64,000 nt of DNA from Bacteroidales bacterium (GTDB lineage Bacteria; Bacteroidota; Bacteroidia; Bacteroidales; F082): contig JAKSMX010000004.1 of the NCBI GenBank assembly GCA_024400305.1, positions 62,001-126,000 of the forward strand, written 5' to 3'. Positions 1 to 64,000 of the stretch are shown here, in pieces (the stretch's first letter is position 1; the number at the start of each line of letters is the position of its first letter). The notes beneath the pieces are model-generated. The model saw nothing but the letters and a program-made list of their open reading frames with translations. It did no database searches and had not been told where the DNA came from. A program made the position numbers and the translations under genes.

Positions 1-1470
1 AACGATGAAGGCATGAAACGCATCGCTTTTGACCTTTCGGGAATGGAAAATGTTGAAATTCAAGGTGATAATACTCAACTTGATTTTGTCGGGTATGTAG
101 TGCCTTTCTTGTTGAATTATTCAAATAATATTGTAATCAGCGGAGTTTCAATTGATTATACGACACCTTTTCATTCCGAGGCTGAAATTATTTCAATAGA
201 TGATGATTTTGTCGATGTCCATTTTGATGAAAATGAATTCCCGTTTGAAATCAATCACGATTGCATTTATTTTACAAACAAGCCTACTGGTTATGGCAAT
301 TTCAATTTGATGCTTGAGTTTGACAAGGAGAAACGAGAGCCGTCTTTGGGAGCCTGCGACTATTGGGTTGATGGTACAATAAAGGCGGAACGTATTGAAA
401 ATAAAAATGTTAGATTGTATAAAAGCGGACTTGGAGGAACTCCGGGAAACATTTTTGTCTTCGGCTGCGGACATCGGTTGGTGCCTTGTTTTGTGATTTC
501 TGATTGCAGTAACGTGTTGATTGAAAATGTCAATGTTTATCACACAGGCGGCATGGCATTTGTCGCTCAACGTTCAATGAATATTGAATTAAATAAATGT
601 AATGTAACGCCGTCTCCAAATAAAAATCGTATAGTAAGTGCCACTGCTGATGCGACGCATTTCGCAAATTGCGGCGGATATATCAGAATGATTGACTGCG
701 TTTTTGAAAACCAAAAGGATGATGCGACAAATATTCATGGAATTTATAATCAAATTGTTAAAGTTGAATATCCTGATAAATTGACTGTCAAATTAGCACA
801 TGAGGCTCAATTTGGATTTTATTATTTTAAAAAAGGGTTGAATATTGAAATTGTCAATAATTCCAATTTGATTACTGTCGAACAAAATGTTGTTGAAAAT
901 GTGAAAATCATTAACAAAGAATATGCAGAAATAACGTTGAAAGAGCCAGTCAGTGCTGACGTTGAGGAGGGTTTTGTCGTTGCACAGACTTCGTATTATC
1001 CCGATGTGCTTGTCAAAGGCTGTACGATTCGTTCAAACCGCGCCCGCGGTCTTTTGCTCGGCTCGCGTGGAAAAATCGTCATCGATTCGAATTATTTTCA
1101 TGTGCCGGGTTCTTCGATTTATTTTGAGGGCGACGGCTCATATTGGTTCGAGCAAAGCGGTGTGCGCGATGTCGAAATCACCAGAAATGTTTTCGATAAC
1201 TGCGGCTACGGTGCGCCAAGCTGGGGAAAAGCAACAATAGCGGTTGGTTCGGGCATCTGGAAAGACAAGGAAAACAGCCGCTACAACAGGAATATCCGTG
1301 TTCACGACAATGTCTTTCGTCATTTCGATCCGAGAATTGTAAACATTTATTGTGTTGACGGTTTTGATTTTTATAATAATACTTTAATTAAAACCACTGA
1401 TTATCAATATAATCAAACTGAAAAAAGACCTTTTATTGCAAATAACTGCGAAAACATCAATATAAAATGA
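1..1470 (+). CDS. GH110 alpha-1,3-galactosidase (5' end outside window)
   Basis: The reading frame is open to the left edge (it begins Asn-Asp-Glu-Gly before the first Met at 13), so the N-terminus with signal peptide and the first strands is missing; the family usually has about 600 residues and 489 are seen. It is a right-handed beta-helix protein of glycoside hydrolase family 110. The family hallmark is the paired Asp in the segment KDDATNIHG (D236-D237 counted from the Met at 13), preceded by HFANCGGYIRMIDCVFE. GH110 enzymes remove terminal alpha-1,3-galactose, either from blood group B trisaccharide or from linear alpha-Gal. The stop overlaps the ATG of the next gene in an ATGA, so the two are translationally coupled. 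Family assignment is firm; branched versus linear substrate cannot be told from the sequence. Confidence 0.85.
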   Translation, partial: NDEGMKRIAFDLSGMENVEIQGDNTQLDFVGYVVPFLLNYSNNIVISGVSIDYTTPFHSEAEIISIDDDFVDVHFDENEFPFEINHDCIYFTNKPTGYGNFNLMLEFDKEKREPSLGACDYWVDGTIKAERIENKNVRLYKSGLGGTPGNIFVFGCGHRLVPCFVISDCSNVLIENVNVYHTGGMAFVAQRSMNIELNKCNVTPSPNKNRIVSATADATHFANCGGYIRMIDCVFENQKDDATNIHGIYNQIVKVEYPDKLTVKLAHEAQFGFYYFKKGLNIEIVNNSNLITVEQNVVENVKIINKEYAEITLKEPVSADVEEGFVVAQTSYYPDVLVKGCTIRSNRARGLLLGSRGKIVIDSNYFHVPGSSIYFEGDGSYWFEQSGVRDVEITRNVFDNCGYGAPSWGKATIAVGSGIWKDKENSRYNRNIRVHDNVFRHFDPRIVNIYCVDGFDFYNNTLIKTTDYQYNQTEKRPFIANNCENINIK

Positions 1471-3503
1471 AAAAATTTTTTACAATTTTAATATCGGCAT
1501 TTTTATTGCATTCATGTACAAAAGCACCGGAACCGATAGAACCGATTCCGAGTCCAAAGCAAATCGCCTGGCATCAGATGGAGACGTATGCTTTCGTGCA
1601 TTTCGGCCTCAACACTTTCAATGACTTGGAATGGGGCGAGGGCGACACTCCGGCTTCGACTTTCAACCCGACGGATCTGGACTGCGAACAATGGGCGGCG
1701 ACACTCAAAGCCTGCGGCATGAAAGGCGTGATACTTACTGCGAAACATCATGACGGTTTCTGCCTATGGCCAACAAAATCAACGGATTACAATATCAGTA
1801 AGTCGCCATATAAAAATGGAAACGGTGATTTGGTGCGCGAACTTTCCGATGCATGCCGAAAATACGGACTGAGATTTGGTATTTATCTCTCGCCGTGGGA
1901 CAGGAACAATGCCGAATACGGTTTTCCGGGTTATGTCGAGACTTATCATCAGCAAATCAATGAGTTGACATCAAATTACGGACCGCTGTTTGAGTTCTGG
2001 TTCGATGGTGCCAACGGCGGCACCGGTTATTACGGAGGCGCAAACGAACGCCGCTCGATAAACGCACGTGAATATTATGATTATCAACGCGCTAAAGATA
2101 CGATTATTAACCGCCATCCCGATGCAATGATATTCGGAGGGCCTTGTCAGACAATACGTTGGGTCGGCAACGAACAAGGCTGGGCTGGCGCAACAAACTG
2201 GGCGATGCTCTCTGACGACGACAACTACAATCAGTTGACTTACGGCAGCGAAGACGGCGGTTCTTGGATTCCGGCTGAAGTCGATGTGTCAATCCGTCCG
2301 GGCTGGTTCTATCATCAACGCGAAGATCATCAACTCAAAACTTTGGCGAAACTTGTTGATATTTATTACAATAGCGTCGGACATAACGCAAATCTGCTGC
2401 TTAATTTTCCTGTCGGATTGAGCGGAAGGATTTATCCTCAGGATTCGTTGCGTGCGATGGAATTTTATCAGACAATTTCCAATGAATTGAAAGACAACTT
2501 GTTGCTCGACGCAAAAGTCTATGCCGACGATGAACGCGGACATAAATTCTCCGCTTCAAAAGTCAATGATGGAAATCCTGAAACATTTTGGGCTACAAAT
2601 GATGACTATCCCTTCGGAAGCATCGCCTTCAAATTTGAAAAACCTGTCATGATAAACCGTGTGCTTCTTCAGGAGTATATCGCTCTCGGTCAACGTGTTA
2701 AGTCGTTTTATTTGGAAGGTGAACTTGACGGGAAATGGTTTAAAATCCCGACTTACGACACGACATCGACAATCGGTTACAAGCGAATCGTGAGGTTTAA
2801 CACAGTTGAACTTGATAAGCTTGTGATTTATTTTGATGAATGCCGCGGTCCGTTATGTATCAGCAACATAGAGGCTTATTACGCTCCGGCGTTGCTGTCG
2901 GAACCGACAATCTCACGAAATTATGATAATATTGTGACAATCGAATCGCCAGACAAAAATGCTGCGATTTATTATACTGTTGACGGCTCAACGCCCATTG
3001 TCGGTGGCAATGCGAAAAAATATGACAAACCGTTTATTTTCAAGGATAAAGGCGTGATAAAAGCCGTTTCTTTTGATGTGGTTTCGGGAAAATCAAGCGC
3101 AATTTCAACAAAAACGTTGCCTTTGCCGCACGATAGTTTCAAGGTGATCTCTCCTGAAAATGGATTTAACAAGATTTACGACGGTTCTGGCTTTTCAGTA
3201 ACTTATCTGATGATGGAAAATGCGGTGGTTGAACTCGAATATAATGAAATTCAAGCAATTACAGGATTTTCTTATCTTCCTTCGCAAGGCCGTGACGCAT
3301 CAAGGCATATAAACGAATATGAGTTTTTTGTTGACGAAAAATTGGTTTCGAAAGGCGCTTTCGGAAATATCAAAAACAATCCGATTGAGCAGTTTGTCAG
3401 TTTTGAGCCTGTTTCCGGTAAAAGGGTGAAATTTGTTGCAAAAGGCAATACAGACAATGCAAAATCGTGCAATATCGCCGAATTTGAAATTTTTGTAAAA
3501 TAA
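1467..3503 (+). CDS. GH29 alpha-L-fucosidase lipoprotein with C-terminal carbohydrate-binding modules
   Basis: This 678-residue lipoprotein has a signal peptide ending in the lipobox LLHSC (Cys17), so it is anchored to the outer membrane or periplasmic face. The GH29 catalytic barrel spans about residues 30-340: WHQMETYAFVHFGLNTF at the start, the HHDGFCLW segment, and the nucleophile Asp180 in EFWFDGANGG. A discoidin/F5-8C-like domain follows (about 350-475), then a chitobiase-C-like domain with the YYTVDGSTP signature (about 500-550) and a second beta-sandwich to the end. It hydrolyses alpha-linked fucose from glycans. Coupling to the GH110 gene suggests the pair trims fucosylated, alpha-galactosylated host glycans such as blood group B. 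The linkage preference (alpha-1,2 or alpha-1,3/4) is not readable from sequence alone. Confidence 0.9.
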   Translation: MKKFFTILISAFLLHSCTKAPEPIEPIPSPKQIAWHQMETYAFVHFGLNTFNDLEWGEGDTPASTFNPTDLDCEQWAATLKACGMKGVILTAKHHDGFCLWPTKSTDYNISKSPYKNGNGDLVRELSDACRKYGLRFGIYLSPWDRNNAEYGFPGYVETYHQQINELTSNYGPLFEFWFDGANGGTGYYGGANERRSINAREYYDYQRAKDTIINRHPDAMIFGGPCQTIRWVGNEQGWAGATNWAMLSDDDNYNQLTYGSEDGGSWIPAEVDVSIRPGWFYHQREDHQLKTLAKLVDIYYNSVGHNANLLLNFPVGLSGRIYPQDSLRAMEFYQTISNELKDNLLLDAKVYADDERGHKFSASKVNDGNPETFWATNDDYPFGSIAFKFEKPVMINRVLLQEYIALGQRVKSFYLEGELDGKWFKIPTYDTTSTIGYKRIVRFNTVELDKLVIYFDECRGPLCISNIEAYYAPALLSEPTISRNYDNIVTIESPDKNAAIYYTVDGSTPIVGGNAKKYDKPFIFKDKGVIKAVSFDVVSGKSSAISTKTLPLPHDSFKVISPENGFNKIYDGSGFSVTYLMMENAVVELEYNEIQAITGFSYLPSQGRDASRHINEYEFFVDEKLVSKGAFGNIKNNPIEQFVSFEPVSGKRVKFVAKGNTDNAKSCNIAEFEIFVK

Positions 3504-3515
3504 ATGAAAAAACAC

Positions 3516-3546
3516 TTGACAAAAGTGATTTTACGTATTACCTTTG
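3516..3546 (+). promoter_or_regulatory. Bacteroidetes-type promoter of the DUF4160/DUF2442 pair
   Basis: TTG at 3516-3518 and TACCTTTG at 3539-3546 are separated by 20 bases, which fits the Bacteroidetes -33/-7 pattern. Transcription should start near 3551. This rules out the in-frame ATG at 3504, which lies upstream of the promoter, and decides the start of the next gene. Confidence 0.75.
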
Positions 3547-3578
3547 CAAAAATTTTTATGAATCAAAAACTTGGAATT

Positions 3579-3815
3579 ATGCCGACTGTTTTTATATTAA
3601 ATGGCTATCGTTTTATGTTTTATTCGGATGATCATGAACCAATTCATGTGCATGTCGAAAAGGATGGTCATACAGCAAAACTAAATATTGAACCTGTTGA
3701 ATTGGTTTTTAACAAAGGTTATAAAGTTAATGAAATCAAAGAGATAGAATCGATTGTCAGTGATAGAAAAGATTTGGTTATTGAAAAATGGAGAAAAGTT
3801 TTTAAAAATAAATGA
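3579..3815 (+). CDS. DUF4160 domain protein
   Basis: A protein of about 78 residues. It matches the DUF4160 pattern: MPTVF start, then GYRFMFYSDDHEPIHVHVEKDG with the conserved HxPxHVHV-like stretch, and a basic C-terminus ending in a predicted helix. An ATG at 3558 (MNQKLGI..) is an alternative start, only about 7 bases after the expected transcription start; MPTVF at 3579 is the usual start of the family. It is followed after one base by a DUF2442 gene. DUF4160 and DUF2442 are commonly adjacent, and such pairs have been suggested to form toxin-antitoxin-like modules. No biochemical role is established that I know of. Confidence 0.8.
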   Translation: MPTVFILNGYRFMFYSDDHEPIHVHVEKDGHTAKLNIEPVELVFNKGYKVNEIKEIESIVSDRKDLVIEKWRKVFKNK

Positions 3816-3816
3816 T

Positions 3817-4089
3817 ATGAAGAAGAAATATGTTTTGAAAGTTTGGGTGGACGATGGAAATGTTTATGTGCGGACAGTTGATGGATTGACTGTTAAAACC
3901 CCGTTTTCTCATTGGCCAAGGCTTGCAAACGCCACAAAATCAGAACGGGAGAATTTCCAGCTCACGTATCTTGGAATTTATTGGCCTGATGTTGATGAAG
4001 ACTTAAGCTTTGAGGGCTTGTTCGAGGAAGAAGGTTGGTGCGAATTTACAGCTCACGAGGATTCCGTTGTATATGAGACAAAACGTTAA
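3817..4089 (+). CDS. DUF2442 domain protein
   Basis: A 90-residue protein starting MKKKYVLKVWVDDGNVYVRTVDG. It contains the DUF2442 hallmarks: a short beta-rich N-terminus, the central PFSHWPRLANATKSERENFQLT segment and GIYWPDVDEDLSFEGLF near the end. The start overlaps the end of the DUF4160 gene almost completely (one base apart), so the two are co-transcribed and probably act together. Its 3' end overlaps the convergent coaE gene by 44 bases, so transcripts of the two genes are complementary there. Function is unknown; a partner or antitoxin-like role to DUF4160 is only inferred from gene pairing. Confidence 0.8.
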   Translation: MKKKYVLKVWVDDGNVYVRTVDGLTVKTPFSHWPRLANATKSERENFQLTYLGIYWPDVDEDLSFEGLFEEEGWCEFTAHEDSVVYETKR

Positions 4090-4648
4090 TCAGTTTTCCG
4101 ACTTCTTTCTCAATATCGTCATTTCCGTCGTGAACAATAACGTAATCTGCTTTGGGGATTTTAATTTCATCACTCCATTGCAGTTTCATCCTTGATCTTA
4201 CTGCATCAACAGTGCATTTGTCGCGATATATAACTCGTTGAATACGAATGTTTTCCGGGGCGGAAATAAAGATAATTTTGTCAAAACGGTTTGTGAGATT
4301 TTTTTCAAACAAAATTGCTGATTCAAACAACACAAACGGAGTTGTCTGATTTTCACACCATTCATTAAAACGTTGGAACAGTGCGGGATAGAGCAGGTCT
4401 TCAATAAATTTCAAATTATCATCATTTCCGAAGATCAGGCTGCCTAATAATTTCTTGTTTAGAGTTCCGTCGTTTGAATATAATTCATCGCCGAACCGAT
4501 TCGTAATCTTTCGTTTGATAACTGAATCGTTGTAAAGTTTCTTGGTTTCATCGTCAGAATAGAAAACCGGAATTCCTTTTTTTTCAAATATATTGCAGAT
4601 GAAACTTTTACCGCTACCGATATTACCTGTGATGCCTATTTTCAGCAT
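4046..4648 (-). CDS. coaE: dephospho-CoA kinase
   Basis: A 200-residue protein, the normal size for CoaE, catalysing ATP-dependent 3'-phosphorylation of dephospho-CoA, the last step of coenzyme A synthesis in the cytoplasm. The P-loop GNIGSGKS lies at residues 8-15, followed by the family's YSDDETKKLY region and a mid-protein PFVLFESAILFE strand that corresponds to the substrate-binding DxPLLFE segment. It is the last gene of a minus-strand run and begins 3 bases after the YbbR-like gene, an arrangement common in Bacteroidetes. The C-terminus is encoded opposite the end of the DUF2442 gene. Confidence 0.93.
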   Translation of the reverse strand: MLKIGITGNIGSGKSFICNIFEKKGIPVFYSDDETKKLYNDSVIKRKITNRFGDELYSNDGTLNKKLLGSLIFGNDDNLKFIEDLLYPALFQRFNEWCENQTTPFVLFESAILFEKNLTNRFDKIIFISAPENIRIQRVIYRDKCTVDAVRSRMKLQWSDEIKIPKADYVIVHDGNDDIEKEVGKLINVLSHIQRNPREL

Positions 4649-4651
4649 TTT

Positions 4652-5599
4652 TTATTTCGTAATAAGATATTCAACTTTATCTGGATAAATTCCAATAATC
4701 GAAGTATTGTTCGGATAAACGGCTGGTTTCAGTGGAAGAAGCTCCAACGTTTTGAAATCAGTGGTGTCAATCTCAATGTTGAATGACATGGTGCTGATAT
4801 TTGGATAATCATTTAAAGCAACAATGTATTTGACCTTCACTTTGTCAGGAAAAATTATCAAATTGTTGACCCCCAATGTGTTAATTGGAAGTGTTATTTC
4901 TGCTTCAGTGAATTTTTCAACTCTGATGTTTACCTCGACTTTTTTAATATCTGCGTATGTTTCGTCTTCAAATTTCAAATCAACAGATTCATTGATGTCA
5001 TCTACGACATTCTTCTTGAAAATCTTTTTTGTATTGATGGATTCTAAATCTTTTATTTCATTATATGATCCGTAAATTGTAATAGAATCCGGTGATACTG
5101 ACGGCTCGCCATAAAAATTGTACTGGCTTTTGAAACTGATGTCAGTCTGCAGGTTTACTTTGACTCGTTTGGAAGCGAGTTTGTTCATTGTAAAGATGTA
5201 GTCTGTCTGAGGCAGCTCAACATTATATATGCTTATTTCAAGAAAGTCTGCAATTGATTCTTTTATCAAAGCATTACCGATGGAATATCTGTTGTCGCTT
5301 AAGATATTGTATTTCAAATCTTTAAGAGATATATTTATCTTCCTTGAATTTGATGGTCTGAAATAATATCTCAGGAGTTTGAATCCTGAAGCGGTGACTG
5401 TCGCATCAATAGGATAGTCCTTTTGCGGGATTATCCTACTTGCCGGTGCATCAGAAAATTTGGCGTTGAACTTCAAGTTGATAGTGTAATCATCTGACAA
5501 TTTCATCATCAGCCATGCGAACGCAGCAATGCTGAAGAATATCAGAAATCCTCCGAACCGATTGATATTTGAGCTATTATCTGTTGGTTTCATATTCAT
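4652..5599 (-). CDS. YbbR-like domain protein, membrane anchored
   Basis: A 315-residue protein with one N-terminal transmembrane segment (about residues 16-32, FLIFFSIAAFAWLMMKL) followed by an extracytoplasmic beta-rich region with YbbR-type repeats (DYPIDATVTASGFKLLRYYF; later PDSITIYGSYNEIKDLESI, and PDKVKVKYIVAL). In Firmicutes the YbbR/CdaR protein regulates a diadenylate cyclase. In Bacteroidetes the orthologue usually lies between yajC and coaE, as here, and its role is not settled. A Met two codons in (5593) is an alternative start; a long hairpin ends only 6 bases before the first ATG. Confidence 0.8.
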   Translation of the reverse strand: MNMKPTDNSSNINRFGGFLIFFSIAAFAWLMMKLSDDYTINLKFNAKFSDAPASRIIPQKDYPIDATVTASGFKLLRYYFRPSNSRKINISLKDLKYNILSDNRYSIGNALIKESIADFLEISIYNVELPQTDYIFTMNKLASKRVKVNLQTDISFKSQYNFYGEPSVSPDSITIYGSYNEIKDLESINTKKIFKKNVVDDINESVDLKFEDETYADIKKVEVNIRVEKFTEAEITLPINTLGVNNLIIFPDKVKVKYIVALNDYPNISTMSFNIEIDTTDFKTLELLPLKPAVYPNNTSIIGIYPDKVEYLITK

Positions 5600-5605
5600 A
5601 AATAC

Positions 5606-5654
5606 AAAGTTTAAGATTTGAGCGGAAGCCTGTCCGCATCAAACCTTAAACTTT
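5606..5654 (-). repeat. long intercistronic hairpin between yajC and ybbR-like gene
   Basis: AAAGTTTAAG (5606-5615) pairs perfectly with CTTAAACTTT (5645-5654). The stem continues inward after one mismatch with TTTGA/TCAAA and CGGA/TCCG. It sits inside the minus-strand operon just before the YbbR start and has a T-run on the plus-strand side only. It resembles the AAGTTTTAAGTTTTGAG repeat at 39641. It may set the ratio of upstream to downstream gene expression or mark an RNA processing site. Confidence 0.6.
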
Positions 5655-5667
5655 CTTTTAGTTTTTT

Positions 5668-5985
5668 TTAAGCTTGCCCAACCTGTGCTGGAGATGCCAC
5701 GAGTGCTGACTTCTCAACCTCGATTTTCACGTTGTTGTCAACTGTGACCAAGACTGTTGTCTCTTTCACTTCCGCGACTTTGCCGTGGATGCCACCAATC
5801 GTAACGACGTTGTCACCTTTTTGCAAGGCTTCGCGGAATTTCTGTGCTTCTTTTTGTTTCTTGTTTTGTGGTCTGATGAAGAACAGCCAGAAAACGAGGA
5901 ACAATGCAATGATCATTATGATCCCCGACCAGCCGCTACCTTGTTGCGGCGCAGGCTGCTGAAGTAAAATAAATAATGTACCCAT
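5668..5985 (-). CDS. yajC: preprotein translocase accessory subunit YajC
   Basis: A 105-residue single-pass inner membrane protein. The transmembrane helix IIMIIALFLVFWLFFIRPQNK (about residues 22-42) with the diagnostic FFIRPQ.KKQKE motif is followed by a cytoplasmic domain with GDNVVTIGGIHGKV, all typical of YajC. It associates with SecDF and assists Sec-dependent protein export. The neighbours (DUF1573 lipoprotein upstream, YbbR-like protein and coaE downstream) follow the usual Bacteroidetes order, apart from the absence of nusB in this window. Confidence 0.95.
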   Translation of the reverse strand: MGTLFILLQQPAPQQGSGWSGIIMIIALFLVFWLFFIRPQNKKQKEAQKFREALQKGDNVVTIGGIHGKVAEVKETTVLVTVDNNVKIEVEKSALVASPAQVGQA

Positions 5986-6017
5986 ATTTTTAATTAAGTA
6001 AGTTGTTGTCTAATAAA

Positions 6018-6467
6018 TCAATATCCGTCAGCTGTTTCAACGAGTGCCTTGAACCTCAAGACCGTCTCCGCAGGGTTGGTGTTTGACCTGACGACTACCC
6101 GTTTGTTCTGGAATCCCTTGTGCCCCTCGCTGTTATATGATATTGTAATAGAACCTTCATCGCCAGCTTTTACTGGTGTTTGCGGGAACTTGATGTCGGT
6201 ACAGCCGCACGTCTTTTCAACTGACGAAATGAGCAATGGTGCGTTTCCGGTATTTTTAAATCTGTATGTGAAAGAAACCTGCTCGCCCTGGAGCATCTTG
6301 CCGAAATCGTGTTCCATGACATCAAAAACAATCTTCGGCTCTTTAGTGTTTGTGCCGACGGTCGCCGATGCCGGGTTGTTCACCAAATCCGTTGAAATCT
6401 TGCCGACATTTGATTCGCAAGAACATAACATAATCAAAACCAATATTGGCAGAAAAATCTTTTTCAT
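6018..6467 (-). CDS. DUF1573 lipoprotein
   Basis: A 149-residue lipoprotein with signal peptide and lipobox IMLCSC. The mature part is a single DUF1573 domain, an Ig-like/ASPM-SPD-2-Hydin-related beta-sandwich: FDVMEHDFGKMLQGEQVSFTYRFKNTGNAPLLISSVEKTCGCT, with the CGCT motif found across Bacteroidetes members. The cellular role is unknown; the family is abundant in this phylum and often lies upstream of yajC as here. Gap to yajC is 32 bases, consistent with one transcript. Confidence 0.88.
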   Translation of the reverse strand: MKKIFLPILVLIMLCSCESNVGKISTDLVNNPASATVGTNTKEPKIVFDVMEHDFGKMLQGEQVSFTYRFKNTGNAPLLISSVEKTCGCTDIKFPQTPVKAGDEGSITISYNSEGHKGFQNKRVVVRSNTNPAETVLRFKALVETADGY

Positions 6468-6494
6468 CTTTTAACTTATAACTTTATAAATGAT

Positions 6495-7703
6495 TCATCT
6501 TCCGCTGTCCCAAATCATAATTGAACCTTGATACTTGTCGTTTCTGTATTTTCCGATGCATTCCAAGACGTAGAAATATGTCCCGTCGGGAAGGTTGCCG
6601 CCATCCCAATCGTTCTTGTAATCCTTTGATTCATAGACTATTCGTCCCCATCTGTTGAAAATTACAAGTTTATGGCTTATATAATACTCATTTAATGTGA
6701 CATATTTCTCGTATTCAAATCCGCGTTCTTCAGGCTCTCCGCCCGACTCATCATATCCTATGATGAAATAGTCATTTTTACCGTCGCCATTTGGCGTAAA
6801 AATGTTCGGAATCTTAAGTTTTACTGGTAAAACCAAGATCTCGCTTTCGTAGGTTGTGTCGCAGCCGCAGTCGCTCGTCACCGTAAGATATGCTTTTGCC
6901 GGCTTGCCTTCGTCTTCCTCAAGATATGTGACTGTCGGCGTTTCTTCGCTGTAACTGGTTTCGTCTTCCCTGAATTTCCAGAAGAAATTTGTAACGCTGA
7001 TGGTGTCCGATTCGTTTTCAAAACTCCATGTCACAAAAGGCCGCTGAAGATAAACCGTGTCCTGCGGGTCAGAATAAATCTCTATCACCGGGTTCGGATA
7101 TGATTTGACGCGATATTTCTCTGTCTGTGTACATCCTGTGACTGTGTCGGTTACGGTTATTTCATAATCTTTTGCCAGAAGCCATTTCGCAACCTGCGGG
7201 TCATTGAAATCATAGTTTGGAGTGTTCCATTCATAAATGTATCTGTATGGCTTTACGGTGTCGCCATCAACGTATGCTCTCACTTGTCCGGTGCCGCCAA
7301 CTTCAGGGTCGCTCACGCTGCATGTGAGTTTTGTCTGATTGAAAATTATATTCAATTTCGGACGCATCATAATGGTAATCATATCATTACATTCATCAAA
7401 TGTGACGTTGTCTCTTACATTCACGGAAAAAATATTGTTGTTTTCGGTTATGGTATATTCAATGAAATTGTTGATTGTGTCACAGATGATGCCGTTGCAC
7501 ATCCATGTATATTTGTAATCAGGATTATAAATATCAACTGATAGTTTCACCGTTTCGCCGTAGCAAACCGTAACCTGATCATCAACAGACTCGCCATTGA
7601 ATAATATCTCACAATTAGTCTGCGCTTTTGCGGAAAATGTCGTAATTGCCAATAAAACAATTAGATAAAGAATATTATTTAAAGTTTTTCTATAAATTTT
7701 CAT
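6495..7703 (-). CDS. secreted protein with T9SS type B (gliding-motility-type) C-terminal sorting domain
   Basis: The start at 7703 gives a clean signal peptide ([18 protein letters not shown], cut near SAKAQT); a frame start at 7724 lies inside the promoter -7 box and is rejected. The middle has Ig/PKD-like beta-sandwich segments ([21 protein letters not shown], cysteine pairs). The last ~100 residues are a type B sorting domain: [46 protein letters not shown]. It is therefore exported by Sec and then by the type IX secretion system and attached to the surface. Ligand or function of the mature protein is not recognisable. It may share a transcript with the DUF1573-yajC-ybbR-coaE run, 27 bases downstream. 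Confidence 0.85.
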
Positions 7704-7721
7704 TTTATAAATATTATTTTG

Positions 7722-7729
7722 CAAAGATA
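7722..7729 (-). promoter_or_regulatory. -7 element of the T9SS protein / yajC / coaE run
   Basis: On the minus strand this reads TATCTTTG, a perfect TAnnTTTG element about 20 bases before the ATG at 7703. No well-spaced -33 TTG was found (CAA at 7758-7760 on the plus strand is 28 bases away). It excludes the start at 7724. Confidence 0.65.
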
Positions 7730-7823
7730 ATAAAAATCTTAATCAATAATGCTAAAACAAATAATTTATTGTATATGATGTGGAATTATTTTAGTGCTGG
7801 CTTAGAAAGTTGTTTTATGCAAA

Positions 7824-7879
7824 GTGCCAAAATGTCATTAAAATGTTTTGTAAAAGTACTTATCATGTCAATTTGGCGC
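7824..7879 (+). promoter_or_regulatory. inverted repeat TGnCAnTTTGGCnC upstream of clpB
   Basis: GTGCCAAAATGTCA at 7824-7837 and TGTCAATTTGGCGC at 7866-7879 are inverted copies (11 of 14 positions agree). The second copy contains the candidate -33 TTTG of the clpB promoter, so a bound protein would compete with or position RNA polymerase. A heat-shock operator is a plausible but untested reading. Confidence 0.45.
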
Positions 7880-7904
7880 AAAAAACATGTTGGTTATTAG
7901 TTTG
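7872..7904 (+). promoter_or_regulatory. probable clpB promoter
   Basis: TTTG (7872-7875) is separated by 21 bases from TTAGTTTG (7897-7904), one mismatch from TAnnTTTG. This predicts transcription from about 7910, giving a 5' leader of about 30 bases for clpB. Confidence 0.5.
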
Positions 7905-7939
7905 ATAATAGCGGTGCCGGACAAAAATTAAAAAAAACA

Positions 7940-10021
7940 ATGGAAAATTACACAAAAGAAAACCAATCCAAACAGGCATTTGAGGCTTTGAACAAGTTTG
8001 CGAGAAACCTCAATGAACTTGCAGAAAAAGGGAAACTCGACCCAGTGATTGGTCGAGATGAAGAGATTCGTCGTGTGCTTCAGATTCTGTCGCGCCGCAC
8101 CAAAAACAACCCAATATTAATAGGTGAGCCTGGCGTTGGAAAGACAGCAATCGCCGAAGGACTCGCAGAACGTATCGTGAACGGCGACGTACCGGAAAAT
8201 CTGAGGTCAAGAAAAGTGTATTCGCTTGATATGGGTGCACTTATAGCTGGTGCTATGTATAAGGGCGAGTTCGAAGAACGATTGAAATCTGTCATCAGGG
8301 AAGTTATAGAAAGCGATGGCGAGGTGATACTTTTCATTGATGAGATTCACACGCTTGTCGGTGCCGGCGGCGGAGAAGGTGCTATGGATGCGGCAAACAT
8401 CCTTAAACCTGCGCTTGCACGCGGCGAACTGCGTGCCATCGGAGCTACGACACTCAACGAATATCAGAAATATTTCGAGAAAGACAAGGCTCTCGAACGT
8501 CGTTTCCAAATTGTTATGATAGATGAACCCGACAAGCAATCGGCGATCTCAATTCTTCGCGGCTTGAAAGAGAAATACGAGACTCATCATCAGGTGCGCA
8601 TCCTCGACGAGGCTATTATTGCCGCCGTTGACCTCTCAATCCGTTATATTTCCGACAGATTCCTTCCCGACAAGGCCATCGATTTGATTGACGAGGCGGC
8701 TTCACGTTTGAGGCTTCAAATCAATTCCGTCCCTGAGGAGCTTGAAGACGTTCAGCGTAAAATCCGCCAGCTTGAAATTGAACGCGAGGCTATCAAACGC
8801 GAGAGAGATGAGAAGAAAGTCGCCGAATTGACTGACGAAATCAACGGGTTAAATGTGGAACGCGAAAATCTGCGGATGCGGTGGGAGACAGAGCGCGGCT
8901 TTGTCGAAAAGATACAGCGCGAAAAGAAAAACATCGAACTGCTCAAACATCAGGCCGACGTCGCCGAACGCGAAGGTAACTACGGCAAGGTGGCTGAACT
9001 TCGTTACGGGAAAATTCGCGAGTCGGAGGATGCCATCAGAAAAGCAAAGGAGCAACTTGAAGTCGTGCAGGGCGACAAGCCGCTTGTCGATGAGGAGGTT
9101 TCTTCCGATGACATAGCCGAAATCGTTTCTCGCTGGACAGGAATTCCAGTGCATAAAATGTTGCAGAGCGAACGCGAAAAACTGTTGAATCTTGAGTCGG
9201 AACTGCATAAACGTGTGGTGGGGCAGGAGGAGGCAATCACCGCTGTCTCTGACGCAATCCGCAGAAGCAGGGCGGGACTGCAAGATGCTAAACGTCCTGT
9301 CGGCTCGTTCATCTTCCTCGGCACCACCGGCGTCGGAAAAACCGAACTAGCCAAGGCTCTTGCGGAGTTTTTGTTTGATAATGAAAATAATATGGTTCGT
9401 ATCGACATGTCTGAATATCAAGAACGTCACACGGTCTCACGGCTTATCGGTGCGCCTCCAGGATATGTGGGCTACGAAGAAAGCGGCCAACTCACCGAAG
9501 CGGTACGGCGCAAACCTTATTCTGTGGTTCTCCTTGACGAAATTGAAAAGGCGCATCCAGATGTTTTCAACATTTTGTTGCAGGTACTCGACGACGGACG
9601 ACTCACCGACAACAAAGGCCGTCTCGTTGACTTCAAAAACACTATTATCATAATGACATCCAACGTGCCTGAAAACGACCTCAAGGCTCATTTCAGACCT
9701 GAATTTCTGAACCGAATCGATGATATTATCGTATTTAAGCAACTTACTGAAAACCAGATTATTGAAGTCGTTTCGATGCAGTTTGAACATGTAAGGGAAA
9801 TGTTGAAAGCCAACGGAATCGACATCAACATGACACCAAGGGCGATGGAACACGTTGCGCACATCAGCTACGACCCGCAATACGGTGCCCGCCCGGTGAA
9901 ACGGATGATGCAGCGAGAACTTCTCAACGAACTGTCGAAGATGGTTCTCGCCGATAAAGTCAACAAGGACAATCCGATAATTGTTGATTATGATGGTAAT
10001 GAATTGATTTTTAAGAACTAA
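7940..10021 (+). CDS. clpB: ClpB-type disaggregase lacking the N-terminal domain
   Basis: A 693-residue Hsp100 ATPase, against about 860 in typical ClpB. It begins directly with the linker and first AAA+ module (Walker A GEPGVGKT at 62-69, Walker B around 130-135). It keeps a complete coiled-coil M domain (about 255-375) and the second module (Walker A GTTGVGKT at 461-468, pore loop GYVGYE near 508, FRPEFLNR arginine region near 585). The M domain identifies ClpB rather than ClpA or ClpC; no ClpP-binding loop is evident. An in-frame TAA lies four codons upstream of the ATG, so the Clp_N domain is truly absent. The segment between TSN (573-575) and FRPEF is 9 residues instead of about 29 in E. 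coli ClpB. ClpB works with DnaK to dissolve protein aggregates; whether a full-length copy exists elsewhere is unknown. Confidence 0.92.
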
Positions 10022-10027
10022 ATAAAA

Positions 10028-10055
10028 AGGACTGACAGAATATTCCGTCAGTCCT
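10028..10055. terminator. bidirectional terminator between clpB and gapA
   Basis: AGGACTGAC (10028-10036) pairs with GTCAGTCCT (10047-10055) around a GAATATTC core. On the minus strand the stem is followed by TTTTTATTT, a good U-tract for gapA; on the plus strand the tract CTTTCCTT is weaker. Confidence 0.8.
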
Positions 10056-10080
10056 CTTTCCTTGTAATTGATTAAAAATC

Positions 10081-11118
<1,038 letters not shown>

Positions 11119-11137
11119 TTAAGTTTCAAAATCCGTG

Positions 11138-11145
11138 CAAAAATA
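11138..11145 (-). promoter_or_regulatory. -7 element of gapA
   Basis: Minus-strand TATTTTTG, matching TAnnTTTG, 35 bases before the gapA ATG. No TTG at the expected -33 distance. The remaining spacer to speA (11146-11330) shows nothing else I can support. Confidence 0.55.
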
Positions 11146-11330
11146 GTTTATTTTCTTTTTTCTAATACATTTATTTTAAAAAAAAGTTCAATTCATCCGA
11201 AATAGTTGTGGGTTACATAAAATAGAATAAATTAGCACATTATTTCCATTGTCACTTTAAACATTTGATTATGATTTAAGGAATAAAATGACACGACAGT
11301 TGCGATGACGATTTTTTAAAATCAATCAAA

Positions 11331-13232
11331 TTATTCCAAATACGTATATCCGTAAAGGCCTGAACGATAATTCGAAAGGAATTCTTTGCCTTCTTCGACA
11401 GTGATTTTTCCGGCTTTCACGCAACTTGTGACCCATGATTCAACAGTTCTGACAAGTTTCTTCGGACTATACTGTACATATTCCAAAACTTCCGCAACGG
11501 TCTCTCCATCAATAAGTTGGTCGATATAATAACCTTTCTCATCAACGGTGACGTGAACTGCGTTGGTGTCTCCGAAGAGATTATGCATGTCACCGAGGAT
11601 TTCCTGATATGCGCCGACGAGGAACACACCTATATAATAAGGTTCTTTCTTGTCGATGGAATGAACCGGAAGGTTGTGCGACAGGTTATGTCCGGTCACG
11701 TAAGTGACAACTTTTCCGTCAGAATCGCATGTGATGTCCTGCAAAGTCGCCTGACGGTCGGGATATTCATTAAGACGATGAATCGGAATGATAGGGAAGA
11801 CCTGATCTATGGCCCAAGTATCGGGCAACGACTGGAATAATGAGAAGTTGCAGAAATATTTGTCAGCCAATAATTTAGGCAAAGAGTTAAAGTCATCAGG
11901 GACACGTTTCAGGTCGTTGCACATCTGATTGACTTCTTGTGCGATTGACCAGAAAATACGTTCTATTTTAGCTCTTGTCTCAAGGTCGAGAAGTCCCATG
12001 CTGAAACGGTCGAGGGCTTCCTCACGGATTTCCTGTGCGTCGTGCCAAGTCTCAAGCATTGACGACTGCTTGCTCGACAGTTTGTCCCAAGTCTCGTAAA
12101 TGTCGTGAACGAGTTCGTGGTCGTTCTCGTCAACGGTTTCGTTTTCATCGTCCCACGTCGGAAGTGACGCTGTTTCAAGCACTTCGAAAATCAAGACGGA
12201 GTGGTGTGCCGTCAATGCGCGTCCTGATTCGGTGATGATGTTGGGATGTTGGAATCCGTTTTTGTCGCATGCGTCAACGATTGAGAAAATTGCGTCGTTG
12301 ACATATTCCTGAATGCTGTAGTTGACGCTGCTGGCGTTGTTTGCCGAGTGCGTGCCGTCGTAATCGACGCCGAGACCGCCGCCAATGTCAACAAACTCAA
12401 TGTTAAAGCCCATCTTGTGAAGCTGCACATAAAACTGAGCGGCTTCCTTCAAGGCGATTTTTATGCTTCTGATCTTCGTGACCTGACTGCCGATGTGATA
12501 ATGCACCAGTTTCAGGCAGTCGCGAAGATTGTTTTTGTCAAGAAATTCAAGAGCTTCAAGTAATTCTGATGAAGAAAGTCCGAACTTGCTGGCGTCGCCG
12601 CCTGAATCCTCCCACTTGCCCGCGCCGGAACTCGCCAATTTGATGCGTATTCCGATGGTCGGTGTGACTTTCAACTGTTTCGAGAGCTTGGCGATGAGAC
12701 GAAGCTCATTCATCTTCTCAACAACTATTATAATAGTACGTCCCATCTTTTGGGCGAGAAGAGCGAGTTCGATATAGCTCTCATCTTTATATCCATTACA
12801 AATGATAAGTGATTCAGAATCAGTGTTTGATGCAATTATTGCATGAAGTTCCGGTTTTGATCCGGCTTCAAGGCCGATGTTGAATTTCTTGCCGTGACTT
12901 ACTATTTCCTCCACAACAGGCCTCATCTGGTTCACTTTGATAGGGAACACGATAAAGTTCTTGCCCTTATACTCGTATTCTTTCGCAGCTTCCTTAAAAC
13001 ATGAATCGATCTTCTCAATGCGCGTGTCGATGATGTCGGGAAAACGAATCAGCATCGGAGCCGAGACGTCGCGCAAGGCGAGTTCGTCAACAAGTTCGCG
13101 GAGGTCAACGGAGGCGCAGCCTTCGCGCGGTGTCACAACTACATTGCCTTTCTCATTGATAGAGAAATAATTAACGCCCCAGTTGTTGATGTTATAAAGC
13201 TCGGCGGAATCTTCAATGCGCCATTTTCTCAT
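11331..13232 (-). CDS. speA: biosynthetic arginine decarboxylase
   Basis: A 633-residue PLP enzyme of the SpeA type (fold III decarboxylase), converting arginine to agmatine for polyamine synthesis. The start at 13232 (MRKWRIEDSAELYNI) is the usual family start; an ATG four codons upstream (13244) is possible. The PLP lysine is in FVFPIKVNQ near the N-terminus, KFGLSSSELL and HYHIGSQ follow, and the GGGLGVDYDG phosphate-binding loop is present. The C-terminal region with WAIDQVFPIIPIHRLNEYP and the long helical insert (DENETVDENDHELVHD) distinguishes SpeA from diaminopimelate decarboxylase. It stands alone between gapA and the sugar kinase gene. Confidence 0.94.
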   Translation of the reverse strand: MRKWRIEDSAELYNINNWGVNYFSINEKGNVVVTPREGCASVDLRELVDELALRDVSAPMLIRFPDIIDTRIEKIDSCFKEAAKEYEYKGKNFIVFPIKVNQMRPVVEEIVSHGKKFNIGLEAGSKPELHAIIASNTDSESLIICNGYKDESYIELALLAQKMGRTIIIVVEKMNELRLIAKLSKQLKVTPTIGIRIKLASSGAGKWEDSGGDASKFGLSSSELLEALEFLDKNNLRDCLKLVHYHIGSQVTKIRSIKIALKEAAQFYVQLHKMGFNIEFVDIGGGLGVDYDGTHSANNASSVNYSIQEYVNDAIFSIVDACDKNGFQHPNIITESGRALTAHHSVLIFEVLETASLPTWDDENETVDENDHELVHDIYETWDKLSSKQSSMLETWHDAQEIREEALDRFSMGLLDLETRAKIERIFWSIAQEVNQMCNDLKRVPDDFNSLPKLLADKYFCNFSLFQSLPDTWAIDQVFPIIPIHRLNEYPDRQATLQDITCDSDGKVVTYVTGHNLSHNLPVHSIDKKEPYYIGVFLVGAYQEILGDMHNLFGDTNAVHVTVDEKGYYIDQLIDGETVAEVLEYVQYSPKKLVRTVESWVTSCVKAGKITVEEGKEFLSNYRSGLYGYTYLE

Positions 13233-13303
13233 GCTTCTACCCATTTCAGTTTGTAATGTTTAAAAGTTTTTTTAGTCTATAAAGTTAAAATATTCAAAAC
13301 GTG

Positions 13304-13311
13304 CAAAAATA
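13304..13311 (-). promoter_or_regulatory. -7 element of speA
   Basis: Minus-strand TATTTTTG, about 70 bases upstream of the speA start. It lies back to back with the -7 element of the kinase gene at 13423 in a 200-base AT-rich divergent spacer. Confidence 0.5.
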
Positions 13312-13422
13312 TAAATTTTAACAATGTAATGAAAAAAAATCTACAAAAAATCTACATTTTTGATAATGTGACTATTTGAACATCTAAATTTCACAAAACT
13401 GTCACCCAATCAACCTTTTTAT

Positions 13423-13430
13423 TAATTTTG
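13423..13430 (+). promoter_or_regulatory. -7 element of the BadF-like kinase gene
   Basis: TAATTTTG followed by C, 14 bases before the ATG at 13445. No clear -33 TTG at the expected distance. Confidence 0.55.
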
Positions 13431-13444
13431 CAAAAAATTAAATT

Positions 13445-14281
13445 ATGATTTCAATTGTTGATTGTGGCTCCACCAAAGCGGAATGGGTGTTTCTTGAAGG
13501 TGATAAAATCGTTGAAAGATACGTTACCAACGGTTTCAATCCGAATTTTTGTGACATTAATTTACTATCAAGTATCGCTTTAGAAATTATATCACAAAAT
13601 GTTAATAATAAAGATGCTGTAAAAATATTTTTTTATGGCTCAGGATGTGGTAGCACTGATAATGTCGCTAAAGTTAAGGTGATTTTAAAAGAAATATTTT
13701 ACAATGCAGATGTGGAGGTTTATTCTGACATTTTGGCTTCGTGCCATGCTTTGCTGGGCAGCGAATCCGGCATTGCAAGCATTCTCGGAACGGGTTCAAA
13801 TGCCTGTTTTTATGACGGTGAGAAAATCGCAGAAAACGCAACATCGTTGGGATTTATACTTGGAGATGAGGGAAGTGGCTGCCATATCGGAAAAAAAATC
13901 GCACACGATTACTTTTATGGGACAATGCCGGATGAATTGCGACAGAAATTTGAAGCGGAATACAGGCTGACAAGAAATACTTTGATTGAAAAAGTTTACA
14001 AATCGCCGCAACCATCAAGGTTCTTGGCTTCGTTTGCGAAGTTTGCAGGTGAAAATACTGCAAATCAATATATTATAGATGTTGTTTCAAGTTGCTTTAA
14101 TGATTTCATCAAATATTGCATCAACCCGCTTGGGAAATGTGAAAACATCGGCTTTGTCGGTTCGGTTGCTTATCACTTTCAGGATATTTTAAAAAAATGT
14201 CTTGAAAATCAAAATCTTAACGTAAAAAAAATAGTCAAAAGCCCAACGGACGGACTTGTTGACTATTATGCGAAGAGGTAA
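13445..14281 (+). CDS. BadF/BadG/BcrA/BcrD-family ATPase, N-acetylglucosamine-kinase-like
   Basis: A 278-residue ASKHA-fold kinase. Phosphate-1 motif VDCGSTKAEW at residues 5-14, phosphate-2 motif SILGTGSNACFYDG near 112-125, and GFILGDEGSGCHIGK near 137-151, the signature shared with eukaryotic-type N-acetylglucosamine kinase and BadF ATPases. In Bacteroidetes such short proteins are usually annotated as N-acetylglucosamine kinase-like; a role in phosphorylating an amino sugar for recycling is plausible and would fit the glycosidases in the window, but the substrate is not shown by sequence. It ends 6 bases from the convergent ABC transporter gene. Confidence 0.8.
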   Translation: MISIVDCGSTKAEWVFLEGDKIVERYVTNGFNPNFCDINLLSSIALEIISQNVNNKDAVKIFFYGSGCGSTDNVAKVKVILKEIFYNADVEVYSDILASCHALLGSESGIASILGTGSNACFYDGEKIAENATSLGFILGDEGSGCHIGKKIAHDYFYGTMPDELRQKFEAEYRLTRNTLIEKVYKSPQPSRFLASFAKFAGENTANQYIIDVVSSCFNDFIKYCINPLGKCENIGFVGSVAYHFQDILKKCLENQNLNVKKIVKSPTDGLVDYYAKR

Positions 14282-14287
14282 CGTTTC

Positions 14288-15037
14288 TCATTTTTTCAGC
14301 CAATCATTTTCGACATCATTTATTGAAAAGTAATTTTTTATAGTATCATCTTCAAGCAGGTCGTGACATTTTCCAGCGACAAAATGTTTGTTTTTCGCCA
14401 TAACCCAAAGATTATCAGTATATCTTAATAACAATTCCAAATCGTGTGAGCTGAAAATTATTGTTTTCTTTTTCTCAACAGCCAAGGTTTTCAAAATTGA
14501 AAAAAGTTCGATTTTGCTTGGATAATCCAAGAAGGCCGAAGGCTCGTCAAGGAAGATGATTGGTGTGTTCTGGGCTAACGCTTTAGCAATCATCACTTTT
14601 TGACGTTCACCATCTGACAGTGTATTGAACAATCTGTTTTTCAATTCTTTAATACCAATTATGTCAAGTGATTCTTCAATTATTCTTTCATCGTTTCCGG
14701 AGAGTTTTCCAAACATCCCGACGTATGGATAACGTCCCGCTGCGACCACATCAAACACTTTCAGGAACATATCATCGGGGCGTGTTGTCAGCACGACGCT
14801 CAACATCTTCGCACGTTCCATGTGTGAAATTTCAGATAAATCCATACCGTTAAAATAGATTTTTCCAGAAATTGGTTTAATGTTTCCGAACAATGTCTTG
14901 AATAACGTTGATTTTCCGGCTCCGTTAGGACCGATGAGTGCGACCATGTCGCCTTCATTTAAAGAAACATTGATGTCGGATGATATGGTATTATCTCCGT
15001 AACCAATTGTTAATGAAATTAGTTTAAGAATTTCCAT
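14288..15037 (-). CDS. ABC transporter ATP-binding protein, FecE/BtuD type
   Basis: A 249-residue ATPase with Walker A GPNGAGKST, signature LSDGERQK (the DGER variant of LSGGQ seen in this subfamily), Walker B IIFLDEP and the switch His in FSSHDLELLLR. It is the third gene of a three-gene minus-strand unit with the permease and binding lipoprotein upstream, and it energises import of an iron-siderophore, haem or corrinoid. The ligand is not identifiable; no cobalamin riboswitch is visible upstream of the operon. Confidence 0.9.
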   Translation of the reverse strand: MEILKLISLTIGYGDNTISSDINVSLNEGDMVALIGPNGAGKSTLFKTLFGNIKPISGKIYFNGMDLSEISHMERAKMLSVVLTTRPDDMFLKVFDVVAAGRYPYVGMFGKLSGNDERIIEESLDIIGIKELKNRLFNTLSDGERQKVMIAKALAQNTPIIFLDEPSAFLDYPSKIELFSILKTLAVEKKKTIIFSSHDLELLLRYTDNLWVMAKNKHFVAGKCHDLLEDDTIKNYFSINDVENDWLKK

Positions 15038-15053
15038 AAGCTAAAACTCCTGA

Positions 15054-16085
15054 TTACCTGACAACCTTATTACCTTTTAGAATTACTGCGATGACAACCG
15101 GCGCTCCGATGAAGGCGGTCACGGCGTTTATCGGCAGATTCCCGTCAAAACCTGGCATTCTGGCAATCACATTGCAGAAAAGCGTGAGATTCATTCCGAT
15201 TAGCATCGTCATTGGAATGAGAAGACGGTGGTCGCTGCTTTTGAAAAGGAAACGCGTGATGTGCGGAACAGCAAGTCCGACAAACGCAATCGGGCCGCAA
15301 TATGCAGTTACAATTGCAGTCAGATAACCAGATATCAATATGATAATCAAACTGTTTCGCTTAATATTCAAGCCAAGGTTCTCCGCATACATTTCGCCTA
15401 ACAGCAGAACATTCAGGTTTTTTGAAAGGAAAACAGATGCAATCAGTCCAATCAAAACACTTACTGACAAGATTCCGAGTTTTGATGTCCCGACAGCGGA
15501 GAAACTTCCCATTCCCCAGATCACAAAAGCGTGAATATCTTCTTTTTGGCTGAAAAATTTCAAAATATCCGTTATCGAACTTGCGACGTAGGCAATCATC
15601 AACCCGATGATTATCAATGTCGCCATGTTTTTTGTCCTTGAATTAAAAGCTAAGATCAAAAAAAGCACCGCCACGGCTCCGGTGAAAGCTGCGAGGCTGA
15701 CACCAATCGTTGACCACCAGCCGAAAGAGGATACCGCCGTTCCGGATATTGCGCCAGTAAGTAAAATCACGATTCCAACACCGAGACTGGCTCCGCTGCT
15801 TATTCCAAGCATTGAAGGGTCGGCGAGCGGATTTCTGAAAAGCGTCTGCATCAAAAGACCCGAAACAGCAAGACCGGCACCGGCTAACATTGCGGTAACA
15901 GCTTGTGGCATCCGATAATTTAATATTATGGTAATCAATTTACTATCATCACTCTCTTTTAGTAATACATCAAGTATGTCATTGAATGGAATCGTCACCG
16001 AACCGACAAATAGGTTCATCAGAAACAGCACGATTCCGAGAAGAACTATTCCGAATATAGTCGATATTCTAACTTTTTTAGTCAT
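15054..16085 (-). CDS. FecCD-type ABC transporter permease
   Basis: A 343-residue polytopic inner membrane protein with about ten hydrophobic helices. Family signatures: RMPQAVTAMLAGAGLAVSGLLMQTLFRNPLADPSMLGISSGASLG in the first third (characteristic of FecCD/BtuC permeases) and AYCGPIAFVGLAVPHITRFL near residue 260, the coupling helix that meets the ATPase. Its start overlaps the end of the binding-protein gene by 8 bases and the ATPase gene follows 16 bases after its stop, so the three form one importer. Confidence 0.93.
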   Translation of the reverse strand: MTKKVRISTIFGIVLLGIVLFLMNLFVGSVTIPFNDILDVLLKESDDSKLITIILNYRMPQAVTAMLAGAGLAVSGLLMQTLFRNPLADPSMLGISSGASLGVGIVILLTGAISGTAVSSFGWWSTIGVSLAAFTGAVAVLFLILAFNSRTKNMATLIIIGLMIAYVASSITDILKFFSQKEDIHAFVIWGMGSFSAVGTSKLGILSVSVLIGLIASVFLSKNLNVLLLGEMYAENLGLNIKRNSLIIILISGYLTAIVTAYCGPIAFVGLAVPHITRFLFKSSDHRLLIPMTMLIGMNLTLFCNVIARMPGFDGNLPINAVTAFIGAPVVIAVILKGNKVVR

Positions 16086-17226
16086 TCAGCAAGTAATAAA
16101 ATTGTGGTTCGTAATCGTCATCAAGCAAATCGGGATGAAATATCTTCACGAAATCTTTAAGCAAGACATCAGGCTGATATTGTGACTTTTCAAAATAAGA
16201 AGTTTTCATGACATCGCACACTATCACATGTTTTTCCCTGAATGCTTTGAAATATGTATATAATTCATTTTCAATTGATAGTCGTTTGTATGAATACGGA
16301 AAATCCGTTGAATTCATGACTCTCCAATAGTCTGCGTCACCGGCTTGTGAAAGCACCGTTTCGGCATCGACCGGCTGGCTGGCGGTGGAGTTATTTTCAC
16401 TCCAGACATAATCTGCGCCGGCATCTTTGAAGATTTGTGCGATATAACTTTTCCCGCCTGGAACATACCATTGCCCTTCGTATGGTAAATCTGAGAAAAC
16501 CGACGGTCTGTATTTCACGGAATCACAAAGCGATTTAATTGATTCATAATTTGTTACGATGCTGTCAAACCATCTGTCCGTATCTTTTTCGCGACACGTC
16601 AGAAAACCTATGACTTTAAGCCATTCGGTGCGTCCAAGCGGGTGATTTTCAAGATAATCGGCAAACGGGAACATCACCGCACCCGTCAATTCTCCAATTT
16701 CAGTTCTCGGAGTTGTGGAATACGGCGTGTATAGAATCACATCCGGTTTAATGTCAATCACTTTTTCGATGTTGATATGGTTTTCATAACCCACATCGGA
16801 AATTTTCCCCTCGGAAATAAGCGTTTTAATTTCTTGATTTTGGGTGTAATTGCTTTCCAGGATTCCTTTTACTCTTTGAATTTCATTTAGTTGCAAAAAA
16901 ACGGACCATTGCGTTGAAGAGTAGGTCACGACAGAATTTACGGGTGTTCTGATGACTTGACGTTTTTCCAATTCTTCAGGAAGCCGGAGCGAATCAGGGT
17001 AAAGGTAAAACTCACCGAGGTTGCCGTTGCCCCATGGATTTGTCACATTTACATAATATCCTGATTTATAATTAAATACTTCAATAAACGATGCATAATG
17101 CAAAAGATTTTCTGAATTTTCAGTTTCCAGACGTTTATCAGAATTAACATCATCATTGCAGGAAGTGATCGTGCAAATTACTGAAAACCAAATGAATATC
17201 CTTGAAATGAAACTTAAAATTTTCAT
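16078..17226 (-). CDS. ABC transporter substrate-binding lipoprotein (BtuF/FepB-like)
   Basis: A 382-residue lipoprotein; the signal peptide ends in the lipobox TITSC (Cys23). The mature protein has the two-lobed helical-backbone binding fold: first lobe with VVTYSSTQWSVFLQLNEI and VGYENHINIEKVIDIKPDVILYTPY, second lobe with GQWYVPGGKSYIAQIFKDAGADYVWS. It captures the ligand for the FecCD-type permease encoded directly downstream. Bacteroidetes use this class for siderophores, haem or vitamin B12. No outer membrane receptor gene is adjacent, so the ligand stays open. Confidence 0.9.
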   Translation of the reverse strand: MKILSFISRIFIWFSVICTITSCNDDVNSDKRLETENSENLLHYASFIEVFNYKSGYYVNVTNPWGNGNLGEFYLYPDSLRLPEELEKRQVIRTPVNSVVTYSSTQWSVFLQLNEIQRVKGILESNYTQNQEIKTLISEGKISDVGYENHINIEKVIDIKPDVILYTPYSTTPRTEIGELTGAVMFPFADYLENHPLGRTEWLKVIGFLTCREKDTDRWFDSIVTNYESIKSLCDSVKYRPSVFSDLPYEGQWYVPGGKSYIAQIFKDAGADYVWSENNSTASQPVDAETVLSQAGDADYWRVMNSTDFPYSYKRLSIENELYTYFKAFREKHVIVCDVMKTSYFEKSQYQPDVLLKDFVKIFHPDLLDDDYEPQFYYLLND

Positions 17227-17251
17227 TATTTGATTCTGTTATTTTTTGCGG

Positions 17252-17285
17252 CAAAAATAACAAAAAAATAAGTTCTGAAGTCAAA
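17252..17285 (-). promoter_or_regulatory. promoter of the FecCD-type importer operon
   Basis: On the minus strand TTTG (17285-17282) precedes TATTTTTG (17259-17252) with a 22-base spacer, 26 bases before the ATG at 17226. It partly faces the divergent promoter at 17295, so the two units may interfere. Confidence 0.55.
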
Positions 17286-17294
17286 AATTATGCT

Positions 17295-17302
17295 TACTTT
17301 TG
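17295..17302 (+). promoter_or_regulatory. -7 element of the mutL-uvrB operon
   Basis: TACTTTTG followed by C. It excludes a TTG start at 17300 for the next gene and supports ATG 17321, about 13 bases after the expected transcription start. Confidence 0.6.
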
Positions 17303-17320
17303 CAGATTAAATTTTATGTC

Positions 17321-17653
17321 ATGGGATTTTTTATGTTTCACAGGCCTGAACCGCGCAGGTTCAACTACATACCTCGGTACTACAACCCTGAAAAAGAAGC
17401 ACTTGAACGTCGGAAAGCGGAGTTGGGTCTTGACTCAAATCTGTCGGAAGAAGACAAGTTAAGGCTAAAAATGAGGAAAAGTTGGGGCCGCACCGAGTCA
17501 TTTGACGAAGAAGGCGACAGGCGCAGAGCCAGATACAAGACCATGCGATTCGTGATAATATTTGGAATTGCTGCTGTTTTGGTGTATTTCATCTTGTTCA
17601 CCCCGGTTGTTGAGGATTTCATCAAGATGTTTTTGATGTTGGGCAAGAAATAA
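17321..17653 (+). CDS. small single-pass membrane protein upstream of mutL
   Basis: About 110 residues: a basic, proline/tyrosine-rich N-terminus (FHRPEPRRFNYIPRYYNPEKE), a charged helical middle (RRKAELGLDSNLSEEDKLRLK) and one C-terminal transmembrane segment (FVIIFGIAAVLVYFILF, about residues 83-99). A Met at 17333 is an alternative start. I recognise it as a conserved small Bacteroidetes protein of unknown function, often found before mutL. The 37-base gap to mutL suggests co-transcription. Confidence 0.75.
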   Translation: MGFFMFHRPEPRRFNYIPRYYNPEKEALERRKAELGLDSNLSEEDKLRLKMRKSWGRTESFDEEGDRRRARYKTMRFVIIFGIAAVLVYFILFTPVVEDFIKMFLMLGKK

Positions 17654-17690
17654 CTGTGAATCAAAAGATTATGACTTTTAAAGAAGGTTT

Positions 17691-19481
17691 ATGGCGTTAG
17701 ATATAATCAAATTACTTCCCGATTCGGTGGCGAATCAGATTGCGGCGGGCGAGGTCATCCAGCGTCCAGCATCTGTTGTCAAGGAATTGATAGAGAATGC
17801 GATAGATGCCGGTGCCACTCAAGTTGACCTCATCGTAAAAGATGCCGGACGCACACTCATTTCAGTCATCGACGACGGATGTGGGATGTCGGAAACAGAT
17901 GCGCGGCTATGCTTCGAACGTCATGCGACTTCAAAAATCAAATGCGCCGCCGACCTTTTTAAAATAAGGACAATGGGGTTCAGGGGCGAGGCTCTCGCAA
18001 GCATCGCCGCCGTCGCCCAGGTTGAGCTTTCAACGAGACGCAATGAAGACGAAGTCGGCACGAAGATAAAAATCGAAGGCTCAAAAGTGACAGAGCAGAT
18101 GCCGAAGCCGATGTCAACCGGCACCAACTTCACGATTAAAAACCTGTTTTTCAACGTGCCGGCACGCCGTAACTTCTTGAAATCCAATGATGCCGAGCTG
18201 AGGCACATCAACGAGGAGTTTTTCAGAATCACGATGATGAATCCAGAGGTGGGTTTCACATTCACAAGCAATGACAAAGAGCTGTTCCATCTTTATCCAG
18301 GCACATTGAAACAGCGCATCGTCGGGCTTTTCGGACGCGAATACGAAAGCAAGGTGCTGCCCGTGAATCAGGTGACGGAGTCGGTGACTATCAACGGTTT
18401 TATCGTGAAACCTGAATTTTCAAAGAAAACGCGCGGAGAGCAGTATTTCTTCGTGAACAGACGTTTCATCAAGCACGCTTACCTGCATCACGCTGTCGAA
18501 AGTGCTTATAAGGAACTCATCCCGCAGGATTGTTTTCCTGGATATTTCATTGAAATTCAAATAGATCCGAAAGATATTGACATCAACATACATCCAACGA
18601 AGACGGAGGTGAATTTCATCGACGTGAAACTCATTTACGCAATAATGCATTCGGCGGTGCGCAAGGCCATCGGCCAACATAACCTGGCGCCGATGTTGGA
18701 TTTCGATGTCAATCCGAATCTCGGCATCGATTTCGGAGATGCAAGCCGTTCCGACAGGCCGCTTTTAGAACCGAAAGTTGATTTCAATCCGTCGTATAAT
18801 CCGTTCAAAATAAATCCGATACGACATCAGCAGCAGAACTGGCGGATAGCATACGATGACAGTGAAGACACCGTGTCGGAAAACAATGTCGAACTGGTTC
18901 AAAACGTTTCCGACGAACAAAAAAGTCTGTTCATACAGCTTCAGCAGTCGTTCATTGTGACATCGGTCAAGTCGGGGTTGTTGGTCATCGACCAGCATCT
19001 CGCACACGAAAGGATACTTTACGAGAAGTATCTGAAGGAGATGGAACTGAATGTTGAAGCATCGCAGCAGGAACTGTTTCCGCAGCATATCTCGTTGAAT
19101 GTCAATGACGTTTCATTGCTGAAAGAGGTGAAACCCGAACTTGAGAAGGTCGGTTTCAGGCTTGAGCCATTAAATCAGACCACTTTCATCATCAACGGGA
19201 CGCCTGTTGACAGCAAGGGCAGCGATGCCGTCGCTTTGATTGAAAAAATTTTAGAGAGTTATAAAACAAATCTGACTGAAAATCAGTTAGATAAGAAAAT
19301 AAATTTGGCACGTTCTTTGGCATCGCAGATGGCGGTGAAAGCCGGACAGACATTGAATTCCGTGGAGATGCAGAATCTCGTTGACCGACTTTTCGGTTGC
19401 GCCGTCGCTGAAGTGTCGCCTTCCGGAAAGAAAATCTTCACCATCATCAATGCCGAAGAACTTAAAACACGTTTGAACTAA
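17691..19481 (+). CDS. mutL: DNA mismatch repair protein MutL
   Basis: A 596-residue GHKL ATPase. The ATP-binding domain has GEVIQRPASVVKELIENAIDAGA, DDGCGM and GFRGEALASIA, the three N-terminal ATPase motifs. The C-terminal dimerisation domain contains DQHLAHERILYE, which matches the endonuclease metal motif DQHA-x2-E-x4-E except for Leu at the Ala position, so this MutL may nick DNA as in organisms without MutH; no mutH is seen here. It couples MutS mismatch recognition to strand excision. The stop TAA overlaps the start of the rhomboid gene (TAATG). Confidence 0.95.
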   Translation: MALDIIKLLPDSVANQIAAGEVIQRPASVVKELIENAIDAGATQVDLIVKDAGRTLISVIDDGCGMSETDARLCFERHATSKIKCAADLFKIRTMGFRGEALASIAAVAQVELSTRRNEDEVGTKIKIEGSKVTEQMPKPMSTGTNFTIKNLFFNVPARRNFLKSNDAELRHINEEFFRITMMNPEVGFTFTSNDKELFHLYPGTLKQRIVGLFGREYESKVLPVNQVTESVTINGFIVKPEFSKKTRGEQYFFVNRRFIKHAYLHHAVESAYKELIPQDCFPGYFIEIQIDPKDIDINIHPTKTEVNFIDVKLIYAIMHSAVRKAIGQHNLAPMLDFDVNPNLGIDFGDASRSDRPLLEPKVDFNPSYNPFKINPIRHQQQNWRIAYDDSEDTVSENNVELVQNVSDEQKSLFIQLQQSFIVTSVKSGLLVIDQHLAHERILYEKYLKEMELNVEASQQELFPQHISLNVNDVSLLKEVKPELEKVGFRLEPLNQTTFIINGTPVDSKGSDAVALIEKILESYKTNLTENQLDKKINLARSLASQMAVKAGQTLNSVEMQNLVDRLFGCAVAEVSPSGKKIFTIINAEELKTRLN

Positions 19482-20383
19482 TGGAAAATCAATTTAGACC
19501 ACAAGGCTTCTCAATATTGCCTCTTGTCGTAAAGAATCTGTTGATTATCAACGGAATTTTCTTCCTTGCAACAATAACTTTGGATACGGTATGGCATGTC
19601 GATTTGGCAAAATACTTTGGCTTGCATTACATTGGAGCCTCTGATTTCAGGCCTTATCAGTTTGTGACATATATGTTCATGCACGGCAGTTTCACACACT
19701 TGTTTTTCAACATGTTTGCGCTGTGGATGTTCGGAAATGCCATCGAAAACACATGGGGTTCAAAGCGTTTCCTAATTTATTACATGGTTTGCGGAATAGG
19801 AGCTGGCTTGGTTCAGGAACTTGTCCAATATATACAATATGCTGATGCTTTTGTCGGTTACGACCGCGTGCGAATATCTGCCAATCAAGTGGTTGCGGTG
19901 GCTGATTATCTAAACATGCTTACGACGGTCGGGGCTTCGGGAGCCGTTTACGGAATTTTGCTTGCCTTCGGTATGACATGGCCTAACTCACGAATTTACA
20001 TATATTTCGCCATTCCGATCAAGGCGAAATGGTTTGTTATAGTCTATGGACTTCTTGAGCTTTTCTCCGGATTCAGAGGCGTTGACAATGTTGCGCATTT
20101 CGCACATCTCGGCGGAATGATTTTCGGTCTGATACTAATTTTATATTGGCGAAAAGACGAATTCAGATGGACATCAAAATTTAGAATCAGAAGGAAAAAA
20201 AATTATGATTCTGATGATTTTCAATCATTTAGCCGTCCAAAGTCTGATGCGCAATACAATCAGGAACGTGCTGACAATCAAAAGAAAATTGACGAGATTC
20301 TTGACAAGATTTCAAAAAACGGCTACGAAAGTCTGACGAAAGAAGAGAAAGATTTTTTGTTCAAACAAAGTAAAAAAAACTAA
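19481..20383 (+). CDS. rhomboid-family intramembrane serine protease
   Basis: A 300-residue protein with about six transmembrane helices. The catalytic Ser is in TVGASGAVYGILLAF (GxSG motif) and the catalytic His in NVAHFAHLGGMIFGL; the loop-1 WxF-like region and the TYMFMHGSFTHLFFNMFALWMFGNAIE segment (with HxxxN) are present. Rhomboids cleave transmembrane substrates within the bilayer. The cytoplasmic tail is charged, ending in TKEEKDFLFKQSKKN. Overlap with mutL is one base; the next gene follows after 1 base. Substrates are unknown. Confidence 0.93.
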   Translation: MENQFRPQGFSILPLVVKNLLIINGIFFLATITLDTVWHVDLAKYFGLHYIGASDFRPYQFVTYMFMHGSFTHLFFNMFALWMFGNAIENTWGSKRFLIYYMVCGIGAGLVQELVQYIQYADAFVGYDRVRISANQVVAVADYLNMLTTVGASGAVYGILLAFGMTWPNSRIYIYFAIPIKAKWFVIVYGLLELFSGFRGVDNVAHFAHLGGMIFGLILILYWRKDEFRWTSKFRIRRKKNYDSDDFQSFSRPKSDAQYNQERADNQKKIDEILDKISKNGYESLTKEEKDFLFKQSKKN

Positions 20384-20384
20384 T

Positions 20385-21491
20385 ATGAATAAAAATAATT
20401 CGGTTGCAAAAAAGAAACCGTTTCTGAATCGGTTGGTTATTTTTTTTGTTGCTATTTTTGCATTTATAGCAATGATTTCCATGCTGTTATGCGCTGTCAA
20501 TCCATTGGTTGACCCGAACTTTTTTGTATGGACCTCGTTTTTCGGTCTTGCATTTTGGCCGATATTGTTTGCGAACATTTTGTTATTTGTCATTTTGGTT
20601 TTGCTCAAAGCCAGAAAATCATTGTACATCAGTCTTTTAGCTTTTATTTTTGCTGTTCCGGGATTCATGCGCTCATATTCTGTAAGCAAAGAAGGCATTG
20701 ACGAAGGTAATTTGAAAATAATGTCTTACAATGTTTGTAATTTTCGTGATGCAAACAATGCAAAACGTAATAGCAACATGGTAAAAAATGATATTATTCA
20801 ATTGATTAACAAAGAGAAACCAGATATTGTATGTTTGCAGGAATGCGGAAGATGGACAAAAGAAAGCGCAGATGATTTTGGTGAAAAAATCGGTTGCAAA
20901 TATCATTCAAAAAATACTAACAACGACAGGTGGAATATTATTTTTTCAAAATTCCCACTCGAAGACGACAGTTTAACAGAGACATTTAACAACAGTGGTG
21001 CAGCTGGTTTTGTAAAACTTGTCAAAGCCAAGTCAATTGGCGTTTTTTATTTGGAAAACAATCATCTTCACTCATATAACATTTCGCGCGACGAGATAGA
21101 ATATGTAGGAGACACGAAAAATTATGTTGAAAAATCATCGAAAGGAAAGTCAATTGCAAGGAAGCTAAAGGAAGGTTTTGAGTTGAGAACATCAAATACG
21201 AAGGCAATTGTTGAAAATCTACCTCAGAACAATACACCTATAATTATATGCGGCGATTTCAATGACACGCCGCTTTCCTATACATACCAAAGAATGAAAA
21301 AGGCCGGTCTTGAAGACGCTTTTTTGGAGGCCGGACATGGAGTTGGAACGACTTATTGCGGCAGGCTGCCGATGCTCAGGATAGACTATTTCTGGCATAG
21401 TGGTGAAGTTAATCCATTAACTTTCAAAGTTGTGAAAAAACAAATTTCCGACCACTATCCGATAGTGATGACGTGTAATATAAGTCATTGA
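20385..21491 (+). CDS. membrane-anchored endonuclease/exonuclease/phosphatase family protein
   Basis: A 368-residue protein: two or three N-terminal transmembrane helices (about residues 13-90), then a DNase I-like fold. Metal and catalytic motifs are in order: MSYNVCNFR, CLQECGRW (metal-binding Glu), ICGDFNDTP (Asp/Asn) and SDHYPIV (final Asp-His). Such proteins may cleave nucleic acid or phosphoester lipids or sugars outside the cell; the substrate is not known. It sits in the mutL-rhomboid-EEP order common in Bacteroidetes, which argues for a housekeeping role. Confidence 0.88.
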   Translation: MNKNNSVAKKKPFLNRLVIFFVAIFAFIAMISMLLCAVNPLVDPNFFVWTSFFGLAFWPILFANILLFVILVLLKARKSLYISLLAFIFAVPGFMRSYSVSKEGIDEGNLKIMSYNVCNFRDANNAKRNSNMVKNDIIQLINKEKPDIVCLQECGRWTKESADDFGEKIGCKYHSKNTNNDRWNIIFSKFPLEDDSLTETFNNSGAAGFVKLVKAKSIGVFYLENNHLHSYNISRDEIEYVGDTKNYVEKSSKGKSIARKLKEGFELRTSNTKAIVENLPQNNTPIIICGDFNDTPLSYTYQRMKKAGLEDAFLEAGHGVGTTYCGRLPMLRIDYFWHSGEVNPLTFKVVKKQISDHYPIVMTCNISH

Positions 21492-21493
21492 TT

Positions 21494-23503
21494 ATGAATT
21501 ATAAAATTGAGTCACAGTTTAAGCCGACAGGTGATCAGCCGCAGGCAATTGAGCAACTTAAAGAAGGCATTCTGGCGGGTGAGAGGTATCAAACTTTGCT
21601 TGGTGTCACAGGTTCGGGAAAGACGTTCACAATAGCGAACATGCTTGCGGAGCTGAATCGTCCCGCTCTCATTTTAAGCCATAACAAAACCCTTGCGGCT
21701 CAATTATACAGCGAATTCAAACAGTTCTTTCCAGAAAACAGAGTTGAATATTTTGTTTCGTATTACGATTATTATCAGCCGGAGGCTTTCATTCCGGCGA
21801 CAAACACATATATCGAAAAGGATTTGTCGATTAATGATGAGATTGACAGATTGAGGTTGAGCACTACGCAGGCTTTGTTGTCGGGTAGGAGAGACGTTAT
21901 CGTAGTGTCTTCAGTATCATGTATTTACGGCATCGGAAACCCTGAAGATTTCAGTAAAAACGTTGTCAACGTGGAAACAGGTCAGAGGATTGACCGCGAC
22001 ACGTTGCTGATGAAGTTCTCGAGTGCGCTTTACACAAGGAACGACATTGATTTCTCGCGCGGGAAATTCCGTGTGAAAGGCGACACCGTTGACATTTTTC
22101 CCGCTTATTCCGACATCCCGTACAGGATTATCTTTTTTGACGACGAAATCGATGTGTTGGAGACATTTGACCCGATCAACGGGACCAGAATCGAGTCGTT
22201 GCAGAACATCACGTTGTTTCCTGCCAACATTTTTGTCACCTCAAAGGATAAGATAAAAACGGCGACGGAGGAGATCCTGCTTGACATGTTCAAACAGGCT
22301 GAATATTTCCGCGACATCGGCAAGTTTGAAGATGCAAAACGATTGGAAGACCGTGTAAATCATGATGTTGAGATGATTCGAGAACTTGGTTACTGTTCTG
22401 GAATTGAAAACTATTCAAGGTATTTTGACGGTAGAAAACCGGGGACGCGTCCTTTCTGTCTGCTCGACTTTTTCCCCGACGATTTCATTACGGTAATCGA
22501 TGAAAGCCACGTCACTGTTTCGCAGATCCGCGGCATGTACGGAGGCGACCGTTCGCGAAAGCAGACACTTGTGGAATATGGTTTCAGACTGCCGTCGGCA
22601 TTGGATAACAGACCGTTGAAATTCGATGAGTTTGAAGCACTTACGGGACAGACAATATACGTTAGCGCGACTCCCGGCGATTACGAATTACAACAGACAC
22701 AAGGCGTTTATGTTGAACAACTTATCCGTCCGACGGGGCTTTTGGACCCGGTCATCGAGGTGCGTCCGAGTACGAATCAGGTTGATGATTTGGTAAACGA
22801 AATCGTAAAAGTCATAAACAATAAATCACGCATTCTTGTCACCACCTTGACAAAAAGAATGGCAGAGGAGCTGACAAATTATCTTAACAACCTGAATATC
22901 AGCACAAGATACATCCATTCAGATGTTGACACCCTCGACCGCGTTGAAATCATGATGGGGTTGAGGAGAGGTGATTTTGACGTTTTAGTCGGAGTGAACT
23001 TGCTTCGTGAAGGCTTGGATTTGCCTGAAGTTCAACTTGTTGCGATTTTAGATGCCGACAAGGAAGGATTCCTTCGTTCAGAGCGGTCATTGACACAGAC
23101 GGCAGGTCGTGCCGCAAGAAATGCAGGAAGCAAGGTGATTATGTATGCCGACAAGATAACCGAGTCAATGCAGAAAACCATCGATGAGACACAGCGTCGT
23201 CGTGAAAAGCAAATCGCTTATAATCAAGCACATGGGATTGTGCCAAAAACAATTATCAAAACTTTGGACAGTGCATGGAGCGAGACCGTCGGCAAACAGC
23301 ATGTCGCGGAATACGTCCAGGCCGAAGAACAAGTCAGTGCCGCTGCGGAAGAGAAGCAGACAGTTTATCGTTCGCAAAGTGACATCAAAAAGGCAATTCA
23401 AGAAGTTAAGAAAGAGATGGAAAAATCCGTCAAGCTTCTTGATTTCATGAGTGCGGCAAAATATCGCGACATAATTATTGCTTTGGAAGAAAAAATGAGA
23501 TGA
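21494..23503 (+). CDS. uvrB: excinuclease ABC subunit B
   Basis: A 669-residue nucleotide excision repair helicase-like protein. ATG 21494 is chosen over a TTG two codons earlier that overlaps the previous stop. Walker A GVTGSGKT, the beta-hairpin region YYDYYQPEAFIP, DESHVT (motif II), the C-terminal helicase motifs ILVTTLTKRMAEELT and QTAGRAARN, and the final UVR domain (IKKAIQEVKKEMEKSVKLLDFMSAAKYRD) that contacts UvrC are all present. It receives damaged DNA from UvrA and loads UvrC. It is the last gene of the mutL operon. Confidence 0.97.
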   Translation: MNYKIESQFKPTGDQPQAIEQLKEGILAGERYQTLLGVTGSGKTFTIANMLAELNRPALILSHNKTLAAQLYSEFKQFFPENRVEYFVSYYDYYQPEAFIPATNTYIEKDLSINDEIDRLRLSTTQALLSGRRDVIVVSSVSCIYGIGNPEDFSKNVVNVETGQRIDRDTLLMKFSSALYTRNDIDFSRGKFRVKGDTVDIFPAYSDIPYRIIFFDDEIDVLETFDPINGTRIESLQNITLFPANIFVTSKDKIKTATEEILLDMFKQAEYFRDIGKFEDAKRLEDRVNHDVEMIRELGYCSGIENYSRYFDGRKPGTRPFCLLDFFPDDFITVIDESHVTVSQIRGMYGGDRSRKQTLVEYGFRLPSALDNRPLKFDEFEALTGQTIYVSATPGDYELQQTQGVYVEQLIRPTGLLDPVIEVRPSTNQVDDLVNEIVKVINNKSRILVTTLTKRMAEELTNYLNNLNISTRYIHSDVDTLDRVEIMMGLRRGDFDVLVGVNLLREGLDLPEVQLVAILDADKEGFLRSERSLTQTAGRAARNAGSKVIMYADKITESMQKTIDETQRRREKQIAYNQAHGIVPKTIIKTLDSAWSETVGKQHVAEYVQAEEQVSAAAEEKQTVYRSQSDIKKAIQEVKKEMEKSVKLLDFMSAAKYRDIIIALEEKMR

Positions 23504-23506
23504 ATT

Positions 23507-23545
23507 TTGACCAAAAACTGATTTTTGTTGACCGAAAACTGATTT
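23507..23545. repeat. 18-bp direct repeat, period 21
   Basis: TTGACCAAAAACTGATTT (23507-23524) is repeated as TTGACCGAAAACTGATTT (23528-23545), 17 of 18 identical, directly after uvrB and before the candidate RNA promoter. The spacing of two helical turns could suit a dimeric regulator. Confidence 0.6.
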
Positions 23546-23584
23546 AATGGATTCATTTTATTAATTTGATATATTTTTGCAAGC

Positions 23585-23740
23585 AATTGGTTGGTTGTTT
23601 TGGAATCAGACAATGCAATTTTAGATGATTTTTTGTTGTTTTTAAGTTGATCTGAAAATTGCATATCTACTCAAAAGAAATAAGTTGAGAAGAAATGTTT
23701 GACCATGAAAAAGAGTCGGAGACAATTCCGGCTCTTTTTT
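23585..23740 (+). ncRNA. candidate structured RNA with own -7 element and terminator
   Basis: A TATTTTTG element at 23572-23579 predicts transcription from about 23585. No credible reading frame follows. ATGCAATTTT (23613-23622) pairs perfectly with AAAATTGCAT (23655-23664), extended inside by AGAT/ATCT with a bulge. The segment ends in a strong terminator. Length is about 155 nt. It could be a small RNA or a uvrB 3' region; ends do not pair as in 6S RNA, so I give no family name. Confidence 0.5.
23713..23740 (+). terminator. rho-independent terminator before gltS
   Basis: GAGTCGGA (23713-23720) pairs with TCCGGCTC (23727-23734), one G-T wobble, followed by TTTTTT; preceding A residues extend the stem. 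It ends the candidate RNA and/or the uvrB transcript. Confidence 0.85.
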
Positions 23741-23751
23741 CTTTATAAATG

Positions 23752-23781
23752 TTGATATTGTAAATTATTTTACTATTTTTG
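23752..23781 (+). promoter_or_regulatory. gltS promoter
   Basis: TTG (23752-23754), 19-base spacer, TATTTTTG (23774-23781). The leader to the ATG at 23802 is about 15 bases. One of the best-matched promoters in the window. Confidence 0.75.
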
Positions 23782-23801
23782 CCAGATAAAAAATTTCGAA
23801 T

Positions 23802-25226
23802 ATGAATACGATTTTAATGGTTAAGTCATTTGCAACAATTGAGGTCTGGGGCACGCTGATTCAATTCAGTATCATTGCGATAGGCCTTCTTTTGGGAAAT
23901 GTTTTAAGGACAAAGGTTCCGTTCTTGAAAAAAAGTTTAATTCCTTCAGCACTGATTGGAGGTGCTCTGATTTTGGCATTCAAGGCGATTCCAGGCATGG
24001 ATTCTCTTGTCAACAAAGATGCGATGGAGATTATCACATACCATGCGCTTGGTTTGGGATTTGTCGCTTTGGCATTGAAAAACAATAGGATAGAATCAAA
24101 ATCAAGTCCTGTGAAAGTTATTGAAACCGGAACATTGACTGCGAGTTCGTACATTCTGCAAGGAATTATCGGTTTGATGGTGACAATCCCGATGTTTTAT
24201 TTCGGAAAAAAGATCTTCTATGCGGCAGGGCTGCTTCTTCCGATGGGATACGGGCAAGGACCGGGGCAGGCTTTGAATTTCGGCGTAATATACATGAATC
24301 ATGCTGCAAATCAAGGGATTGACTTTCCGGGGGCCGACTTCGGACTTTCAATTGCCGCCACTGGTTTCATTGTTGGCAGCGTGGTTGGTGTCATTTACAT
24401 GAATATACTGAAAAAGAAAGGTAAAATCAATATTTCGGAATTGAAAGAGAGGCAGGTCAACACGTTGCAGGATTATGAAGGTGAAAACGAAATCCCTGAT
24501 ACAGAATCAGTTGACAAACTGTCAATTCAGATTTGCCTTGTGATATTCACTTATTTTCTCGTCTATCTTTTCAATACGATGATTCAAGGTCTTGACCTCG
24601 GAACATTCGGAACCAACACTTTGAAACCGTTGATGTGGGGGTTCAACTTCCTGCTTGGAACGTTGTTCGGCATTTTGGTGAAGTGGTTCCTCAACGGTTG
24701 CAAGAAAGCCAAAATACTTAAGCGTGAATACATTAACAACTACCTGTTGAACAGAATCAGCGGTTTTGCCTTCGACATCATGATTGTAGCCGGCACAGCC
24801 GCAATCAATTTCTCTGAGTTCAAAGGTTTCGCCTTGCCGTTCGCGTTAGTCTGCACGTTAGGAGCAATCGCCACATTTTTCTATGTCAAATGGATTTGCA
24901 AACACCTTTATCCAACATACCAATACGAAGGCTTTTTCAGCATGTTCGGGATGTTGACAGGCACTGCCAGCAACGGCATGATTCTGCTTCGTGAAATTGA
25001 CCCGAAATTTGAGACACCTGCCGCAAACAACCTTGTGCTTCAAACACTTCCAGCCGTCGCACTCGGATTTCCTGTATTGCTGTTGGTAGGCTATGGACCA
25101 CAAAGTTGGAATGCAACATTGATAACATTCGGTTGTTGCGTAGTGGTTTTTGCAATATTCACCGTTTTTCTTATGAGAAGTAAAATTTTCAAGAAAAAAT
25201 GTGAAAAAAATGTTAAACAAGCATAA
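23802..25226 (+). CDS. sodium/glutamate symporter family protein (GltS-like)
   Basis: A 474-residue inner membrane transporter with about ten to twelve helices. It has the inverted-repeat architecture of the ESS/GltS family, with GLLLPMGYGQGPGQALNFG in the first half and FGMLTGTASNGMILLREIDP in the second (the two re-entrant loop regions; GYGQGPGQA and GMLTGTASNGM are characteristic). A hydrophilic loop at about 205-235 separates the halves. The family imports glutamate with Na+; members this long with GxGPGQA are annotated as sodium:glutamate symporters in Bacteroidetes, but another carboxylate is possible. It is preceded by its own promoter and followed by the Rpn gene. Confidence 0.82.
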   Translation: MNTILMVKSFATIEVWGTLIQFSIIAIGLLLGNVLRTKVPFLKKSLIPSALIGGALILAFKAIPGMDSLVNKDAMEIITYHALGLGFVALALKNNRIESKSSPVKVIETGTLTASSYILQGIIGLMVTIPMFYFGKKIFYAAGLLLPMGYGQGPGQALNFGVIYMNHAANQGIDFPGADFGLSIAATGFIVGSVVGVIYMNILKKKGKINISELKERQVNTLQDYEGENEIPDTESVDKLSIQICLVIFTYFLVYLFNTMIQGLDLGTFGTNTLKPLMWGFNFLLGTLFGILVKWFLNGCKKAKILKREYINNYLLNRISGFAFDIMIVAGTAAINFSEFKGFALPFALVCTLGAIATFFYVKWICKHLYPTYQYEGFFSMFGMLTGTASNGMILLREIDPKFETPAANNLVLQTLPAVALGFPVLLLVGYGPQSWNATLITFGCCVVVFAIFTVFLMRSKIFKKKCEKNVKQA

Positions 25227-25264
25227 AACCACTGACTCATGCAGATAAAATAATCAGAAATCCA

Positions 25265-25293
25265 TTGTTTTTCAAATTTTTAATGTATATTTG
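25265..25293 (+). promoter_or_regulatory. promoter of the Rpn-type nuclease gene
   Basis: TTG (25265-25267), 18-base spacer, TATATTTG (25286-25293). It overlaps and excludes a TTG start at 25291; the ATG at 25312 follows about 13 bases after the expected transcription start. Confidence 0.6.
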
Positions 25294-25311
25294 CAGGCAA
25301 AAAAATATGAC

Positions 25312-26259
25312 ATGAAAGAAGTAGAAAATCTTGTACGTTTCGACTGGGCGATAAAGCGTTTGTTAAGAAACAAGGCTGACTATTGTGTTGTGGAAGGTCT
25401 GTTGACTGTTATTATCGGGAAACCCATAAAAATCAAGTCATTGCTTGAAAGTGAAAGCAATCAGGAAAATGATTTTGACAAATTCAACAGAGTTGATCTT
25501 TTGGCGGAAGACGAAAATGGTGAATTGATGATTTTTGAGATACAAAACAATCGTGAGCTCAGTTATTTTCACAGAATGGCATACGGGACATCAAAAGTCG
25601 TTTCGGAGTATTTAAACAGGGGGGACCGGTACGAAAAACTTCGCAAGGTCTATTCTATAAACATAGTGTATTTTTCGCTTGGCCAAGGAGATGATTATGC
25701 ATATCATGGCAAGACTGAGTTCGTGAGCATGCACAATCCAAATGACATTTTGAAATTAACTCCGGCACAGCAAAAGGCATTCAATTGCGTGACACCGTCA
25801 GATATTTTCCCGGAATATTATATTTTGCGTGTTGATAAATTTGATGATGTGGCAAAAACACCATTGGATGAATGGATAAGTTTTTTGAAAAGCAGTACAA
25901 TCCCTGATGGCGCAACGGCTCCCGGCCTAAAGGAGGCAAAAGAGTTATTACGAATAGATAATCTTTCAGAATCTGAAAGGAAATTGTATTACAAGATTCT
26001 TGATGATTTGAGATACCAGCAGAGCGTCATAGAAACTGGTCGCTTCGAAGGGCGTATCGAAGGTATTGAAGAAGGACTTTTAATTGGACATGAAAAAGGA
26101 AGAGCAGAAGGAAGAGCGGAAGGAAGAGCGGAAGGAAGAGCGGAAGGTGTCGAATTACAGAATATTGAACATGTGAAACGTTTGAGAAATAAAGGTTTTG
26201 ATAATCAAACAATTGCTGATATGCTCGGATTGGAATTGACATTTGTGATTAATCATTAA
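25312..26259 (+). CDS. Rpn-family / PD-(D/E)XK nuclease family transposase-like protein
   Basis: A 315-residue protein starting MKEVENLVRFDWAIKRLLRNK. The nuclease core is NRVDLLAEDENGELMIFEIQN: Asp followed by ExQ, the PD-(D/E)XK pattern seen in Rpn (recombination-promoting nuclease) proteins. MHNPND and DYAYHGKTEFVSMHN fit the family. The C-terminus carries a GRxEG repeat tract and ends with IADMLGLELTFV. These genes are multicopy and variable in Bacteroidetes and behave as selfish or recombination-linked elements; a defence role has been proposed for some. It separates gltS from the fermentation genes and is probably a later arrival. Confidence 0.8.
   Translation: MKEVENLVRFDWAIKRLLRNKADYCVVEGLLTVIIGKPIKIKSLLESESNQENDFDKFNRVDLLAEDENGELMIFEIQNNRELSYFHRMAYGTSKVVSEYLNRGDRYEKLRKVYSINIVYFSLGQGDDYAYHGKTEFVSMHNPNDILKLTPAQQKAFNCVTPSDIFPEYYILRVDKFDDVAKTPLDEWISFLKSSTIPDGATAPGLKEAKELLRIDNLSESERKLYYKILDDLRYQQSVIETGRFEGRIEGIEEGLLIGHEKGRAEGRAEGRAEGRAEGVELQNIEHVKRLRNKGFDNQTIADMLGLELTFVINH
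26098..26145 (+). repeat. 12-bp x 4 in-frame tandem repeat in the Rpn-type gene
   Basis: Four copies of GGAAGAGCGGAA (the first has GCA for GCG) encode (Gly-Arg-Ala-Glu)4. As the unit is a multiple of three, copy number changes keep the frame. GRxEG tracts of varying length are typical near the C-terminus of Rpn proteins. Confidence 0.9.
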
Positions 26260-26281
26260 CCAACTGATTACGTGAATAACG

Positions 26282-26325
26282 ATTGGCAGTTATTACTAAC
26301 ATGTGATGACTGCCAATTTAATTTG
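26282..26325 (+). terminator. terminator after the Rpn-type gene
   Basis: ATTGGCAGT (26282-26290) pairs perfectly with ACTGCCAAT (26309-26317), followed by TTAATTTG. The tract is only moderately U-rich. Confidence 0.65.
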
Positions 26326-26341
26326 TTAATTAGCAAATATT

Positions 26342-26375
26342 TTTGTTAAATAAATTAAAATAAATATTAAATTTG
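26342..26375 (+). promoter_or_regulatory. kamE promoter
   Basis: TTTG (26342-26345), 22-base spacer, TAAATTTG (26368-26375). It gives kamE its own start of transcription with a leader of about 70 bases, so kamE is the first gene of its transcript rather than following kamD. Confidence 0.6.
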
Positions 26376-26453
26376 CAAAATTCTATCGGACAGTTGCAAT
26401 TATTCGCACTGTTAGTTATAACTTATTGATTACTAATTAAATATAAATTATAT

Positions 26454-27242
26454 ATGAGCGAAGGACTATATTCAATGGAAGCCAAGGATTTCGACAAGAC
26501 CTTGGATTTGACCAAAATCAAGCCGTATGGCGACACCATGAACGACGGTAAAGTTCAATTGAGTTTCACCTTGCCGGTGCCGTGTGGTGCTGAAGCGGTT
26601 GAGGCTGCGAAACAACTCATCAAGAGCATGGGCCTCGAAAACCCGGCTGTCGTTTACTACAAGGAACTCACACCGGGCTTCACATTCTTCAACTGCTACG
26701 GGAGTTGCACACATACGGTGAATTACAGCACAATATACGTTCCGAAAGTCGAATCGAATGTGATGGACATGTACGAGACCGACAAATTCATCAAGGAGAA
26801 CATTGGCCGTAAGATCGTCGTCGTCGGAGCCAGCACGGGCACTGACGCTCACACGGTCGGCATCGACGCAGTCATGAACATGAAAGGCTACGCCGGCCAC
26901 TACGGGCTGGAGCGCTACGAGATGATTGAGGCGTACAACCTCGGCAGCCAGGTCCCGAACGAAGAGTTCATCGCCAAAGGCATCGAGCTTCACGCCGACG
27001 CACTCATCGTGTCACAGACGGTCACGCAGAAGGACGTCCACATCAAGAATCTCATCAACCTCGTTGAACTGATGGAAGCCGAAGGTCTCCGCGACAAGAT
27101 GATCCTCTGCTGCGGCGGCGCACGTATCACCCATGAGCTTGCGAAGGAACTCGGCTACGACGCCGGCTTCGGCATGAACACATACGCCAACGATGTGGCA
27201 TCATTCATCGTCGAGGAAATGGTGAAAAGAGGAGTTAAGTAA
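26454..27242 (+). CDS. kamE: lysine 5,6-aminomutase beta subunit
   Basis: A 262-residue protein, the normal KamE length. It has the adenosylcobalamin-binding Rossmann domain with DAHTVG (DxHxxG; His133, the lower axial cobalt ligand) and Lys144 in MNMKGYAGHYG, the same positions as the cobalt ligand and the PLP-binding lysine of the clostridial enzyme. The N-terminal part is the dimerisation domain. With KamD it moves the terminal amino group of beta-lysine (or D-lysine) from C6 to C5 in lysine fermentation to butyrate and acetate. The partner kamD is not next to it and not in this window. Its C/G-ending codon use resembles the atoA-etfA genes further on, and differs from the AT-rich genes on both sides. 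Confidence 0.93.
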   Translation: MSEGLYSMEAKDFDKTLDLTKIKPYGDTMNDGKVQLSFTLPVPCGAEAVEAAKQLIKSMGLENPAVVYYKELTPGFTFFNCYGSCTHTVNYSTIYVPKVESNVMDMYETDKFIKENIGRKIVVVGASTGTDAHTVGIDAVMNMKGYAGHYGLERYEMIEAYNLGSQVPNEEFIAKGIELHADALIVSQTVTQKDVHIKNLINLVELMEAEGLRDKMILCCGGARITHELAKELGYDAGFGMNTYANDVASFIVEEMVKRGVK

Positions 27243-27253
27243 ATGAGTTTTTG

Positions 27254-27327
27254 AAGTGTAGCTTTATTAGATTTTTTTGCGAAGCAGAATTTTTTTTAAT
27301 CGAAACAAAATGTAAAGTTACACTTTA
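27254..27327. repeat. inverted repeat and palindrome before the AAA ATPase remnant
   Basis: AAGTGTAGCTTTA (27254-27266) and TAAAGTTACACTT (27313-27325) are inverted copies with one G-T pair, 46 bases apart. The right copy is itself near-palindromic (TAAAGT-TAC-ACTTTA, 27313-27327). They may be an operator, a weak terminator for kamE, or the ends of a small inserted element that brought in the ATPase gene. Confidence 0.5.
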
Positions 27328-27358
27328 TAAAATGATGGGTTTATCAAATAGATAAGTA

Positions 27359-27621
27359 ATGTATAATAGGGTTTCAGGCTTCAATTTCATTGAGGAAGAT
27401 AGTGTTTTTCTCTTTGGATTACGACAAACGGGTAAAAGTACGCTTTTGCGAAGCCATTTCCATGGTGCGTTGTATGTTAATTTACTGAAATCCGATATAT
27501 ACGAGCGTTGTCATTGTGACTTGGAATTGACAAGAAACGATGTGGGCTTTGCAAATTATCTTCAGAAACCGACCTGTATACTTCCGGCAAAGCTTTTGAA
27601 TATCTTGTGTTTAAAATTTGA
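27359..27621 (+). pseudogene. decayed AAA ATPase (AAA_14/DUF4143 type)
   Basis: The frame starting at 27359 encodes the N-terminal P-loop region (FLFGLRQTGKSTLL and YVNLLKSDIYER) but then jumps directly to NDVGFANYLQ, a segment that in full-length AAA_14/DUF4143 proteins (about 380-400 residues) lies in the C-terminal half. After a frameshift, the following TSGKAFEYLVFKI (27580-27618) is read in another frame and ends at TGA 27619-27621. So a large internal deletion plus a frameshift have destroyed the gene. It lies between kamE and a T9SS gene and shows that this interval was an insertion site. Confidence 0.75.
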
Positions 27622-27627
27622 TTGGTT

Positions 27628-29160
27628 ATGAAAAAATTTATTCTTCCCTTTTTGGGAACAGTTTTGATACATCTTGGTGTTTCTGCACAAATAAGTGAGC
27701 AACAAGCGACAAATCTCGTGCTTACTTCTGTGGTTTATAATCGGGTTGACAGTGTCAACGTGTTTGTGAACCAAACCTTGCAGTCATCCGAGTATTTTTC
27801 AATTAGTCCGTATGATTCAATTGCAGCGCCATACAACAACTATTGGCTGTATTTCATTGACGATATGCCTCAATTTGGCTGGGAACATAATTGTAGATAT
27901 GTTTTCGTTAATCAGGATGATGGTAGCTACAATGTGGTGCAAAGTCAGAGACCTCCTGTTTTGTTGAACAAGGATTTTGATTGCGTTCAAAGGAAGTGTG
28001 ACCCAATTTTTCCTGCGCCCGTTTCACAGAATGGTATGGATGAGTTTAATCCAAAATCAAAAAAAGAACATATTCTATTAACTGAAAGATTACTCTCAAA
28101 TCTTCCACAAAATGTTAAGTCCAAAGACAATGATGAGATTGTTCCTGTAAGCAATCTTGAAGCATTCGAAAGCGAAGTAAGCGGCATTGTGTTACTTTGG
28201 GACGCGCCGGAAAATAGTTCGTTGAATGAGCATAGACAACTGTCATGGAATGTTAATATGGATAATTGGGTGGGTCCTGCAGGTTGGTCTGGGGAGAATG
28301 TTAAAAGGGTTGGAATTAGATTCGATACACTTGACTTGAAAGATGTTAAAGGGTGGAAGATAAAACAAATCAAGTTTATTCCTTTTGCTTCGGAGAATCA
28401 ACAGTCTGTGGCTGTGTGGTACAGGAAAGAAGAAAAGATGGAATTGGTTTATGAGCAATTCCCTTCGGAATGCGTTTATGGGGAATGGAATACAGTCAAT
28501 TTAGATGAAGATGTTTCTATAGCAGATGGGGTTGAAGTTGTCATAGTACAGTCATCCTACGGAGCGGCAGAAGAAGATTTTGCGCTTGAATATATTAAAC
28601 CTCCACATGATAAGAACATGTATACGGGCGGTACGAATGGTGCGGGATGGCAGTTTAGTAATATGAATGCATTTGGTTATTCTCTTGCGGCAAACATTGA
28701 AAATTCAGAATGCGGGATGCGCCTGCTCGGCAACAAAGAAGGACAATTGTTGTCAGGCTACAATGTCTATCGCGACGGAGAAAAGATAGCGAGCATCCCT
28801 TACACATTCCAAACCTATTTCATCGACAAGGATGGGAACGCTACGAATGATTGCAATTATTGCGTCTCTGCCTTATACGGAGAAGAAGAGTCAGAGATGG
28901 TCTGCACATCAATAACGGGCATCAATGAGGGAACATTTGTGAATAGTGTGGCAATACATCCCAACCCGACGACAGGTCTGGCTGAGGTTGACAGAGAGTG
29001 TGTCAGTGTGATGCAGGTGTACAACTTTTTTGGTCAACAAATGACAACTGTCTATAATACCAACAAAATTGACTTGTCAACATTCAATGCAGGCGTGTAT
29101 ATGCTCAAAATCCAAATGAAAGATGGAACGACAGGCACTGTGCGCGTCCTGCGATTGTAA
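27628..29160 (+). CDS. secreted protein with T9SS type A sorting domain
   Basis: A 510-residue protein from ATG 27628 (a TTG two codons earlier is rejected). Signal peptide MKKFILPFLGTVLIHLGVSAQ. The middle has a beta-rich region with WYRKEEKMELVYEQF and a fibronectin-like segment (SGYNVYRDGEKIASIPYTFQTYFID). The last ~75 residues are a type A sorting domain: VAIHPNPTTGLAEV, VYNFFGQQM, IDLSTFNAGVYMLKIQ and a basic end. It is exported by the type IX system. No catalytic motif was recognised. It is AT-rich compared with kamE and atoA, and separates them; atoA follows after 50 bases without a clear promoter, so it may be read from this gene's transcript. Confidence 0.85.
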   Translation: MKKFILPFLGTVLIHLGVSAQISEQQATNLVLTSVVYNRVDSVNVFVNQTLQSSEYFSISPYDSIAAPYNNYWLYFIDDMPQFGWEHNCRYVFVNQDDGSYNVVQSQRPPVLLNKDFDCVQRKCDPIFPAPVSQNGMDEFNPKSKKEHILLTERLLSNLPQNVKSKDNDEIVPVSNLEAFESEVSGIVLLWDAPENSSLNEHRQLSWNVNMDNWVGPAGWSGENVKRVGIRFDTLDLKDVKGWKIKQIKFIPFASENQQSVAVWYRKEEKMELVYEQFPSECVYGEWNTVNLDEDVSIADGVEVVIVQSSYGAAEEDFALEYIKPPHDKNMYTGGTNGAGWQFSNMNAFGYSLAANIENSECGMRLLGNKEGQLLSGYNVYRDGEKIASIPYTFQTYFIDKDGNATNDCNYCVSALYGEEESEMVCTSITGINEGTFVNSVAIHPNPTTGLAEVDRECVSVMQVYNFFGQQMTTVYNTNKIDLSTFNAGVYMLKIQMKDGTTGTVRVLRL

Positions 29161-29210
29161 TTTATTTAAAACAAATAAGTAATTCGTTGTTAATTAAAAT
29201 ATTTAATATC

Positions 29211-29870
29211 ATGGACAAAAACGAAATTAGAGAAGTCATCGCGAGAAGGGCAGCCAAAGAGTTGCACGATGGCGATGTTGTGAACCTCGGTATTGGCATC
29301 CCGACAATGATTCCAAACTACCTTCCAGAAGGCGTGTCAGTCACACTCCAGACAGAGAACGGAGCCATGGGCATCGGCCCGACACCGGCTGAAGGTGAAG
29401 AAGACAAGAACGTTATCAACGCAGGTGGTGGTTTCATCACCCTGAATCCCGGCGCATGTTCATTCGATTCAGCGACATCATTCGCGATCATCCGCGGCGG
29501 CCACGTCAACGTGTCGTTCCTCGGCGCTTTGCAGGTCGATGAGAAAGGCAACCTCGCCAACTGGATCATCCCTGGAAAGATGGCTCCGGGCATGGGCGGC
29601 GCAATGGACCTCGTGGTCGGCGCAAAACGCGTTATCCTCACCATGGAACACACACAGAAAGGTGCTCCTAAAATCCTGAAGAACTGCACATTGCCACTCA
29701 CGGCGGCAGGTCAGGTCAATATGATCATCACTGAAATGGGTGTCATGGAAATCACCCCTGAAGGCATCGTCCTCACAGAGAAACACCCAGAGTTCACGGT
29801 TGAAGACATTCAGGCTGCTACAGAGGCCAAACTCATCATCAGCCCGAACCTCAAGTCAATGTTAGATTAA
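29211..29870 (+). CDS. atoA: acyl-CoA:acetoacetate CoA-transferase subunit B
   Basis: A 219-residue CoA-transferase beta subunit starting MDKNEIREVIARRAAKEL. The catalytic Glu49 is in LQTENGAMGIGP; GGGFITLNPGACSFDSATSF, GGHVNVSFLGALQVD and PGKMAPGMGGAMDLVVGAKRV are all family signatures. In lysine fermentation it exchanges CoA between butyryl-CoA and acetoacetate (or acetate). The alpha subunit gene (atoD), normally the immediate neighbour, is missing from this window. Crotonase, hydroxybutyryl-CoA dehydrogenase, butyryl-CoA dehydrogenase and Etf genes follow. Confidence 0.9.
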   Translation: MDKNEIREVIARRAAKELHDGDVVNLGIGIPTMIPNYLPEGVSVTLQTENGAMGIGPTPAEGEEDKNVINAGGGFITLNPGACSFDSATSFAIIRGGHVNVSFLGALQVDEKGNLANWIIPGKMAPGMGGAMDLVVGAKRVILTMEHTQKGAPKILKNCTLPLTAAGQVNMIITEMGVMEITPEGIVLTEKHPEFTVEDIQAATEAKLIISPNLKSMLD

Positions 29871-29921
29871 GTGTTAAGAGTGGAGTGTTGAGAGTGGAGT
29901 TGTATCGACTCTCAACACTCC
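29871..29921. repeat. intergenic repeat with perfect 14-bp hairpin
   Basis: Direct copies of AGTG(G)AGTGTTGAGAG-type units are followed by a perfect stem: GGAGTGTTGAGAGT (29882-29895) and ACTCTCAACACTCC (29908-29921), 12-base loop. No T-run follows, so it is not a simple terminator. Related copies occur at 30731 and 39641. Confidence 0.75.
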
Positions 29922-29941
29922 AAACTTCAAACTGAAAAGCA

Positions 29942-30724
29942 ATGGAATATCAATATTTAAAAAGCGAGATAAAGGAAAACGGCATCCAGATCATGACCGT
30001 CTCCGCACCGAAGTCGCTGAACGCGCTGTGTTCGGCGATTCTGTCAGAGATTGACCGTTTTGTGGATGAGATCGACCTCGCTGTGACAAAAGTCCTCATC
30101 GTGACGGGTGACGGGGAGAAGGCTTTCGTTGCCGGTGCCGACATCGCTGAAATGAAAGACCTCGACGACGCGCAGGCACTCGAATTCGCACGTCTCGGAG
30201 CGAAGGCATTCAAGAAACTTGAAGACATCAACATTCCGGTCATCGCTGCTGTCAACGGGTTCGCGCTCGGCGGCGGCTGCGAGCTTGCGATGGCCTGCGA
30301 CATCCGCATTGCCTCCAACAAGGCAAAATTCGGACAGCCGGAAGTCGGCCTCGGCATCATACCTGGTTTCTCAGGGACATACAGACTGCCTAAACTGGTC
30401 GGTCCTGCAATCGCCAAGGAACTAATCTTCACCGGCAAGATGATCGATGCGCAGGAAGCGTACAGAATCGGCCTCGTGAACGCCGTCTGCGAGCCTGAAG
30501 AACTTATGCCTCAGGCCATCGCGATGGCGGAAAAGATGCTGAAGAACGCACCTCTCGCAATCCGTGCCGCAAAACGCTGCATCAACGACAATTACGACAT
30601 GACAGCGAATGAGGCCATCGCATACGAGAACGTGTATTTCTCACGCTGCTTCGCGACGGAAGACCAGAAAGAAGGAATGGGCTGCTTCCTGACAAAGAAC
30701 AGACCGCATTTCCAAGGCAAATAG
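29942..30724 (+). CDS. crt: enoyl-CoA hydratase / crotonase
   Basis: A 260-residue crotonase-fold enzyme. Oxyanion-hole segments KAFVAGADIAEM and FALGGGCE, with the two catalytic glutamates at Glu114 (GGCELAMACD) and Glu134 (GQPEVGLGIIPG). It hydrates crotonyl-CoA to 3-hydroxybutyryl-CoA reversibly; given the neighbours (hbd, bcd, etfBA) its role is 3-hydroxybutyryl-CoA dehydration on the way to butyryl-CoA. The C-terminal ending CFLTKNRPHFQGK is the usual form. Confidence 0.93.
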   Translation: MEYQYLKSEIKENGIQIMTVSAPKSLNALCSAILSEIDRFVDEIDLAVTKVLIVTGDGEKAFVAGADIAEMKDLDDAQALEFARLGAKAFKKLEDINIPVIAAVNGFALGGGCELAMACDIRIASNKAKFGQPEVGLGIIPGFSGTYRLPKLVGPAIAKELIFTGKMIDAQEAYRIGLVNAVCEPEELMPQAIAMAEKMLKNAPLAIRAAKRCINDNYDMTANEAIAYENVYFSRCFATEDQKEGMGCFLTKNRPHFQGK

Positions 30725-30730
30725 TTATAA

Positions 30731-30762
30731 AGTGTTGAGAGTGAAGTGTTAAGAGTTGAGCT
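30731..30762. repeat. second copy of the AGTGTTGAGAGTG intergenic repeat
   Basis: AGTGTTGAGAGTGAAGTGTTAAGAG-type sequence between crt and hbd, clearly related to the repeat at 29871 and like it placed within the fermentation operon between two genes. Confidence 0.7.
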
Positions 30763-30822
30763 ATAATATTTCGCAATCACACACGGAAAATTGAAATGTT
30801 AAATTTATTAAATAATTTGAAA

Positions 30823-31659
30823 ATGAAAGTATTTGTAATCGGAACAGGAACAATGGCAAAAGGCATCGTCAAGGCTTTCGCAGCAAAGATGCCGGTAGTC
30901 ATGAAGAGCCGCACACAGGCCAGCCTCGACAAGGCTATGGCTTCAATTTCAAAGGGTTACGCAAAACTCGTTGAAAAAGGTAAAATCGCACAGGAGGCAA
31001 TGGATGCAATCATGGCAAACATCGCAACAACAACTGACTATGCGACATTCGCCGATGCCGACCTCGTGATCGAAGCAGCGTCAGAAGACATGCAGTTGAA
31101 GAAAGACGTCTTCACGGAGCTTGACAAGATCTGCAAGCCGGAGACAATCTTTGCGACAAACTCATCATCATTGTCAATCACCGAGATAGCTGCTTGCACA
31201 AGCCGCCCGTCGCAGTTCATAGGAATGCACTTCTTCAACCCGGCTGACCGCATGGCGTTGGTGGAAGTCATCAAGGGACAGCTTACATCAGCGGAGGTGT
31301 GCAAGACCATCGTCGAACTCGCCACATCAGTCGGCAAGACACCTGTCGAGGTCAACGAAGCCCCTGGTTTCGTCGTCAACCGCATCCTCATCCCGATGAT
31401 CAACGAGGCTGTCGGCATTCTGGCTGACGGAATCGCAAGCGCGGAAGACATCGACAAGTGCATGATGCTCGGCGCAAACCACCCGATGGGACCTCTCGCA
31501 TTGGCCGACCTCATCGGTAACGATGTCAACCTCGCAATCATGGAGGTTCTCTATAACGAATTTGGCGATCCGAAGTACCGCCCGCATCCGCTTCTCAGAA
31601 AGATGGTGCGCGCAGGCTTGCTCGGACGCAAATCAGGTGAAGGATTCTATAAATATTAA
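30823..31659 (+). CDS. hbd: 3-hydroxybutyryl-CoA dehydrogenase
   Basis: A 278-residue enzyme from ATG 30823 (MKVFVIGTGTMAKG); the ATG at 30796 would add nine residues before the first strand and is less likely. N-terminal Rossmann domain with GxGxMxxG, catalytic His in GMHFFNPADRM, C-terminal helical domain with PGFVVNRILIPMINEA. It interconverts acetoacetyl-CoA and 3-hydroxybutyryl-CoA. Unusually, the second strand ends in VVMKSRT where typical members have an acidic residue (as in VVLRD), a change expected to favour NADPH over NADH. It lies 12 bases before the butyryl-CoA dehydrogenase gene. Confidence 0.93.
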   Translation: MKVFVIGTGTMAKGIVKAFAAKMPVVMKSRTQASLDKAMASISKGYAKLVEKGKIAQEAMDAIMANIATTTDYATFADADLVIEAASEDMQLKKDVFTELDKICKPETIFATNSSSLSITEIAACTSRPSQFIGMHFFNPADRMALVEVIKGQLTSAEVCKTIVELATSVGKTPVEVNEAPGFVVNRILIPMINEAVGILADGIASAEDIDKCMMLGANHPMGPLALADLIGNDVNLAIMEVLYNEFGDPKYRPHPLLRKMVRAGLLGRKSGEGFYKY

Positions 31660-31671
31660 TAAGGTATAAAA

Positions 31672-32811
31672 ATGGATTTTAGCTATTCAAAGACAGAAGA
31701 ATTGTTCCTGCAGATGATCAGGTCATTCGCAGAGAACGAAGTCAAGCCTTTGGCGGCAGAAGTTGACGAGCAGGAACGTTTCCCGATGGAAACCGTCAAG
31801 AAGATGGCCAAATTAGGTTTGATGGGTATTCCGGTGCCGACACAGTACGGCGGCGCGGGCGGAACAGTGCAGATGTACATCATGGCTGTTGAAGAACTCT
31901 CAAGAGTCTGCGCCACGACAGGCGTCATCGTTTCAGCTCACACGTCACTCTGCGTGTCACCGATCCTCGAAAACGGAACGGAAGAACAGAAGATGAAATA
32001 TCTGCCGAAGCTTGCTTCAGGCGAATGGATCGGCGCATTCGGTCTTACAGAACCTAATGCCGGTACAGACGCAGCGATGCAGCAGACAACAGCAGTCGAT
32101 GCAGGTGACAAATGGATCCTCAACGGCAGCAAGATCTTCATCACCAATGCGGCATACGCCGACGTGTTCATCGTCATGGCAATGACCGACAAGTCGAAAG
32201 GCACCAAGGGCATCTCAGCATTCATCGTCGAGAAAGGCTTCAAAGGCTTCAGCATCGGCAAGAAAGAGTTGAAGATGGGTATCCGCGGCTCTGCGACATG
32301 CGAACTCATTTTCGAAAACTGCGAAGTGCCAAAGGAAAATCTCCTCGGACCTCTCGGAAAGGGCTTCAACATCGCAATGAAGACTCTCGACGGCGGCCGT
32401 ATCGGTATCGCTTCACAGGCTCTCGGCATCGCACAAGGTGCTATGGATGAGACAGTTAAATACACTAAAGAACGCAAGCAGTTCGGCAAGGCAATCGCAC
32501 AGTTCCAGAACACACAGTTCCAGATGGCTGACCTCAAGACCAAGGTCGAGGCGGCTCGTCTGCTTGTCAGAAGCGCGGCATGGAAGAAGGACAAAGGCCT
32601 CCCGTATTCAGCGGACGCTGCAATGGCGAAACTGTTTGCAGCCGAGACAGCGATGGAAGTGACCACAAAGGCGGTGCAGTTCCACGGCGGTTACGGCTAC
32701 ACACGTGAATATCCGGTCGAACGCATGATGCGCGACGCAAAGATCACCGAAATCTACGAAGGCACATCAGAAGTACAGAGAATGGTTATCGCAGGTCAAT
32801 TATTTAAATAG
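31672..32811 (+). CDS. bcd: butyryl-CoA dehydrogenase (short-chain acyl-CoA dehydrogenase)
   Basis: A 379-residue flavoenzyme. FAD/substrate motifs FGLTEPNAGTDAAMQQTTA and KIFITNAAYADVFIV, and the catalytic base Glu363 in ITEIYEGTSEVQR. It reduces crotonyl-CoA to butyryl-CoA. The adjacent etfB and etfA genes, 11 bases downstream, indicate that it works with an electron-transferring flavoprotein, probably as the Bcd-Etf complex that couples crotonyl-CoA and ferredoxin reduction to NADH oxidation in anaerobes. Bifurcation is inferred from gene order and Etf motifs. Confidence 0.93.
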   Translation: MDFSYSKTEELFLQMIRSFAENEVKPLAAEVDEQERFPMETVKKMAKLGLMGIPVPTQYGGAGGTVQMYIMAVEELSRVCATTGVIVSAHTSLCVSPILENGTEEQKMKYLPKLASGEWIGAFGLTEPNAGTDAAMQQTTAVDAGDKWILNGSKIFITNAAYADVFIVMAMTDKSKGTKGISAFIVEKGFKGFSIGKKELKMGIRGSATCELIFENCEVPKENLLGPLGKGFNIAMKTLDGGRIGIASQALGIAQGAMDETVKYTKERKQFGKAIAQFQNTQFQMADLKTKVEAARLLVRSAAWKKDKGLPYSADAAMAKLFAAETAMEVTTKAVQFHGGYGYTREYPVERMMRDAKITEIYEGTSEVQRMVIAGQLFK

Positions 32812-32822
32812 GAGGGAAGATC

Positions 32823-33605
32823 ATGAATATTATAGTTTGTATTAAGCAAGTACCTGATACTACAGAAATCAAAATTGATCCGGTAAAGAACACTCTTATC
32901 CGTGACGGCGTTCCGAGCATCATGAACCCGGACGACAAGGGCGGCCTCGAACTCGCTCTCCGCATGAAAGACATGTACGGCGCAAATGTCACAGTCATCA
33001 CAATGGGACCTCCGCAGGCCGACCTCATCTTGAGAGAAGCTTACGCAATGGGCGTTGACAGAGCTATCTTGTTGAGCGACAGAAAATTCGCCGGCGCAGA
33101 TACACTCGCAACGTCATACGCATTGGCGGGTGCCATCAAGACTTTGGACTATGACCTCATCATCGCCGGCCGTCAGGCTATCGACGGTGACACGGCACAG
33201 GTCGGCCCTGAGATGGCTGAACATCTCGGCCTCCCGCAGGTTTCATACGTCATTGACGCAGTCCGTCAGGAAAACGGCAACCTCATCGTGAAGAAGGAGA
33301 ACGAAGACAGCGTCCAGACCCTCGAAGTCGAAGGAAAATGCGTCCTCACAGTGCTCGCTTCAGCATTCTCGGCACGTTACATGACAGTCAACGGCATCGT
33401 CGAGGCTTACAACAAGGAAGTTGAGGTCTGGGGTGCCGACAAACTTGATGTCGATGAGACAAAACTCGGTCTGAAAGGCTCACCGACAAAGGTGTTCCAG
33501 TCATTCCCGAAAGCTCTCAAGACTCCTGGCGAGATTCACGAAGTCAGCGAGGAAGAAGCAGTCGAAATCATTGTTAATAAACTGAAAGAGAAACATATAA
33601 TCTAA
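32823..33605 (+). CDS. etfB: electron transfer flavoprotein beta subunit
   Basis: A 260-residue protein beginning MNIIVCIKQVPDTTEIKIDP. AGRQAIDGDTAQVGPEMAEHLGLPQVSYV is the motif found in EtfB proteins of anaerobic butyryl-CoA dehydrogenase complexes, in which this subunit binds a second FAD rather than AMP. It pairs with EtfA encoded 8 bases downstream to pass electrons between NADH, Bcd and ferredoxin. Codons are strongly biased to C-ending forms, as expected for an abundant enzyme. Confidence 0.93.
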   Translation: MNIIVCIKQVPDTTEIKIDPVKNTLIRDGVPSIMNPDDKGGLELALRMKDMYGANVTVITMGPPQADLILREAYAMGVDRAILLSDRKFAGADTLATSYALAGAIKTLDYDLIIAGRQAIDGDTAQVGPEMAEHLGLPQVSYVIDAVRQENGNLIVKKENEDSVQTLEVEGKCVLTVLASAFSARYMTVNGIVEAYNKEVEVWGADKLDVDETKLGLKGSPTKVFQSFPKALKTPGEIHEVSEEEAVEIIVNKLKEKHII

Positions 33606-33613
33606 AAGTAGCC

Positions 33614-34633
33614 ATGGATATCAAAGATTACAAAAACGTTTATGTGTTCGCAGAACAGCGCAACGGAATGATTCAGTCCGTAGCTTACGAACTTTTAGGT
33701 AAGGCACGCGACCTCGCCGACGCCCTCGGTGAGAAAGTCGTGGCAATGTTGGTCGGTTACAACGTGAAAGCACAGGCTCAGAGTCTCATCGAGATGGGTG
33801 CTGATGAAGTCCTCGTCGCCGACTGCCCAGAATTGAAAGATTATTTGACAGAACAATACTCACAGGTTGTGTATCAGATGATTACAGAACGCAAGCCGGG
33901 TATCGTTCTTTACGGCGCAACGACAATCGGCCGTGACCTCGCCCCACGTCTTGCTTCAAGACTTAAGACCGGTCTGACAGCCGACTGCACAAAGCTTGAA
34001 ATCGCAACGGTTGAAGAGACAGGCGAGAAGCAGTTCCGCTCGACACGTCCTGCTTTCGGCGGCAACCTCATGGCTACAATTCTTTGCCCTAACACACGTC
34101 CGCAGATGTCAACAGTGCGTCCTGGTGTGATGCAGAAACGCGTCCGCGAAGCTGGCAGAACAGGTGTTGTCACAATGTTCACACCACAGTTTGACACAAC
34201 GAAATTCAAAGTGAAAGTCATCGAGACCGTTATGAACTGCAAGTGCAATGACGACATCGCCGATGCCAAAATCCTCGTTTCCGGCGGCCGTGGCGTTCAC
34301 GACAGAGAAGGCTTCGACAAGCTTCAGGCTCTGGCGGATGTCCTCGGCGGCATGGTGGCTTCGTCACGTGCCATGGTTGACGCCGGCATCATGGACCACT
34401 GCTACCAGGTCGGCCAGACAGGTAAGACAGTCCGTCCGAACCTTTACATGGCATGTGGTATCTCCGGCGCAATCCAGCACCTCGCTGGCATGGAGGAGTC
34501 AGACTTCATCATCGCCATCAACAAGGACAAATACGCTCCAATCTTCAGCGCTGCTGACCTCGGCATCGTCGGCGACCTCCACAAGATTGTCCCGATGCTC
34601 ACGGAACGCCTCAAGAAGGAAGTTGAGAAGTAA
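33614..34633 (+). CDS. etfA: electron transfer flavoprotein alpha subunit
   Basis: A 339-residue protein. The N-terminal domain starts [27 protein letters not shown]. The C-terminal FAD domain has [50 protein letters not shown] and the final [24 protein letters not shown]. It binds FAD at the interface with EtfB and Bcd. It is the last gene of the fermentation run, closed by a strong terminator 12 bases after its stop. Confidence 0.95.
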
Positions 34634-34644
34634 TATTCACCACG

Positions 34645-34686
34645 AATCACACGAATGATGTTATTTTGTTCGTGTGATTTTTTTAT
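34645..34686 (+). terminator. terminator after etfA
   Basis: AATCACACGAA (34645-34655) pairs perfectly with TTCGTGTGATT (34669-34679), followed by an eight-base T-run. A weaker stem (GCTGA 34726-34730 / TCAGC 34746-34750) lies before the convergent receptor gene and may end its transcript. Confidence 0.9.
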
Positions 34687-34792
34687 TTATGTCCGATAAA
34701 AATTTTTTAAGGGCGAAAAATAAGGGCTGATTTCTGTTTTGGAGGTCAGCTTATTTTGTTTCCGTTTTTTATCTGACAGCAATAACAGTCGA

Positions 34793-37067
34793 TTATATTT
34801 TTAGATTCAATCCTACGAAATAACTTCTTGGTGTGAATGGACCGTAGATATAGCCTGCATCTTTGTTCATGCCACGATCTATGTCGTTTTGGAAATGATC
34901 CAAAAGGTTCTTGACACCAGCATTCACCTCTAACGAATAGTTCCTGTAAATCGGTATTGAATAGGTCAGTTTGAGGTCCCATTCGAAGAACACCGGCGTT
35001 TCATTCTCCACGTCATCTGGCACATAGCCAGCGTAGTGTTGCACCAACATGCTGCCAGTCACCTTGCCGTTTGTCGTGATGCTGAATCCTTTTATTGGAC
35101 ACACATTGATAATAAAGAATCCGTAATGGTCCGGCGTGCGAAACATCCGCTTCTGTGGTGCCACCGCAGGACTCCACTGGAAATCATTGATGTAGCGGCT
35201 ATGCTGGTAGGTGTAGCCTGCCTGCAATGTGAACAGTTTGCCGTAAGCCACCTGACCTTCTATGTTTACGCCAGCCACGCGTGCTCCGGAAGTGTTGATG
35301 CGGGTGAGCAACAGGTTGCCAAGTTCGTCGTGTCCCTCCTCGCGCAAGGCGAAAACGTTGTTCAACTGAGTGAAAAAGCCTTCTGTAGTGAGGTTCAGAT
35401 TCCATTTCCCTGCGGATTTATACCAGTCGGCGCTGAGCGTGAATGAGTGGCTCCGTTCCTCTTTAAGGTTTGGATCGAGCGAGATCAGTTGCACTTCGCC
35501 TCCTACAGCCCCCACATGCAAGTCTTCGTCGTAGGTCTGAGGTGCGCGGTAGCCACTGGCATATCCGACACGCAGAATCAATGGCTCTACAGGCGTGTAG
35601 CGCACGCTGGCGCGTGGGGTGAAAATAGGTTTACTTAGCATATTGTGCTTTTCCAAACGTCCACCAATCAATACCGACCACTGAGTGTTTTTCCATTCGT
35701 TCTGCATGTATCCGCCATACAGGTGAACCGTCTGCCAGAGGTTACGGTTGTATCCTAAAATCTTGTCATTCAGTTTGTTGAACGAATATTCCATGCCAGC
35801 ACTCAAATCGGCAGACATCTTTCCACATTGGTAGGAGAAACGGTATTGTCCGCCCACTACCGTCGTGATGTCTTTCGACTGGCCGTAAGCACTGGCATTG
35901 CAGTCTGTTCCGAAATAACTCTCTCTGGCCGTGTGCTGAAATGAGACGTATGGAGTCACTGCATGACAGTTGTCGGCGGTGAAACAATCCCATCGCAGGC
36001 TTGCGGCGTTGATGTGATGTCTCAGTTGCTCGGTCAATGGCGATTCGTGGGGCTGCAGCGAGTCGATGCCATATCCGCCTCGGCGGAACTCGGTGGTGTG
36101 ATGGTATTCGGCAGTAATCTTGGAATAGTCGGTCGTCCTGAAGAAACTCCTGAAACCGAGCGTAGAGGTCTGCAGTTTAGGCATCTCGCTATAGCCATCG
36201 CCATCTCGGTCGTACTGCTTGCGGTCGCGGCGGATGCCAAATAGGTACAGGCCTATCTTCTTGTTGGGCGACAGCACCGAGGCGTTCATGTTGGTGTTGA
36301 TGTCGTAGGTGCCTTTCTCTGTGAAAAGGCTTTGGTTGCTGAGGTTTATGTGGTTGCTGCTCGGCTCTTTGGTTATTATGTTCACCACTCCGCCAATGGC
36401 ATTCGCACCGAAAAGTGCGCTGCACCCACCACGTATCACCTCAATGCGGTCCACCATGCCAGCCGGTATCTGCTCCAGTCCATAGACGCTTGCCAATGAG
36501 GAAAATATTGGTCGTGAGTCAAGCAGTATCTGGCTGTATTGCCCATCCAGACCATTGATGCGAAGTTGTGGCACGCCACAGTTGCTGCACGACATCTCAA
36601 CCCTCAGGAAAGCCAAGTACGTCAGCCATCGAGTTTGAGCAGGTGTTCTCGATGACTGAAGGCGAAATAACATTCACAATGGTTGATATTTCCTTTTTTT
36701 TACTTGCATACTTGCTGAATGATATGACTACGTCGTCAAGCTTATAGCTGGTCTCCTCTATGCTTACGTTGCAAACGTATGTGGAATCGGCTGCGATGTT
36801 TACAGTCACCTCTTTGGTTTCGTATCCCATAAGTGAGAAAACTATGGTTTGCTGACCTAATGGAATGTTTTTAAGAAAATAGTGTCCGCTCTCGTCAGTC
36901 ATGCACCCTATTGTGGTGCCTTTCAGCAGAACGTTGATAAACCCCAGATGCTCATGGGTGTTTGCGTCTGTCACATGACCTGTTATGTGCGAGTTGGTTG
37001 TGGCAAACAGGAGTATGGAATGCATACACAATGCAGCCATACAAAATAGTCTTTGTATTGTTGACAT
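34793..37067 (-). pseudogene. TonB-dependent receptor, frameshifted
   Basis: Two overlapping frames make up one receptor of about 755 residues. The N-terminal frame (37067 to a TGA near 36597) encodes a signal peptide, a CarboxypepD_reg-like domain (HITGHVTDANTHEHLGFINV..., LMGYETKEVTV) and the start of the plug (SYKLDDVVISFSKYASKK). The second frame continues with LRVEMSCSNCGVPQLRING, the plug core SRPIFSSLASVYGLEQIPAGMVDRIEVIRGG and the barrel, ending YFVGLNLKI. At the junction ADVLGF meets LRVE where relatives have a few more residues such as xPG, so a deletion of about 8 bases is likelier than a single-base error. Such receptors import metal chelates or corrinoids. It follows a His-rich protein gene, which hints at a metal ligand. 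Confidence 0.8.
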
Positions 37068-37152
37068 ATCTGATACAAATTTGGAATCTCTTTCTCAAAC
37101 GAAAGAAATCATGATGAATAAAAATGTAGAATTGGTTCTCTTGTCCGGATAA

Positions 37153-37515
37153 TCAACTGATGAAAGGTGGTGCTCTGTCTGACTGGTATTGAAGATCGGC
37201 TTTGAATGTCTGGGCGGTACGCTCCTGACCGATGGTGCAGATGAGGTGGAAGAACGCTTCCAACCCTCCGCCGATGTGTGCCTCGACGGCTTGCAACTGC
37301 GAGTTAAGAGTCGAAATCAGTGTAATATGAGAGGCGGAATGCTTGCCGTCCGAACTGTCGTGGTGGTGATTGTTGTGCATGTGTGAATGCACGATGGTCA
37401 CCCCGTTGATGATGTGTGTATGATAGAACAATGTGGCATTACCATAGTACGCAACGAACAGCAACAGCATCGCCATCGCCATAAGTTCCTTGATATGCGC
37501 CTTCCTCTTAATCAT
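37153..37515 (-). CDS. small His-rich envelope protein upstream of the TonB receptor
   Basis: A 120-residue protein from the ATG at 37515; the longer frame start at 37599 lies upstream of the -7 box and is rejected. One N-terminal hydrophobic segment (ELMAMAMLLLFVAYYG) is followed by HTHIINGVTIVHSHMHNNHHHD, a dense cluster of histidines, then a helix-like tail. I do not recognise a named family, but such short proteins occur next to TonB receptors in Bacteroidetes. The histidines suggest binding of a transition metal, so with the receptor it may form a metal uptake or sensing unit. Gap to the receptor is 85 bases with no separate promoter seen. Confidence 0.65.
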   Translation of the reverse strand: MIKRKAHIKELMAMAMLLLFVAYYGNATLFYHTHIINGVTIVHSHMHNNHHHDSSDGKHSASHITLISTLNSQLQAVEAHIGGGLEAFFHLICTIGQERTAQTFKADLQYQSDRAPPFIS

Positions 37516-37523
37516 TTCGGCCG

Positions 37524-37531
37524 CAAAGATA
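37524..37531 (-). promoter_or_regulatory. -7 element of the His-rich gene and TonB receptor
   Basis: Minus-strand TATCTTTG, 9 bases before the ATG at 37515. It fixes the start and implies a very short leader. The -33 element is not obvious. Confidence 0.6.
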
Positions 37532-37587
37532 CGACTTTTTCCTGATATGGTCAGAAATTCAAAAATAAATTTTTCAAAAATAATCTC

Positions 37588-37619
37588 TTGACATTTCAAA
37601 AAAACATATTATATCTTCG
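37588..37619 (+). promoter_or_regulatory. promoter of the orphan Rhs cassette
   Basis: TTG (37588-37590), 21-base spacer, TATCTTCG (37612-37619; one mismatch from TAnnTTTG). The ATG at 37641 follows about 16 bases after the expected start of transcription. Confidence 0.6.
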
Positions 37620-37640
37620 CCCTTTCAAAACCGAGATGCC

Positions 37641-38744
37641 ATGCCGGATGTTGGTTTGTCATACAATATGTTGATTATCAATAATTCATTGGATCGCCGC
37701 TGCAACTCGAAGACATGGAGCGGCTCGGCCACCGACGAGCCGATGTTCGACTGCGGCTTCACGGGCCACGAGCATCTCTACGCCTCCGACCTCATCAACA
37801 TGAACGGCCGCGTCTATGACCCGATGACCTCATCGTTCCTCTCACCCGACAACTACGTTCAGGACCCGACCTCGCAGCAAGGCTTCAACCGCTATGCTTA
37901 CTGTTTCTACAACCCGCTGAAGTATGTTGACCCGACTGGTGAGAGAGCCTCGGGGCCTGACTTCAGAATGATGGCAGCGATGATTGAAAGGATGATACGA
38001 GAGCAATGCTACAACAAATGGCGTGATTTCTTGATGGGTATGGGATGTATCAGTATGATTGACATCAATGGCTCATGGGGTGAGTTCGGCTGGTGTAAAG
38101 GTATCAGCGGCAGCGGCAATAATAGTGGTGGCTCCAGTATTGCACTAAAAAATGAAAATGGTGAGATGATAGCCGACACGAGCGGGCCGATGATGGTTGG
38201 CGACGATTATAAGAAAAAATGCGCAGAGCTTGGCATCACACCAGGGGAACCAATACCGGAAGACAAACGCAATGACGAATTTCTGAGGCTATTCCAGGAG
38301 ACATTCTTTCCAAACATGCCAATGGATTTGATCCGTGAATTTACATGCGAAAATGTTCCATTCGATTTTAATTCGGAGAAATATAGTGGTGTGGAGGGTG
38401 TAACAAAACCAATACCATATGAATCTTTGCAAGGGAAAAGCTTATTCTCTGGTATTTCAGATGTGTATTTTAATCAAGACCTTGTATCTTGTAGTCCGGA
38501 GGATTTGTACTATACCATGGGGCATGAATTTGTCCATGTGTCACAATGCAGTGAACTGGCATGTGTGGAATTTAGGTTTACTACATGTTTAAATTCAGCC
38601 ATGGACTATTGGGCTTATTCGTGGCAGTGTGCGAATGGAGGAAGGGTTATCGGCTACAACCCGCCGTCATACAATTGTTTGAATATTTATAAGAATTTGA
38701 ATTACATTAATTTCAAATGGACATGTAATTTAATTCACCCTTAA
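37641..38744 (+). CDS. orphan Rhs core fragment with HExxH metallopeptidase-like toxin domain
   Basis: A 367-residue protein. Residues 38-100 are the last part of an Rhs repeat-associated core: CGFTGHEHLYASDL, MNGRVYDPMTSSFLSPDNYVQ, NRYAYCFYNPLKYVDPTGE; the DPTGE is where Rhs shells end and the variable toxin tip begins. The tip (101-367) has MGHEFVHVSQ with HEFVH at 295-299, an HExxH zinc motif like polymorphic-toxin metallopeptidases, and a helix MDYWAYSWQ (321-329) that could carry the third ligand. It has 15 cysteines in all. There is no long N-terminal Rhs shell or signal peptide: the fragment begins at its own promoter. Base composition falls after about 37960, as expected at a tip junction. 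It is probably a displaced toxin tip; toxicity is unproven. Confidence 0.75.
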   Translation: MPDVGLSYNMLIINNSLDRRCNSKTWSGSATDEPMFDCGFTGHEHLYASDLINMNGRVYDPMTSSFLSPDNYVQDPTSQQGFNRYAYCFYNPLKYVDPTGERASGPDFRMMAAMIERMIREQCYNKWRDFLMGMGCISMIDINGSWGEFGWCKGISGSGNNSGGSSIALKNENGEMIADTSGPMMVGDDYKKKCAELGITPGEPIPEDKRNDEFLRLFQETFFPNMPMDLIREFTCENVPFDFNSEKYSGVEGVTKPIPYESLQGKSLFSGISDVYFNQDLVSCSPEDLYYTMGHEFVHVSQCSELACVEFRFTTCLNSAMDYWAYSWQCANGGRVIGYNPPSYNCLNIYKNLNYINFKWTCNLIHP

Positions 38745-38755
38745 ATTTTAGAAAT

Positions 38756-39577
38756 ATGAGAACACCAAGGCTTATTTTATCAATTGTCTGCATGCTTTGT
38801 GCAGCAAGGCTTCACGCGCAGGACATCAGCATCAACCTGTCGATACGGTGGGAAGATGCACCGTATATCTTCAATTCAGACTCGATTGTGTCCTCACCGA
38901 GACTTGTGTTGAGCTATAGTAATGAGTCTAACAGAGATTTGTATTTTTTGAAAATACCAAGAGAAAAACATAATTTGCCTGGATTTCCATGTGGTCAACT
39001 CGTGAATTGTATAGTATATATAGAACCGGATTATACTGCCACTAAATCACAAATATGGTTTGACAATTATTATGGTGAAGAATTCATAGTTGAATTGTCT
39101 TTCTCTCGTTCTCCAGACGAGTGCTGGTGGGTTTTACCTAAATGTCTGAAGGAAAATTTGAAGTATGGAGAGGAAAATAAATATAGATGTCCAGAAATAG
39201 ATTGTACGCTTTCATACATAACAGATTTCATTATGAAAAAAATTCATACTGAATGGTCTGACACTTTAAGCACACAGTATTTATGCGTGGTTGATACCAT
39301 AGATGACATTTCTTTGACAGAAGACGAAAAGATTTTTTGTTTTCTCCGTTCTGGCGAGACAAAGGAGGATGTGTATGACATAAACGCATTATGGATGGCA
39401 AAAGGCATATTTGAATTTGTAATTGCCAAAAAACTTTCCGGTGTTGTCATTGTTGATGGAAACGCAAATAATCCCTCCGGCGTAATATATCCGACAGCGA
39501 AATTGCCTAAAAAAGTCGGTGATTACCAGCTGTATTCAGGGGAATTCAAATGCAACCCATTGACAATCACATTTTGA
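38756..39577 (+). CDS. secreted protein of unknown family, possible immunity partner of the Rhs tip
   Basis: A 273-residue protein with signal peptide MRTPRLILSIVCMLCAARLHAQ. The mature part is beta-rich with several cysteine pairs (CGQLVNC, DECWWVLPKC, YRCPEIDC), then a mixed segment with NALWMAKGIFEFVIAKKLSGVVIVDGN and a C-terminal GDYQLYSGEFKCNPL. I do not recognise a family. It starts 11 bases after the Rhs tip gene, the normal place of an immunity gene. Export to the periplasm would be fitting if the toxin acted on envelope proteins, but this is inference. Confidence 0.65.
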   Translation: MRTPRLILSIVCMLCAARLHAQDISINLSIRWEDAPYIFNSDSIVSSPRLVLSYSNESNRDLYFLKIPREKHNLPGFPCGQLVNCIVYIEPDYTATKSQIWFDNYYGEEFIVELSFSRSPDECWWVLPKCLKENLKYGEENKYRCPEIDCTLSYITDFIMKKIHTEWSDTLSTQYLCVVDTIDDISLTEDEKIFCFLRSGETKEDVYDINALWMAKGIFEFVIAKKLSGVVIVDGNANNPSGVIYPTAKLPKKVGDYQLYSGEFKCNPLTITF

Positions 39578-39594
39578 CATCATTTACAACAGCC

Positions 39595-39624
39595 TCCCCG
39601 CAAGCCACAGCACCTTTTCGGGGA
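39595..39624 (+). terminator. weak terminator after the Rhs cassette
   Basis: TCCCCG (39595-39600) pairs with CGGGGA (39619-39624), 18-base loop, followed by AGCTTTCTCTTT. Short stem with an interrupted T-tract. Confidence 0.5.
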
Positions 39625-39640
39625 AGCTTTCTCTTTATTT

Positions 39641-39676
39641 CAGTTTGAAGTTTTAAGTTTTGAGAGTGGAGTTTTT
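39641..39676. repeat. third copy of the TTTGAGAGTGGAGT intergenic repeat
   Basis: CAGTTTGAAGTTTTAAGTTTTGAG followed by AGTGGAGT resembles both the repeats at 29871/30731 (TTGAGAGTGGAGT in common) and the hairpin arm at 5606 (AAGTTTAAGATTTGAG). Confidence 0.65.
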
Positions 39677-39740
39677 CGGCTTAAAGATGAAAGTTAAGAG
39701 CTGCTTGTCCAGCCTTCGTCGCTTCGCGGTGCGGTGGCCC

Positions 39741-39811
39741 GCGCCATGCGGCGGCCGAGCATCGCATGGCGCTTGATCTTTTGGTTACTTTTCCATCAAG
39801 GGAAAAGTAAC
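39741..39811. repeat. two perfect hairpins in the GC-rich/AT-rich spacer
   Basis: GCGCCATGCG (39741-39750) pairs with CGCATGGCGC (39763-39772). GTTACTTTTCC (39784-39794) pairs with GGAAAAGTAAC (39801-39811) with a six-base loop. The GC-rich block (about 39715-39775) differs sharply from the surrounding AT-rich DNA. The TTTTGGTTACTTTT...AAAAGTAAC unit resembles intergenic repeats common in Bacteroidetes genomes. With the repeat at 39641 it fills the 431-base gene-free stretch 39578-40008. Confidence 0.7.
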
Positions 39812-39858
39812 ATGAAACTTTTATAAACAAAAGACTTCATTTTCAGATGAAAACCATT

Positions 39859-39866
39859 ATCTTTGC
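39859..39866 (+). promoter_or_regulatory. orphan -7 element in the repeat-rich spacer
   Basis: TATCTTTG followed by C, reading towards the convergent GH20 gene. No reading frame follows in the next 140 bases. A small hairpin (AGACA at 39902, TGTCT near 39914) lies downstream. It may drive a short RNA antisense to the GH20 3' end or be a remnant of a lost gene. Confidence 0.4.
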
Positions 39867-40008
39867 AAGGTCATAAAAACAGCACGCCGCTTTTTCCGAA
39901 GAGACAGGATAATTGTCTTTATGTTTGTTCCCGCATGAATTACCCATGCAATTTTGTTGAGCAATTTATTTTACTGACAACCAGCACTATGAATCTTTCC
40001 GCTAAAAA

Positions 40009-42336
40009 TCAATAGATTCCAATCTCATCAACGAAAACCCACGCCGGATAACCGTAGCCTGAATGGCCTTCAGGACAGTCAAACGGCTCGATGATGACTT
40101 CTACGTAACGAGCTTTTGCCGCAGGAAACTCGACTTCAACAGCATGAATCGGCTGGTCGAAATCTTTTGGAAGCATCTCGAAATCTTTTTGGAACGCCTT
40201 TGTGAAATTCTCGCCGTCGTTGGAAATCAACACCTTGACTGACTTCGCGTTGAAGATCCAGTCGTTCATGTTGATGTTGTTGTTGAACTTGACCATGCTG
40301 ATTTCCGTCTCTTCCTTCAAGTCAATTGTGGCATCGATGTTCTCTCCGAAAAATCCGAGCCATCTGCCGCTTCTGTAGTTTGAAGTGCCTTTCAAGCCAT
40401 CAATCAACACGTTGGCACCGTCGAAAGTGTAATTCTTGTCCGGCTGGTTTTTTAACGTTATCGGTTTCATCGAGGCTTTGCTGAAGTCGAAGTTCGTTTC
40501 AAACATCTTGCCCGTCGTGCCGTCATCACGGATTACTACAGTCTTGAAATTGCAACTCTGATTGATTTTCAACGGCTCAGTATATAAGATGCCATCTGTT
40601 GCGGGATTCTCTCCGTTGACAGTGTATCTGATTTCACCGTCAACCATTTTAGACATTGTTATTTCAAGATGTCCTTCTGAGACGTTTGGTACAATGTCGG
40701 TGCTGATGTCGAAAATATGCGTCGCGTAATTCCAATGATAGAAATCATAAAGCTTTGAGAGACGGAACTCGCGTTTCACAAAGTCTTTCCAGTCTTTTTG
40801 TTCAGGGTTGCACCATTGTATCTCCGCCAAAGCCCCGATTCTCGGTAACATCCTGTATAACAAAACATTAAAGTCACTGGTGTATTCTGTCCAGATGTTT
40901 GCCTGAAGACCAAGGATGTATTTCGCTTCATCTTCGTCCAAACCTTCAGGGATAGGCTCATAGCTGTAAACTTTCTGCACAGGGTTGTAACCGCCGATTG
41001 AAAATGGCTCATTATCAGAGTCTAACGTTTGGTAATAGTCGAAATAAAGATAATCGTTAGGTGTCATGATGACGTTGTGATGCATCTTTGCCGCTTTGTA
41101 TCCGCCTTCGCTGCCGCGCCAGCTCATCACCGTTGCGTTTGGTGCCAGTTCGCCGTCAAGCATCTCGTCCCAGCCGATTATGTGGCGGCCGTGACCCTCG
41201 ATGAACTTCTCCATTCTCGACATCACATAGCTCTGAAGATAATCCTCCGCGGTGTGATTTTCATCGCTGGCAATGCCTAACTCTTTGATTTTCTGCTGGC
41301 ATTTCGGACATTTCTCCCATCTTACGCGCGGACATTCGTCGCCGCCGATGTGTATGTATTCGCTCGGGAACACGTCCATTACCTCTTCAAGGACATTTTC
41401 CAGAAATTTCATTGCATCTTCGTTTCCGGCGCAGATCACGTCTTCGGAGACGCCCCAGTGCCACCAAACCTCGTATGGGCCGCCGGTGCAACCGAATTCA
41501 GGGTATGTCGCCAAAACTCCGAGCATGTGCCCAGGAAGGTCGATTTCTGGAATGATGGTGATGTGGCGGTCGGCTGCGTATCTCACGAGGTCGCGTAGCT
41601 CGTCCTGTGTGTAGAATCCGCCATGACGGATACTGTCGTAAGCCATTGTCTTTCCGATGATTGTGCCGGAACGCCAGGCTCCGACCTCCGTCAGCTCCGG
41701 GTATTTCTTTATTTCCATACGCCAGCCCTGATCGTCGGTGATGTGGAAATGGAATTTGTTGAGGTTGTGCATCGCCATGATGTCGATATATGTCTTCACA
41801 TTCTCAATGGGGAAGAAGTGACGGCTCACGTCAAGATGCATTCCACGATAGTCGAAACGCGGATAATCAACGATTTTTGCTGCCGGAAATTCGATTTTTG
41901 AAGTTTTGCCGACGACGTTTATGCTCTTCCTCAAAGTCTGAATGCCGTAAAACAAACTGGCTGCGTTGGTTGCAAAAACATTGATGTTGCTTTTTGTGAT
42001 ATTAATTTTGTAAAGGTTCTCTTTTTCAAGTTGTGAAACGTTGATTTTCAGGTTGATGGCGTTTTTCATCTCATTGTCGATAATCTTGATTTGAGGTCTG
42101 AAACCCAATGCTTCTTCAATGTAGTCGGCAAGAAATGTCGCCTCTTTCAAAACTTCACCCTGCGATTTTGGATATGTGATTATCGTTTTTGAATCTAAAA
42201 CAAATGGCGCTTCGTCAGTCAGACTTATTTCCTTTGGTAACGGGACGACTTGATAATCAATTTGTTGAACTTTCTTTTGGCATGAAGCAAATGTGATTGC
42301 CAAAGTTAAGATTAGTAATGCTCTGTATATTCTCAT
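40009..42336 (-). CDS. GH20 beta-N-acetylhexosaminidase lipoprotein
   Basis: A 775-residue lipoprotein from ATG 42336 (signal peptide MRIYRALLILTLAITFASC, lipidated at Cys19). GH20b-like N-terminal domain (about 25-155), then the catalytic barrel: DYRGMHLDVSRHFFP, FHFHITDDQGWRMEI, EIDLPGHMLGVLATYPEFGCTG and the acid/base pair Asp333-Glu334 in HIGGDECPR. A CHB_HEX_C-like region (IRYTVNGENPATDG) and a C-terminal discoidin-like domain (DATIDLKEETEISMVKFN... ARYVEVIIEP) follow. It removes terminal GlcNAc or GalNAc with retention through substrate assistance; likely targets are host mucin or N-glycans, alongside the GH110/GH29 pair. Single-gene unit. Confidence 0.95.
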   Translation of the reverse strand: MRIYRALLILTLAITFASCQKKVQQIDYQVVPLPKEISLTDEAPFVLDSKTIITYPKSQGEVLKEATFLADYIEEALGFRPQIKIIDNEMKNAINLKINVSQLEKENLYKINITKSNINVFATNAASLFYGIQTLRKSINVVGKTSKIEFPAAKIVDYPRFDYRGMHLDVSRHFFPIENVKTYIDIMAMHNLNKFHFHITDDQGWRMEIKKYPELTEVGAWRSGTIIGKTMAYDSIRHGGFYTQDELRDLVRYAADRHITIIPEIDLPGHMLGVLATYPEFGCTGGPYEVWWHWGVSEDVICAGNEDAMKFLENVLEEVMDVFPSEYIHIGGDECPRVRWEKCPKCQQKIKELGIASDENHTAEDYLQSYVMSRMEKFIEGHGRHIIGWDEMLDGELAPNATVMSWRGSEGGYKAAKMHHNVIMTPNDYLYFDYYQTLDSDNEPFSIGGYNPVQKVYSYEPIPEGLDEDEAKYILGLQANIWTEYTSDFNVLLYRMLPRIGALAEIQWCNPEQKDWKDFVKREFRLSKLYDFYHWNYATHIFDISTDIVPNVSEGHLEITMSKMVDGEIRYTVNGENPATDGILYTEPLKINQSCNFKTVVIRDDGTTGKMFETNFDFSKASMKPITLKNQPDKNYTFDGANVLIDGLKGTSNYRSGRWLGFFGENIDATIDLKEETEISMVKFNNNINMNDWIFNAKSVKVLISNDGENFTKAFQKDFEMLPKDFDQPIHAVEVEFPAAKARYVEVIIEPFDCPEGHSGYGYPAWVFVDEIGIY

Positions 42337-42353
42337 GTTTTCCAAAATTTTTG

Positions 42354-42361
42354 CGAAGATA
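42354..42361 (-). promoter_or_regulatory. -7 element of the GH20 gene
   Basis: Minus-strand TATCTTCG (one mismatch from TAnnTTTG), 17 bases before ATG 42336. It lies back to back with the start of the divergent esterase gene. Confidence 0.5.
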
Positions 42362-42419
42362 GTGATTAATTGGATTGAATCGAAAATTTTTTTTATTTTT
42401 ACAACCTAAATTTTTTGAT

Positions 42420-43445
42420 ATGAAAATCAAATTATTATTTTGTATAATATTGATGTTCAATTTGTTGCAAAATTCGTATGGTAATATGCAAAATGATTCG
42501 GTTCGATATAAGGATAAAATTTTCGATGTTGAGGTGATAAAAGATGTCGAATATGCGCACGTTATCGGTTATTGGGATTCGTATCCTGATGACAGCGTCA
42601 ACACAAAGGATTTGATGGATTTCGTCTTTTCAGAGCATGAAAAAACGGAGTTGGACTTGAAAATGGACATCTATCTTCCCAAAGATGATACTTTGGAAAA
42701 ACGTCCGCTGATCGTCTTTGCTCACGGCGGCGCGTTTTATATCGGATACAAGGCTGTGAGCGCATACAGGGAATGGTGCAGTTATTTCGCTTCTCTTGGA
42801 TATGTTTGTGCATCAATTGATTATAGATTGGGTTTTCCTTTTTTGACAACAAGAAACATTGAAAAATGTGAATACCGGGCAATGCAGGACGCACATGCTG
42901 CATTCAGATTTCTGGTTGCAAATTCCGAAAAATATAGGATAGATACAAACAATATTTTCGCCGCAGGAACGAGCGCAGGAAGCATTATAATGCTTGCTGT
43001 GGCATACATGAAAAATGAAAACCGGCTGAAGTCAACGTTTCGGGGCGGCGACTGCGGCGATATTGAGATTTCTGGCAACGATTATATCAACTCATTTAAA
43101 ATCAAAGGGTTGGCGAATATGTGGGGTGCCGTTTATGATTTGTCAATCTTGGAAAACAATAATGTGCCGATAATCTCATTTCACGGCGATGCCGATAAAC
43201 TCGTGCCTTACGACAAAGGCCTGATGATGAAAACGGTGTGGGGGCTGAATCTCGTCCACAAAAGAATGTATGGCTCAAATGAGATAACAAAAAAAGCGCA
43301 AGAGCTTGGTATTAAAGCGGTTATGAATACATATCCCGAAGAGGGACACGCTTTGCATCTTGACAAGAACAAAAAATTGAACGATAATTTCTACGACATA
43401 CAATTTAAAATAAGAGATTTTTTCTACGATTTGTTGGCCGAATGA
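42420..43445 (+). CDS. secreted alpha/beta-hydrolase, carboxylesterase type
   Basis: A 341-residue protein from ATG 42420 (the earlier start at 42375 adds a non-signal extension). Signal peptide MKIKLLFCIILMFNLLQNSYG. The alpha/beta-hydrolase fold has the oxyanion motif FAHGGAF, the nucleophile elbow GTSAGS, the acid in ISFHGDADKLVPY and the catalytic His in PEEGHALHLD. It resembles bacterial esterases of the hormone-sensitive-lipase/BD-FAE type; deacetylation of glycans would suit the neighbouring GH20 gene, but no substrate can be deduced. It ends 3 bases before the convergent AddB-like gene. Confidence 0.85.
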   Translation: MKIKLLFCIILMFNLLQNSYGNMQNDSVRYKDKIFDVEVIKDVEYAHVIGYWDSYPDDSVNTKDLMDFVFSEHEKTELDLKMDIYLPKDDTLEKRPLIVFAHGGAFYIGYKAVSAYREWCSYFASLGYVCASIDYRLGFPFLTTRNIEKCEYRAMQDAHAAFRFLVANSEKYRIDTNNIFAAGTSAGSIIMLAVAYMKNENRLKSTFRGGDCGDIEISGNDYINSFKIKGLANMWGAVYDLSILENNNVPIISFHGDADKLVPYDKGLMMKTVWGLNLVHKRMYGSNEITKKAQELGIKAVMNTYPEEGHALHLDKNKKLNDNFYDIQFKIRDFFYDLLAE

Positions 43446-43448
43446 AAG

Positions 43449-46244
43449 TCAGATTCTTTTGCAAATCGATCTGAAGTTGCATGACCGGCAATTGATTTCC
43501 TTGTCAGTCTGTGAAAATGGAATTTCCAAATTCAAAACTTCGTCAAAAAATCTTATGAAATAATTCTCGCAATTGGTTGTGAAATCTTCGTTAAAGTCTT
43601 GATTTTCAGAAATATCAAGACTGAAAATTCCATTTGTCAGTTTCTGGAACCCGATAATTCCCGGCTCGACGTTCTCGGCCTTGACGGTAGGATTCTCTTT
43701 CAGGAAAAGATATTTGTAAACCAAAAGCTGAATCGATTTTTCGGCCATCAGTGTTATATCTGTTTGATTAGCACCGATTTTCACGTCCAGTTTGTGTACT
43801 TTCCCCGTTTTGTAATCAATGATTCTGATTGTGTCGTTCAACTTGTCGATTCTGTCGGCGAAACCTTCGAGTTCCAAGTTCTTCCCGTTAATTTTAAATG
43901 TATGGCAGAATTTTTTTTCTGTTGAAATAATTGACAAAGTGTATTTGCTCTCGCCGTCTTCACCATTTTTTATGAAGTTTTTCTCTTCTTTTATAAAGTT
44001 TGCTAACATACTGTCAATCACTGTCTTGGAAAGAAAATTAAAGCCGGTTTCGGGCAGTCCGGAACCGAATCCGTTGTCCTCCAAGGCTTCTTTGTAGCAT
44101 CGGTTAAAATGTTTTTTATAAACAAGTTCGAAAAGTTCGCTCGTGATAATGTCGTTTTTGAACTCGTTGTAAAGTAGCTCAAGTGTTTTGTGAACGATGC
44201 TTCCGATTATGTTCACCTGAATTTCCTCCTCCGGCGTTTTGTCGTTTATTCCTTCGATATATTTGTAATAATATTGAAGCGGGCATCTTACGTATGTACC
44301 TATTGAAGTCGGTGAAAACGCTGTGATTTTTTCGAGCATTTCAGGCATTTTTATGATATTTATTTCACAACGTTTCTCATTGATTTTCGGACTTTTATAT
44401 TGAACGTGATGAAGTTTTACTTTATCGTTGTTTCTTGCATATTCGTATTCGAGTTGGCGGATGAAACGACTTGGTTCACCGAGACCCGACATATCAGCCA
44501 ACGAATTGTAATACAAATTTATGCGTTTTGCGTTTTGCAGCAATCTGTAAAAATGGTATGCGTAAACGGCTTGCTGCTGAGTGTGAGTGGGAAGATCAAA
44601 CGTTTTTCGTAAGTCGAACGGAATCAGACTGTTATTGGTTTTTGAAATTGGAATTGTCCCTTCGTTTACGCTTAAAAAATGGACAACGTCAAAGTCAAGG
44701 TTTCTTGTCTCGAGAAGTCCCATGATTTGCAAACCATCGGATTCGCCTTTCAGATTGATTGCTGATTGAGCGGCAACCTGCGTGTAAAGTGCTTGTAAAT
44801 CATTTAGTTGAATGTATTTGTTGTATTTGCCCAATAAAAGCTCGATTCTGTTTGCAATCCGGCTTGCCACGCTGATTTGATTTTTGATGAAATTGCTTGA
44901 AGAATCAGAGATTCTTTGCATCACAATTGCAAGCAGTTGCTTTATCGAATTGATGCATGATGTCGTGTCATTCCATTTTGAAAGTGTAACATTCAGGAAA
45001 TCAAATAGTTCACCTCGAATTTTCAATTCATCCAATTCTTTTTTACTAAAATAGTATTGTGCGTTTTTCGCACGTCCTATATACCAATTATTGAGAGCAT
45101 TGTAATCTTTCCCATTGAAAATCAGCTTGATAAACTCGGAATTGCAAAATCTTATGAACGTCCAAAGATAAATCTTGTTTTCGTCTGATGAAAGCCCTTT
45201 TTGGTATCGGAACAGTCTATCTATAAAATGATAAGTCGTTGTTTTCTGGAAAGGGTAGCCCATTGTTACCTGAATGCTGTCAACAGAATCAGGAATGGAA
45301 TTTAATGTTGGAATCAGTATCGACTCATCGGCCAAAACGATTACGCTTTTGTTGCTTTTGCCAATGATATTTTGCTTAACTTCTTGATTTAGTTGAATTT
45401 GAAGAGCGTTTGTCTGAACCGAGTTTCCTGAAACGTTAATGATGTTTATTTCTTTTTCCTGCTGTTTGAAATTGTCAGATGTAAATTTTTTTTCAATGTT
45501 TGGATGCGCTTTGAAGAATTTTCTTGCGAAAACGCCGGCTTCTTGTTTCTCATCCTGAAAATAATAATTGTCCAAATCCCAAAGCATCACTGCGTTGCCG
45601 GCCTCCACGAGACGCACTATTATGTTTTCTTCTGTTTTTGTCAAAGCGTTAAAACCTGCGAAAATGATTTTCCTGTCCTTGGTTTTTTGTAATAAAACGG
45701 AGTCGTTGTATGATGCTATCTTTTTAGTAATCAATCCATAATAACCTTGTCCGTTGCTTTGGAGCCTGTTGCGCAAAGCGTTGTAATATTTAATTAAGGA
45801 AGCGAAAAACTTCACATAATTTGACTCTATGTGATTGTTCAAATCCAAGTTCCAGTCTTCAATCTCCTTGGCGTTGGTCAGATGTTTGAAAAGACTTTCG
45901 GCATCAATGTTGTATTGATCGATTTCATCGAAGTCCTTTGCCATTTGTGCGGCAAGTCCGAAGAAATTATTGTTGATTTCTGAATTGTTATGAAATGTAT
46001 CATTTATCTTTATCAATTCAAAGATAACATCAACATTGTCAATGAGTTGAAGTTCTCCCCATTCTTCCATGGCCTGTTGTATTGAGACGATGTTCGGAAT
46101 CCAGAAGTTGCATTTTATTTGTCGTTCAAGTTCGTTCCTGAGTCGTTGAGCGGCGCGTTTGTTCGGGAAAACAATGGTCAGGTTTTCCTTTGACAAATCG
46201 CAATGTTCTGTAATATAATTGGTTATCTGTTCGATGAAAGCCAT
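43449..46244 (-). CDS. AddB-like PD-(D/E)XK nuclease
   Basis: A 931-residue protein of the Bacteroidetes AddB/RecB-nuclease type. The N-terminal half is a helicase-like but probably inactive region (LTIVFPNKRAAQRLRNELE in place of Walker A). The C-terminal nuclease domain contains FSPTSIGTYVRCPLQYYYKY, GSIVHKTLELLYNE, the catalytic IRIIDYKTGKVH, and the terminal CRSCNFRSIC; together with the Cys in YVRCP this gives four cysteines for an Fe-S cluster as in AddB. It should resect double-strand breaks with an AddA partner, which is not in this window. The start overlaps the end of the nucleotidyltransferase gene by 22 bases. Confidence 0.82.
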   Translation of the reverse strand: MAFIEQITNYITEHCDLSKENLTIVFPNKRAAQRLRNELERQIKCNFWIPNIVSIQQAMEEWGELQLIDNVDVIFELIKINDTFHNNSEINNNFFGLAAQMAKDFDEIDQYNIDAESLFKHLTNAKEIEDWNLDLNNHIESNYVKFFASLIKYYNALRNRLQSNGQGYYGLITKKIASYNDSVLLQKTKDRKIIFAGFNALTKTEENIIVRLVEAGNAVMLWDLDNYYFQDEKQEAGVFARKFFKAHPNIEKKFTSDNFKQQEKEINIINVSGNSVQTNALQIQLNQEVKQNIIGKSNKSVIVLADESILIPTLNSIPDSVDSIQVTMGYPFQKTTTYHFIDRLFRYQKGLSSDENKIYLWTFIRFCNSEFIKLIFNGKDYNALNNWYIGRAKNAQYYFSKKELDELKIRGELFDFLNVTLSKWNDTTSCINSIKQLLAIVMQRISDSSSNFIKNQISVASRIANRIELLLGKYNKYIQLNDLQALYTQVAAQSAINLKGESDGLQIMGLLETRNLDFDVVHFLSVNEGTIPISKTNNSLIPFDLRKTFDLPTHTQQQAVYAYHFYRLLQNAKRINLYYNSLADMSGLGEPSRFIRQLEYEYARNNDKVKLHHVQYKSPKINEKRCEINIIKMPEMLEKITAFSPTSIGTYVRCPLQYYYKYIEGINDKTPEEEIQVNIIGSIVHKTLELLYNEFKNDIITSELFELVYKKHFNRCYKEALEDNGFGSGLPETGFNFLSKTVIDSMLANFIKEEKNFIKNGEDGESKYTLSIISTEKKFCHTFKINGKNLELEGFADRIDKLNDTIRIIDYKTGKVHKLDVKIGANQTDITLMAEKSIQLLVYKYLFLKENPTVKAENVEPGIIGFQKLTNGIFSLDISENQDFNEDFTTNCENYFIRFFDEVLNLEIPFSQTDKEINCRSCNFRSICKRI

Positions 46245-46981
46245 GATTCCGCGTTTTTAAGTTGCTCTTGTGTTCCAAGGTCGAACCAATAGTTTGAAGT
46301 CACCAATTTTGACTTGACGTGTGCCGTGCCGGTGAATTTTGATGCCATCTCGATTTTCTGATACAGGTCGAAAATGTATCTCGGCTTCAGTTTGAAGGTC
46401 CTGAAATATTTTGGCTTGAAGATATGTATTCCGCTGAAAGATAATAATTTACTTTCAGACGGAAGTGCTGTTCCGCCGTCAAATTCATCTGTTTCGATAT
46501 TGTATTTCCCGATGAAATTGTCATTTTTGTCAAAGACTAATTTCCGTTTGTTGTCGCGTTCTTGTGTCAGGAGCCAGGCCGCTTCTTCACTTTTGCAGAA
46601 ATCATCATAAAGTGTATTGAGATTTATGTCAGTCAGAACATCAACATTATGAACCAGAACGGCTTCGCTTTTTGAAAAATAGGGCAGAGCCTGTATGACT
46701 GCGCCTCCTGTGTCCATCAACTGTGATCTCTCATCTGATATTTCTATTTCAATATTTCCGAAATCTTCATTGTTCAAAAAATCAATAATTTGTTCGCCAA
46801 AATGATGGATGTTAATTACAAAATGATTAAATCCCTGACTTATCAATGATTCAAGTGTAACTTTAAGTAAAGGCTTGTCATTGATGTTTATCAATGCTTT
46901 AGCTTTGTCTGACGTTAATTCTTTGAGCCGTGTGCCAAGTCCGGCCGCGAGGATGAATGCTGTTCTTCTATTTGGGTTCAT
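46223..46981 (-). CDS. sugar-1-phosphate nucleotidyltransferase, MurU-like
   Basis: A 252-residue protein from ATG 46981 (MNPNRRTAFILAAGLGTRL); the longer frame start at 47017 is not needed. GAGLGTRLKELT-type signature with LAAGLGTRLKELTSDKAKALI, HNVDVLTDINL (metal-binding Asp), FSGIHIFKP and YWFDLGTQEQL at the end. It forms an NDP-sugar from a sugar-1-phosphate. Coupling to an AmgK-like kinase gene (14-base overlap) strongly suggests the MurU role: UDP-MurNAc from MurNAc-1-phosphate in peptidoglycan recycling. Confidence 0.82.
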   Translation of the reverse strand: MNPNRRTAFILAAGLGTRLKELTSDKAKALININDKPLLKVTLESLISQGFNHFVINIHHFGEQIIDFLNNEDFGNIEIEISDERSQLMDTGGAVIQALPYFSKSEAVLVHNVDVLTDINLNTLYDDFCKSEEAAWLLTQERDNKRKLVFDKNDNFIGKYNIETDEFDGGTALPSESKLLSFSGIHIFKPKYFRTFKLKPRYIFDLYQKIEMASKFTGTAHVKSKLVTSNYWFDLGTQEQLKNAESWLSSNR

Positions 46982-48434
46982 AAATATGATTTTTGTGTTG
47001 AATAATATGATTAACAATAACTTTTACCATCGGATAATTGGCGTGGATCATCTCCGCGGTTTTCTGTGCGAAAAACACCGAGCGGTGCTGGCCGCCGGTG
47101 CAGCCGAAGTTGATTTGCAGATTCTTGAATCCACGTTCAAGATAGTTGTCAATTGACTGAAACACAAGCATTTGTGTGTTTTGCATAAAGAAATGTGTGT
47201 CTTGATATGAGTCCATGAATTCTTTTACGTCATCGTCTTCGCCGGTGCTGTTTTTAAATTCAGGGTATCTGCCTGGATTCGGCAACGCACGGCAATCGAA
47301 AACAAAACCGCCTCCGTTGCCGCTGAAGTCCGCTGGAACGCCGCCGTTCTTGTATGAAAAACTATTGACAGATACCGTAAGCGTTTCTGAATCAACGGGT
47401 TCAAATTTCGGTAACAACTTCTCCATTTGTGTTATGACGGATTTCAATTCCGGAAGCTCCAAAGGCAAAGGACCTTCGCCGATAAGATTTTGTAGTTCCC
47501 GAATTGCAAAAGGAATACTTTGCATGAAATGTAACTTCTTCTGTATCAGCCCCCTGAATCCGTATGCGCCTAAAACCTGCAACAAACGCAAAAGCTTGAA
47601 ACTTGGATAAAACTTTAAAAATCCGTTTGAACTGATACTTCCTTCCGACTTCGATTCCAAAGTTTTCAAGTAGTGGTTCAATAATTCTTTCCTGATCTCA
47701 GCCGGAATGCGTGCCTTGACTTGATAAAGCAAAGAAACGACGTCATATTGCAATGGTCCTTTTCTTCCACCTTGATAATCAATAAAATGCGGTTCTCTGT
47801 TTTTGATCATAATATTCCTTGACTGAAAATCGCGGTACATGAAGAAATCTGCCGGCGCTTTTGAAATATTATCTGTAAGCACTTGGAAATCATTGTTAAG
47901 ACGAGTTTCGTTGTATGAAATTTCTTCATTGAGTTTCAGAAAGCAATATTTGAAGTAGTTCAGGTCGTCCATGATTGATGTCCTGTCAAATTCCGGGGTT
48001 GGGAATGCTTTGGAATAGTCAAGACATTTATGGCCATTTATTTGAAAATCAACAAGAAAATCTAATGATTTCTTGTATAATTCAATTGTTTGATCATCGA
48101 AATTGCCGTTTTTTTGACAGCGTTCAACGTAATTAAATAAGGTGTCGTCGCCGAAATCCGATTGGACATACAAATCTTTTTCATCGTTGATTGCAATTAT
48201 TTCCGGAACAGGCAAGCCACATCTGAAGAAGTGTCTTGAAAATTCAAAAAAAGCCTCGTTTTCCTCAATGTTACTGTTGTATGTTCCAATCAAATTTATC
48301 GTTTCTGTTGTTATTCTGAAATATTTTCTCGAAGAGCCTGACGCGGGCAAGACGGTGATTTTTCTCACGCTTTCTTGCATTGATTTGAAAATCAGTTCTT
48401 TGAATGCTTCGTTTATGTTTTCTGACGTTTGCAT
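46968..48434 (-). CDS. AmgK-like sugar kinase fused to a RapZ C-terminal domain
   Basis: A 488-residue two-domain protein. Residues 1-330 are an aminoglycoside-phosphotransferase-fold kinase (LPASGSSRKYFRI nucleotide loop; catalytic Asp202 in MYRDFQSRNIMI; metal Asp219 in HFIDYQGG) resembling AmgK, the anomeric MurNAc/GlcNAc kinase. Residues from about 353 form a RapZ C-terminal domain: VNSFSYKNGGVP, FVFDCRALPNPGRYPEF, TGEDDDVKEFM and FGCTGGQHRSVFFA. In enterobacteria that domain binds glucosamine-6-phosphate. The fusion suggests that the recycling kinase is controlled by an amino-sugar phosphate. It precedes and overlaps the MurU-like gene. I have seen this fusion type in Bacteroidetes annotations; regulation is inferred. 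Confidence 0.82.
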   Translation of the reverse strand: MQTSENINEAFKELIFKSMQESVRKITVLPASGSSRKYFRITTETINLIGTYNSNIEENEAFFEFSRHFFRCGLPVPEIIAINDEKDLYVQSDFGDDTLFNYVERCQKNGNFDDQTIELYKKSLDFLVDFQINGHKCLDYSKAFPTPEFDRTSIMDDLNYFKYCFLKLNEEISYNETRLNNDFQVLTDNISKAPADFFMYRDFQSRNIMIKNREPHFIDYQGGRKGPLQYDVVSLLYQVKARIPAEIRKELLNHYLKTLESKSEGSISSNGFLKFYPSFKLLRLLQVLGAYGFRGLIQKKLHFMQSIPFAIRELQNLIGEGPLPLELPELKSVITQMEKLLPKFEPVDSETLTVSVNSFSYKNGGVPADFSGNGGGFVFDCRALPNPGRYPEFKNSTGEDDDVKEFMDSYQDTHFFMQNTQMLVFQSIDNYLERGFKNLQINFGCTGGQHRSVFFAQKTAEMIHANYPMVKVIVNHIIQHKNHIYEPK

Positions 48435-48539
48435 GACAATTATTTCTGTCTGAAATTAATTTTACAAAAGTACAAATTTTATTCGAAAAGAAAGGATGAA
48501 AAAAATTTTTAAAAATGACTGCTCAAGTAAATAAATTGT

Positions 48540-48547
48540 TATCTTTG
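48540..48547 (+). promoter_or_regulatory. -7 element and ~115-base leader of the DUF349 gene
   Basis: TATCTTTG followed by C predicts transcription from about 48552, leaving a leader of about 115 bases up to the ATG at 48667. The leader holds a small hairpin (GCATC 48572-48576 / GATGC 48585-48589) and a TCC-CGAAA-GGA stem near 48637, too short to name as a riboswitch. An A-rich stretch precedes the ATG. Confidence 0.6.
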
Positions 48548-48666
48548 CACCGTTTTTATTTCCAATATCAGCATCGGTAGAATGATGCAGGATAACAACT
48601 TGAATTAACTTTTATTATAAACATCTATCGAAGTCCCGAAAGGATGGAGAACTAAAAAAGAAAAAA

Positions 48667-50562
48667 ATGAATGCTGCTGAACGCAAAGAAATTGAAGAAC
48701 TGAATGCTTCAACAATTTTACCTAACACCGTGAATGTCAATATTGTTCTCGGTGAGAATGAAGAAATGTTGCCAAAGGACGAACCAATTCAGAATGAAGA
48801 GGAGATTGATTTGGCAAATGACAATGAAGAGGAAGAAGAGGAACTTGAAATGGATTATTCAAGTTACAATAAGTTGCAACTTGTTGAATTACTTGAAGAA
48901 ACAGTCAATGACTCTGATGTTGTCAAAATAAAAGACAAAGTAACTGCCATCAAGGTCTGTTTCCTGAAGCTTAATAAGGAAGACCGTGACAAGGAAATGG
49001 AACAGTTCATTCTTGATGGTGGTGACAAAGACAGTTACGAGCATAAAGACGATCCTCTTGAAGTGCGTTTCAAAGCCGCTTTCAACATATATAAGGCAAA
49101 CAAGGCTAAATATAATGAAATCCTTGAACAACAGAAGGTTGACAATCATAAGCAGAAACTTCAGATTCTTGAAGAACTCAAACAACTCATTGATTCTGAA
49201 GAGACTTTGAAGAAAACATACGATGATTTCAGCGCATTGCAGGAAAGATGGAAATCAATCGGTCAGGTGCCGGCTGCCGAAATCTCAAACATCTGGAACT
49301 CATATCATTTCCTTGTCGAGAAATTCTTCAATAAAGTCAAGATTAACAGAGAGTTGCGTGACCTCGACCTTAAGAAAAACCTTGAAGCCAAAATTGCACT
49401 CTGCGAAAAGGCTGAAGAGCTTCTCCTTGAGAAGTCGTTGACAAAATCATTCAAACTTCTTCAGAAATACCACGACGAGTGGAAGGAAATCGGCCCTGTC
49501 CCGCAGGACAAAAAAGATGAAGTCTGGGAACGTTTTAAGAACACGACTGACAAAATCAATCAGATCCGTCGCGAACATTACGCAAAGATAGAAGAGGAGC
49601 AGAAGGCCAATTACGACGCGAAGGTGGCAATCTGTGAAAAAATGGAGGAGATAATAAATGAAGCCGCCACGACCATCAACGCATATCAGAAGAAATCGAA
49701 CGAAGTCAATGACCTGTTCAAACTTTGGAAACAGGTCGGTCCTATCCACAAGAAACAGAGCGATGAGATCTGGAATCGTTTCAAGACTTCGATGAATGGA
49801 TTTTTTGAGAGCAAAAAGGAATTTTTCAGCAAGCTGAAAGTCCAGCAGATGGAGAATTACAACAGAAAACTCCAAATCTGCGTGGAAGTTGAAAACCTCA
49901 AGGATTCGACTGAATGGAAGAAGACGACAGATTACATTAAGAAACTTCAGGAAGAATGGAAGGCCATCGGTCCGGTGCCGAAACGTCATTCCGACAAGGT
50001 CTGGAAACGTTTCCGCAGCGCATGTGACGAGTTCTTCAAGAACAAGGCTGAACATTTCTCCGGAATAAAAGGCGAGGAGGAAGGCAACCTCAAGGCGAAA
50101 CAGGAAATCATTGAGCGTATAAAGGCATACGAACTTCAGAAGGACCGTAATCAGAATATGGAGGCGATCCGTGGATTCCAGAGAGAATGGATGGCAATCG
50201 GTCATGTGCCAATGAAGGTGAAAGACACTATTCAGAATGAGTACCGCAGCCTTATCGACGGTTTGTTTGACAAGATGAGAATCAATGATAATGAAGCGAC
50301 AACGGCTGAATATCGTAACATCGTCTCCGGCATGAAGGAGGATCCGGACTCACGCGACAAGGTCAGAAGAGAACGTACAAACCTCCAGAACAGGATTCAG
50401 AAACTCCGCGACGAAATCGCGACGCTTGAGAACAACATCGGATTCTTTGCAAACAGCAAACAGTCGGAAATCCTCAAGGCTGAATACGAAAAGAAGATCC
50501 AGAAGATCAAGAACGACGTTAAGGTTCTCGAAGCCAAGATAAAGATCCTCAACGAGCAATAA
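48667..50562 (+). CDS. DUF349 repeat protein
   Basis: A 631-residue cytoplasmic protein, highly charged and almost entirely helical. After an acidic N-terminus (NDNEEEEEELEMD), at least five DUF349 repeats follow, each with a W-x3-G-x-V/I-P motif: WKSIGQVP, WKEIGPVP, WKQVGPIH, WKAIGPVP and WMAIGHVP. The C-terminal helix (RRERTNLQNRIQKLRDEIATLENNIG) is a coiled coil. DUF349 proteins are universal in Bacteroidetes, and relatives elsewhere have been linked to growth or competence-like traits; no mechanism is established. A strong leader and terminator mark it as a single-gene unit. Codons become increasingly C-biased, suggesting high expression. Confidence 0.9.
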   Translation: MNAAERKEIEELNASTILPNTVNVNIVLGENEEMLPKDEPIQNEEEIDLANDNEEEEEELEMDYSSYNKLQLVELLEETVNDSDVVKIKDKVTAIKVCFLKLNKEDRDKEMEQFILDGGDKDSYEHKDDPLEVRFKAAFNIYKANKAKYNEILEQQKVDNHKQKLQILEELKQLIDSEETLKKTYDDFSALQERWKSIGQVPAAEISNIWNSYHFLVEKFFNKVKINRELRDLDLKKNLEAKIALCEKAEELLLEKSLTKSFKLLQKYHDEWKEIGPVPQDKKDEVWERFKNTTDKINQIRREHYAKIEEEQKANYDAKVAICEKMEEIINEAATTINAYQKKSNEVNDLFKLWKQVGPIHKKQSDEIWNRFKTSMNGFFESKKEFFSKLKVQQMENYNRKLQICVEVENLKDSTEWKKTTDYIKKLQEEWKAIGPVPKRHSDKVWKRFRSACDEFFKNKAEHFSGIKGEEEGNLKAKQEIIERIKAYELQKDRNQNMEAIRGFQREWMAIGHVPMKVKDTIQNEYRSLIDGLFDKMRINDNEATTAEYRNIVSGMKEDPDSRDKVRRERTNLQNRIQKLRDEIATLENNIGFFANSKQSEILKAEYEKKIQKIKNDVKVLEAKIKILNEQ

Positions 50563-50585
50563 AAGAAAAATTAGTTGAAACAAAT

Positions 50586-50614
50586 GGGGAGGGAAGGCGT
50601 TCTCTCCCCGTTTT
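50586..50614 (+). terminator. terminator after the DUF349 gene
   Basis: GGGGAGGGA (50586-50594) pairs with TCTCTCCCC (50601-50609) with one G-T pair, six-base loop, then GTTTTAA. It lies 23 bases before the aroC start. Confidence 0.8.
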
Positions 50615-50632
50615 AATATAAATCGGATTGAT

Positions 50633-51640
50633 ATGAACTCAAACACTTTTGGAAAAGCGTTCTGCCTGACGACCTTCGGCGAGTCGCATGGAGTGGCTAT
50701 CGGCGGTGTAATTGACGGCTGCCCGGCTGGAATTACCATAGATTATTCATTGATAATGAATGAATTGAAAAGACGAAAGCCTGGTCAAAACGCTATAATG
50801 TCGATGAGAAAGGAACCTGATGAAGTGGAGTTTTTGTCTGGGCTTTTTGAAGGCAAGACGACTGGCGCTCCGATTGCGTTTGTGATAAGAAACAAAGATG
50901 CTAAATCGTCTGATTATGATAATGTCAAGGATGTCTTCCGTCCTTCCCACGCCGATTTCACCTATCAGATGAAATACGGAATCCGCGATTATCGCGGCGG
51001 CGGACGGGCGTCGGCGAGAACACTGGCTCCTTGTGTCGTGACTGGTGCCATTGCTAAACAAATACTTGAAAAACAAAATGTTAAAATTGTCTCTTCAGTT
51101 ATAAAAATAGGGCAAAAAGCATGCCATAACGGTTTTTCAATGAATGAAATCGAAGAAATACTTTCCGAATACAAAAGGAATAATGACACTGCCGGTGCTG
51201 TGGTTCATTGTGAGATTCAAAATGTTCCAATCGGTCTTGGCGAACCGGCTTTCTGCAAATTCCATGCTGTCTTGGCATATTCGATGATGAACATCAACGC
51301 TGCCAAGGGTTTTGAGATAGGAGAGGGGTTTCATTCTGCTGAAATGTGCGGTTCGGAATGCAATGACTCGTTTGTCAACGAAAACGGGAAAATCAATGTT
51401 TCATCAAATCATTCCGGCGGCGTTTTGGGTGGCATCACGGATGGCGAAAATGTGACCTTCAACGTTGCGTTCAAGCCGATTCCGACAATAATGCAGCCAC
51501 AGCAAACCGTTGATATTCAAGGAAATGAAGTTGAATATAACATCGAAGGCCGACATGATGTCTGCGTCGTTCCGCGTGTCTTGCCTGTCGTCGAAGCGAT
51601 GGCTGCGATGGTCACGCTCGATTTTTTGATGATGAGATAA
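50633..51640 (+). CDS. aroC: chorismate synthase
   Basis: A 335-residue enzyme, slightly shorter than the usual ~355-360. It converts 5-enolpyruvylshikimate-3-phosphate to chorismate with reduced FMN, the last shikimate step. Family signatures are GESHGVAIGGVIDGCPAG near the N-terminus, KPGQNAIMSMRKEPDEVEFLSG, YRGGGRASARTLAP and HSGGVLGGITDGE, with DVCVVPRVLPVVEAMAAMVTLDFL at the end. It terminates 14 bases before the convergent operon; no terminator is visible between them. Confidence 0.97.
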   Translation: MNSNTFGKAFCLTTFGESHGVAIGGVIDGCPAGITIDYSLIMNELKRRKPGQNAIMSMRKEPDEVEFLSGLFEGKTTGAPIAFVIRNKDAKSSDYDNVKDVFRPSHADFTYQMKYGIRDYRGGGRASARTLAPCVVTGAIAKQILEKQNVKIVSSVIKIGQKACHNGFSMNEIEEILSEYKRNNDTAGAVVHCEIQNVPIGLGEPAFCKFHAVLAYSMMNINAAKGFEIGEGFHSAEMCGSECNDSFVNENGKINVSSNHSGGVLGGITDGENVTFNVAFKPIPTIMQPQQTVDIQGNEVEYNIEGRHDVCVVPRVLPVVEAMAAMVTLDFLMMR

Positions 51641-51654
51641 CGGACGGTGACAGT

Positions 51655-53103
51655 TTATTCTATCGAAATTATCCCGTCTCTGTTGGCCGTCATCCTGAAG
51701 GCTTTGTATTGTACGGAATCGCCGGTGATGCATTGCAGAATGAAAATGAGAGTGTAAACGCGCTCGGCGGAAACGGTTTTTATCTCCATGTTGTCGTCAA
51801 TATAATCAACAGGAACAACAGGGTTGTCCATCCTTTTTTTAAGATAATTTATATTGAAACGTGATATGTCGTTGATTCCTTTGAAGTCGTAATCGTAGTG
51901 ATTCTTCAGCATTTCATTGTCAATTGAGACTTTTTTCCTGTAAAGGATGATTTTTTCATCAAAGAAATCGTTGTTTGTCTCAAGTTGTGAACGATTCCTC
52001 ATTTTCATTATTTCAGCCGGGACTTTCTCGTCGGTGATGAAGTCCACGCCTTCCTTTATCCAGCCGATTTTCTTTTTCTTGATGCTGATGTCGTTGCGGA
52101 TGTCAAAATACTTGTCCTTTAGTTTTTTTGCGAAAATCCAACGGGTCAGGTCCTTGATCCTGTCTTTTAATACGTAAGCCGCCACTAACAATATGAAAAT
52201 CAACGCCGGGTAGGAGCCGAAATGTTTCTGGAAAATCAAAGCCACCAAACTGTAAACCAACATTGCAAGTCCTGCCGCCAAGCTGAACGAGACCTGTTGT
52301 ATCGCCTTTCCGTCTTCTGTTTTGTCGATTTTGAGATACAGTGAGCTTTCAATGTATTTTTTCAGGAGACTTCTGCGGTAAAGCAGTTCTTTGTTGGAGT
52401 CGTCCTTGTTTTTCGCCGCCAGCTTATAACCTTGTTTCCTCTTGTATTCTTGCTCTTTGATGATAAAGTCGGCAATGTGTTTCCTTGCTTTGTCTAATGA
52501 TGTATCTTTTTGTCTGTCAATGGCTTTGATGATTCTGATGGTTCGCATTTCAACCTGATGGCTCATGAATTCATCGGTGAAAGCGTATAATGAAATTATG
52601 TTCTCGTCATGTGTTTTTTTAGCCAAAGAATATAATTCGCGATATTTCTTGAAAATCGTTTTTACTCCGTCAATGTAATTGAAACAATGTTCGGCAGCAT
52701 TGGGATTTTTAATATTTGAGTTGATTGAATTGACGTTGTTTCTTACGGCACTTTTGAAAATCGCGCCGAACAGTTTAAGTTGAAACTCCAAGTCAATCAG
52801 GTTTTTGTCTGAATTTTCATTGAGGATGTTTTGAAAAGACGTCTTGACATTGTTCAGTGGAATTGCTTGGTTTTCAACAATATCATTCAATTTGAAAACC
52901 GGCGTGATCAGTCTGATGTTGGACCTCATGTCTTTGTAAAAACGTTCCTTGTCGTAGGTGTTTTTATTCACGTCAAGGCTGTTTGGCACGAAGATCCAGG
53001 AATTCAGGCTGAAGTCGTTTTTCTTTGAACTTTCCTGTCCCGAAAACCAGATTTTGAATTCGATGGAGAACTTGTCGTGTATTTTTGTTTCAACGTCAAT
53101 CAT
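51655..53103 (-). CDS. uncharacterised protein with two central transmembrane helices
   Basis: A 482-residue protein I do not recognise. Residues 1-260 are charged and mostly helical (SLDKARKHIADFIIKEQEYKRKQ), two hydrophobic helices follow (VSFSLAAGLAMLVYSLVALIF and YPALIFILLVAAYVL, about 268-310), then a basic, helical segment and a beta-rich C-terminus (VPVDYIDDNMEIKTVSAERVYTLIFILQC). It has no signal peptide, so both ends are likely cytoplasmic. Its start is 12 bases after the stop of the DASS transporter gene, so it is the last gene of the operon that begins with the phosphate-selective porin. Confidence 0.75.
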   Translation of the reverse strand: MIDVETKIHDKFSIEFKIWFSGQESSKKNDFSLNSWIFVPNSLDVNKNTYDKERFYKDMRSNIRLITPVFKLNDIVENQAIPLNNVKTSFQNILNENSDKNLIDLEFQLKLFGAIFKSAVRNNVNSINSNIKNPNAAEHCFNYIDGVKTIFKKYRELYSLAKKTHDENIISLYAFTDEFMSHQVEMRTIRIIKAIDRQKDTSLDKARKHIADFIIKEQEYKRKQGYKLAAKNKDDSNKELLYRRSLLKKYIESSLYLKIDKTEDGKAIQQVSFSLAAGLAMLVYSLVALIFQKHFGSYPALIFILLVAAYVLKDRIKDLTRWIFAKKLKDKYFDIRNDISIKKKKIGWIKEGVDFITDEKVPAEIMKMRNRSQLETNNDFFDEKIILYRKKVSIDNEMLKNHYDYDFKGINDISRFNINYLKKRMDNPVVPVDYIDDNMEIKTVSAERVYTLIFILQCITGDSVQYKAFRMTANRDGIISIE

Positions 53104-53115
53104 TATTCAAATCAG

Positions 53116-54702
53116 TTAGAAGAATAAACCTGGTGTGATGCCGACCCATTTCAAGACTGTGGCGCCCCATACGAGAATCAAGATCCAGGATATTGTCATC
53201 ATTGTAATTCCGAATTTGAAAGCGTCGGTCATGCTGTATGTGTTTGTATTGTAAAGCAGCAGGGCGGGTTTGCTGTTGAATGGCAGCACGTAACAGTGTT
53301 CAATCAGCATTGCAACCGGCAGTGCGATGCTCATGGCTGGGAATCCGAAACGTGCTTCGACGCCTAACGCTATCGGCACGAAGACCATGGTTCTTATTGT
53401 CTTTGACTGGAAGACCAAGCCGGAATACATCATCACGAAGGTGAGGATTACGTAGAGCACCCAGAAAGGTGTGTCGGATGTTATCCCGAGTCCGTCGAAC
53501 GCTGCGTTTACCATGGTGTTCGGGAGGTCGGTGGCGTTGAGGCCGGAGCCGAGGGTGTAAGCACCTGCAGAGAAAAGCATCAGGTGCCACGGGATGTCAA
53601 CATCGTTCCATTTCACAACTCCGATGCCCGGAAGAAGTGCAAGGATTGCTCCGAGCAACGCTACAATCGTTTCATCGATGTCGTGGAAAGTGCCTTTCGT
53701 CACCCACAGGAAAAGAACTAAGACAAAAATACCGACGGCTTTGTATTCTTCGGCTTTCATTTTCCCCATGGCTTTGAGTTCGTTTTTCAAACGGTCGATG
53801 CCGCCTTCAATCTGAGGTTTCTGTTCTTCTTTTTTCATGGGGAAGAAGACGTAAATACCTAATAATAAACCTATTATGAGAATCAGAAGACTCATCGGGC
53901 CGCAGGTGAAGAGCCAGTCGGCATAGCCAAAGTCGCATGTCCCGACGAATCCGGCGATGAGTGATATTGCGAGCAGGTGTGCGCCGCTGCCGGTATAGAA
54001 GGCGTTTGCGCCGATATTGACCTGAAACAGATTCTGTATCACGAGGTTACGTCCGAAATTGTTCCGGGTGTCGCCTGAAGCACCGTAAATGGCGCAGACC
54101 GTCATGAAAATCGGGAGCATGATTGTCGCCTTGACCGTAGTCGCCGATATGAATGCCGACAATATTATGTTGATAATCAGGAAACTCCATAACACTCCTT
54201 TTGCACTTTTGCCGAATTTTATCACGAAGGCGAGCGCCATTCGTTTGGCAAATTGTGTTTTCACTAACATTCCGGCAAGGACGAATGAGAGGATGTTAAG
54301 CCACATCACAGGATGTCCGAGTTGTGCTAAGGCGTCTTTCTGTGTGGTGACGTTGCAAAGCACGATGCCGAGAATGAGTAGGAGTGAGGTGAGATAATTT
54401 GGGATTGCTTCTGTGATCCAAAGGATGAGACTCGCCACGAAAATCGCAAGCATCGCATAGTTCGTCCGCAGGAACATGTCGTAACCTATGTCATTACAAC
54501 GTTTTAACGCCTTGGCTGTCAATGCGTTTGTGTCGATGTTGTCGATGAAGTCAATGTGACAGAACCAATAAATGACAACGAAGGCGATAATTGCGAGCGG
54601 GCCGCCAAGCCGCGCCATCCATTTCTCGAAGTTGGATTTTTGCATCTTGGGCAGCTTTTCCACCCTGTAATTGTTCATATCCAATGGGTCAAAAGTGTTC
54701 AT
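53116..54702 (-). CDS. DASS/SLC13-family anion transporter
   Basis: A 528-residue inner membrane protein with about 11-12 helices. DASS features: LWITEAIPNYLTSLLLILGIVL, FVLAGMLVKTQFAKRMAL, ISATTVKATIMLPIF (first substrate loop, replacing the SNT motif by SATT) and in the second half FSAGAYTLGSGLNATDLP and HCYVLPFNSKPALLLYNT. A hydrophilic loop at about 280-320 separates the halves. Relatives carry dicarboxylates, sulfate or phosphate; yeast low-affinity phosphate permeases belong to this superfamily. With a phosphate-type porin and two triphosphate-tunnel proteins in the same operon, phosphate is a reasonable guess; dicarboxylate remains possible. Confidence 0.85.
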   Translation of the reverse strand: MNTFDPLDMNNYRVEKLPKMQKSNFEKWMARLGGPLAIIAFVVIYWFCHIDFIDNIDTNALTAKALKRCNDIGYDMFLRTNYAMLAIFVASLILWITEAIPNYLTSLLLILGIVLCNVTTQKDALAQLGHPVMWLNILSFVLAGMLVKTQFAKRMALAFVIKFGKSAKGVLWSFLIINIILSAFISATTVKATIMLPIFMTVCAIYGASGDTRNNFGRNLVIQNLFQVNIGANAFYTGSGAHLLAISLIAGFVGTCDFGYADWLFTCGPMSLLILIIGLLLGIYVFFPMKKEEQKPQIEGGIDRLKNELKAMGKMKAEEYKAVGIFVLVLFLWVTKGTFHDIDETIVALLGAILALLPGIGVVKWNDVDIPWHLMLFSAGAYTLGSGLNATDLPNTMVNAAFDGLGITSDTPFWVLYVILTFVMMYSGLVFQSKTIRTMVFVPIALGVEARFGFPAMSIALPVAMLIEHCYVLPFNSKPALLLYNTNTYSMTDAFKFGITMMTISWILILVWGATVLKWVGITPGLFF

Positions 54703-54755
54703 GGTATAGAGGTTAATTTTTGATTGAACGATTTTTCAGAATCTTTTTGTTTGAA

Positions 54756-54787
54756 AGGCGGAGACGCCGGTTATGACATCTCCGCCT
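54756..54787 (-). terminator. possible attenuator hairpin before the DASS gene
   Basis: AGGCGGAGA (54756-54764) pairs perfectly with TCTCCGCCT (54779-54787). On the minus strand it is followed only by TTTC, so it is a weak terminator that would lower but not stop expression of the transporter and the last gene. Confidence 0.5.
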
Positions 54788-54800
54788 TGTCGGAGAAGAA

Positions 54801-55280
54801 TTATTTCCAGTTTTTATATGGATTTTTCATCAACATTGAGTTGAAATATTTGGGGTCGCCGGTGACTTCTTCGCCGAGCCATGACGGTTTGTCGAACGGT
54901 TCATTCTCGTCTTCGAGCTCCACTTCGGCGACGGTGAGGCCGTCGTTGTCGCCATAGAATTCGTCAACTTCCCATGTGTGTTTGCCGTCGGTGTTTTTCA
55001 CGAGGTAACGTGTCTTGTCGATGACGCCCGGTTCGGCGAGTTCGAGCAGCGACTTCACTTCCTCGACGGGGATCTCCTTTTCCCATTCGAAGCGTGCCGC
55101 GCCCGACGCGTTGCCGATGCCTTTGATTGTGATGTATCCTTTTTCGCCCTTGACCCTCACCCTCACGGTGCGTTCCGGGACGCTGCAAAGATAACCCTGC
55201 GTGATGCGTGTGGCTTTGAAAGCTTCTTTCTTGAAGCAGTCGCACTTAACTAAGAATTTCTTTTCTATTTCCTGTGCCAT
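54801..55280 (-). CDS. CYTH-domain triphosphatase
   Basis: A 159-residue single-domain CYTH protein with the triphosphate tunnel: EIEKKFLV (ExExK) at residues 4-11, TVRVRVKGEKGYITIKG, FEWEKEIP, DKTRYLVK and WEVDEFYG...LTVAEVELEDENE, the alternating acidic and basic strand residues that bind metal and triphosphate. Small bacterial proteins of this kind hydrolyse inorganic triphosphate (tripolyphosphate) or act on thiamine triphosphate or nucleotides. It is the fourth gene of the porin operon, 6 bases downstream of a divergent relative. Confidence 0.92.
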   Translation of the reverse strand: MAQEIEKKFLVKCDCFKKEAFKATRITQGYLCSVPERTVRVRVKGEKGYITIKGIGNASGAARFEWEKEIPVEEVKSLLELAEPGVIDKTRYLVKNTDGKHTWEVDEFYGDNDGLTVAEVELEDENEPFDKPSWLGEEVTGDPKYFNSMLMKNPYKNWK

Positions 55281-55286
55281 AATATG

Positions 55287-55931
55287 TTACTCGTTTGCGA
55301 GCGGTTTGTCGGACATGCCGATGACGCGCTTGATAGCCTGTAAATAATTGATGTTTTCAACACCTTCAAGTCCGATGTCCTTGATGGTCTTCTTGATGTC
55401 TTCAATCTCCGTTGACTCTGAATTGATTGTCATCACTTTCGCGCCGTTGATGAGTACTTCACCCACTTCGCAGATGGTGTCGTTGACCATGTAGCCCCAG
55501 CGTTTCTTGTGGACACGCACGGCGGCGAGGTCTGGGTTGGCTTTGACCATCTCCATGAACTCATCGTATGTGTAAGTGTCTTTCGTGAGTTTGGGCATCT
55601 CTACCATGAAAGCGGGAAACACTTCATTTTCAAGCATTTCCTTTGCCATAGGAAACTCACCTTTCATCAATGGATTCCATTGTTCAAGGCCGTCAACGGT
55701 CTGGACGAAAGTCTTGATGTCCATCTTGCCGTTTCTGATTTTGGTGTTGTTGATGTCGTTTTTGCGTGAGATGATGTATATCTCATCGCTTAGGCGTTCC
55801 CATACCTTTTCCGGTACCGGAGCTGAAAGACGTGCCATACGTTTGTGCGCGTCGCAGAAACATTGTCCGAATGAACGGAACTCAAATCTCGGCTTTGACT
55901 CTTCGCCGATTTTCATTTCTTCTTTTGCCAT
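55287..55931 (-). CDS. divergent triphosphate-tunnel-like protein
   Basis: A 214-residue protein from ATG 55931 (the TTG at 55952 is rejected). No named family comes to mind, but the strand pattern is like a CYTH/TTM tunnel: RFEFRSFGQ, SDEIYIISRKND, NNTKIRNGKMDIKTF, AAVRVHKKRWGYMV, ICEVGEVLINGAKVMTINSESTEIED. Charged residues alternate along each strand and the order resembles the CYTH protein encoded next to it, with FEFR in place of ExExK. A segment WNPLMKGEFPMAKEML lies in the middle. It is cytoplasmic. Together the two genes probably handle linear phosphates; a duplicated and diverged TTM is the best reading, with moderate certainty. Confidence 0.65.
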   Translation of the reverse strand: MAKEEMKIGEESKPRFEFRSFGQCFCDAHKRMARLSAPVPEKVWERLSDEIYIISRKNDINNTKIRNGKMDIKTFVQTVDGLEQWNPLMKGEFPMAKEMLENEVFPAFMVEMPKLTKDTYTYDEFMEMVKANPDLAAVRVHKKRWGYMVNDTICEVGEVLINGAKVMTINSESTEIEDIKKTIKDIGLEGVENINYLQAIKRVIGMSDKPLANE

Positions 55932-55956
55932 TTCTTTTATTTTAAAAACCAAGAAT

Positions 55957-55998
55957 GTCTAACCATTGCCTTGCCATCTGGGTTGACAATGGTTAGAC
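55957..55998 (-). promoter_or_regulatory. perfect 12-bp intercistronic hairpin
   Basis: GTCTAACCATTG (55957-55968) pairs with CAATGGTTAGAC (55987-55998), 18-base loop. On the minus strand it lies between the lamin-tail lipoprotein stop and the TTM-like start and has no adjacent U-tract. It may protect the upstream porin-lipoprotein mRNA or reduce read-through. Confidence 0.6.
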
Positions 55999-56010
55999 GT
56001 AAAATGTTTG

Positions 56011-57324
56011 TTATACTTGTGAGATTTCTTCGCCGTTGTCTGGGTTTGCTTCATCCGGAGTCGGTTCGGCGAGTTTCCAGTCGCCGCCGTCAGGAGTGCG
56101 TGCGTATGACTGTGGCGCGACATTGCTGATGGTCTGTCCCCATTCGCCTGTCTCGCCTCTTGTGAAGACATCTCTTTCTGTTCCGTCAGGCATGTAAAGA
56201 GCGTATTTTATTGTCTTCTTTGCCGACAGTCCGCTGTGAAATACGAGTTCTTCTGGATAACCTTCCTGTACTTCACCCGGAACCACAACATCTTCACTGT
56301 AGAGGAGAAGATAGCCGTATGCAGGGACGACTGTTCCAGCCGCACCGATCCATGTCGGTTCTGTGCCGTCGTCTTTCACGAGATACATCCCTTCGACGGA
56401 AATGTCGAGGTCGCCTTTGTTGTAAAATTCAATGAACTTTGTGTCGCCGTTCAACTCATTTAAAACCAAGTTGGTATAGTCGGGCTCGGCCGGAGGTGTC
56501 GGGCCGTCGTTTTCGAGACCTAAAAGCGGGGTCGTGCCGATCGCGTTGGCCGCGCCCGGAGTCGCATCGGCATAATACCATTCGCCATCGGCGTTGCGGC
56601 TGTATGAAGCCGGAGCAGGAATCATTGACGGGTCGTTCAAGTCAATGTCCACCAAGTTGAAGTCATCGATTGATTCACCGGCAGGGGTGAAGAGCTGTAT
56701 TCTGACATTCTTCTTTGCCGACAGCCCGCTGTGGAAGATATGATTTTCCGGAACTTCAGGATGGTCGGCGGCGACATCTTCGCTGTAAAGCAGCAGATAA
56801 CCACCGGCTTCGATTGTGATGTCAGCAGTGCCAGACCAGTTCTGCTCGGCGTCTTTCTCAATATAGCAGCCAGCCATGTTGATGGCTTCAGCACCAGCGT
56901 TGTAAATTTCAATGAACTTGTCGTTGCCGTTAAGCTCGTTGAGACACAGTTTTGAATAGTCAATCTGAACGGCACCGACAGTGTATTCCATTGTCGCAGA
57001 GATATTTGTCATGTTTTCATTTTTCGCTTTTACATAGAAGCTGACTTTTGTGTCGTTTGGCTGTGCGGGAATCACAGCTGAAAAAATGTTGTCAACGTTT
57101 GTCATTGCAACGGTTTTATCCTCGGCACCTGCATTGTAAACGAGTTCCGCTGTGACTCCTGTGAAGCTCTTGATTGTAGCATAAACCGTCACATTATTGA
57201 AATATGAAACAGCTGTTGGGGTGTATTTCACGTCTGTTATTGTCAATCCTGGATATTTTTCGTCTTTGACGCATGATACCAATCCGAGAACGATGGCCAA
57301 TGCCATAAATAATATCTTCTTCAT
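56011..57324 (-). CDS. lipoprotein with two lamin-tail domains
   Basis: A 437-residue lipoprotein (signal peptide ending GLVSC, Cys18). An N-terminal Ig-like domain (about 25-115: YTPTAVSYFNNVTVYATIK) is followed by two lamin-tail domains: LCLNELNGNDKFIEIYNAGAEAINMAGCYIEKD ... GYLLLYSED (about 125-240) and LVLNELNGDTKFIEFYNKGDLDISVEGMYLVKDD ... GYLLLYSED (about 285-405). Bacterial lamin-tail domains are thought to anchor or target extracellular enzymes, often phosphoesterases. There is no catalytic motif here, so a binding role at the cell surface is likely. Gap to the porin gene is 45 bases, so the two probably act together. Confidence 0.85.
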   Translation of the reverse strand: MKKILFMALAIVLGLVSCVKDEKYPGLTITDVKYTPTAVSYFNNVTVYATIKSFTGVTAELVYNAGAEDKTVAMTNVDNIFSAVIPAQPNDTKVSFYVKAKNENMTNISATMEYTVGAVQIDYSKLCLNELNGNDKFIEIYNAGAEAINMAGCYIEKDAEQNWSGTADITIEAGGYLLLYSEDVAADHPEVPENHIFHSGLSAKKNVRIQLFTPAGESIDDFNLVDIDLNDPSMIPAPASYSRNADGEWYYADATPGAANAIGTTPLLGLENDGPTPPAEPDYTNLVLNELNGDTKFIEFYNKGDLDISVEGMYLVKDDGTEPTWIGAAGTVVPAYGYLLLYSEDVVVPGEVQEGYPEELVFHSGLSAKKTIKYALYMPDGTERDVFTRGETGEWGQTISNVAPQSYARTPDGGDWKLAEPTPDEANPDNGEEISQV

Positions 57325-57369
57325 ATTTTTAAATTTTAATTTTGACTATTAGATTATTAACTTTACGAT

Positions 57370-58767
57370 TTAGAATGCAATCTGGAAACGTGCGAGAAGC
57401 ATGTGGTAGTTTACGCCGACGTCATCTCCGACAACTTGGGTGTAGTCTTTTGTGGCGTTGCCGTTAGCATCAAGGCCGCAGTAGAGTTTGCCTTTGCCGT
57501 TTGCATAGCGGTCGTTGTTGACATACTGATAGTTAAGGGCGATTTTCACGTTGTTTGTGAAATAGAAATTGAGGCCAACACCAAGGAGGTCGGCAGAACC
57601 GCCGAATATTGCTTCTGAAACAACGCGGTCTTTGTAGTCGTTCATGTCGATGTACTCATACCTGAGAGCCAGTTCGATGTCGCCCCAGTCTTTGCCGTTG
57701 CGGACGCGGTTGAATTTGCCGCCGTCGGAGTCGTATCTCTGGCTGCCGCCGAGAAGGAGATAGCCTGCTTCGACATACCAGCCGCTGAAATAGTAAGGCT
57801 TGCTGAGATTCATTTCTTTTTTCAGATATGTCCAGTCGGCCATCCATGCGCCTTCAGCACGCAAACCCTTGTAGTGACCGGCTATTTCAGCTGTGGCGAT
57901 GAGGTTGTAGTCGGTGTTCTTGATGTCGTCGGTGTCAACGTATTTCCTGCGGTTGATGTTTGTGGTGTTACGGCAGCTGTAACGTGTGTATCCGAGATGA
58001 CCGTTTTCGTCTGACGTCTTCGGCGTGTCATACATGAATGCGCCACCGACATGAATGCCATAGTTTTCCTCGTTGATAGGACGGACGGCGAGTTTGGCGA
58101 TGTATGAGAGACCCTCGTCCATGCCGTAGTCTTTGTTCTGGTCTTCAACAAAAGTTCTTGTCTCCTGACCTTCAATCTCCTGGAACAGAATGCTGGCACT
58201 TGCAAACCAGAATTTGTCGGTGTATTTGGCGAAGATGCCGAGGTGACGGCTTGGCGCCAACGCGCTGACAATCATAGGACGTTCCATGAATTCAAGGTAA
58301 CGTGATGATGTGTTACGTGAAATTGAGAAATCAGGTTTCATGTTACCGGCTGTGAATTGGAAACGTTTCAAGCCTGTGTAACGGATGATGGCGTCTTTCA
58401 ACTCAAACGAGCCGTTGGCAAGTTCCATGTCAACTTCACCATACCAATCCGGTGTCACCTGAGCTTTGACAGCCATACGTGCCCTGCGGATGCTCGCTCC
58501 GTTTCCAATCGGGTCAGCCCATTCCTGCTCGCCGAAAAACGCGCCGAAATCCACCTGAACCCTGGCATCAAACCAGAACTTGTAATCTTTGTTTTTTGAT
58601 TCAAAAACCAAGATGCCGTCTCTGCTTGTCGTTGACAAATCTTTGACATCTACTTTGTTACCATACTGGTCAATTGCTTGATTTTGAACGTTCAACGCTT
58701 TTTCAGCTTGACCAAACACTGTCGTTGCAACGAACATTAGTGCGAAAAGAAAAGATACCTTTTTCAT
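57370..58767 (-). CDS. phosphate-selective porin O/P-type outer membrane protein
   Basis: A 465-residue outer membrane beta-barrel with signal peptide MKKVSFLFALMFVATTVFG. The OprO/OprP family features are clear: WFDARVQVDFGAFFGE, GASIRRARMAVKAQVTPDWYGEVDMELANGSFELKDAIIRYTGL, FTAGNMKPDFSISRNTSSRYLEFMERP and a C-terminal strand ending in MLLARFQIAF (terminal Phe for BAM recognition). OprP prefers phosphate and OprO pyrophosphate, but Bacteroidetes members are poorly studied. It is the first gene of a six-gene operon with its own promoter and leader hairpin. Confidence 0.9.
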   Translation of the reverse strand: MKKVSFLFALMFVATTVFGQAEKALNVQNQAIDQYGNKVDVKDLSTTSRDGILVFESKNKDYKFWFDARVQVDFGAFFGEQEWADPIGNGASIRRARMAVKAQVTPDWYGEVDMELANGSFELKDAIIRYTGLKRFQFTAGNMKPDFSISRNTSSRYLEFMERPMIVSALAPSRHLGIFAKYTDKFWFASASILFQEIEGQETRTFVEDQNKDYGMDEGLSYIAKLAVRPINEENYGIHVGGAFMYDTPKTSDENGHLGYTRYSCRNTTNINRRKYVDTDDIKNTDYNLIATAEIAGHYKGLRAEGAWMADWTYLKKEMNLSKPYYFSGWYVEAGYLLLGGSQRYDSDGGKFNRVRNGKDWGDIELALRYEYIDMNDYKDRVVSEAIFGGSADLLGVGLNFYFTNNVKIALNYQYVNNDRYANGKGKLYCGLDANGNATKDYTQVVGDDVGVNYHMLLARFQIAF

Positions 58768-58786
58768 TTTTTAGGAATTAAATTAA

Positions 58787-58820
58787 GGACTTCAAGTAAA
58801 TAAAACAAAGCACGAAGTCC
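58787..58820 (-). promoter_or_regulatory. leader hairpin of the porin operon
   Basis: GGACTTC (58787-58793) pairs with GAAGTCC (58814-58820), in the 5' leader about 20 bases before the porin ATG. A 7-bp stem with a 20-base loop could stabilise the message or control translation. Confidence 0.5.
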
Positions 58821-58843
58821 GTTAGTGCCATGTTTTTGATGTG

Positions 58844-58874
58844 CAAAATTATAAACGTTAAATGTAAAAAACAA
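58844..58874 (-). promoter_or_regulatory. promoter of the porin-lamin tail-TTM-DASS operon
   Basis: On the minus strand TTG (58874-58872), 20-base spacer, TAATTTTG (58851-58844). A close match to the Bacteroidetes consensus; the leader to 58767 is about 70 bases. No other convincing promoter was found inside the operon. Confidence 0.75.
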
Positions 58875-58897
58875 GAAAAATGTTTAACAAATAAAAA

Positions 58898-58928
58898 AAA
58901 AGAGGCGAATTTGTCAATTGCCTCTTTT
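58898..58928 (-). terminator. terminator of pncB
   Basis: AAAAGAGGC (58898-58906) pairs with GCCTCTTTT (58920-58928); on the minus strand the stem is followed by a T-run (58897-58893). It separates pncB from the porin operon. Confidence 0.88.
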
Positions 58929-58945
58929 GTGTGAGATGAAATCTG

Positions 58946-60415
58946 TTATTCAAACTCTTCGATTTCCTTTATAATGTTGTTAATCAATTTATATTTCAAA
59001 TTATAAAGGTCGTCGGAAATGTCAATCTTGTAATAATGCGGATTGATCAGTCGCTTCTCGGAGTCATCAAGATGTGAGAGGTTGTCGAGATAGTAATTGC
59101 GTTTTTCCTGAATAGTGTTGTCGTTGTAGCAAATCTCGCCGTCTTTCATAATCTGTTGCTGCAGTGCGCGGTAGCTGTATTTTCCCGCAAGGAATGTCGA
59201 AGAACGCAAGCGGTCGTTTTCGTCGCGAAGGGTTATTGTCTCGCAATTTTCTATCGCTTTCGACAATGAATCACCTCTCAGGCAGGTGACGTCGCATTTG
59301 AATTTGTTGTTCTGTATGATTCGATATGTGATTTGGAATCCCGGATTGATGAGCTTGCTTGATTCCTCAGAACGTTTCAAAACCGGCATGTCGTCAACCT
59401 GAACGAGTTTATAGACGTTTCCGAAACAAGGGTTGTGCTTGCTTGTCGCGATGGCGTCGCCGACTCCGTAGCTGTCAACTTTACAGCCCTGCCGTTCGAG
59501 TTCTGAAATCAAGTATTCGTCTAAAGCGTTGGTCGCGAATATCTTGCAGTTTTTCAAACCGGCATTGTCGAGTATCTCGCGGGCTTTTATCGAGAGATAA
59601 GTCAGGTCGCCGCTGTCAAGACGGATTCCATAGCCATGAGGATACGAGTCATCGATACCATTCGCCTTGAATGCCTTGATTGCGTTTTTGATGCCGCATC
59701 TCAAAGTGTCGTAAGTGTCAATCAAAAGTATCAGGACTTCGTTCCTGTGGGTTTTGATATATGTGTCAAATGCTTGATATTCACCGCTTACCGAGCATCC
59801 GAACGAGGTGACATAGCTGTGCGCCATCGTCCCTGATGACGGGAATCCGAATTCGACGCCAGTCACGATGTTTGATGAATTCTGGCATCCGCCGATATAA
59901 GCGGCTTTGGCGCCGTATATTGCCGCCCACGGGCCGTGCGCCCTGCGGCTTCCGAACTCGCTGACGGGTTTTGAGGTGCTTCGCGTGACACGTGACGCTT
60001 TCGTGGCAATCGCCATCTGATGGTTCATGATGCAAAGCATCGGAGTCTCAAGCACTTGCGCCTCAATTATCGGAGCCTCGATGGTGATAACAGGCTCTTT
60101 CGGGAACGCAATCTCACCTTCCCGCATCGCATAGACATTGCCGGTGAACTTCATCTTGGCGAAATATTTTCTGACTTCAGCATATTCTTCTCCAGGAAGA
60201 AACTGTTCAAAAAACCTCTCGTCAGCCTGGCCGATGCCTTTTATCATCTTCACCACTTCGCTGATTCCGCTCACCACAGCCCAGTTGTTCGTGTCGGGCG
60301 CTTTCCTGTAAAACATGTTGAAAATGGCACGTCTGTCTTTCATCCCGTTGTCGTAGAACGACTTGCCCATCGTGTATTGATATTTGTCTGAGCAGTAAGA
60401 AATATTTAAATCCAT
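58946..60415 (-). CDS. pncB: nicotinate phosphoribosyltransferase
   Basis: A 489-residue enzyme from ATG 60415 (MDLNISYCSDKYQYTMGKSF). It makes nicotinate mononucleotide from nicotinate and PRPP in NAD salvage. Family segments: FRKAPDTN-like FYRKAPDTNNWAVVSG, SEFGSRRAHGPWAAIYGAKAAYIGGCQNSSN, the FGFPSSGTMAHSYV active-site loop, YGIRLDSGDLTYLSIKAREIL and FATNALDEYLI. Length is at the long end, as in the Bacteroidetes/Firmicutes type. Single-gene unit with promoter at 60436 and terminator at 58898. Confidence 0.95.
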   Translation of the reverse strand: MDLNISYCSDKYQYTMGKSFYDNGMKDRRAIFNMFYRKAPDTNNWAVVSGISEVVKMIKGIGQADERFFEQFLPGEEYAEVRKYFAKMKFTGNVYAMREGEIAFPKEPVITIEAPIIEAQVLETPMLCIMNHQMAIATKASRVTRSTSKPVSEFGSRRAHGPWAAIYGAKAAYIGGCQNSSNIVTGVEFGFPSSGTMAHSYVTSFGCSVSGEYQAFDTYIKTHRNEVLILLIDTYDTLRCGIKNAIKAFKANGIDDSYPHGYGIRLDSGDLTYLSIKAREILDNAGLKNCKIFATNALDEYLISELERQGCKVDSYGVGDAIATSKHNPCFGNVYKLVQVDDMPVLKRSEESSKLINPGFQITYRIIQNNKFKCDVTCLRGDSLSKAIENCETITLRDENDRLRSSTFLAGKYSYRALQQQIMKDGEICYNDNTIQEKRNYYLDNLSHLDDSEKRLINPHYYKIDISDDLYNLKYKLINNIIKEIEEFE

Positions 60416-60435
60416 GATTCTCAATTAAAATTTTG

Positions 60436-60443
60436 CAAAAGTA
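60436..60443 (-). promoter_or_regulatory. -7 element of pncB
   Basis: Minus-strand TACTTTTG about 21 bases before ATG 60415. It is the mirror image of the divergent TACTTTTG at 60475, with 31 bases between. Confidence 0.6.
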
Positions 60444-60474
60444 CGAAATTTTTACATATACAAAGAAAAATTAG

Positions 60475-60482
60475 TACTTTTG
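60475..60482 (+). promoter_or_regulatory. -7 element of the YgjP-type peptidase gene
   Basis: TACTTTTG followed by C, only 5 bases before the ATG at 60488. Transcription would start at or next to the A of the start codon, so the message may be leaderless. Confidence 0.6.
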
Positions 60483-60487
60483 CCGCC

Positions 60488-61174
60488 ATGAAAGGAATCA
60501 TAACAATTAACGGCAAGGATTTGAAATACAATCTCCTTCGCTCATGCAGACGGAGCGTGATGGCTAAAATATGCAAAGACGGAACGGTTGAAGTCCGTGC
60601 ACCTTTATTATATACGGTCAACGATATGGCAAAATTCCTTCAGCAACATTGGCGTTGGCTCACAAACCATTACGACAAAATCGTGGAAAACGCCGAAAAC
60701 CAGAACAAAAAATTCATTTCGGGCGAGACTCATTATTATCTTGGCGGGAAATACGAGCTGAAAGTTGTCGGATCTGATTCCAATTCGGTGAAAATTATTG
60801 ATAATTATTTGATTGTCAATTGTAAAAGTGAAGAGTTAGTTGAAAAGACATTGATGAATTGGTATAAAAAGATGGCTGTGATTAAGTTCAACGAGTTGCT
60901 TCCGCCGATTGTTGAAAGTTTCAGGAAATACAATGTCTCCCCGCGGAAATTCACGATTCGTGACATGAAATCGAGGTGGGGGAGTTGCTCGCGGCAGGGA
61001 AATATCAGCCTGAACCTGCAACTGATAAAACTCAATGAAAACTGCATCAGGCAGGTGATGGTTCATGAGATGTGCCATCTGGTTTACTTCGACCATCAGG
61101 CGGGTTTTTACTCATTGATGGACAAAGAGTTACCTGAATGGAAAAAATGGAAATCGGAGCTTAAATTTTTGTAA
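60488..61174 (+). CDS. YgjP-type (DUF45/M48-related) zinc metallopeptidase
   Basis: A 228-residue soluble protein of the YgjP family. The zinc site is QVMVHEMCHLVYFDHQAGFYSLM: HEMCH at 193-197 and His203 close by. The preceding IRDMKSRWGSCSRQGNISLNLQLIKL is the strongly conserved family signature. Members are likely cytoplasmic minigluzincin-type peptidases; substrates are not known, and the gene is often next to restriction or housekeeping genes. Its stop codon TAA is part of the -7 element of the following symporter gene. Confidence 0.88.
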   Translation: MKGIITINGKDLKYNLLRSCRRSVMAKICKDGTVEVRAPLLYTVNDMAKFLQQHWRWLTNHYDKIVENAENQNKKFISGETHYYLGGKYELKVVGSDSNSVKIIDNYLIVNCKSEELVEKTLMNWYKKMAVIKFNELLPPIVESFRKYNVSPRKFTIRDMKSRWGSCSRQGNISLNLQLIKLNENCIRQVMVHEMCHLVYFDHQAGFYSLMDKELPEWKKWKSELKFL

Positions 61175-61179
61175 TTTTG
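61172..61179 (+). promoter_or_regulatory. -7 element of the sodium:solute symporter gene
   Basis: TAATTTTG followed by C; its first three bases are the stop codon of the peptidase gene. ATG 61200 follows after 20 bases. Confidence 0.55.
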
Positions 61180-61199
61180 CATTCGTTTTTGGTTGAAAA

Positions 61200-62705
61200 A
61201 TGGTCATATCGTTTTATCATATCTTAGGAATAGTTTTAGCTATTGCGATAATAGAAATCGTTGGTATTCTGTCGGTTAAGAAAGTGAAGACTGCCAATGA
61301 CTTCTCCACCGGAAGCGGGAAGGCTGGCACTTGGGTCGTCACCGGGACCATAATCGGGACGCTTGTCGGCGGGCAGTCAACGGTGGGGACGGCGCAGCTC
61401 GCGTTCACTTTCGGTCTGTCGGCGTGGTGGTTCACGATGGGGATGGCGTTGGGATGCGTCGTCCTCGCAATAGGTTATGTGGTTCCGTTGCGGCGAAGCG
61501 GAAGCACGACGTTGCTCGAAATCGTTTCAAAGGAATACGGCAGGAAAGCCGAGATGACAGGCTCGCTGTTGTGTTCTTTGGGAATGTTCGTGAGCATCAT
61601 CGCACAGGTGCTTTCGTGCGCCGCGATGCTGATGACGCTCTTCCCGATGAAACTGTGGGTCGCAGCGTCAATTGCGGCTGTCACCATGATAATATATGTT
61701 GTTTTCGGCGGACTGTGGAGTGCGGGCATCGGCGGCGTGGTCAAAATCATACTTCTTTGTCTCTCGGCACTCGCCGCCGGAACGGTGGTGCTGTTCCTCT
61801 CAAAAGGCTATTCGGGATTGATGGATGGAATAAAAAACATTCTGCTATCGACCGATTTGCAACTTGTTGACGGATTTGCAACGTGTGATGATGTAAATCA
61901 CGTCTATCAATATCCGTTCACCCGCGGCGTGTCAAATGACCTCGGTTCGTGTATCTCCGTGATCCTCGGTGTGCTTGCTACACAGACTTACGCACAGGCG
62001 ATCTGGTCCGGGAGGAGCGACAGCAAGGCACGCAAAGGCGCGTTGATTTCCGCATTGATTTCAATTCCGATCGGATTCGCTTGTGTCCTCGTCGGGATGT
62101 ACATGCGTGCGCATTATATCACTGAAGCGGAGCTTAATTCGTTGATTGCCATCGGGAAAGATATTCCGGAAGGTGTCGGTGTCATCGCGACATCGGCACA
62201 GGCTTTCCCGATGTTCGTCACGAATCACCTGCCCAATTTCCTCGGCGGAATAGTCCTCGGCACATTGTTGATAACGGTGATCATCGGAGGTTCCGGCCTG
62301 ACATTGGGCGCATCAACAATCTTGGTGAAAGATGTCTTCATCACTTTGTCGTCAAAGTTCAAGGAGTCAAAGCCGAATCTGATGATAACGCGCACCACAA
62401 TTGTCGCGATATTGCTGCTTTCAGTTGTGGTTGCCGCTTCATTCTCAGGCAGTTACATCAACGACCTCGGCTTCCTTTCGATGGGATTGAGGACAACGGC
62501 GGTGTTCGTGCCGCTGACGTTGGCGTTGTTTTTCCCGAAAAGGTTTAAGTCAAGTTGGGTGTTTGCGTCAATCCTTGTCGGAACGGCCATGTTATTGATT
62601 GCCAGATTTTTGCGGCTTCCAATTGACGGTATGTTCCTTGCACTCGCCGCATCACTGCTTTGCTGTATGTTTGGGTTTAAAAAGAAAAATAAGTTATTAA
62701 AATAA
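61200..62705 (+). CDS. sodium:solute symporter family protein
   Basis: A 501-residue inner membrane protein with about 13 helices of the SSS family: ANDFSTGSGKAGTWVVTGTIIGTLVGGQSTVGTAQLAFTFG in the first part (helix 1 with the unwound GG segment) and VLATQTYAQAIWSGRSDSKARKGALISALISIPIGFACVLVGMYMR around 260-310. LPNFLGGIVLGTLLITVIIGGSG follows. It imports an organic solute with Na+. The substrate is not evident; such transporters in this subgroup are annotated only generally. It stands before threonine aldolase but with a 68-base gap. Confidence 0.88.
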   Translation: MVISFYHILGIVLAIAIIEIVGILSVKKVKTANDFSTGSGKAGTWVVTGTIIGTLVGGQSTVGTAQLAFTFGLSAWWFTMGMALGCVVLAIGYVVPLRRSGSTTLLEIVSKEYGRKAEMTGSLLCSLGMFVSIIAQVLSCAAMLMTLFPMKLWVAASIAAVTMIIYVVFGGLWSAGIGGVVKIILLCLSALAAGTVVLFLSKGYSGLMDGIKNILLSTDLQLVDGFATCDDVNHVYQYPFTRGVSNDLGSCISVILGVLATQTYAQAIWSGRSDSKARKGALISALISIPIGFACVLVGMYMRAHYITEAELNSLIAIGKDIPEGVGVIATSAQAFPMFVTNHLPNFLGGIVLGTLLITVIIGGSGLTLGASTILVKDVFITLSSKFKESKPNLMITRTTIVAILLLSVVVAASFSGSYINDLGFLSMGLRTTAVFVPLTLALFFPKRFKSSWVFASILVGTAMLLIARFLRLPIDGMFLALAASLLCCMFGFKKKNKLLK

Positions 62706-62773
62706 TGAGATAAAATGGGTTTGAGTTGATTGAAAACTTCACTCTAAACCCTGCAAACTTAACATTTGATAAA

Positions 62774-63796
62774 ATGAAAAGAGGTTTTGGAAGTGATAAC
62801 CATTCTGGCATAAGCCCGGAGGTTTTGAAAGCGATTGCCGATGCGAATGTCGAACACGCATTGGCTTACGGCGACGATGAATATTGCGCAAGAGTAGAGG
62901 AATTGTTCAGGCAACAGTTTGGAGATCAGGCGGTTGTGTCGTTTGTCTTCAACGGCACCGGCGCCAATGTCATGGCTATAGACTCAATGGTTAGGTCGCA
63001 CGAGGCGGTTGTCTGTGCGGAGACGGCTCACGTGAATGTTGACGAATGCGGTGCGCCGCAGCGTGTCGTCGGCTGCCGTCTGCTGACCGTTGACACGCCT
63101 GACGGCAAACTCACGCCTGAACTGGTGAAGACCCGTCTTCATGGTTTCGGCTTCGAGCATCATTCGCAGCCGAAGGCTATAACCATCACACAATCAACGG
63201 AATTAGGAACGCTTTATACCATCGGAGAGATTAAGGCTTTGGCGAATTTGGCTCACGAATATAACATGTACCTGCACGTTGACGGAGCGCGTCTGGCGAA
63301 TGCCGCCGTCGCTTTGAACTGCACGTTCAAGGAGATGACAACCGATGCCGGCGTTGATGTCGTGTCGTTCGGAGGCACCAAAAACGGTCTGATGATAGGG
63401 GAGTCGGTGGTGTTTCTGAATCCCGAGTTGGCGAAAGACTTCAAATACCGCCGCAAGCAGGGGCTTCAGCTATGCTCGAAGATGAGGTTCCTTGCCGTCC
63501 AGTTTGAGGCTTATTTCAAAGACGACCTCTGGAAACGCAACGCCGAGCATTCAAACCGCATGGCGCAGCTTTTATATAATAAGGTGAAGGACATACCGCA
63601 GCTGAAGGTCATGTATCCTGTCCAGGTGAACGGCGTCTTCGTCCAGCTTCCGCGTGAAGTATGGACCGAATTGCAGAAAAAGTATTTCTTCTACGACTGG
63701 GACATTGACAATGACGTGGTGCGATGGCTTTGCTCGTTCGACACGACGGAAGACGACATTGAGAGCTTCGTGAAGGCGTTGAAGGAGTTGCTGTGA
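62774..63796 (+). CDS. ltaE: low-specificity L-threonine aldolase family protein
   Basis: A 340-residue PLP enzyme from ATG 62774 (MKRGFGSDNHSG); a TTG start at 62726 is rejected because the family begins here. Signatures are FNGTGANVMAIDSMV, ETAHVNVDECGAPQ, YLHVDGARLANAAVAL (the Asp that binds the PLP nitrogen) and the PLP lysine Lys203 in VVSFGGTKNGLM. It cleaves L-threonine or L-allo-threonine to glycine and acetaldehyde, or relatives such as beta-hydroxy amino acids. No operon partner is visible downstream. The stretch 63797-63930 holds nothing I can support. Confidence 0.92.
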   Translation: MKRGFGSDNHSGISPEVLKAIADANVEHALAYGDDEYCARVEELFRQQFGDQAVVSFVFNGTGANVMAIDSMVRSHEAVVCAETAHVNVDECGAPQRVVGCRLLTVDTPDGKLTPELVKTRLHGFGFEHHSQPKAITITQSTELGTLYTIGEIKALANLAHEYNMYLHVDGARLANAAVALNCTFKEMTTDAGVDVVSFGGTKNGLMIGESVVFLNPELAKDFKYRRKQGLQLCSKMRFLAVQFEAYFKDDLWKRNAEHSNRMAQLLYNKVKDIPQLKVMYPVQVNGVFVQLPREVWTELQKKYFFYDWDIDNDVVRWLCSFDTTEDDIESFVKALKELL

Positions 63797-63930
63797 TTGT
63801 AAAATTGTAACGTACAGAACGCAATCGCACAAAGCCGCTGAACACAAAAAGCAATGAAATGAGATAAAAAAAACGTAGCTGTGTCCTGAAATTTTCAGAT
63901 GATTTTATTCCGCCAACGGGTTAAAATAAC

Positions 63931-64000
63931 AAAGATTATGAGATTTTGGGATGTTTTGGGCAAAAAGATTATGAGATTTTGGGATGTTTTGGGTGAAAAG
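63931..64000 (+). repeat. 33-bp tandem duplication at the right edge
   Basis: Two copies with period 33 share GATTATGAGATTTTGGGATG followed by TTTTGGG (from 63934 and 63967); the copies are identical over at least 29 bases, and the second may continue past the edge. The unit is a multiple of three. Confidence 0.85.
63938..64000 (+). CDS. possible start of a gene with duplicated N-terminus (cut by window edge)
   Basis: From the ATG at 63938 the frame stays open for 21 codons to the edge and reads MRFWDVLGKKI-MRFWDVLGEK: the 33-bp repeat encodes an 11-residue repeat that includes the start Met. There is no good -7 element in front, and the short length means it could equally be non-coding. The product is not recognisable. 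Confidence 0.3.
   Translation, partial: MRFWDVLGKKIMRFWDVLGEK

Follow-up and report, generated by a model that had tools for sequence, protein, structure and literature searches.

CYTH-family inorganic triphosphatases catalyse a well-defined reaction but lack a clear role: the enzyme of N. europaea is described as a specific inorganic triphosphatase, and the same source reports that significant triphosphate was not detectable in E. coli or brain extracts (PMC3440374). In carriers of the DASS superfamily, the Asn residues of the SNT motifs are described as coordinating substrate carboxylates (PMC7553777, PMC8537002). Here we analyzed a stretch of 64,000 nucleotides from a gut bacterium of the Bacteroidales (the window), in which a CYTH protein and a Pfam-unmatched, predicted tunnel protein (TTMd) are encoded in a cluster that, across its relatives, sets them beside a PhnD-type sensor, carriers, and putative phosphate porins. 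Its carrier of the DASS superfamily is altered in both SNT motifs. A literature search, with most subscription journals and preprints outside its reach, returned neither a name for this gene cluster nor a description of it. The gene content, synteny, predicted fold, and motifs reported below were established by computation, and we read the cluster with fair confidence as a Bacteroidota locus for acquiring phosphate and handling phosphate chains, present here in a reduced form.

Gene order and transcription signals

Six open reading frames were recovered on the minus strand, in the order porin, lamin-tail lipoprotein, TTMd, CYTH protein, DASS permease, and M482 (Table 1), at the positions and in the order assigned to them in a preliminary description of this DNA; the intergenic lengths from porin to M482 (45, 79, 6, 98, and 12 bases) likewise agree with its range of 6 to 98 bases. 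The cluster is bounded on both sides: upstream, pncB ends with a hairpin and a T run, and downstream, 14 bases separate the last stop codon of the cluster from the end of the convergent aroC. These and other flanking genes are adjacent in the nearest relatives only and were therefore not taken as members.

Table 1. Features of the cluster, with positions in the window
Feature	Coordinates	Strand	Basis
M482, 482 aa	51655..53103	-	By eye, two hydrophobic segments around residues 273-311; no known family
DASS-superfamily permease	53116..54702	-	PF00939, E 1.5e-52, 179.6 bits (cut-off 27)
Hairpin, CYTH-DASS gap	54755..54788	-	Strong; gap sequence z -5.0
Canonical CYTH protein, ExExK	54801..55280	-	PF01928, E 2.1e-15, 57.5 bits (cut-off 23.2)
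TTMd, divergent protein with predicted triphosphate-tunnel fold	55287..55931	-	AlphaFold2 model, Foldseek, alignments, profile vs PDB
Hairpin, lipoprotein-TTMd gap	55957..55998	-	Strong; gap sequence z -4.8
Lamin-tail lipoprotein	56011..57324	-	PF00932, two stretches, E 8.4e-23, 81.3 bits (cut-off 34.3)
OprO/OprP-type outer-membrane porin	57370..58767	-	PF07396, E 9.9e-37, 127.5 bits (cut-off 20.9)
Bacteroidetes-type promoter	58843..58874	-	TTG 58874-58872; TAATTTTGC 58851-58843; pattern search with shuffle expectation, and sequence

The promoter previously placed at 58844-58874 was found again as a TTG and a -7 box, with reference to the Bacteroidetes-type consensus; a sigma-70 scan did not report this site. 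Bacteroidetes-type -7 boxes numbered 27 across the window, where shuffled sequence gave 11.4 on average. Among 20 regions upstream of porin genes, 10 show a TANNTTTG box, a count made without a chance control. Since a terminator scan called no minus-strand site in either of the two hairpin-bearing gaps, a single transcript for all six genes, with the hairpins internal, is likely. In relatives the same two gaps contain hairpins of unrelated or variable sequence or, in others, are short or replaced by a one-base overlap, and for this reason a division into three transcription units at the hairpins was not kept. Strict hairpins were nearly confined to the two gaps flanking the TTMd-CYTH pair (21/73 and 28/64, compared with 0/73, 3/59, and 0/33 in the other gaps), an effect partly explained by gap length (medians of 28 and 53 versus 35, 4, and 12), and an origin as scattered mobile palindromes was dropped on this ground.

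Conservation of the cluster and its phosphate partners

Loci were collected by TTMd and partners by BLAST at an E value of 1e-4, and the counts thus measure association with TTMd. The close-relative set (L071-L150, the best 80 of 517 relatives) provided 77 counted loci after three under 6 kb (L078, L120, and L147) had been left out, and at least 6 of its genomes (L031-L036) are also present in the set of 40 family and order loci (L031-L070). Porin, lipoprotein, CYTH, and DASS genes were found in 75, 75, 77, and 75 of these 77 close-relative loci (best 80 of 517), in 35, 33, 39, and 34 of the 40 family and order loci, and in 18, 16, 19, and 18 of 20 loci outside the order. M482 was found in 40 close-relative and 19 family and order loci, and DUF47 in 28, 21, and 16 loci of the three sets, respectively. 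The set of porin, lamin-tail, CYTH, and DASS genes described from the window thus recurs in most relatives examined; the cluster is not a chance assembly, as it is found around TTMd both inside the order and in further classes of the phylum.

Pit-labelled genes were present in 25 of the 77 close-relative loci (best 80 of 517), 24 of the 40 family and order loci, and 16 of the 20 loci outside the order; the label may rest on a shared C-terminal helix-turn-helix alone, and the membrane part of Pit was matched in 19/25, 20/24, and 16/16 of the labelled loci, respectively. Pfam PHO4 was strong in L053, L037, L042, L050, L168, L169, and L249. Close relatives often have a degenerate Pit-like gene: PHO4 falls below its cut-off in L112 and is missing from L127, as it is from L063 in the order set. 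Very distant TTMd genes stood in the order DUF47-PIT-TTMd-CYTH in both loci fetched (L183 and L252, of the same genus), and a gene for a Ppx/GppA protein adjoined TTMd in one locus (L170).

Outside the order, the other strand encodes a PhnD-type binding protein (19/20 loci), a kinase (18/20), and an NtrC-type regulator (17/20), in a set of which two loci (L168 and L251) end at contig ends. The binding protein matched PF12974 in 4/4 sequences scanned, and its PDB matches were ArrX, PtxB, AioX, and PhnD. Its Gly158, invariant in 9/9 sequences, aligns with the Cys of ArrX, so that the arsenite-binding Cys of AioX-type sensors is absent from all nine; at the equivalent place, Cys106 is given for AioX and Gly65 for PhnD (PMC5908839). 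An arsenic system is disfavoured because Gly occupies the arsenite-binding place; nor was any arsenic gene recognised in the recurrent set, short of a dedicated search. The presence of DUF47, Pit, and the PhnD-type protein in relatives' loci ties the locus to phosphate, a link that had been drawn from the window's genes and that these partners, together with Ppx/GppA beside TTMd, strengthen.

TTMd is patchy, being found in 27 of 198 order genomes and 11 of 296 phylum genomes, while CYTH genes often occur outside the cluster (121/198 order genomes), and horizontal transfer of the cluster is likely. Such a distribution would also suit genes that merely share a mobile island and are only loosely linked, not one pathway; we hold this to be very improbable, however, as two gene orders bring the same partners together and the further members (DUF47, Pit, the PhnD-type sensor, and Ppx) point to phosphate.

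Envelope proteins and the altered permease

The families previously named for the porin, the lipoprotein, and the CYTH protein were borne out by Pfam matches over the cut-offs (two PF00932 domains in the lipoprotein), joined by similarity to solved OprP and OprO in the first case and by the ExExK signature in the last. The nearest solved chains to the porin, whose N terminus is signal-peptide-like by eye, were Porin P (2o4v, E 1.7e-14) and Porin O (4rjx/4rjw). In alignment with OprP, residues R59-R60 were kept, and K121, K313, and K323, which we take to be selectivity residues of OprP, were replaced by Arg, Asp, and Arg, respectively. Porin_O_P is a broad family and, given this breadth and the changed positions, specificity is not readable from the porin sequence. 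The lipoprotein has a lipobox-like LVSC at residues 15-18 (by eye). M482 matched no Pfam family over the cut-off and no family among PDB sequences; its gene adjoins CYTH in 3 loci that lack the rest of the cluster.

The PF00939 match to the DASS permease was near full-length, and TIGR00785 (NCBIfam) scored 195.4 bits, just below its cut-off of 198.6. Where SNT/SNT is expected, the permease has SAT (residues 186-188) and SKT (residues 433-435). Among cluster permeases the first Asn was replaced by Ala in 116/116 and the second by Lys in 116/116 (some genomes counted twice), whereas ordinary DASS controls kept the first Asn in 23/23 and the second in 20/23, the remainder having Asp or His; these controls omit L206 (wrong ORF), L211 and L215, which have no ORF at the centre, and L207-L210 and L213, the five that belong to the cluster. 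Loss of both SNT motifs is compatible with a non-carboxylate anion substrate, and, judged from the motifs, a new transport specificity is likely.

A more specific form of the phosphate reading, which we put forward tentatively, is the uptake and cleavage of short polyphosphate, in which the SAT/SKT permease would carry pyro- or triphosphate, the CYTH protein would cut it, and TTMd would be the founder of a new TTM family, processing or sensing the chain. In two otherwise similar loci, L043 and L243, DASS gives way to TctA/TctCB genes, which occur alongside it in L042 and L047; if pyro- or triphosphate acts as a citrate-mimic oxyanion, a tricarboxylate-type Tct could stand in for DASS. The same Tct genes would agree with carboxylate-coupled phosphate acquisition, in which DASS or Tct moves citrate or another di- or tricarboxylate, by import or exchange, and mobilizes or counterbalances metal-bound phosphate, phosphate itself enters by the porin and Pit, and triphosphate arising within the cell is removed by the two TTM proteins. 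The permease's relatives among PDB entries transport carboxylates and sulphate; the chloroplast dicarboxylate transporters 1 and 2.1 match best, and transporter 1 also lacks SNT at the first place in the PDB alignment. The replacement of both carboxylate-coordinating Asn residues throughout the cluster permeases speaks against such coupling, as does the recurrent gene set, in which no carboxylate-metabolism gene was recognised (short of a gene-by-gene search), and we consider it unlikely.

The two tunnel proteins

The CYTH protein starts with MAQEIEKKFLV, which holds the ExExK signature, and residues E4, E6, K8, R40, R42, K53, E65, E67, K89, R91, E119, and E121 were invariant in 18/18 sequences. 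Its nearest solved chains were 3typ and 2fbl/NE1496, and by homology to NE1496 it is likely to be an inorganic triphosphatase.

For TTMd (214 aa), a Pfam scan returned no family, PF01928 at E values up to 1 matched 0/25 members in each of two alignments, and other Pfam families gave scattered weak matches to the 25 members (best E 0.0041). In place of ExExK, TTMd has R15-x-E17-x-R19 (RxExR), of which E17 and R19 were invariant in 25/25 sequences; K73, K142, and E155 were kept in 25/25 and E172 in at least 90%, and the T174 position is Glu in several distant members. An AlphaFold2 model (pLDDT 70, moderate; pTM 0.69; residues 1-40 under 50) has eight strands in TTM order and a helix at residues 196-204. 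In a Foldseek search with this model, rows 1-17 were TTM-type proteins, judging by their entries, several of them solved with tripolyphosphate; the best E value was 3.2e-4 (probability 1.00), the best-row TM score was 0.40-0.44, and two rows only had E values below 0.001. A TTMd profile gave two matches only in the PDB, 1yem (E 0.0059) and 2dc4 (E 0.35), both presumably CYTH structures, whereas hhalign, comparing TTMd with the CYTH alignment of the cluster, returned a probability of 0.1%. TTMd is thus predicted to adopt a tunnel fold of eight strands with a C-terminal plug helix, in line with the tunnel barrel and the divergent TTM-type identity suggested for it before; with neither ExExK nor PF01928 in its sequence, it is placed outside the CYTH family proper.

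Polyphosphate storage, with TTMd as a VTC4-like polyphosphate polymerase and the CYTH protein (or Ppx) as depolymerase, appears quite unlikely. TTMd is non-acidic at two mapped acidic-patch positions (R15 and T174), and in the Vtc4p polymerase basic residues are described as replacing the acidic patch (PMC4641920); the Ppx/GppA gene beside TTMd in L170 and the lack of a PPK1 match in the window's genome would also agree with storage. However, an invariant E17 does not suit a fully basic patch, no membrane domain is evident in TTMd, PPK1 was found in 23/40 chosen genomes with TTMd and in 23/40 without it, and the genus is devoid of PPK1 either way (0/10 and 0/9). On the equal PPK1 counts, TTMd as a general replacement of PPK1 was rejected. 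TTMd might instead be a catalytically dead TTM protein that senses phosphate chains and regulates transporters in an SPX-like manner. Its gene is often the first beside the sensor cassette, its sequence is highly conserved, with 71-81% identity between it and 15 one-to-one relatives from other genera and families, and ExExK is missing; E17, K73, K142, E155, and E172 are nevertheless kept as in enzymes, and we regard a purely sensory role as possible but doubtful.

Proposed function

For the favoured reading, a locus of phosphate acquisition and phosphate-chain handling, we infer every substrate, reaction, and cell location. The porin would pass phosphate-type anions across the outer membrane, and the lipoprotein would help to capture or release them, joined in many relatives by an SdiA-regulated/phytase-like propeller protein. 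Many other lineages may use Pit-DUF47 for transport across the inner membrane; for the lineage of the window, this step would fall to an unlinked Pit and the DASS-type permease that remains. Within the cell, triphosphate would be converted by the CYTH protein to pyrophosphate and phosphate, and TTMd, with its conserved basic residues and altered acidic patch, may bind or process a related short phosphate chain. Of the preliminary description, the co-occurrence, the TTM fold, and the phosphate link stand, and neither a lack of co-occurrence in other genomes nor a fold without a tunnel, each of which would have spoken against it, was observed; its six-gene operon holds in gene set and order and is slightly narrow in scope, as relatives hold further members (DUF47, Pit, a propeller lipoprotein, a second TTMd, and the sensor cassette) that are absent from the window cluster.

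Comparison with known systems

With the OprO/OprP and Pit-DUF47 phosphate-starvation systems, the cluster has the Porin_O_P porin in common and, in its relatives, DUF47 and PHO4; it differs in adding two TTM-fold proteins (one by prediction), an SNT-less DASS permease, lamin-tail lipoproteins, and M482, and no Pst or alkaline phosphatase gene was recognised among its recurrent members, short of a gene-by-gene search. Relatives outside the order share with AioXSR/ArrX-type cassettes a PhnD-like protein, a histidine kinase, and an NtrC-type regulator placed head-to-head with target genes, but have Gly for Cys and phosphate-gene neighbours. Yeast carries the DASS-like phosphate carriers PHO87/90/91, and there, in VTC and these carriers, a tunnel protein and a DASS-like carrier co-occur around phosphate, as here, whereas TTMd lacks an SPX match in Pfam scans and an evident membrane domain. 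The permease resembles DASS/SLC13 carriers (VcINDY, chloroplast dicarboxylate transporter 1, and LaINDY, which we take to be PDB entry 6wtw) in its near full-length PF00939 and PDB matches and departs from them in SAT/SKT and in its place just under the TIGR00785 cut-off. Compared with the CYTH triphosphatases NE1496, E. coli YgiF, and AtTTM3, the cluster's CYTH protein keeps ExExK and the tunnel residues, whereas TTMd shares the predicted fold but has RxExR, an altered acidic patch, and no Pfam CYTH match; the conserved phosphate-gene setting of both makes the role of CYTH inorganic triphosphatases testable.

Organization of the gene cluster

The window derives from a genome of 2.86 Mb. Inspection of ORFs, Pfam matches, and sequence reproduced the order, strand, and gaps of the six genes as first described, and a TAATTTTGC box with TTG upstream was present at the place of the claimed promoter. 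A pncB hairpin carrying a T run precedes the gene block, whose other end is separated by 14 bases from that of the convergent aroC. Hairpins were found in the gaps flanking the TTMd-CYTH pair, in the window and in relatives (21/73 and 28/64 in loci L071 to L150), with sequences differing between relatives, and were rare in the remaining cluster gaps of the same loci (0/73, 3/59, and 0/33). The hairpins flanking TTMd-CYTH may set relative expression within the predicted operon. The six-gene observation is confirmed.

Features in the window and in fetched relatives' loci (Lnnn, with coordinates inside that locus)
Feature	Locus	Position	Remark
Hairpin	window	55957-55998	flanks TTMd-CYTH pair
Hairpin	window	54755-54788	flanks TTMd-CYTH pair
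MgtC family gene	L112	12701-13321	Pfam confirmed; 16 further loci by BLAST
Propeller protein	L042	7297-8058	
Propeller protein	L056	9316-10053	
Propeller protein	L168	9536-10303	
Ppx/GppA phosphatase	L170	211-1125	directly downstream of TTMd; PhnD-kinase-regulator cassette divergent
Pit-labelled protein	L037	2749-4494	
Pit-labelled protein	L042	2445-4289	
Pit-labelled protein	L053	3915-5666	
Pit-labelled protein	L112	6145-7749	
Second TTMd copy	L042	8061-8690	
Second TTMd copy	L056	8444-9058	
Second TTMd copy	L063	6129-6785	

Conservation of the cluster

With the window's genome counted, TTMd was present in 71/149 family, 27/198 order, and 11/296 phylum genomes. The close relatives found (from the best 80 of 517) were, by title, mostly gut and rumen Bacteroidales, among them Candidatus Limimorpha caballi (97% TTMd identity). 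Porin, lipoprotein, CYTH, and DASS genes surrounded TTMd in most loci of all three sets, bearing out their expected co-occurrence.

Partners of TTMd, counted by BLAST around TTMd on the same strand (PhnD-type cassette, opposite strand)
Partner	Close relatives (n=77)	Family/order (n=40)	Outside order (n=20)
Porin	75	35	18
Lipoprotein	75	33	16
CYTH	77	39	19
DASS	75	34	18
M482	40	19	1
DUF47	28	21	16
Pit-labelled	25	24	16
Pit membrane part itself	19	20	16
Propeller	8	12	15
PhnD-type protein			19
Kinase			18
Regulator			17

In a TTMd tree of 79 sequences, four changes are required for the label "outside the order", and well-supported branches force three of these; under a midpoint root, outside-order sequences fall at three places in the window-type clade (supports, 100/96, 83/87, and 95/78). 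These scattered placements suggest that TTMd spread by transfer. Tandem second TTMd copies, with about 34 to 41% identity to the window protein, occurred in 10/40 family/order loci. SdiA-regulated/phytase-like propeller proteins, with N-termini lipoprotein-like by eye, were encoded either in the interval from the lipoprotein gene to the TTMd gene or next to a second lamin-tail protein. In 17/77 close-relative loci, an MgtC family gene was encoded close to TTMd and in the same orientation.

Fold of TTMd and properties of CYTH

Across two 25-member alignments of TTMd (55287..55931), neither CYTH nor VTC Pfam models matched any member at E values up to 1; further Pfam families gave scattered weak matches only (best E, 0.0041), and no NCBIfam match was found. 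An AlphaFold2 model built from 33 close sequences (mean pLDDT, 70) showed eight strands, arranged in TTM order, and then a helix at the C terminus, as anticipated for a tunnel protein. In a Foldseek comparison with the PDB, rows 1 to 17 were all TTM-type proteins, including BH2851, YgiF and AtTTM3 with tripolyphosphate, Arabidopsis TTM1, GBAA_1210, jujube adenylyl cyclase, thiamine triphosphatases, Pct1, and "putative adenylate cyclases," which we take to be CYTH proteins. The best E value was 3.2e-4 (probability, 1.00), only two rows were below 0.001, and best-row TM-scores were 0.40 to 0.44, partly because residues 1 to 40 were poorly modelled. A broader profile against the PDB yielded only two chains at E values up to 10, 1yem (0.0059) and 2dc4 (0.35), presumably CYTH structures, and profile comparison with the cluster's own CYTH alignment found nothing. 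Together, these results indicate that the predicted fold of TTMd is that of TTM proteins, with remote kinship. Residues E17, R19, F21, Y52, N62, K73, W85, K142, E155, N193, and Y196 were unchanged in 25/25 members of the broad alignment; since the signature is RxExR, TTMd is by rule not classed as CYTH.

CYTH itself (54801..55280), the only CYTH match in the window's genome, proved canonical, with ExExK and the usual tunnel residues unchanged in 18/18. Its closest solved chains were 3typ and 2fbl (NE1496); the CYTH enzyme of Nitrosomonas acts specifically as an inorganic triphosphatase (PMC3440374, abstract). CYTH by itself is common (121/198 order genomes), and M482 was found in 20/198. Among eight loci retrieved around CYTH from genomes that lacked a TTMd match (L175 to L182), M482 adjoined CYTH without TTMd, porin, or DASS in three (L175, L179, and L182). 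M482 and CYTH are possibly a functional pair.

Phosphate-related partners and regulation

Pfam confirmed PhoU_div (DUF47) and PHO4 in L053; PHO4 was also over the cut-off in L037, L042, L050, L144, L168, L169, and L249. In L112 it fell short of the cut-off, and L063 and L127 lacked it. In one genus, two distant TTMd genes lay between DUF47-Pit and CYTH. Phosphonate-bd was confirmed in L166, L169, L170, and L171, and the kinase and Sigma54-activator regulator in L169; other cassette counts rest on BLAST. The closest PDB relatives of the cassette binding protein were ArrX, PtxB, AioX, and PhnD. Its Gly158, kept in 9/9, aligned to a Cys of ArrX, a match that favors phosphate- or phosphonate-type ligands. 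AioX Cys106 and PhnD Gly65 occupy one place (PMC5908839, in excerpt). Since ArrX binds both arsenate and phosphate (Kd, 1 and 150 uM, respectively; same excerpt), arsenate is also a possible ligand. The DUF47, PHO4, PhnD-type, and Ppx/GppA genes of relatives strengthen the phosphate reading of the locus.

By eye, a LuxR-type helix-turn-helix ended 44/44 in-order Pit-labelled ORFs of >400 aa and 0/13 outside the order, where the PhnD-kinase-regulator cassette stands in place of the fusion. GerE was over the Pfam cut-off in 5/7 in-order proteins scanned and 0/3 others, and just below it in a separate scan of L053. The in-order proteins are thus predicted to be carriers fused to a DNA-binding domain. 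In 6/44 the membrane part had no Pit match at an E value of 1e-3; the fusion is perhaps turning from a transporter into a membrane-bound phosphate-responsive regulator. The window's cluster has neither fusion nor cassette, and the sole Pit match of its genome is on another contig.

Predicted inner-membrane carriers

The cluster permease matched PF00939 well, yet fell just below the NCBIfam DASS cut-off. The two SNT motifs of DASS proteins coordinate substrate carboxylates (PMC7553777 and PMC8537002, in excerpts). In cluster-type sequences, the first SNT Asn was Ala and the second Lys, both in 116/116 (the window's and DASS ORFs of >450 aa in L031 to L150 and L165 to L174, some genomes twice), whereas in 23 ordinary DASS proteins, including the second of the window's genome, the first was Asn in 23/23 and the second was Asn in 20/23, the other 3 having Asp or His and never Lys. 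The closest solved relatives are nevertheless carboxylate carriers. Tripartite tricarboxylate transporter genes, encoding TctA and a fused TctC-TctB, occurred inside the cluster in four loci, in place of DASS (L043 and L243) or near it (L042 and L047).

Proposed route

Most likely, substrate would enter through the porin and lipoproteins, pass the inner-membrane carriers, and reach CYTH, which would cleave triphosphate; TTMd would bind or process a short phosphate chain. Polyphosphate uptake by the cluster is possible. No name for the cluster was found in the literature library searched. No PPK1 match was found in the window's genome. The idea of TTMd as a polymerase replacing PPK1 was unsupported, PPK1 being present in 23/40 TTMd genomes versus 23/40 others (chosen genomes). 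In the acidic patch of AtTTM3, four Glu stand where the polymerase Vtc4p has basic residues (PMC4641920, in excerpt); judged by alignment, E17 and E172 of this patch would be kept in TTMd, and R15 and, in window-type members, T174 would differ.
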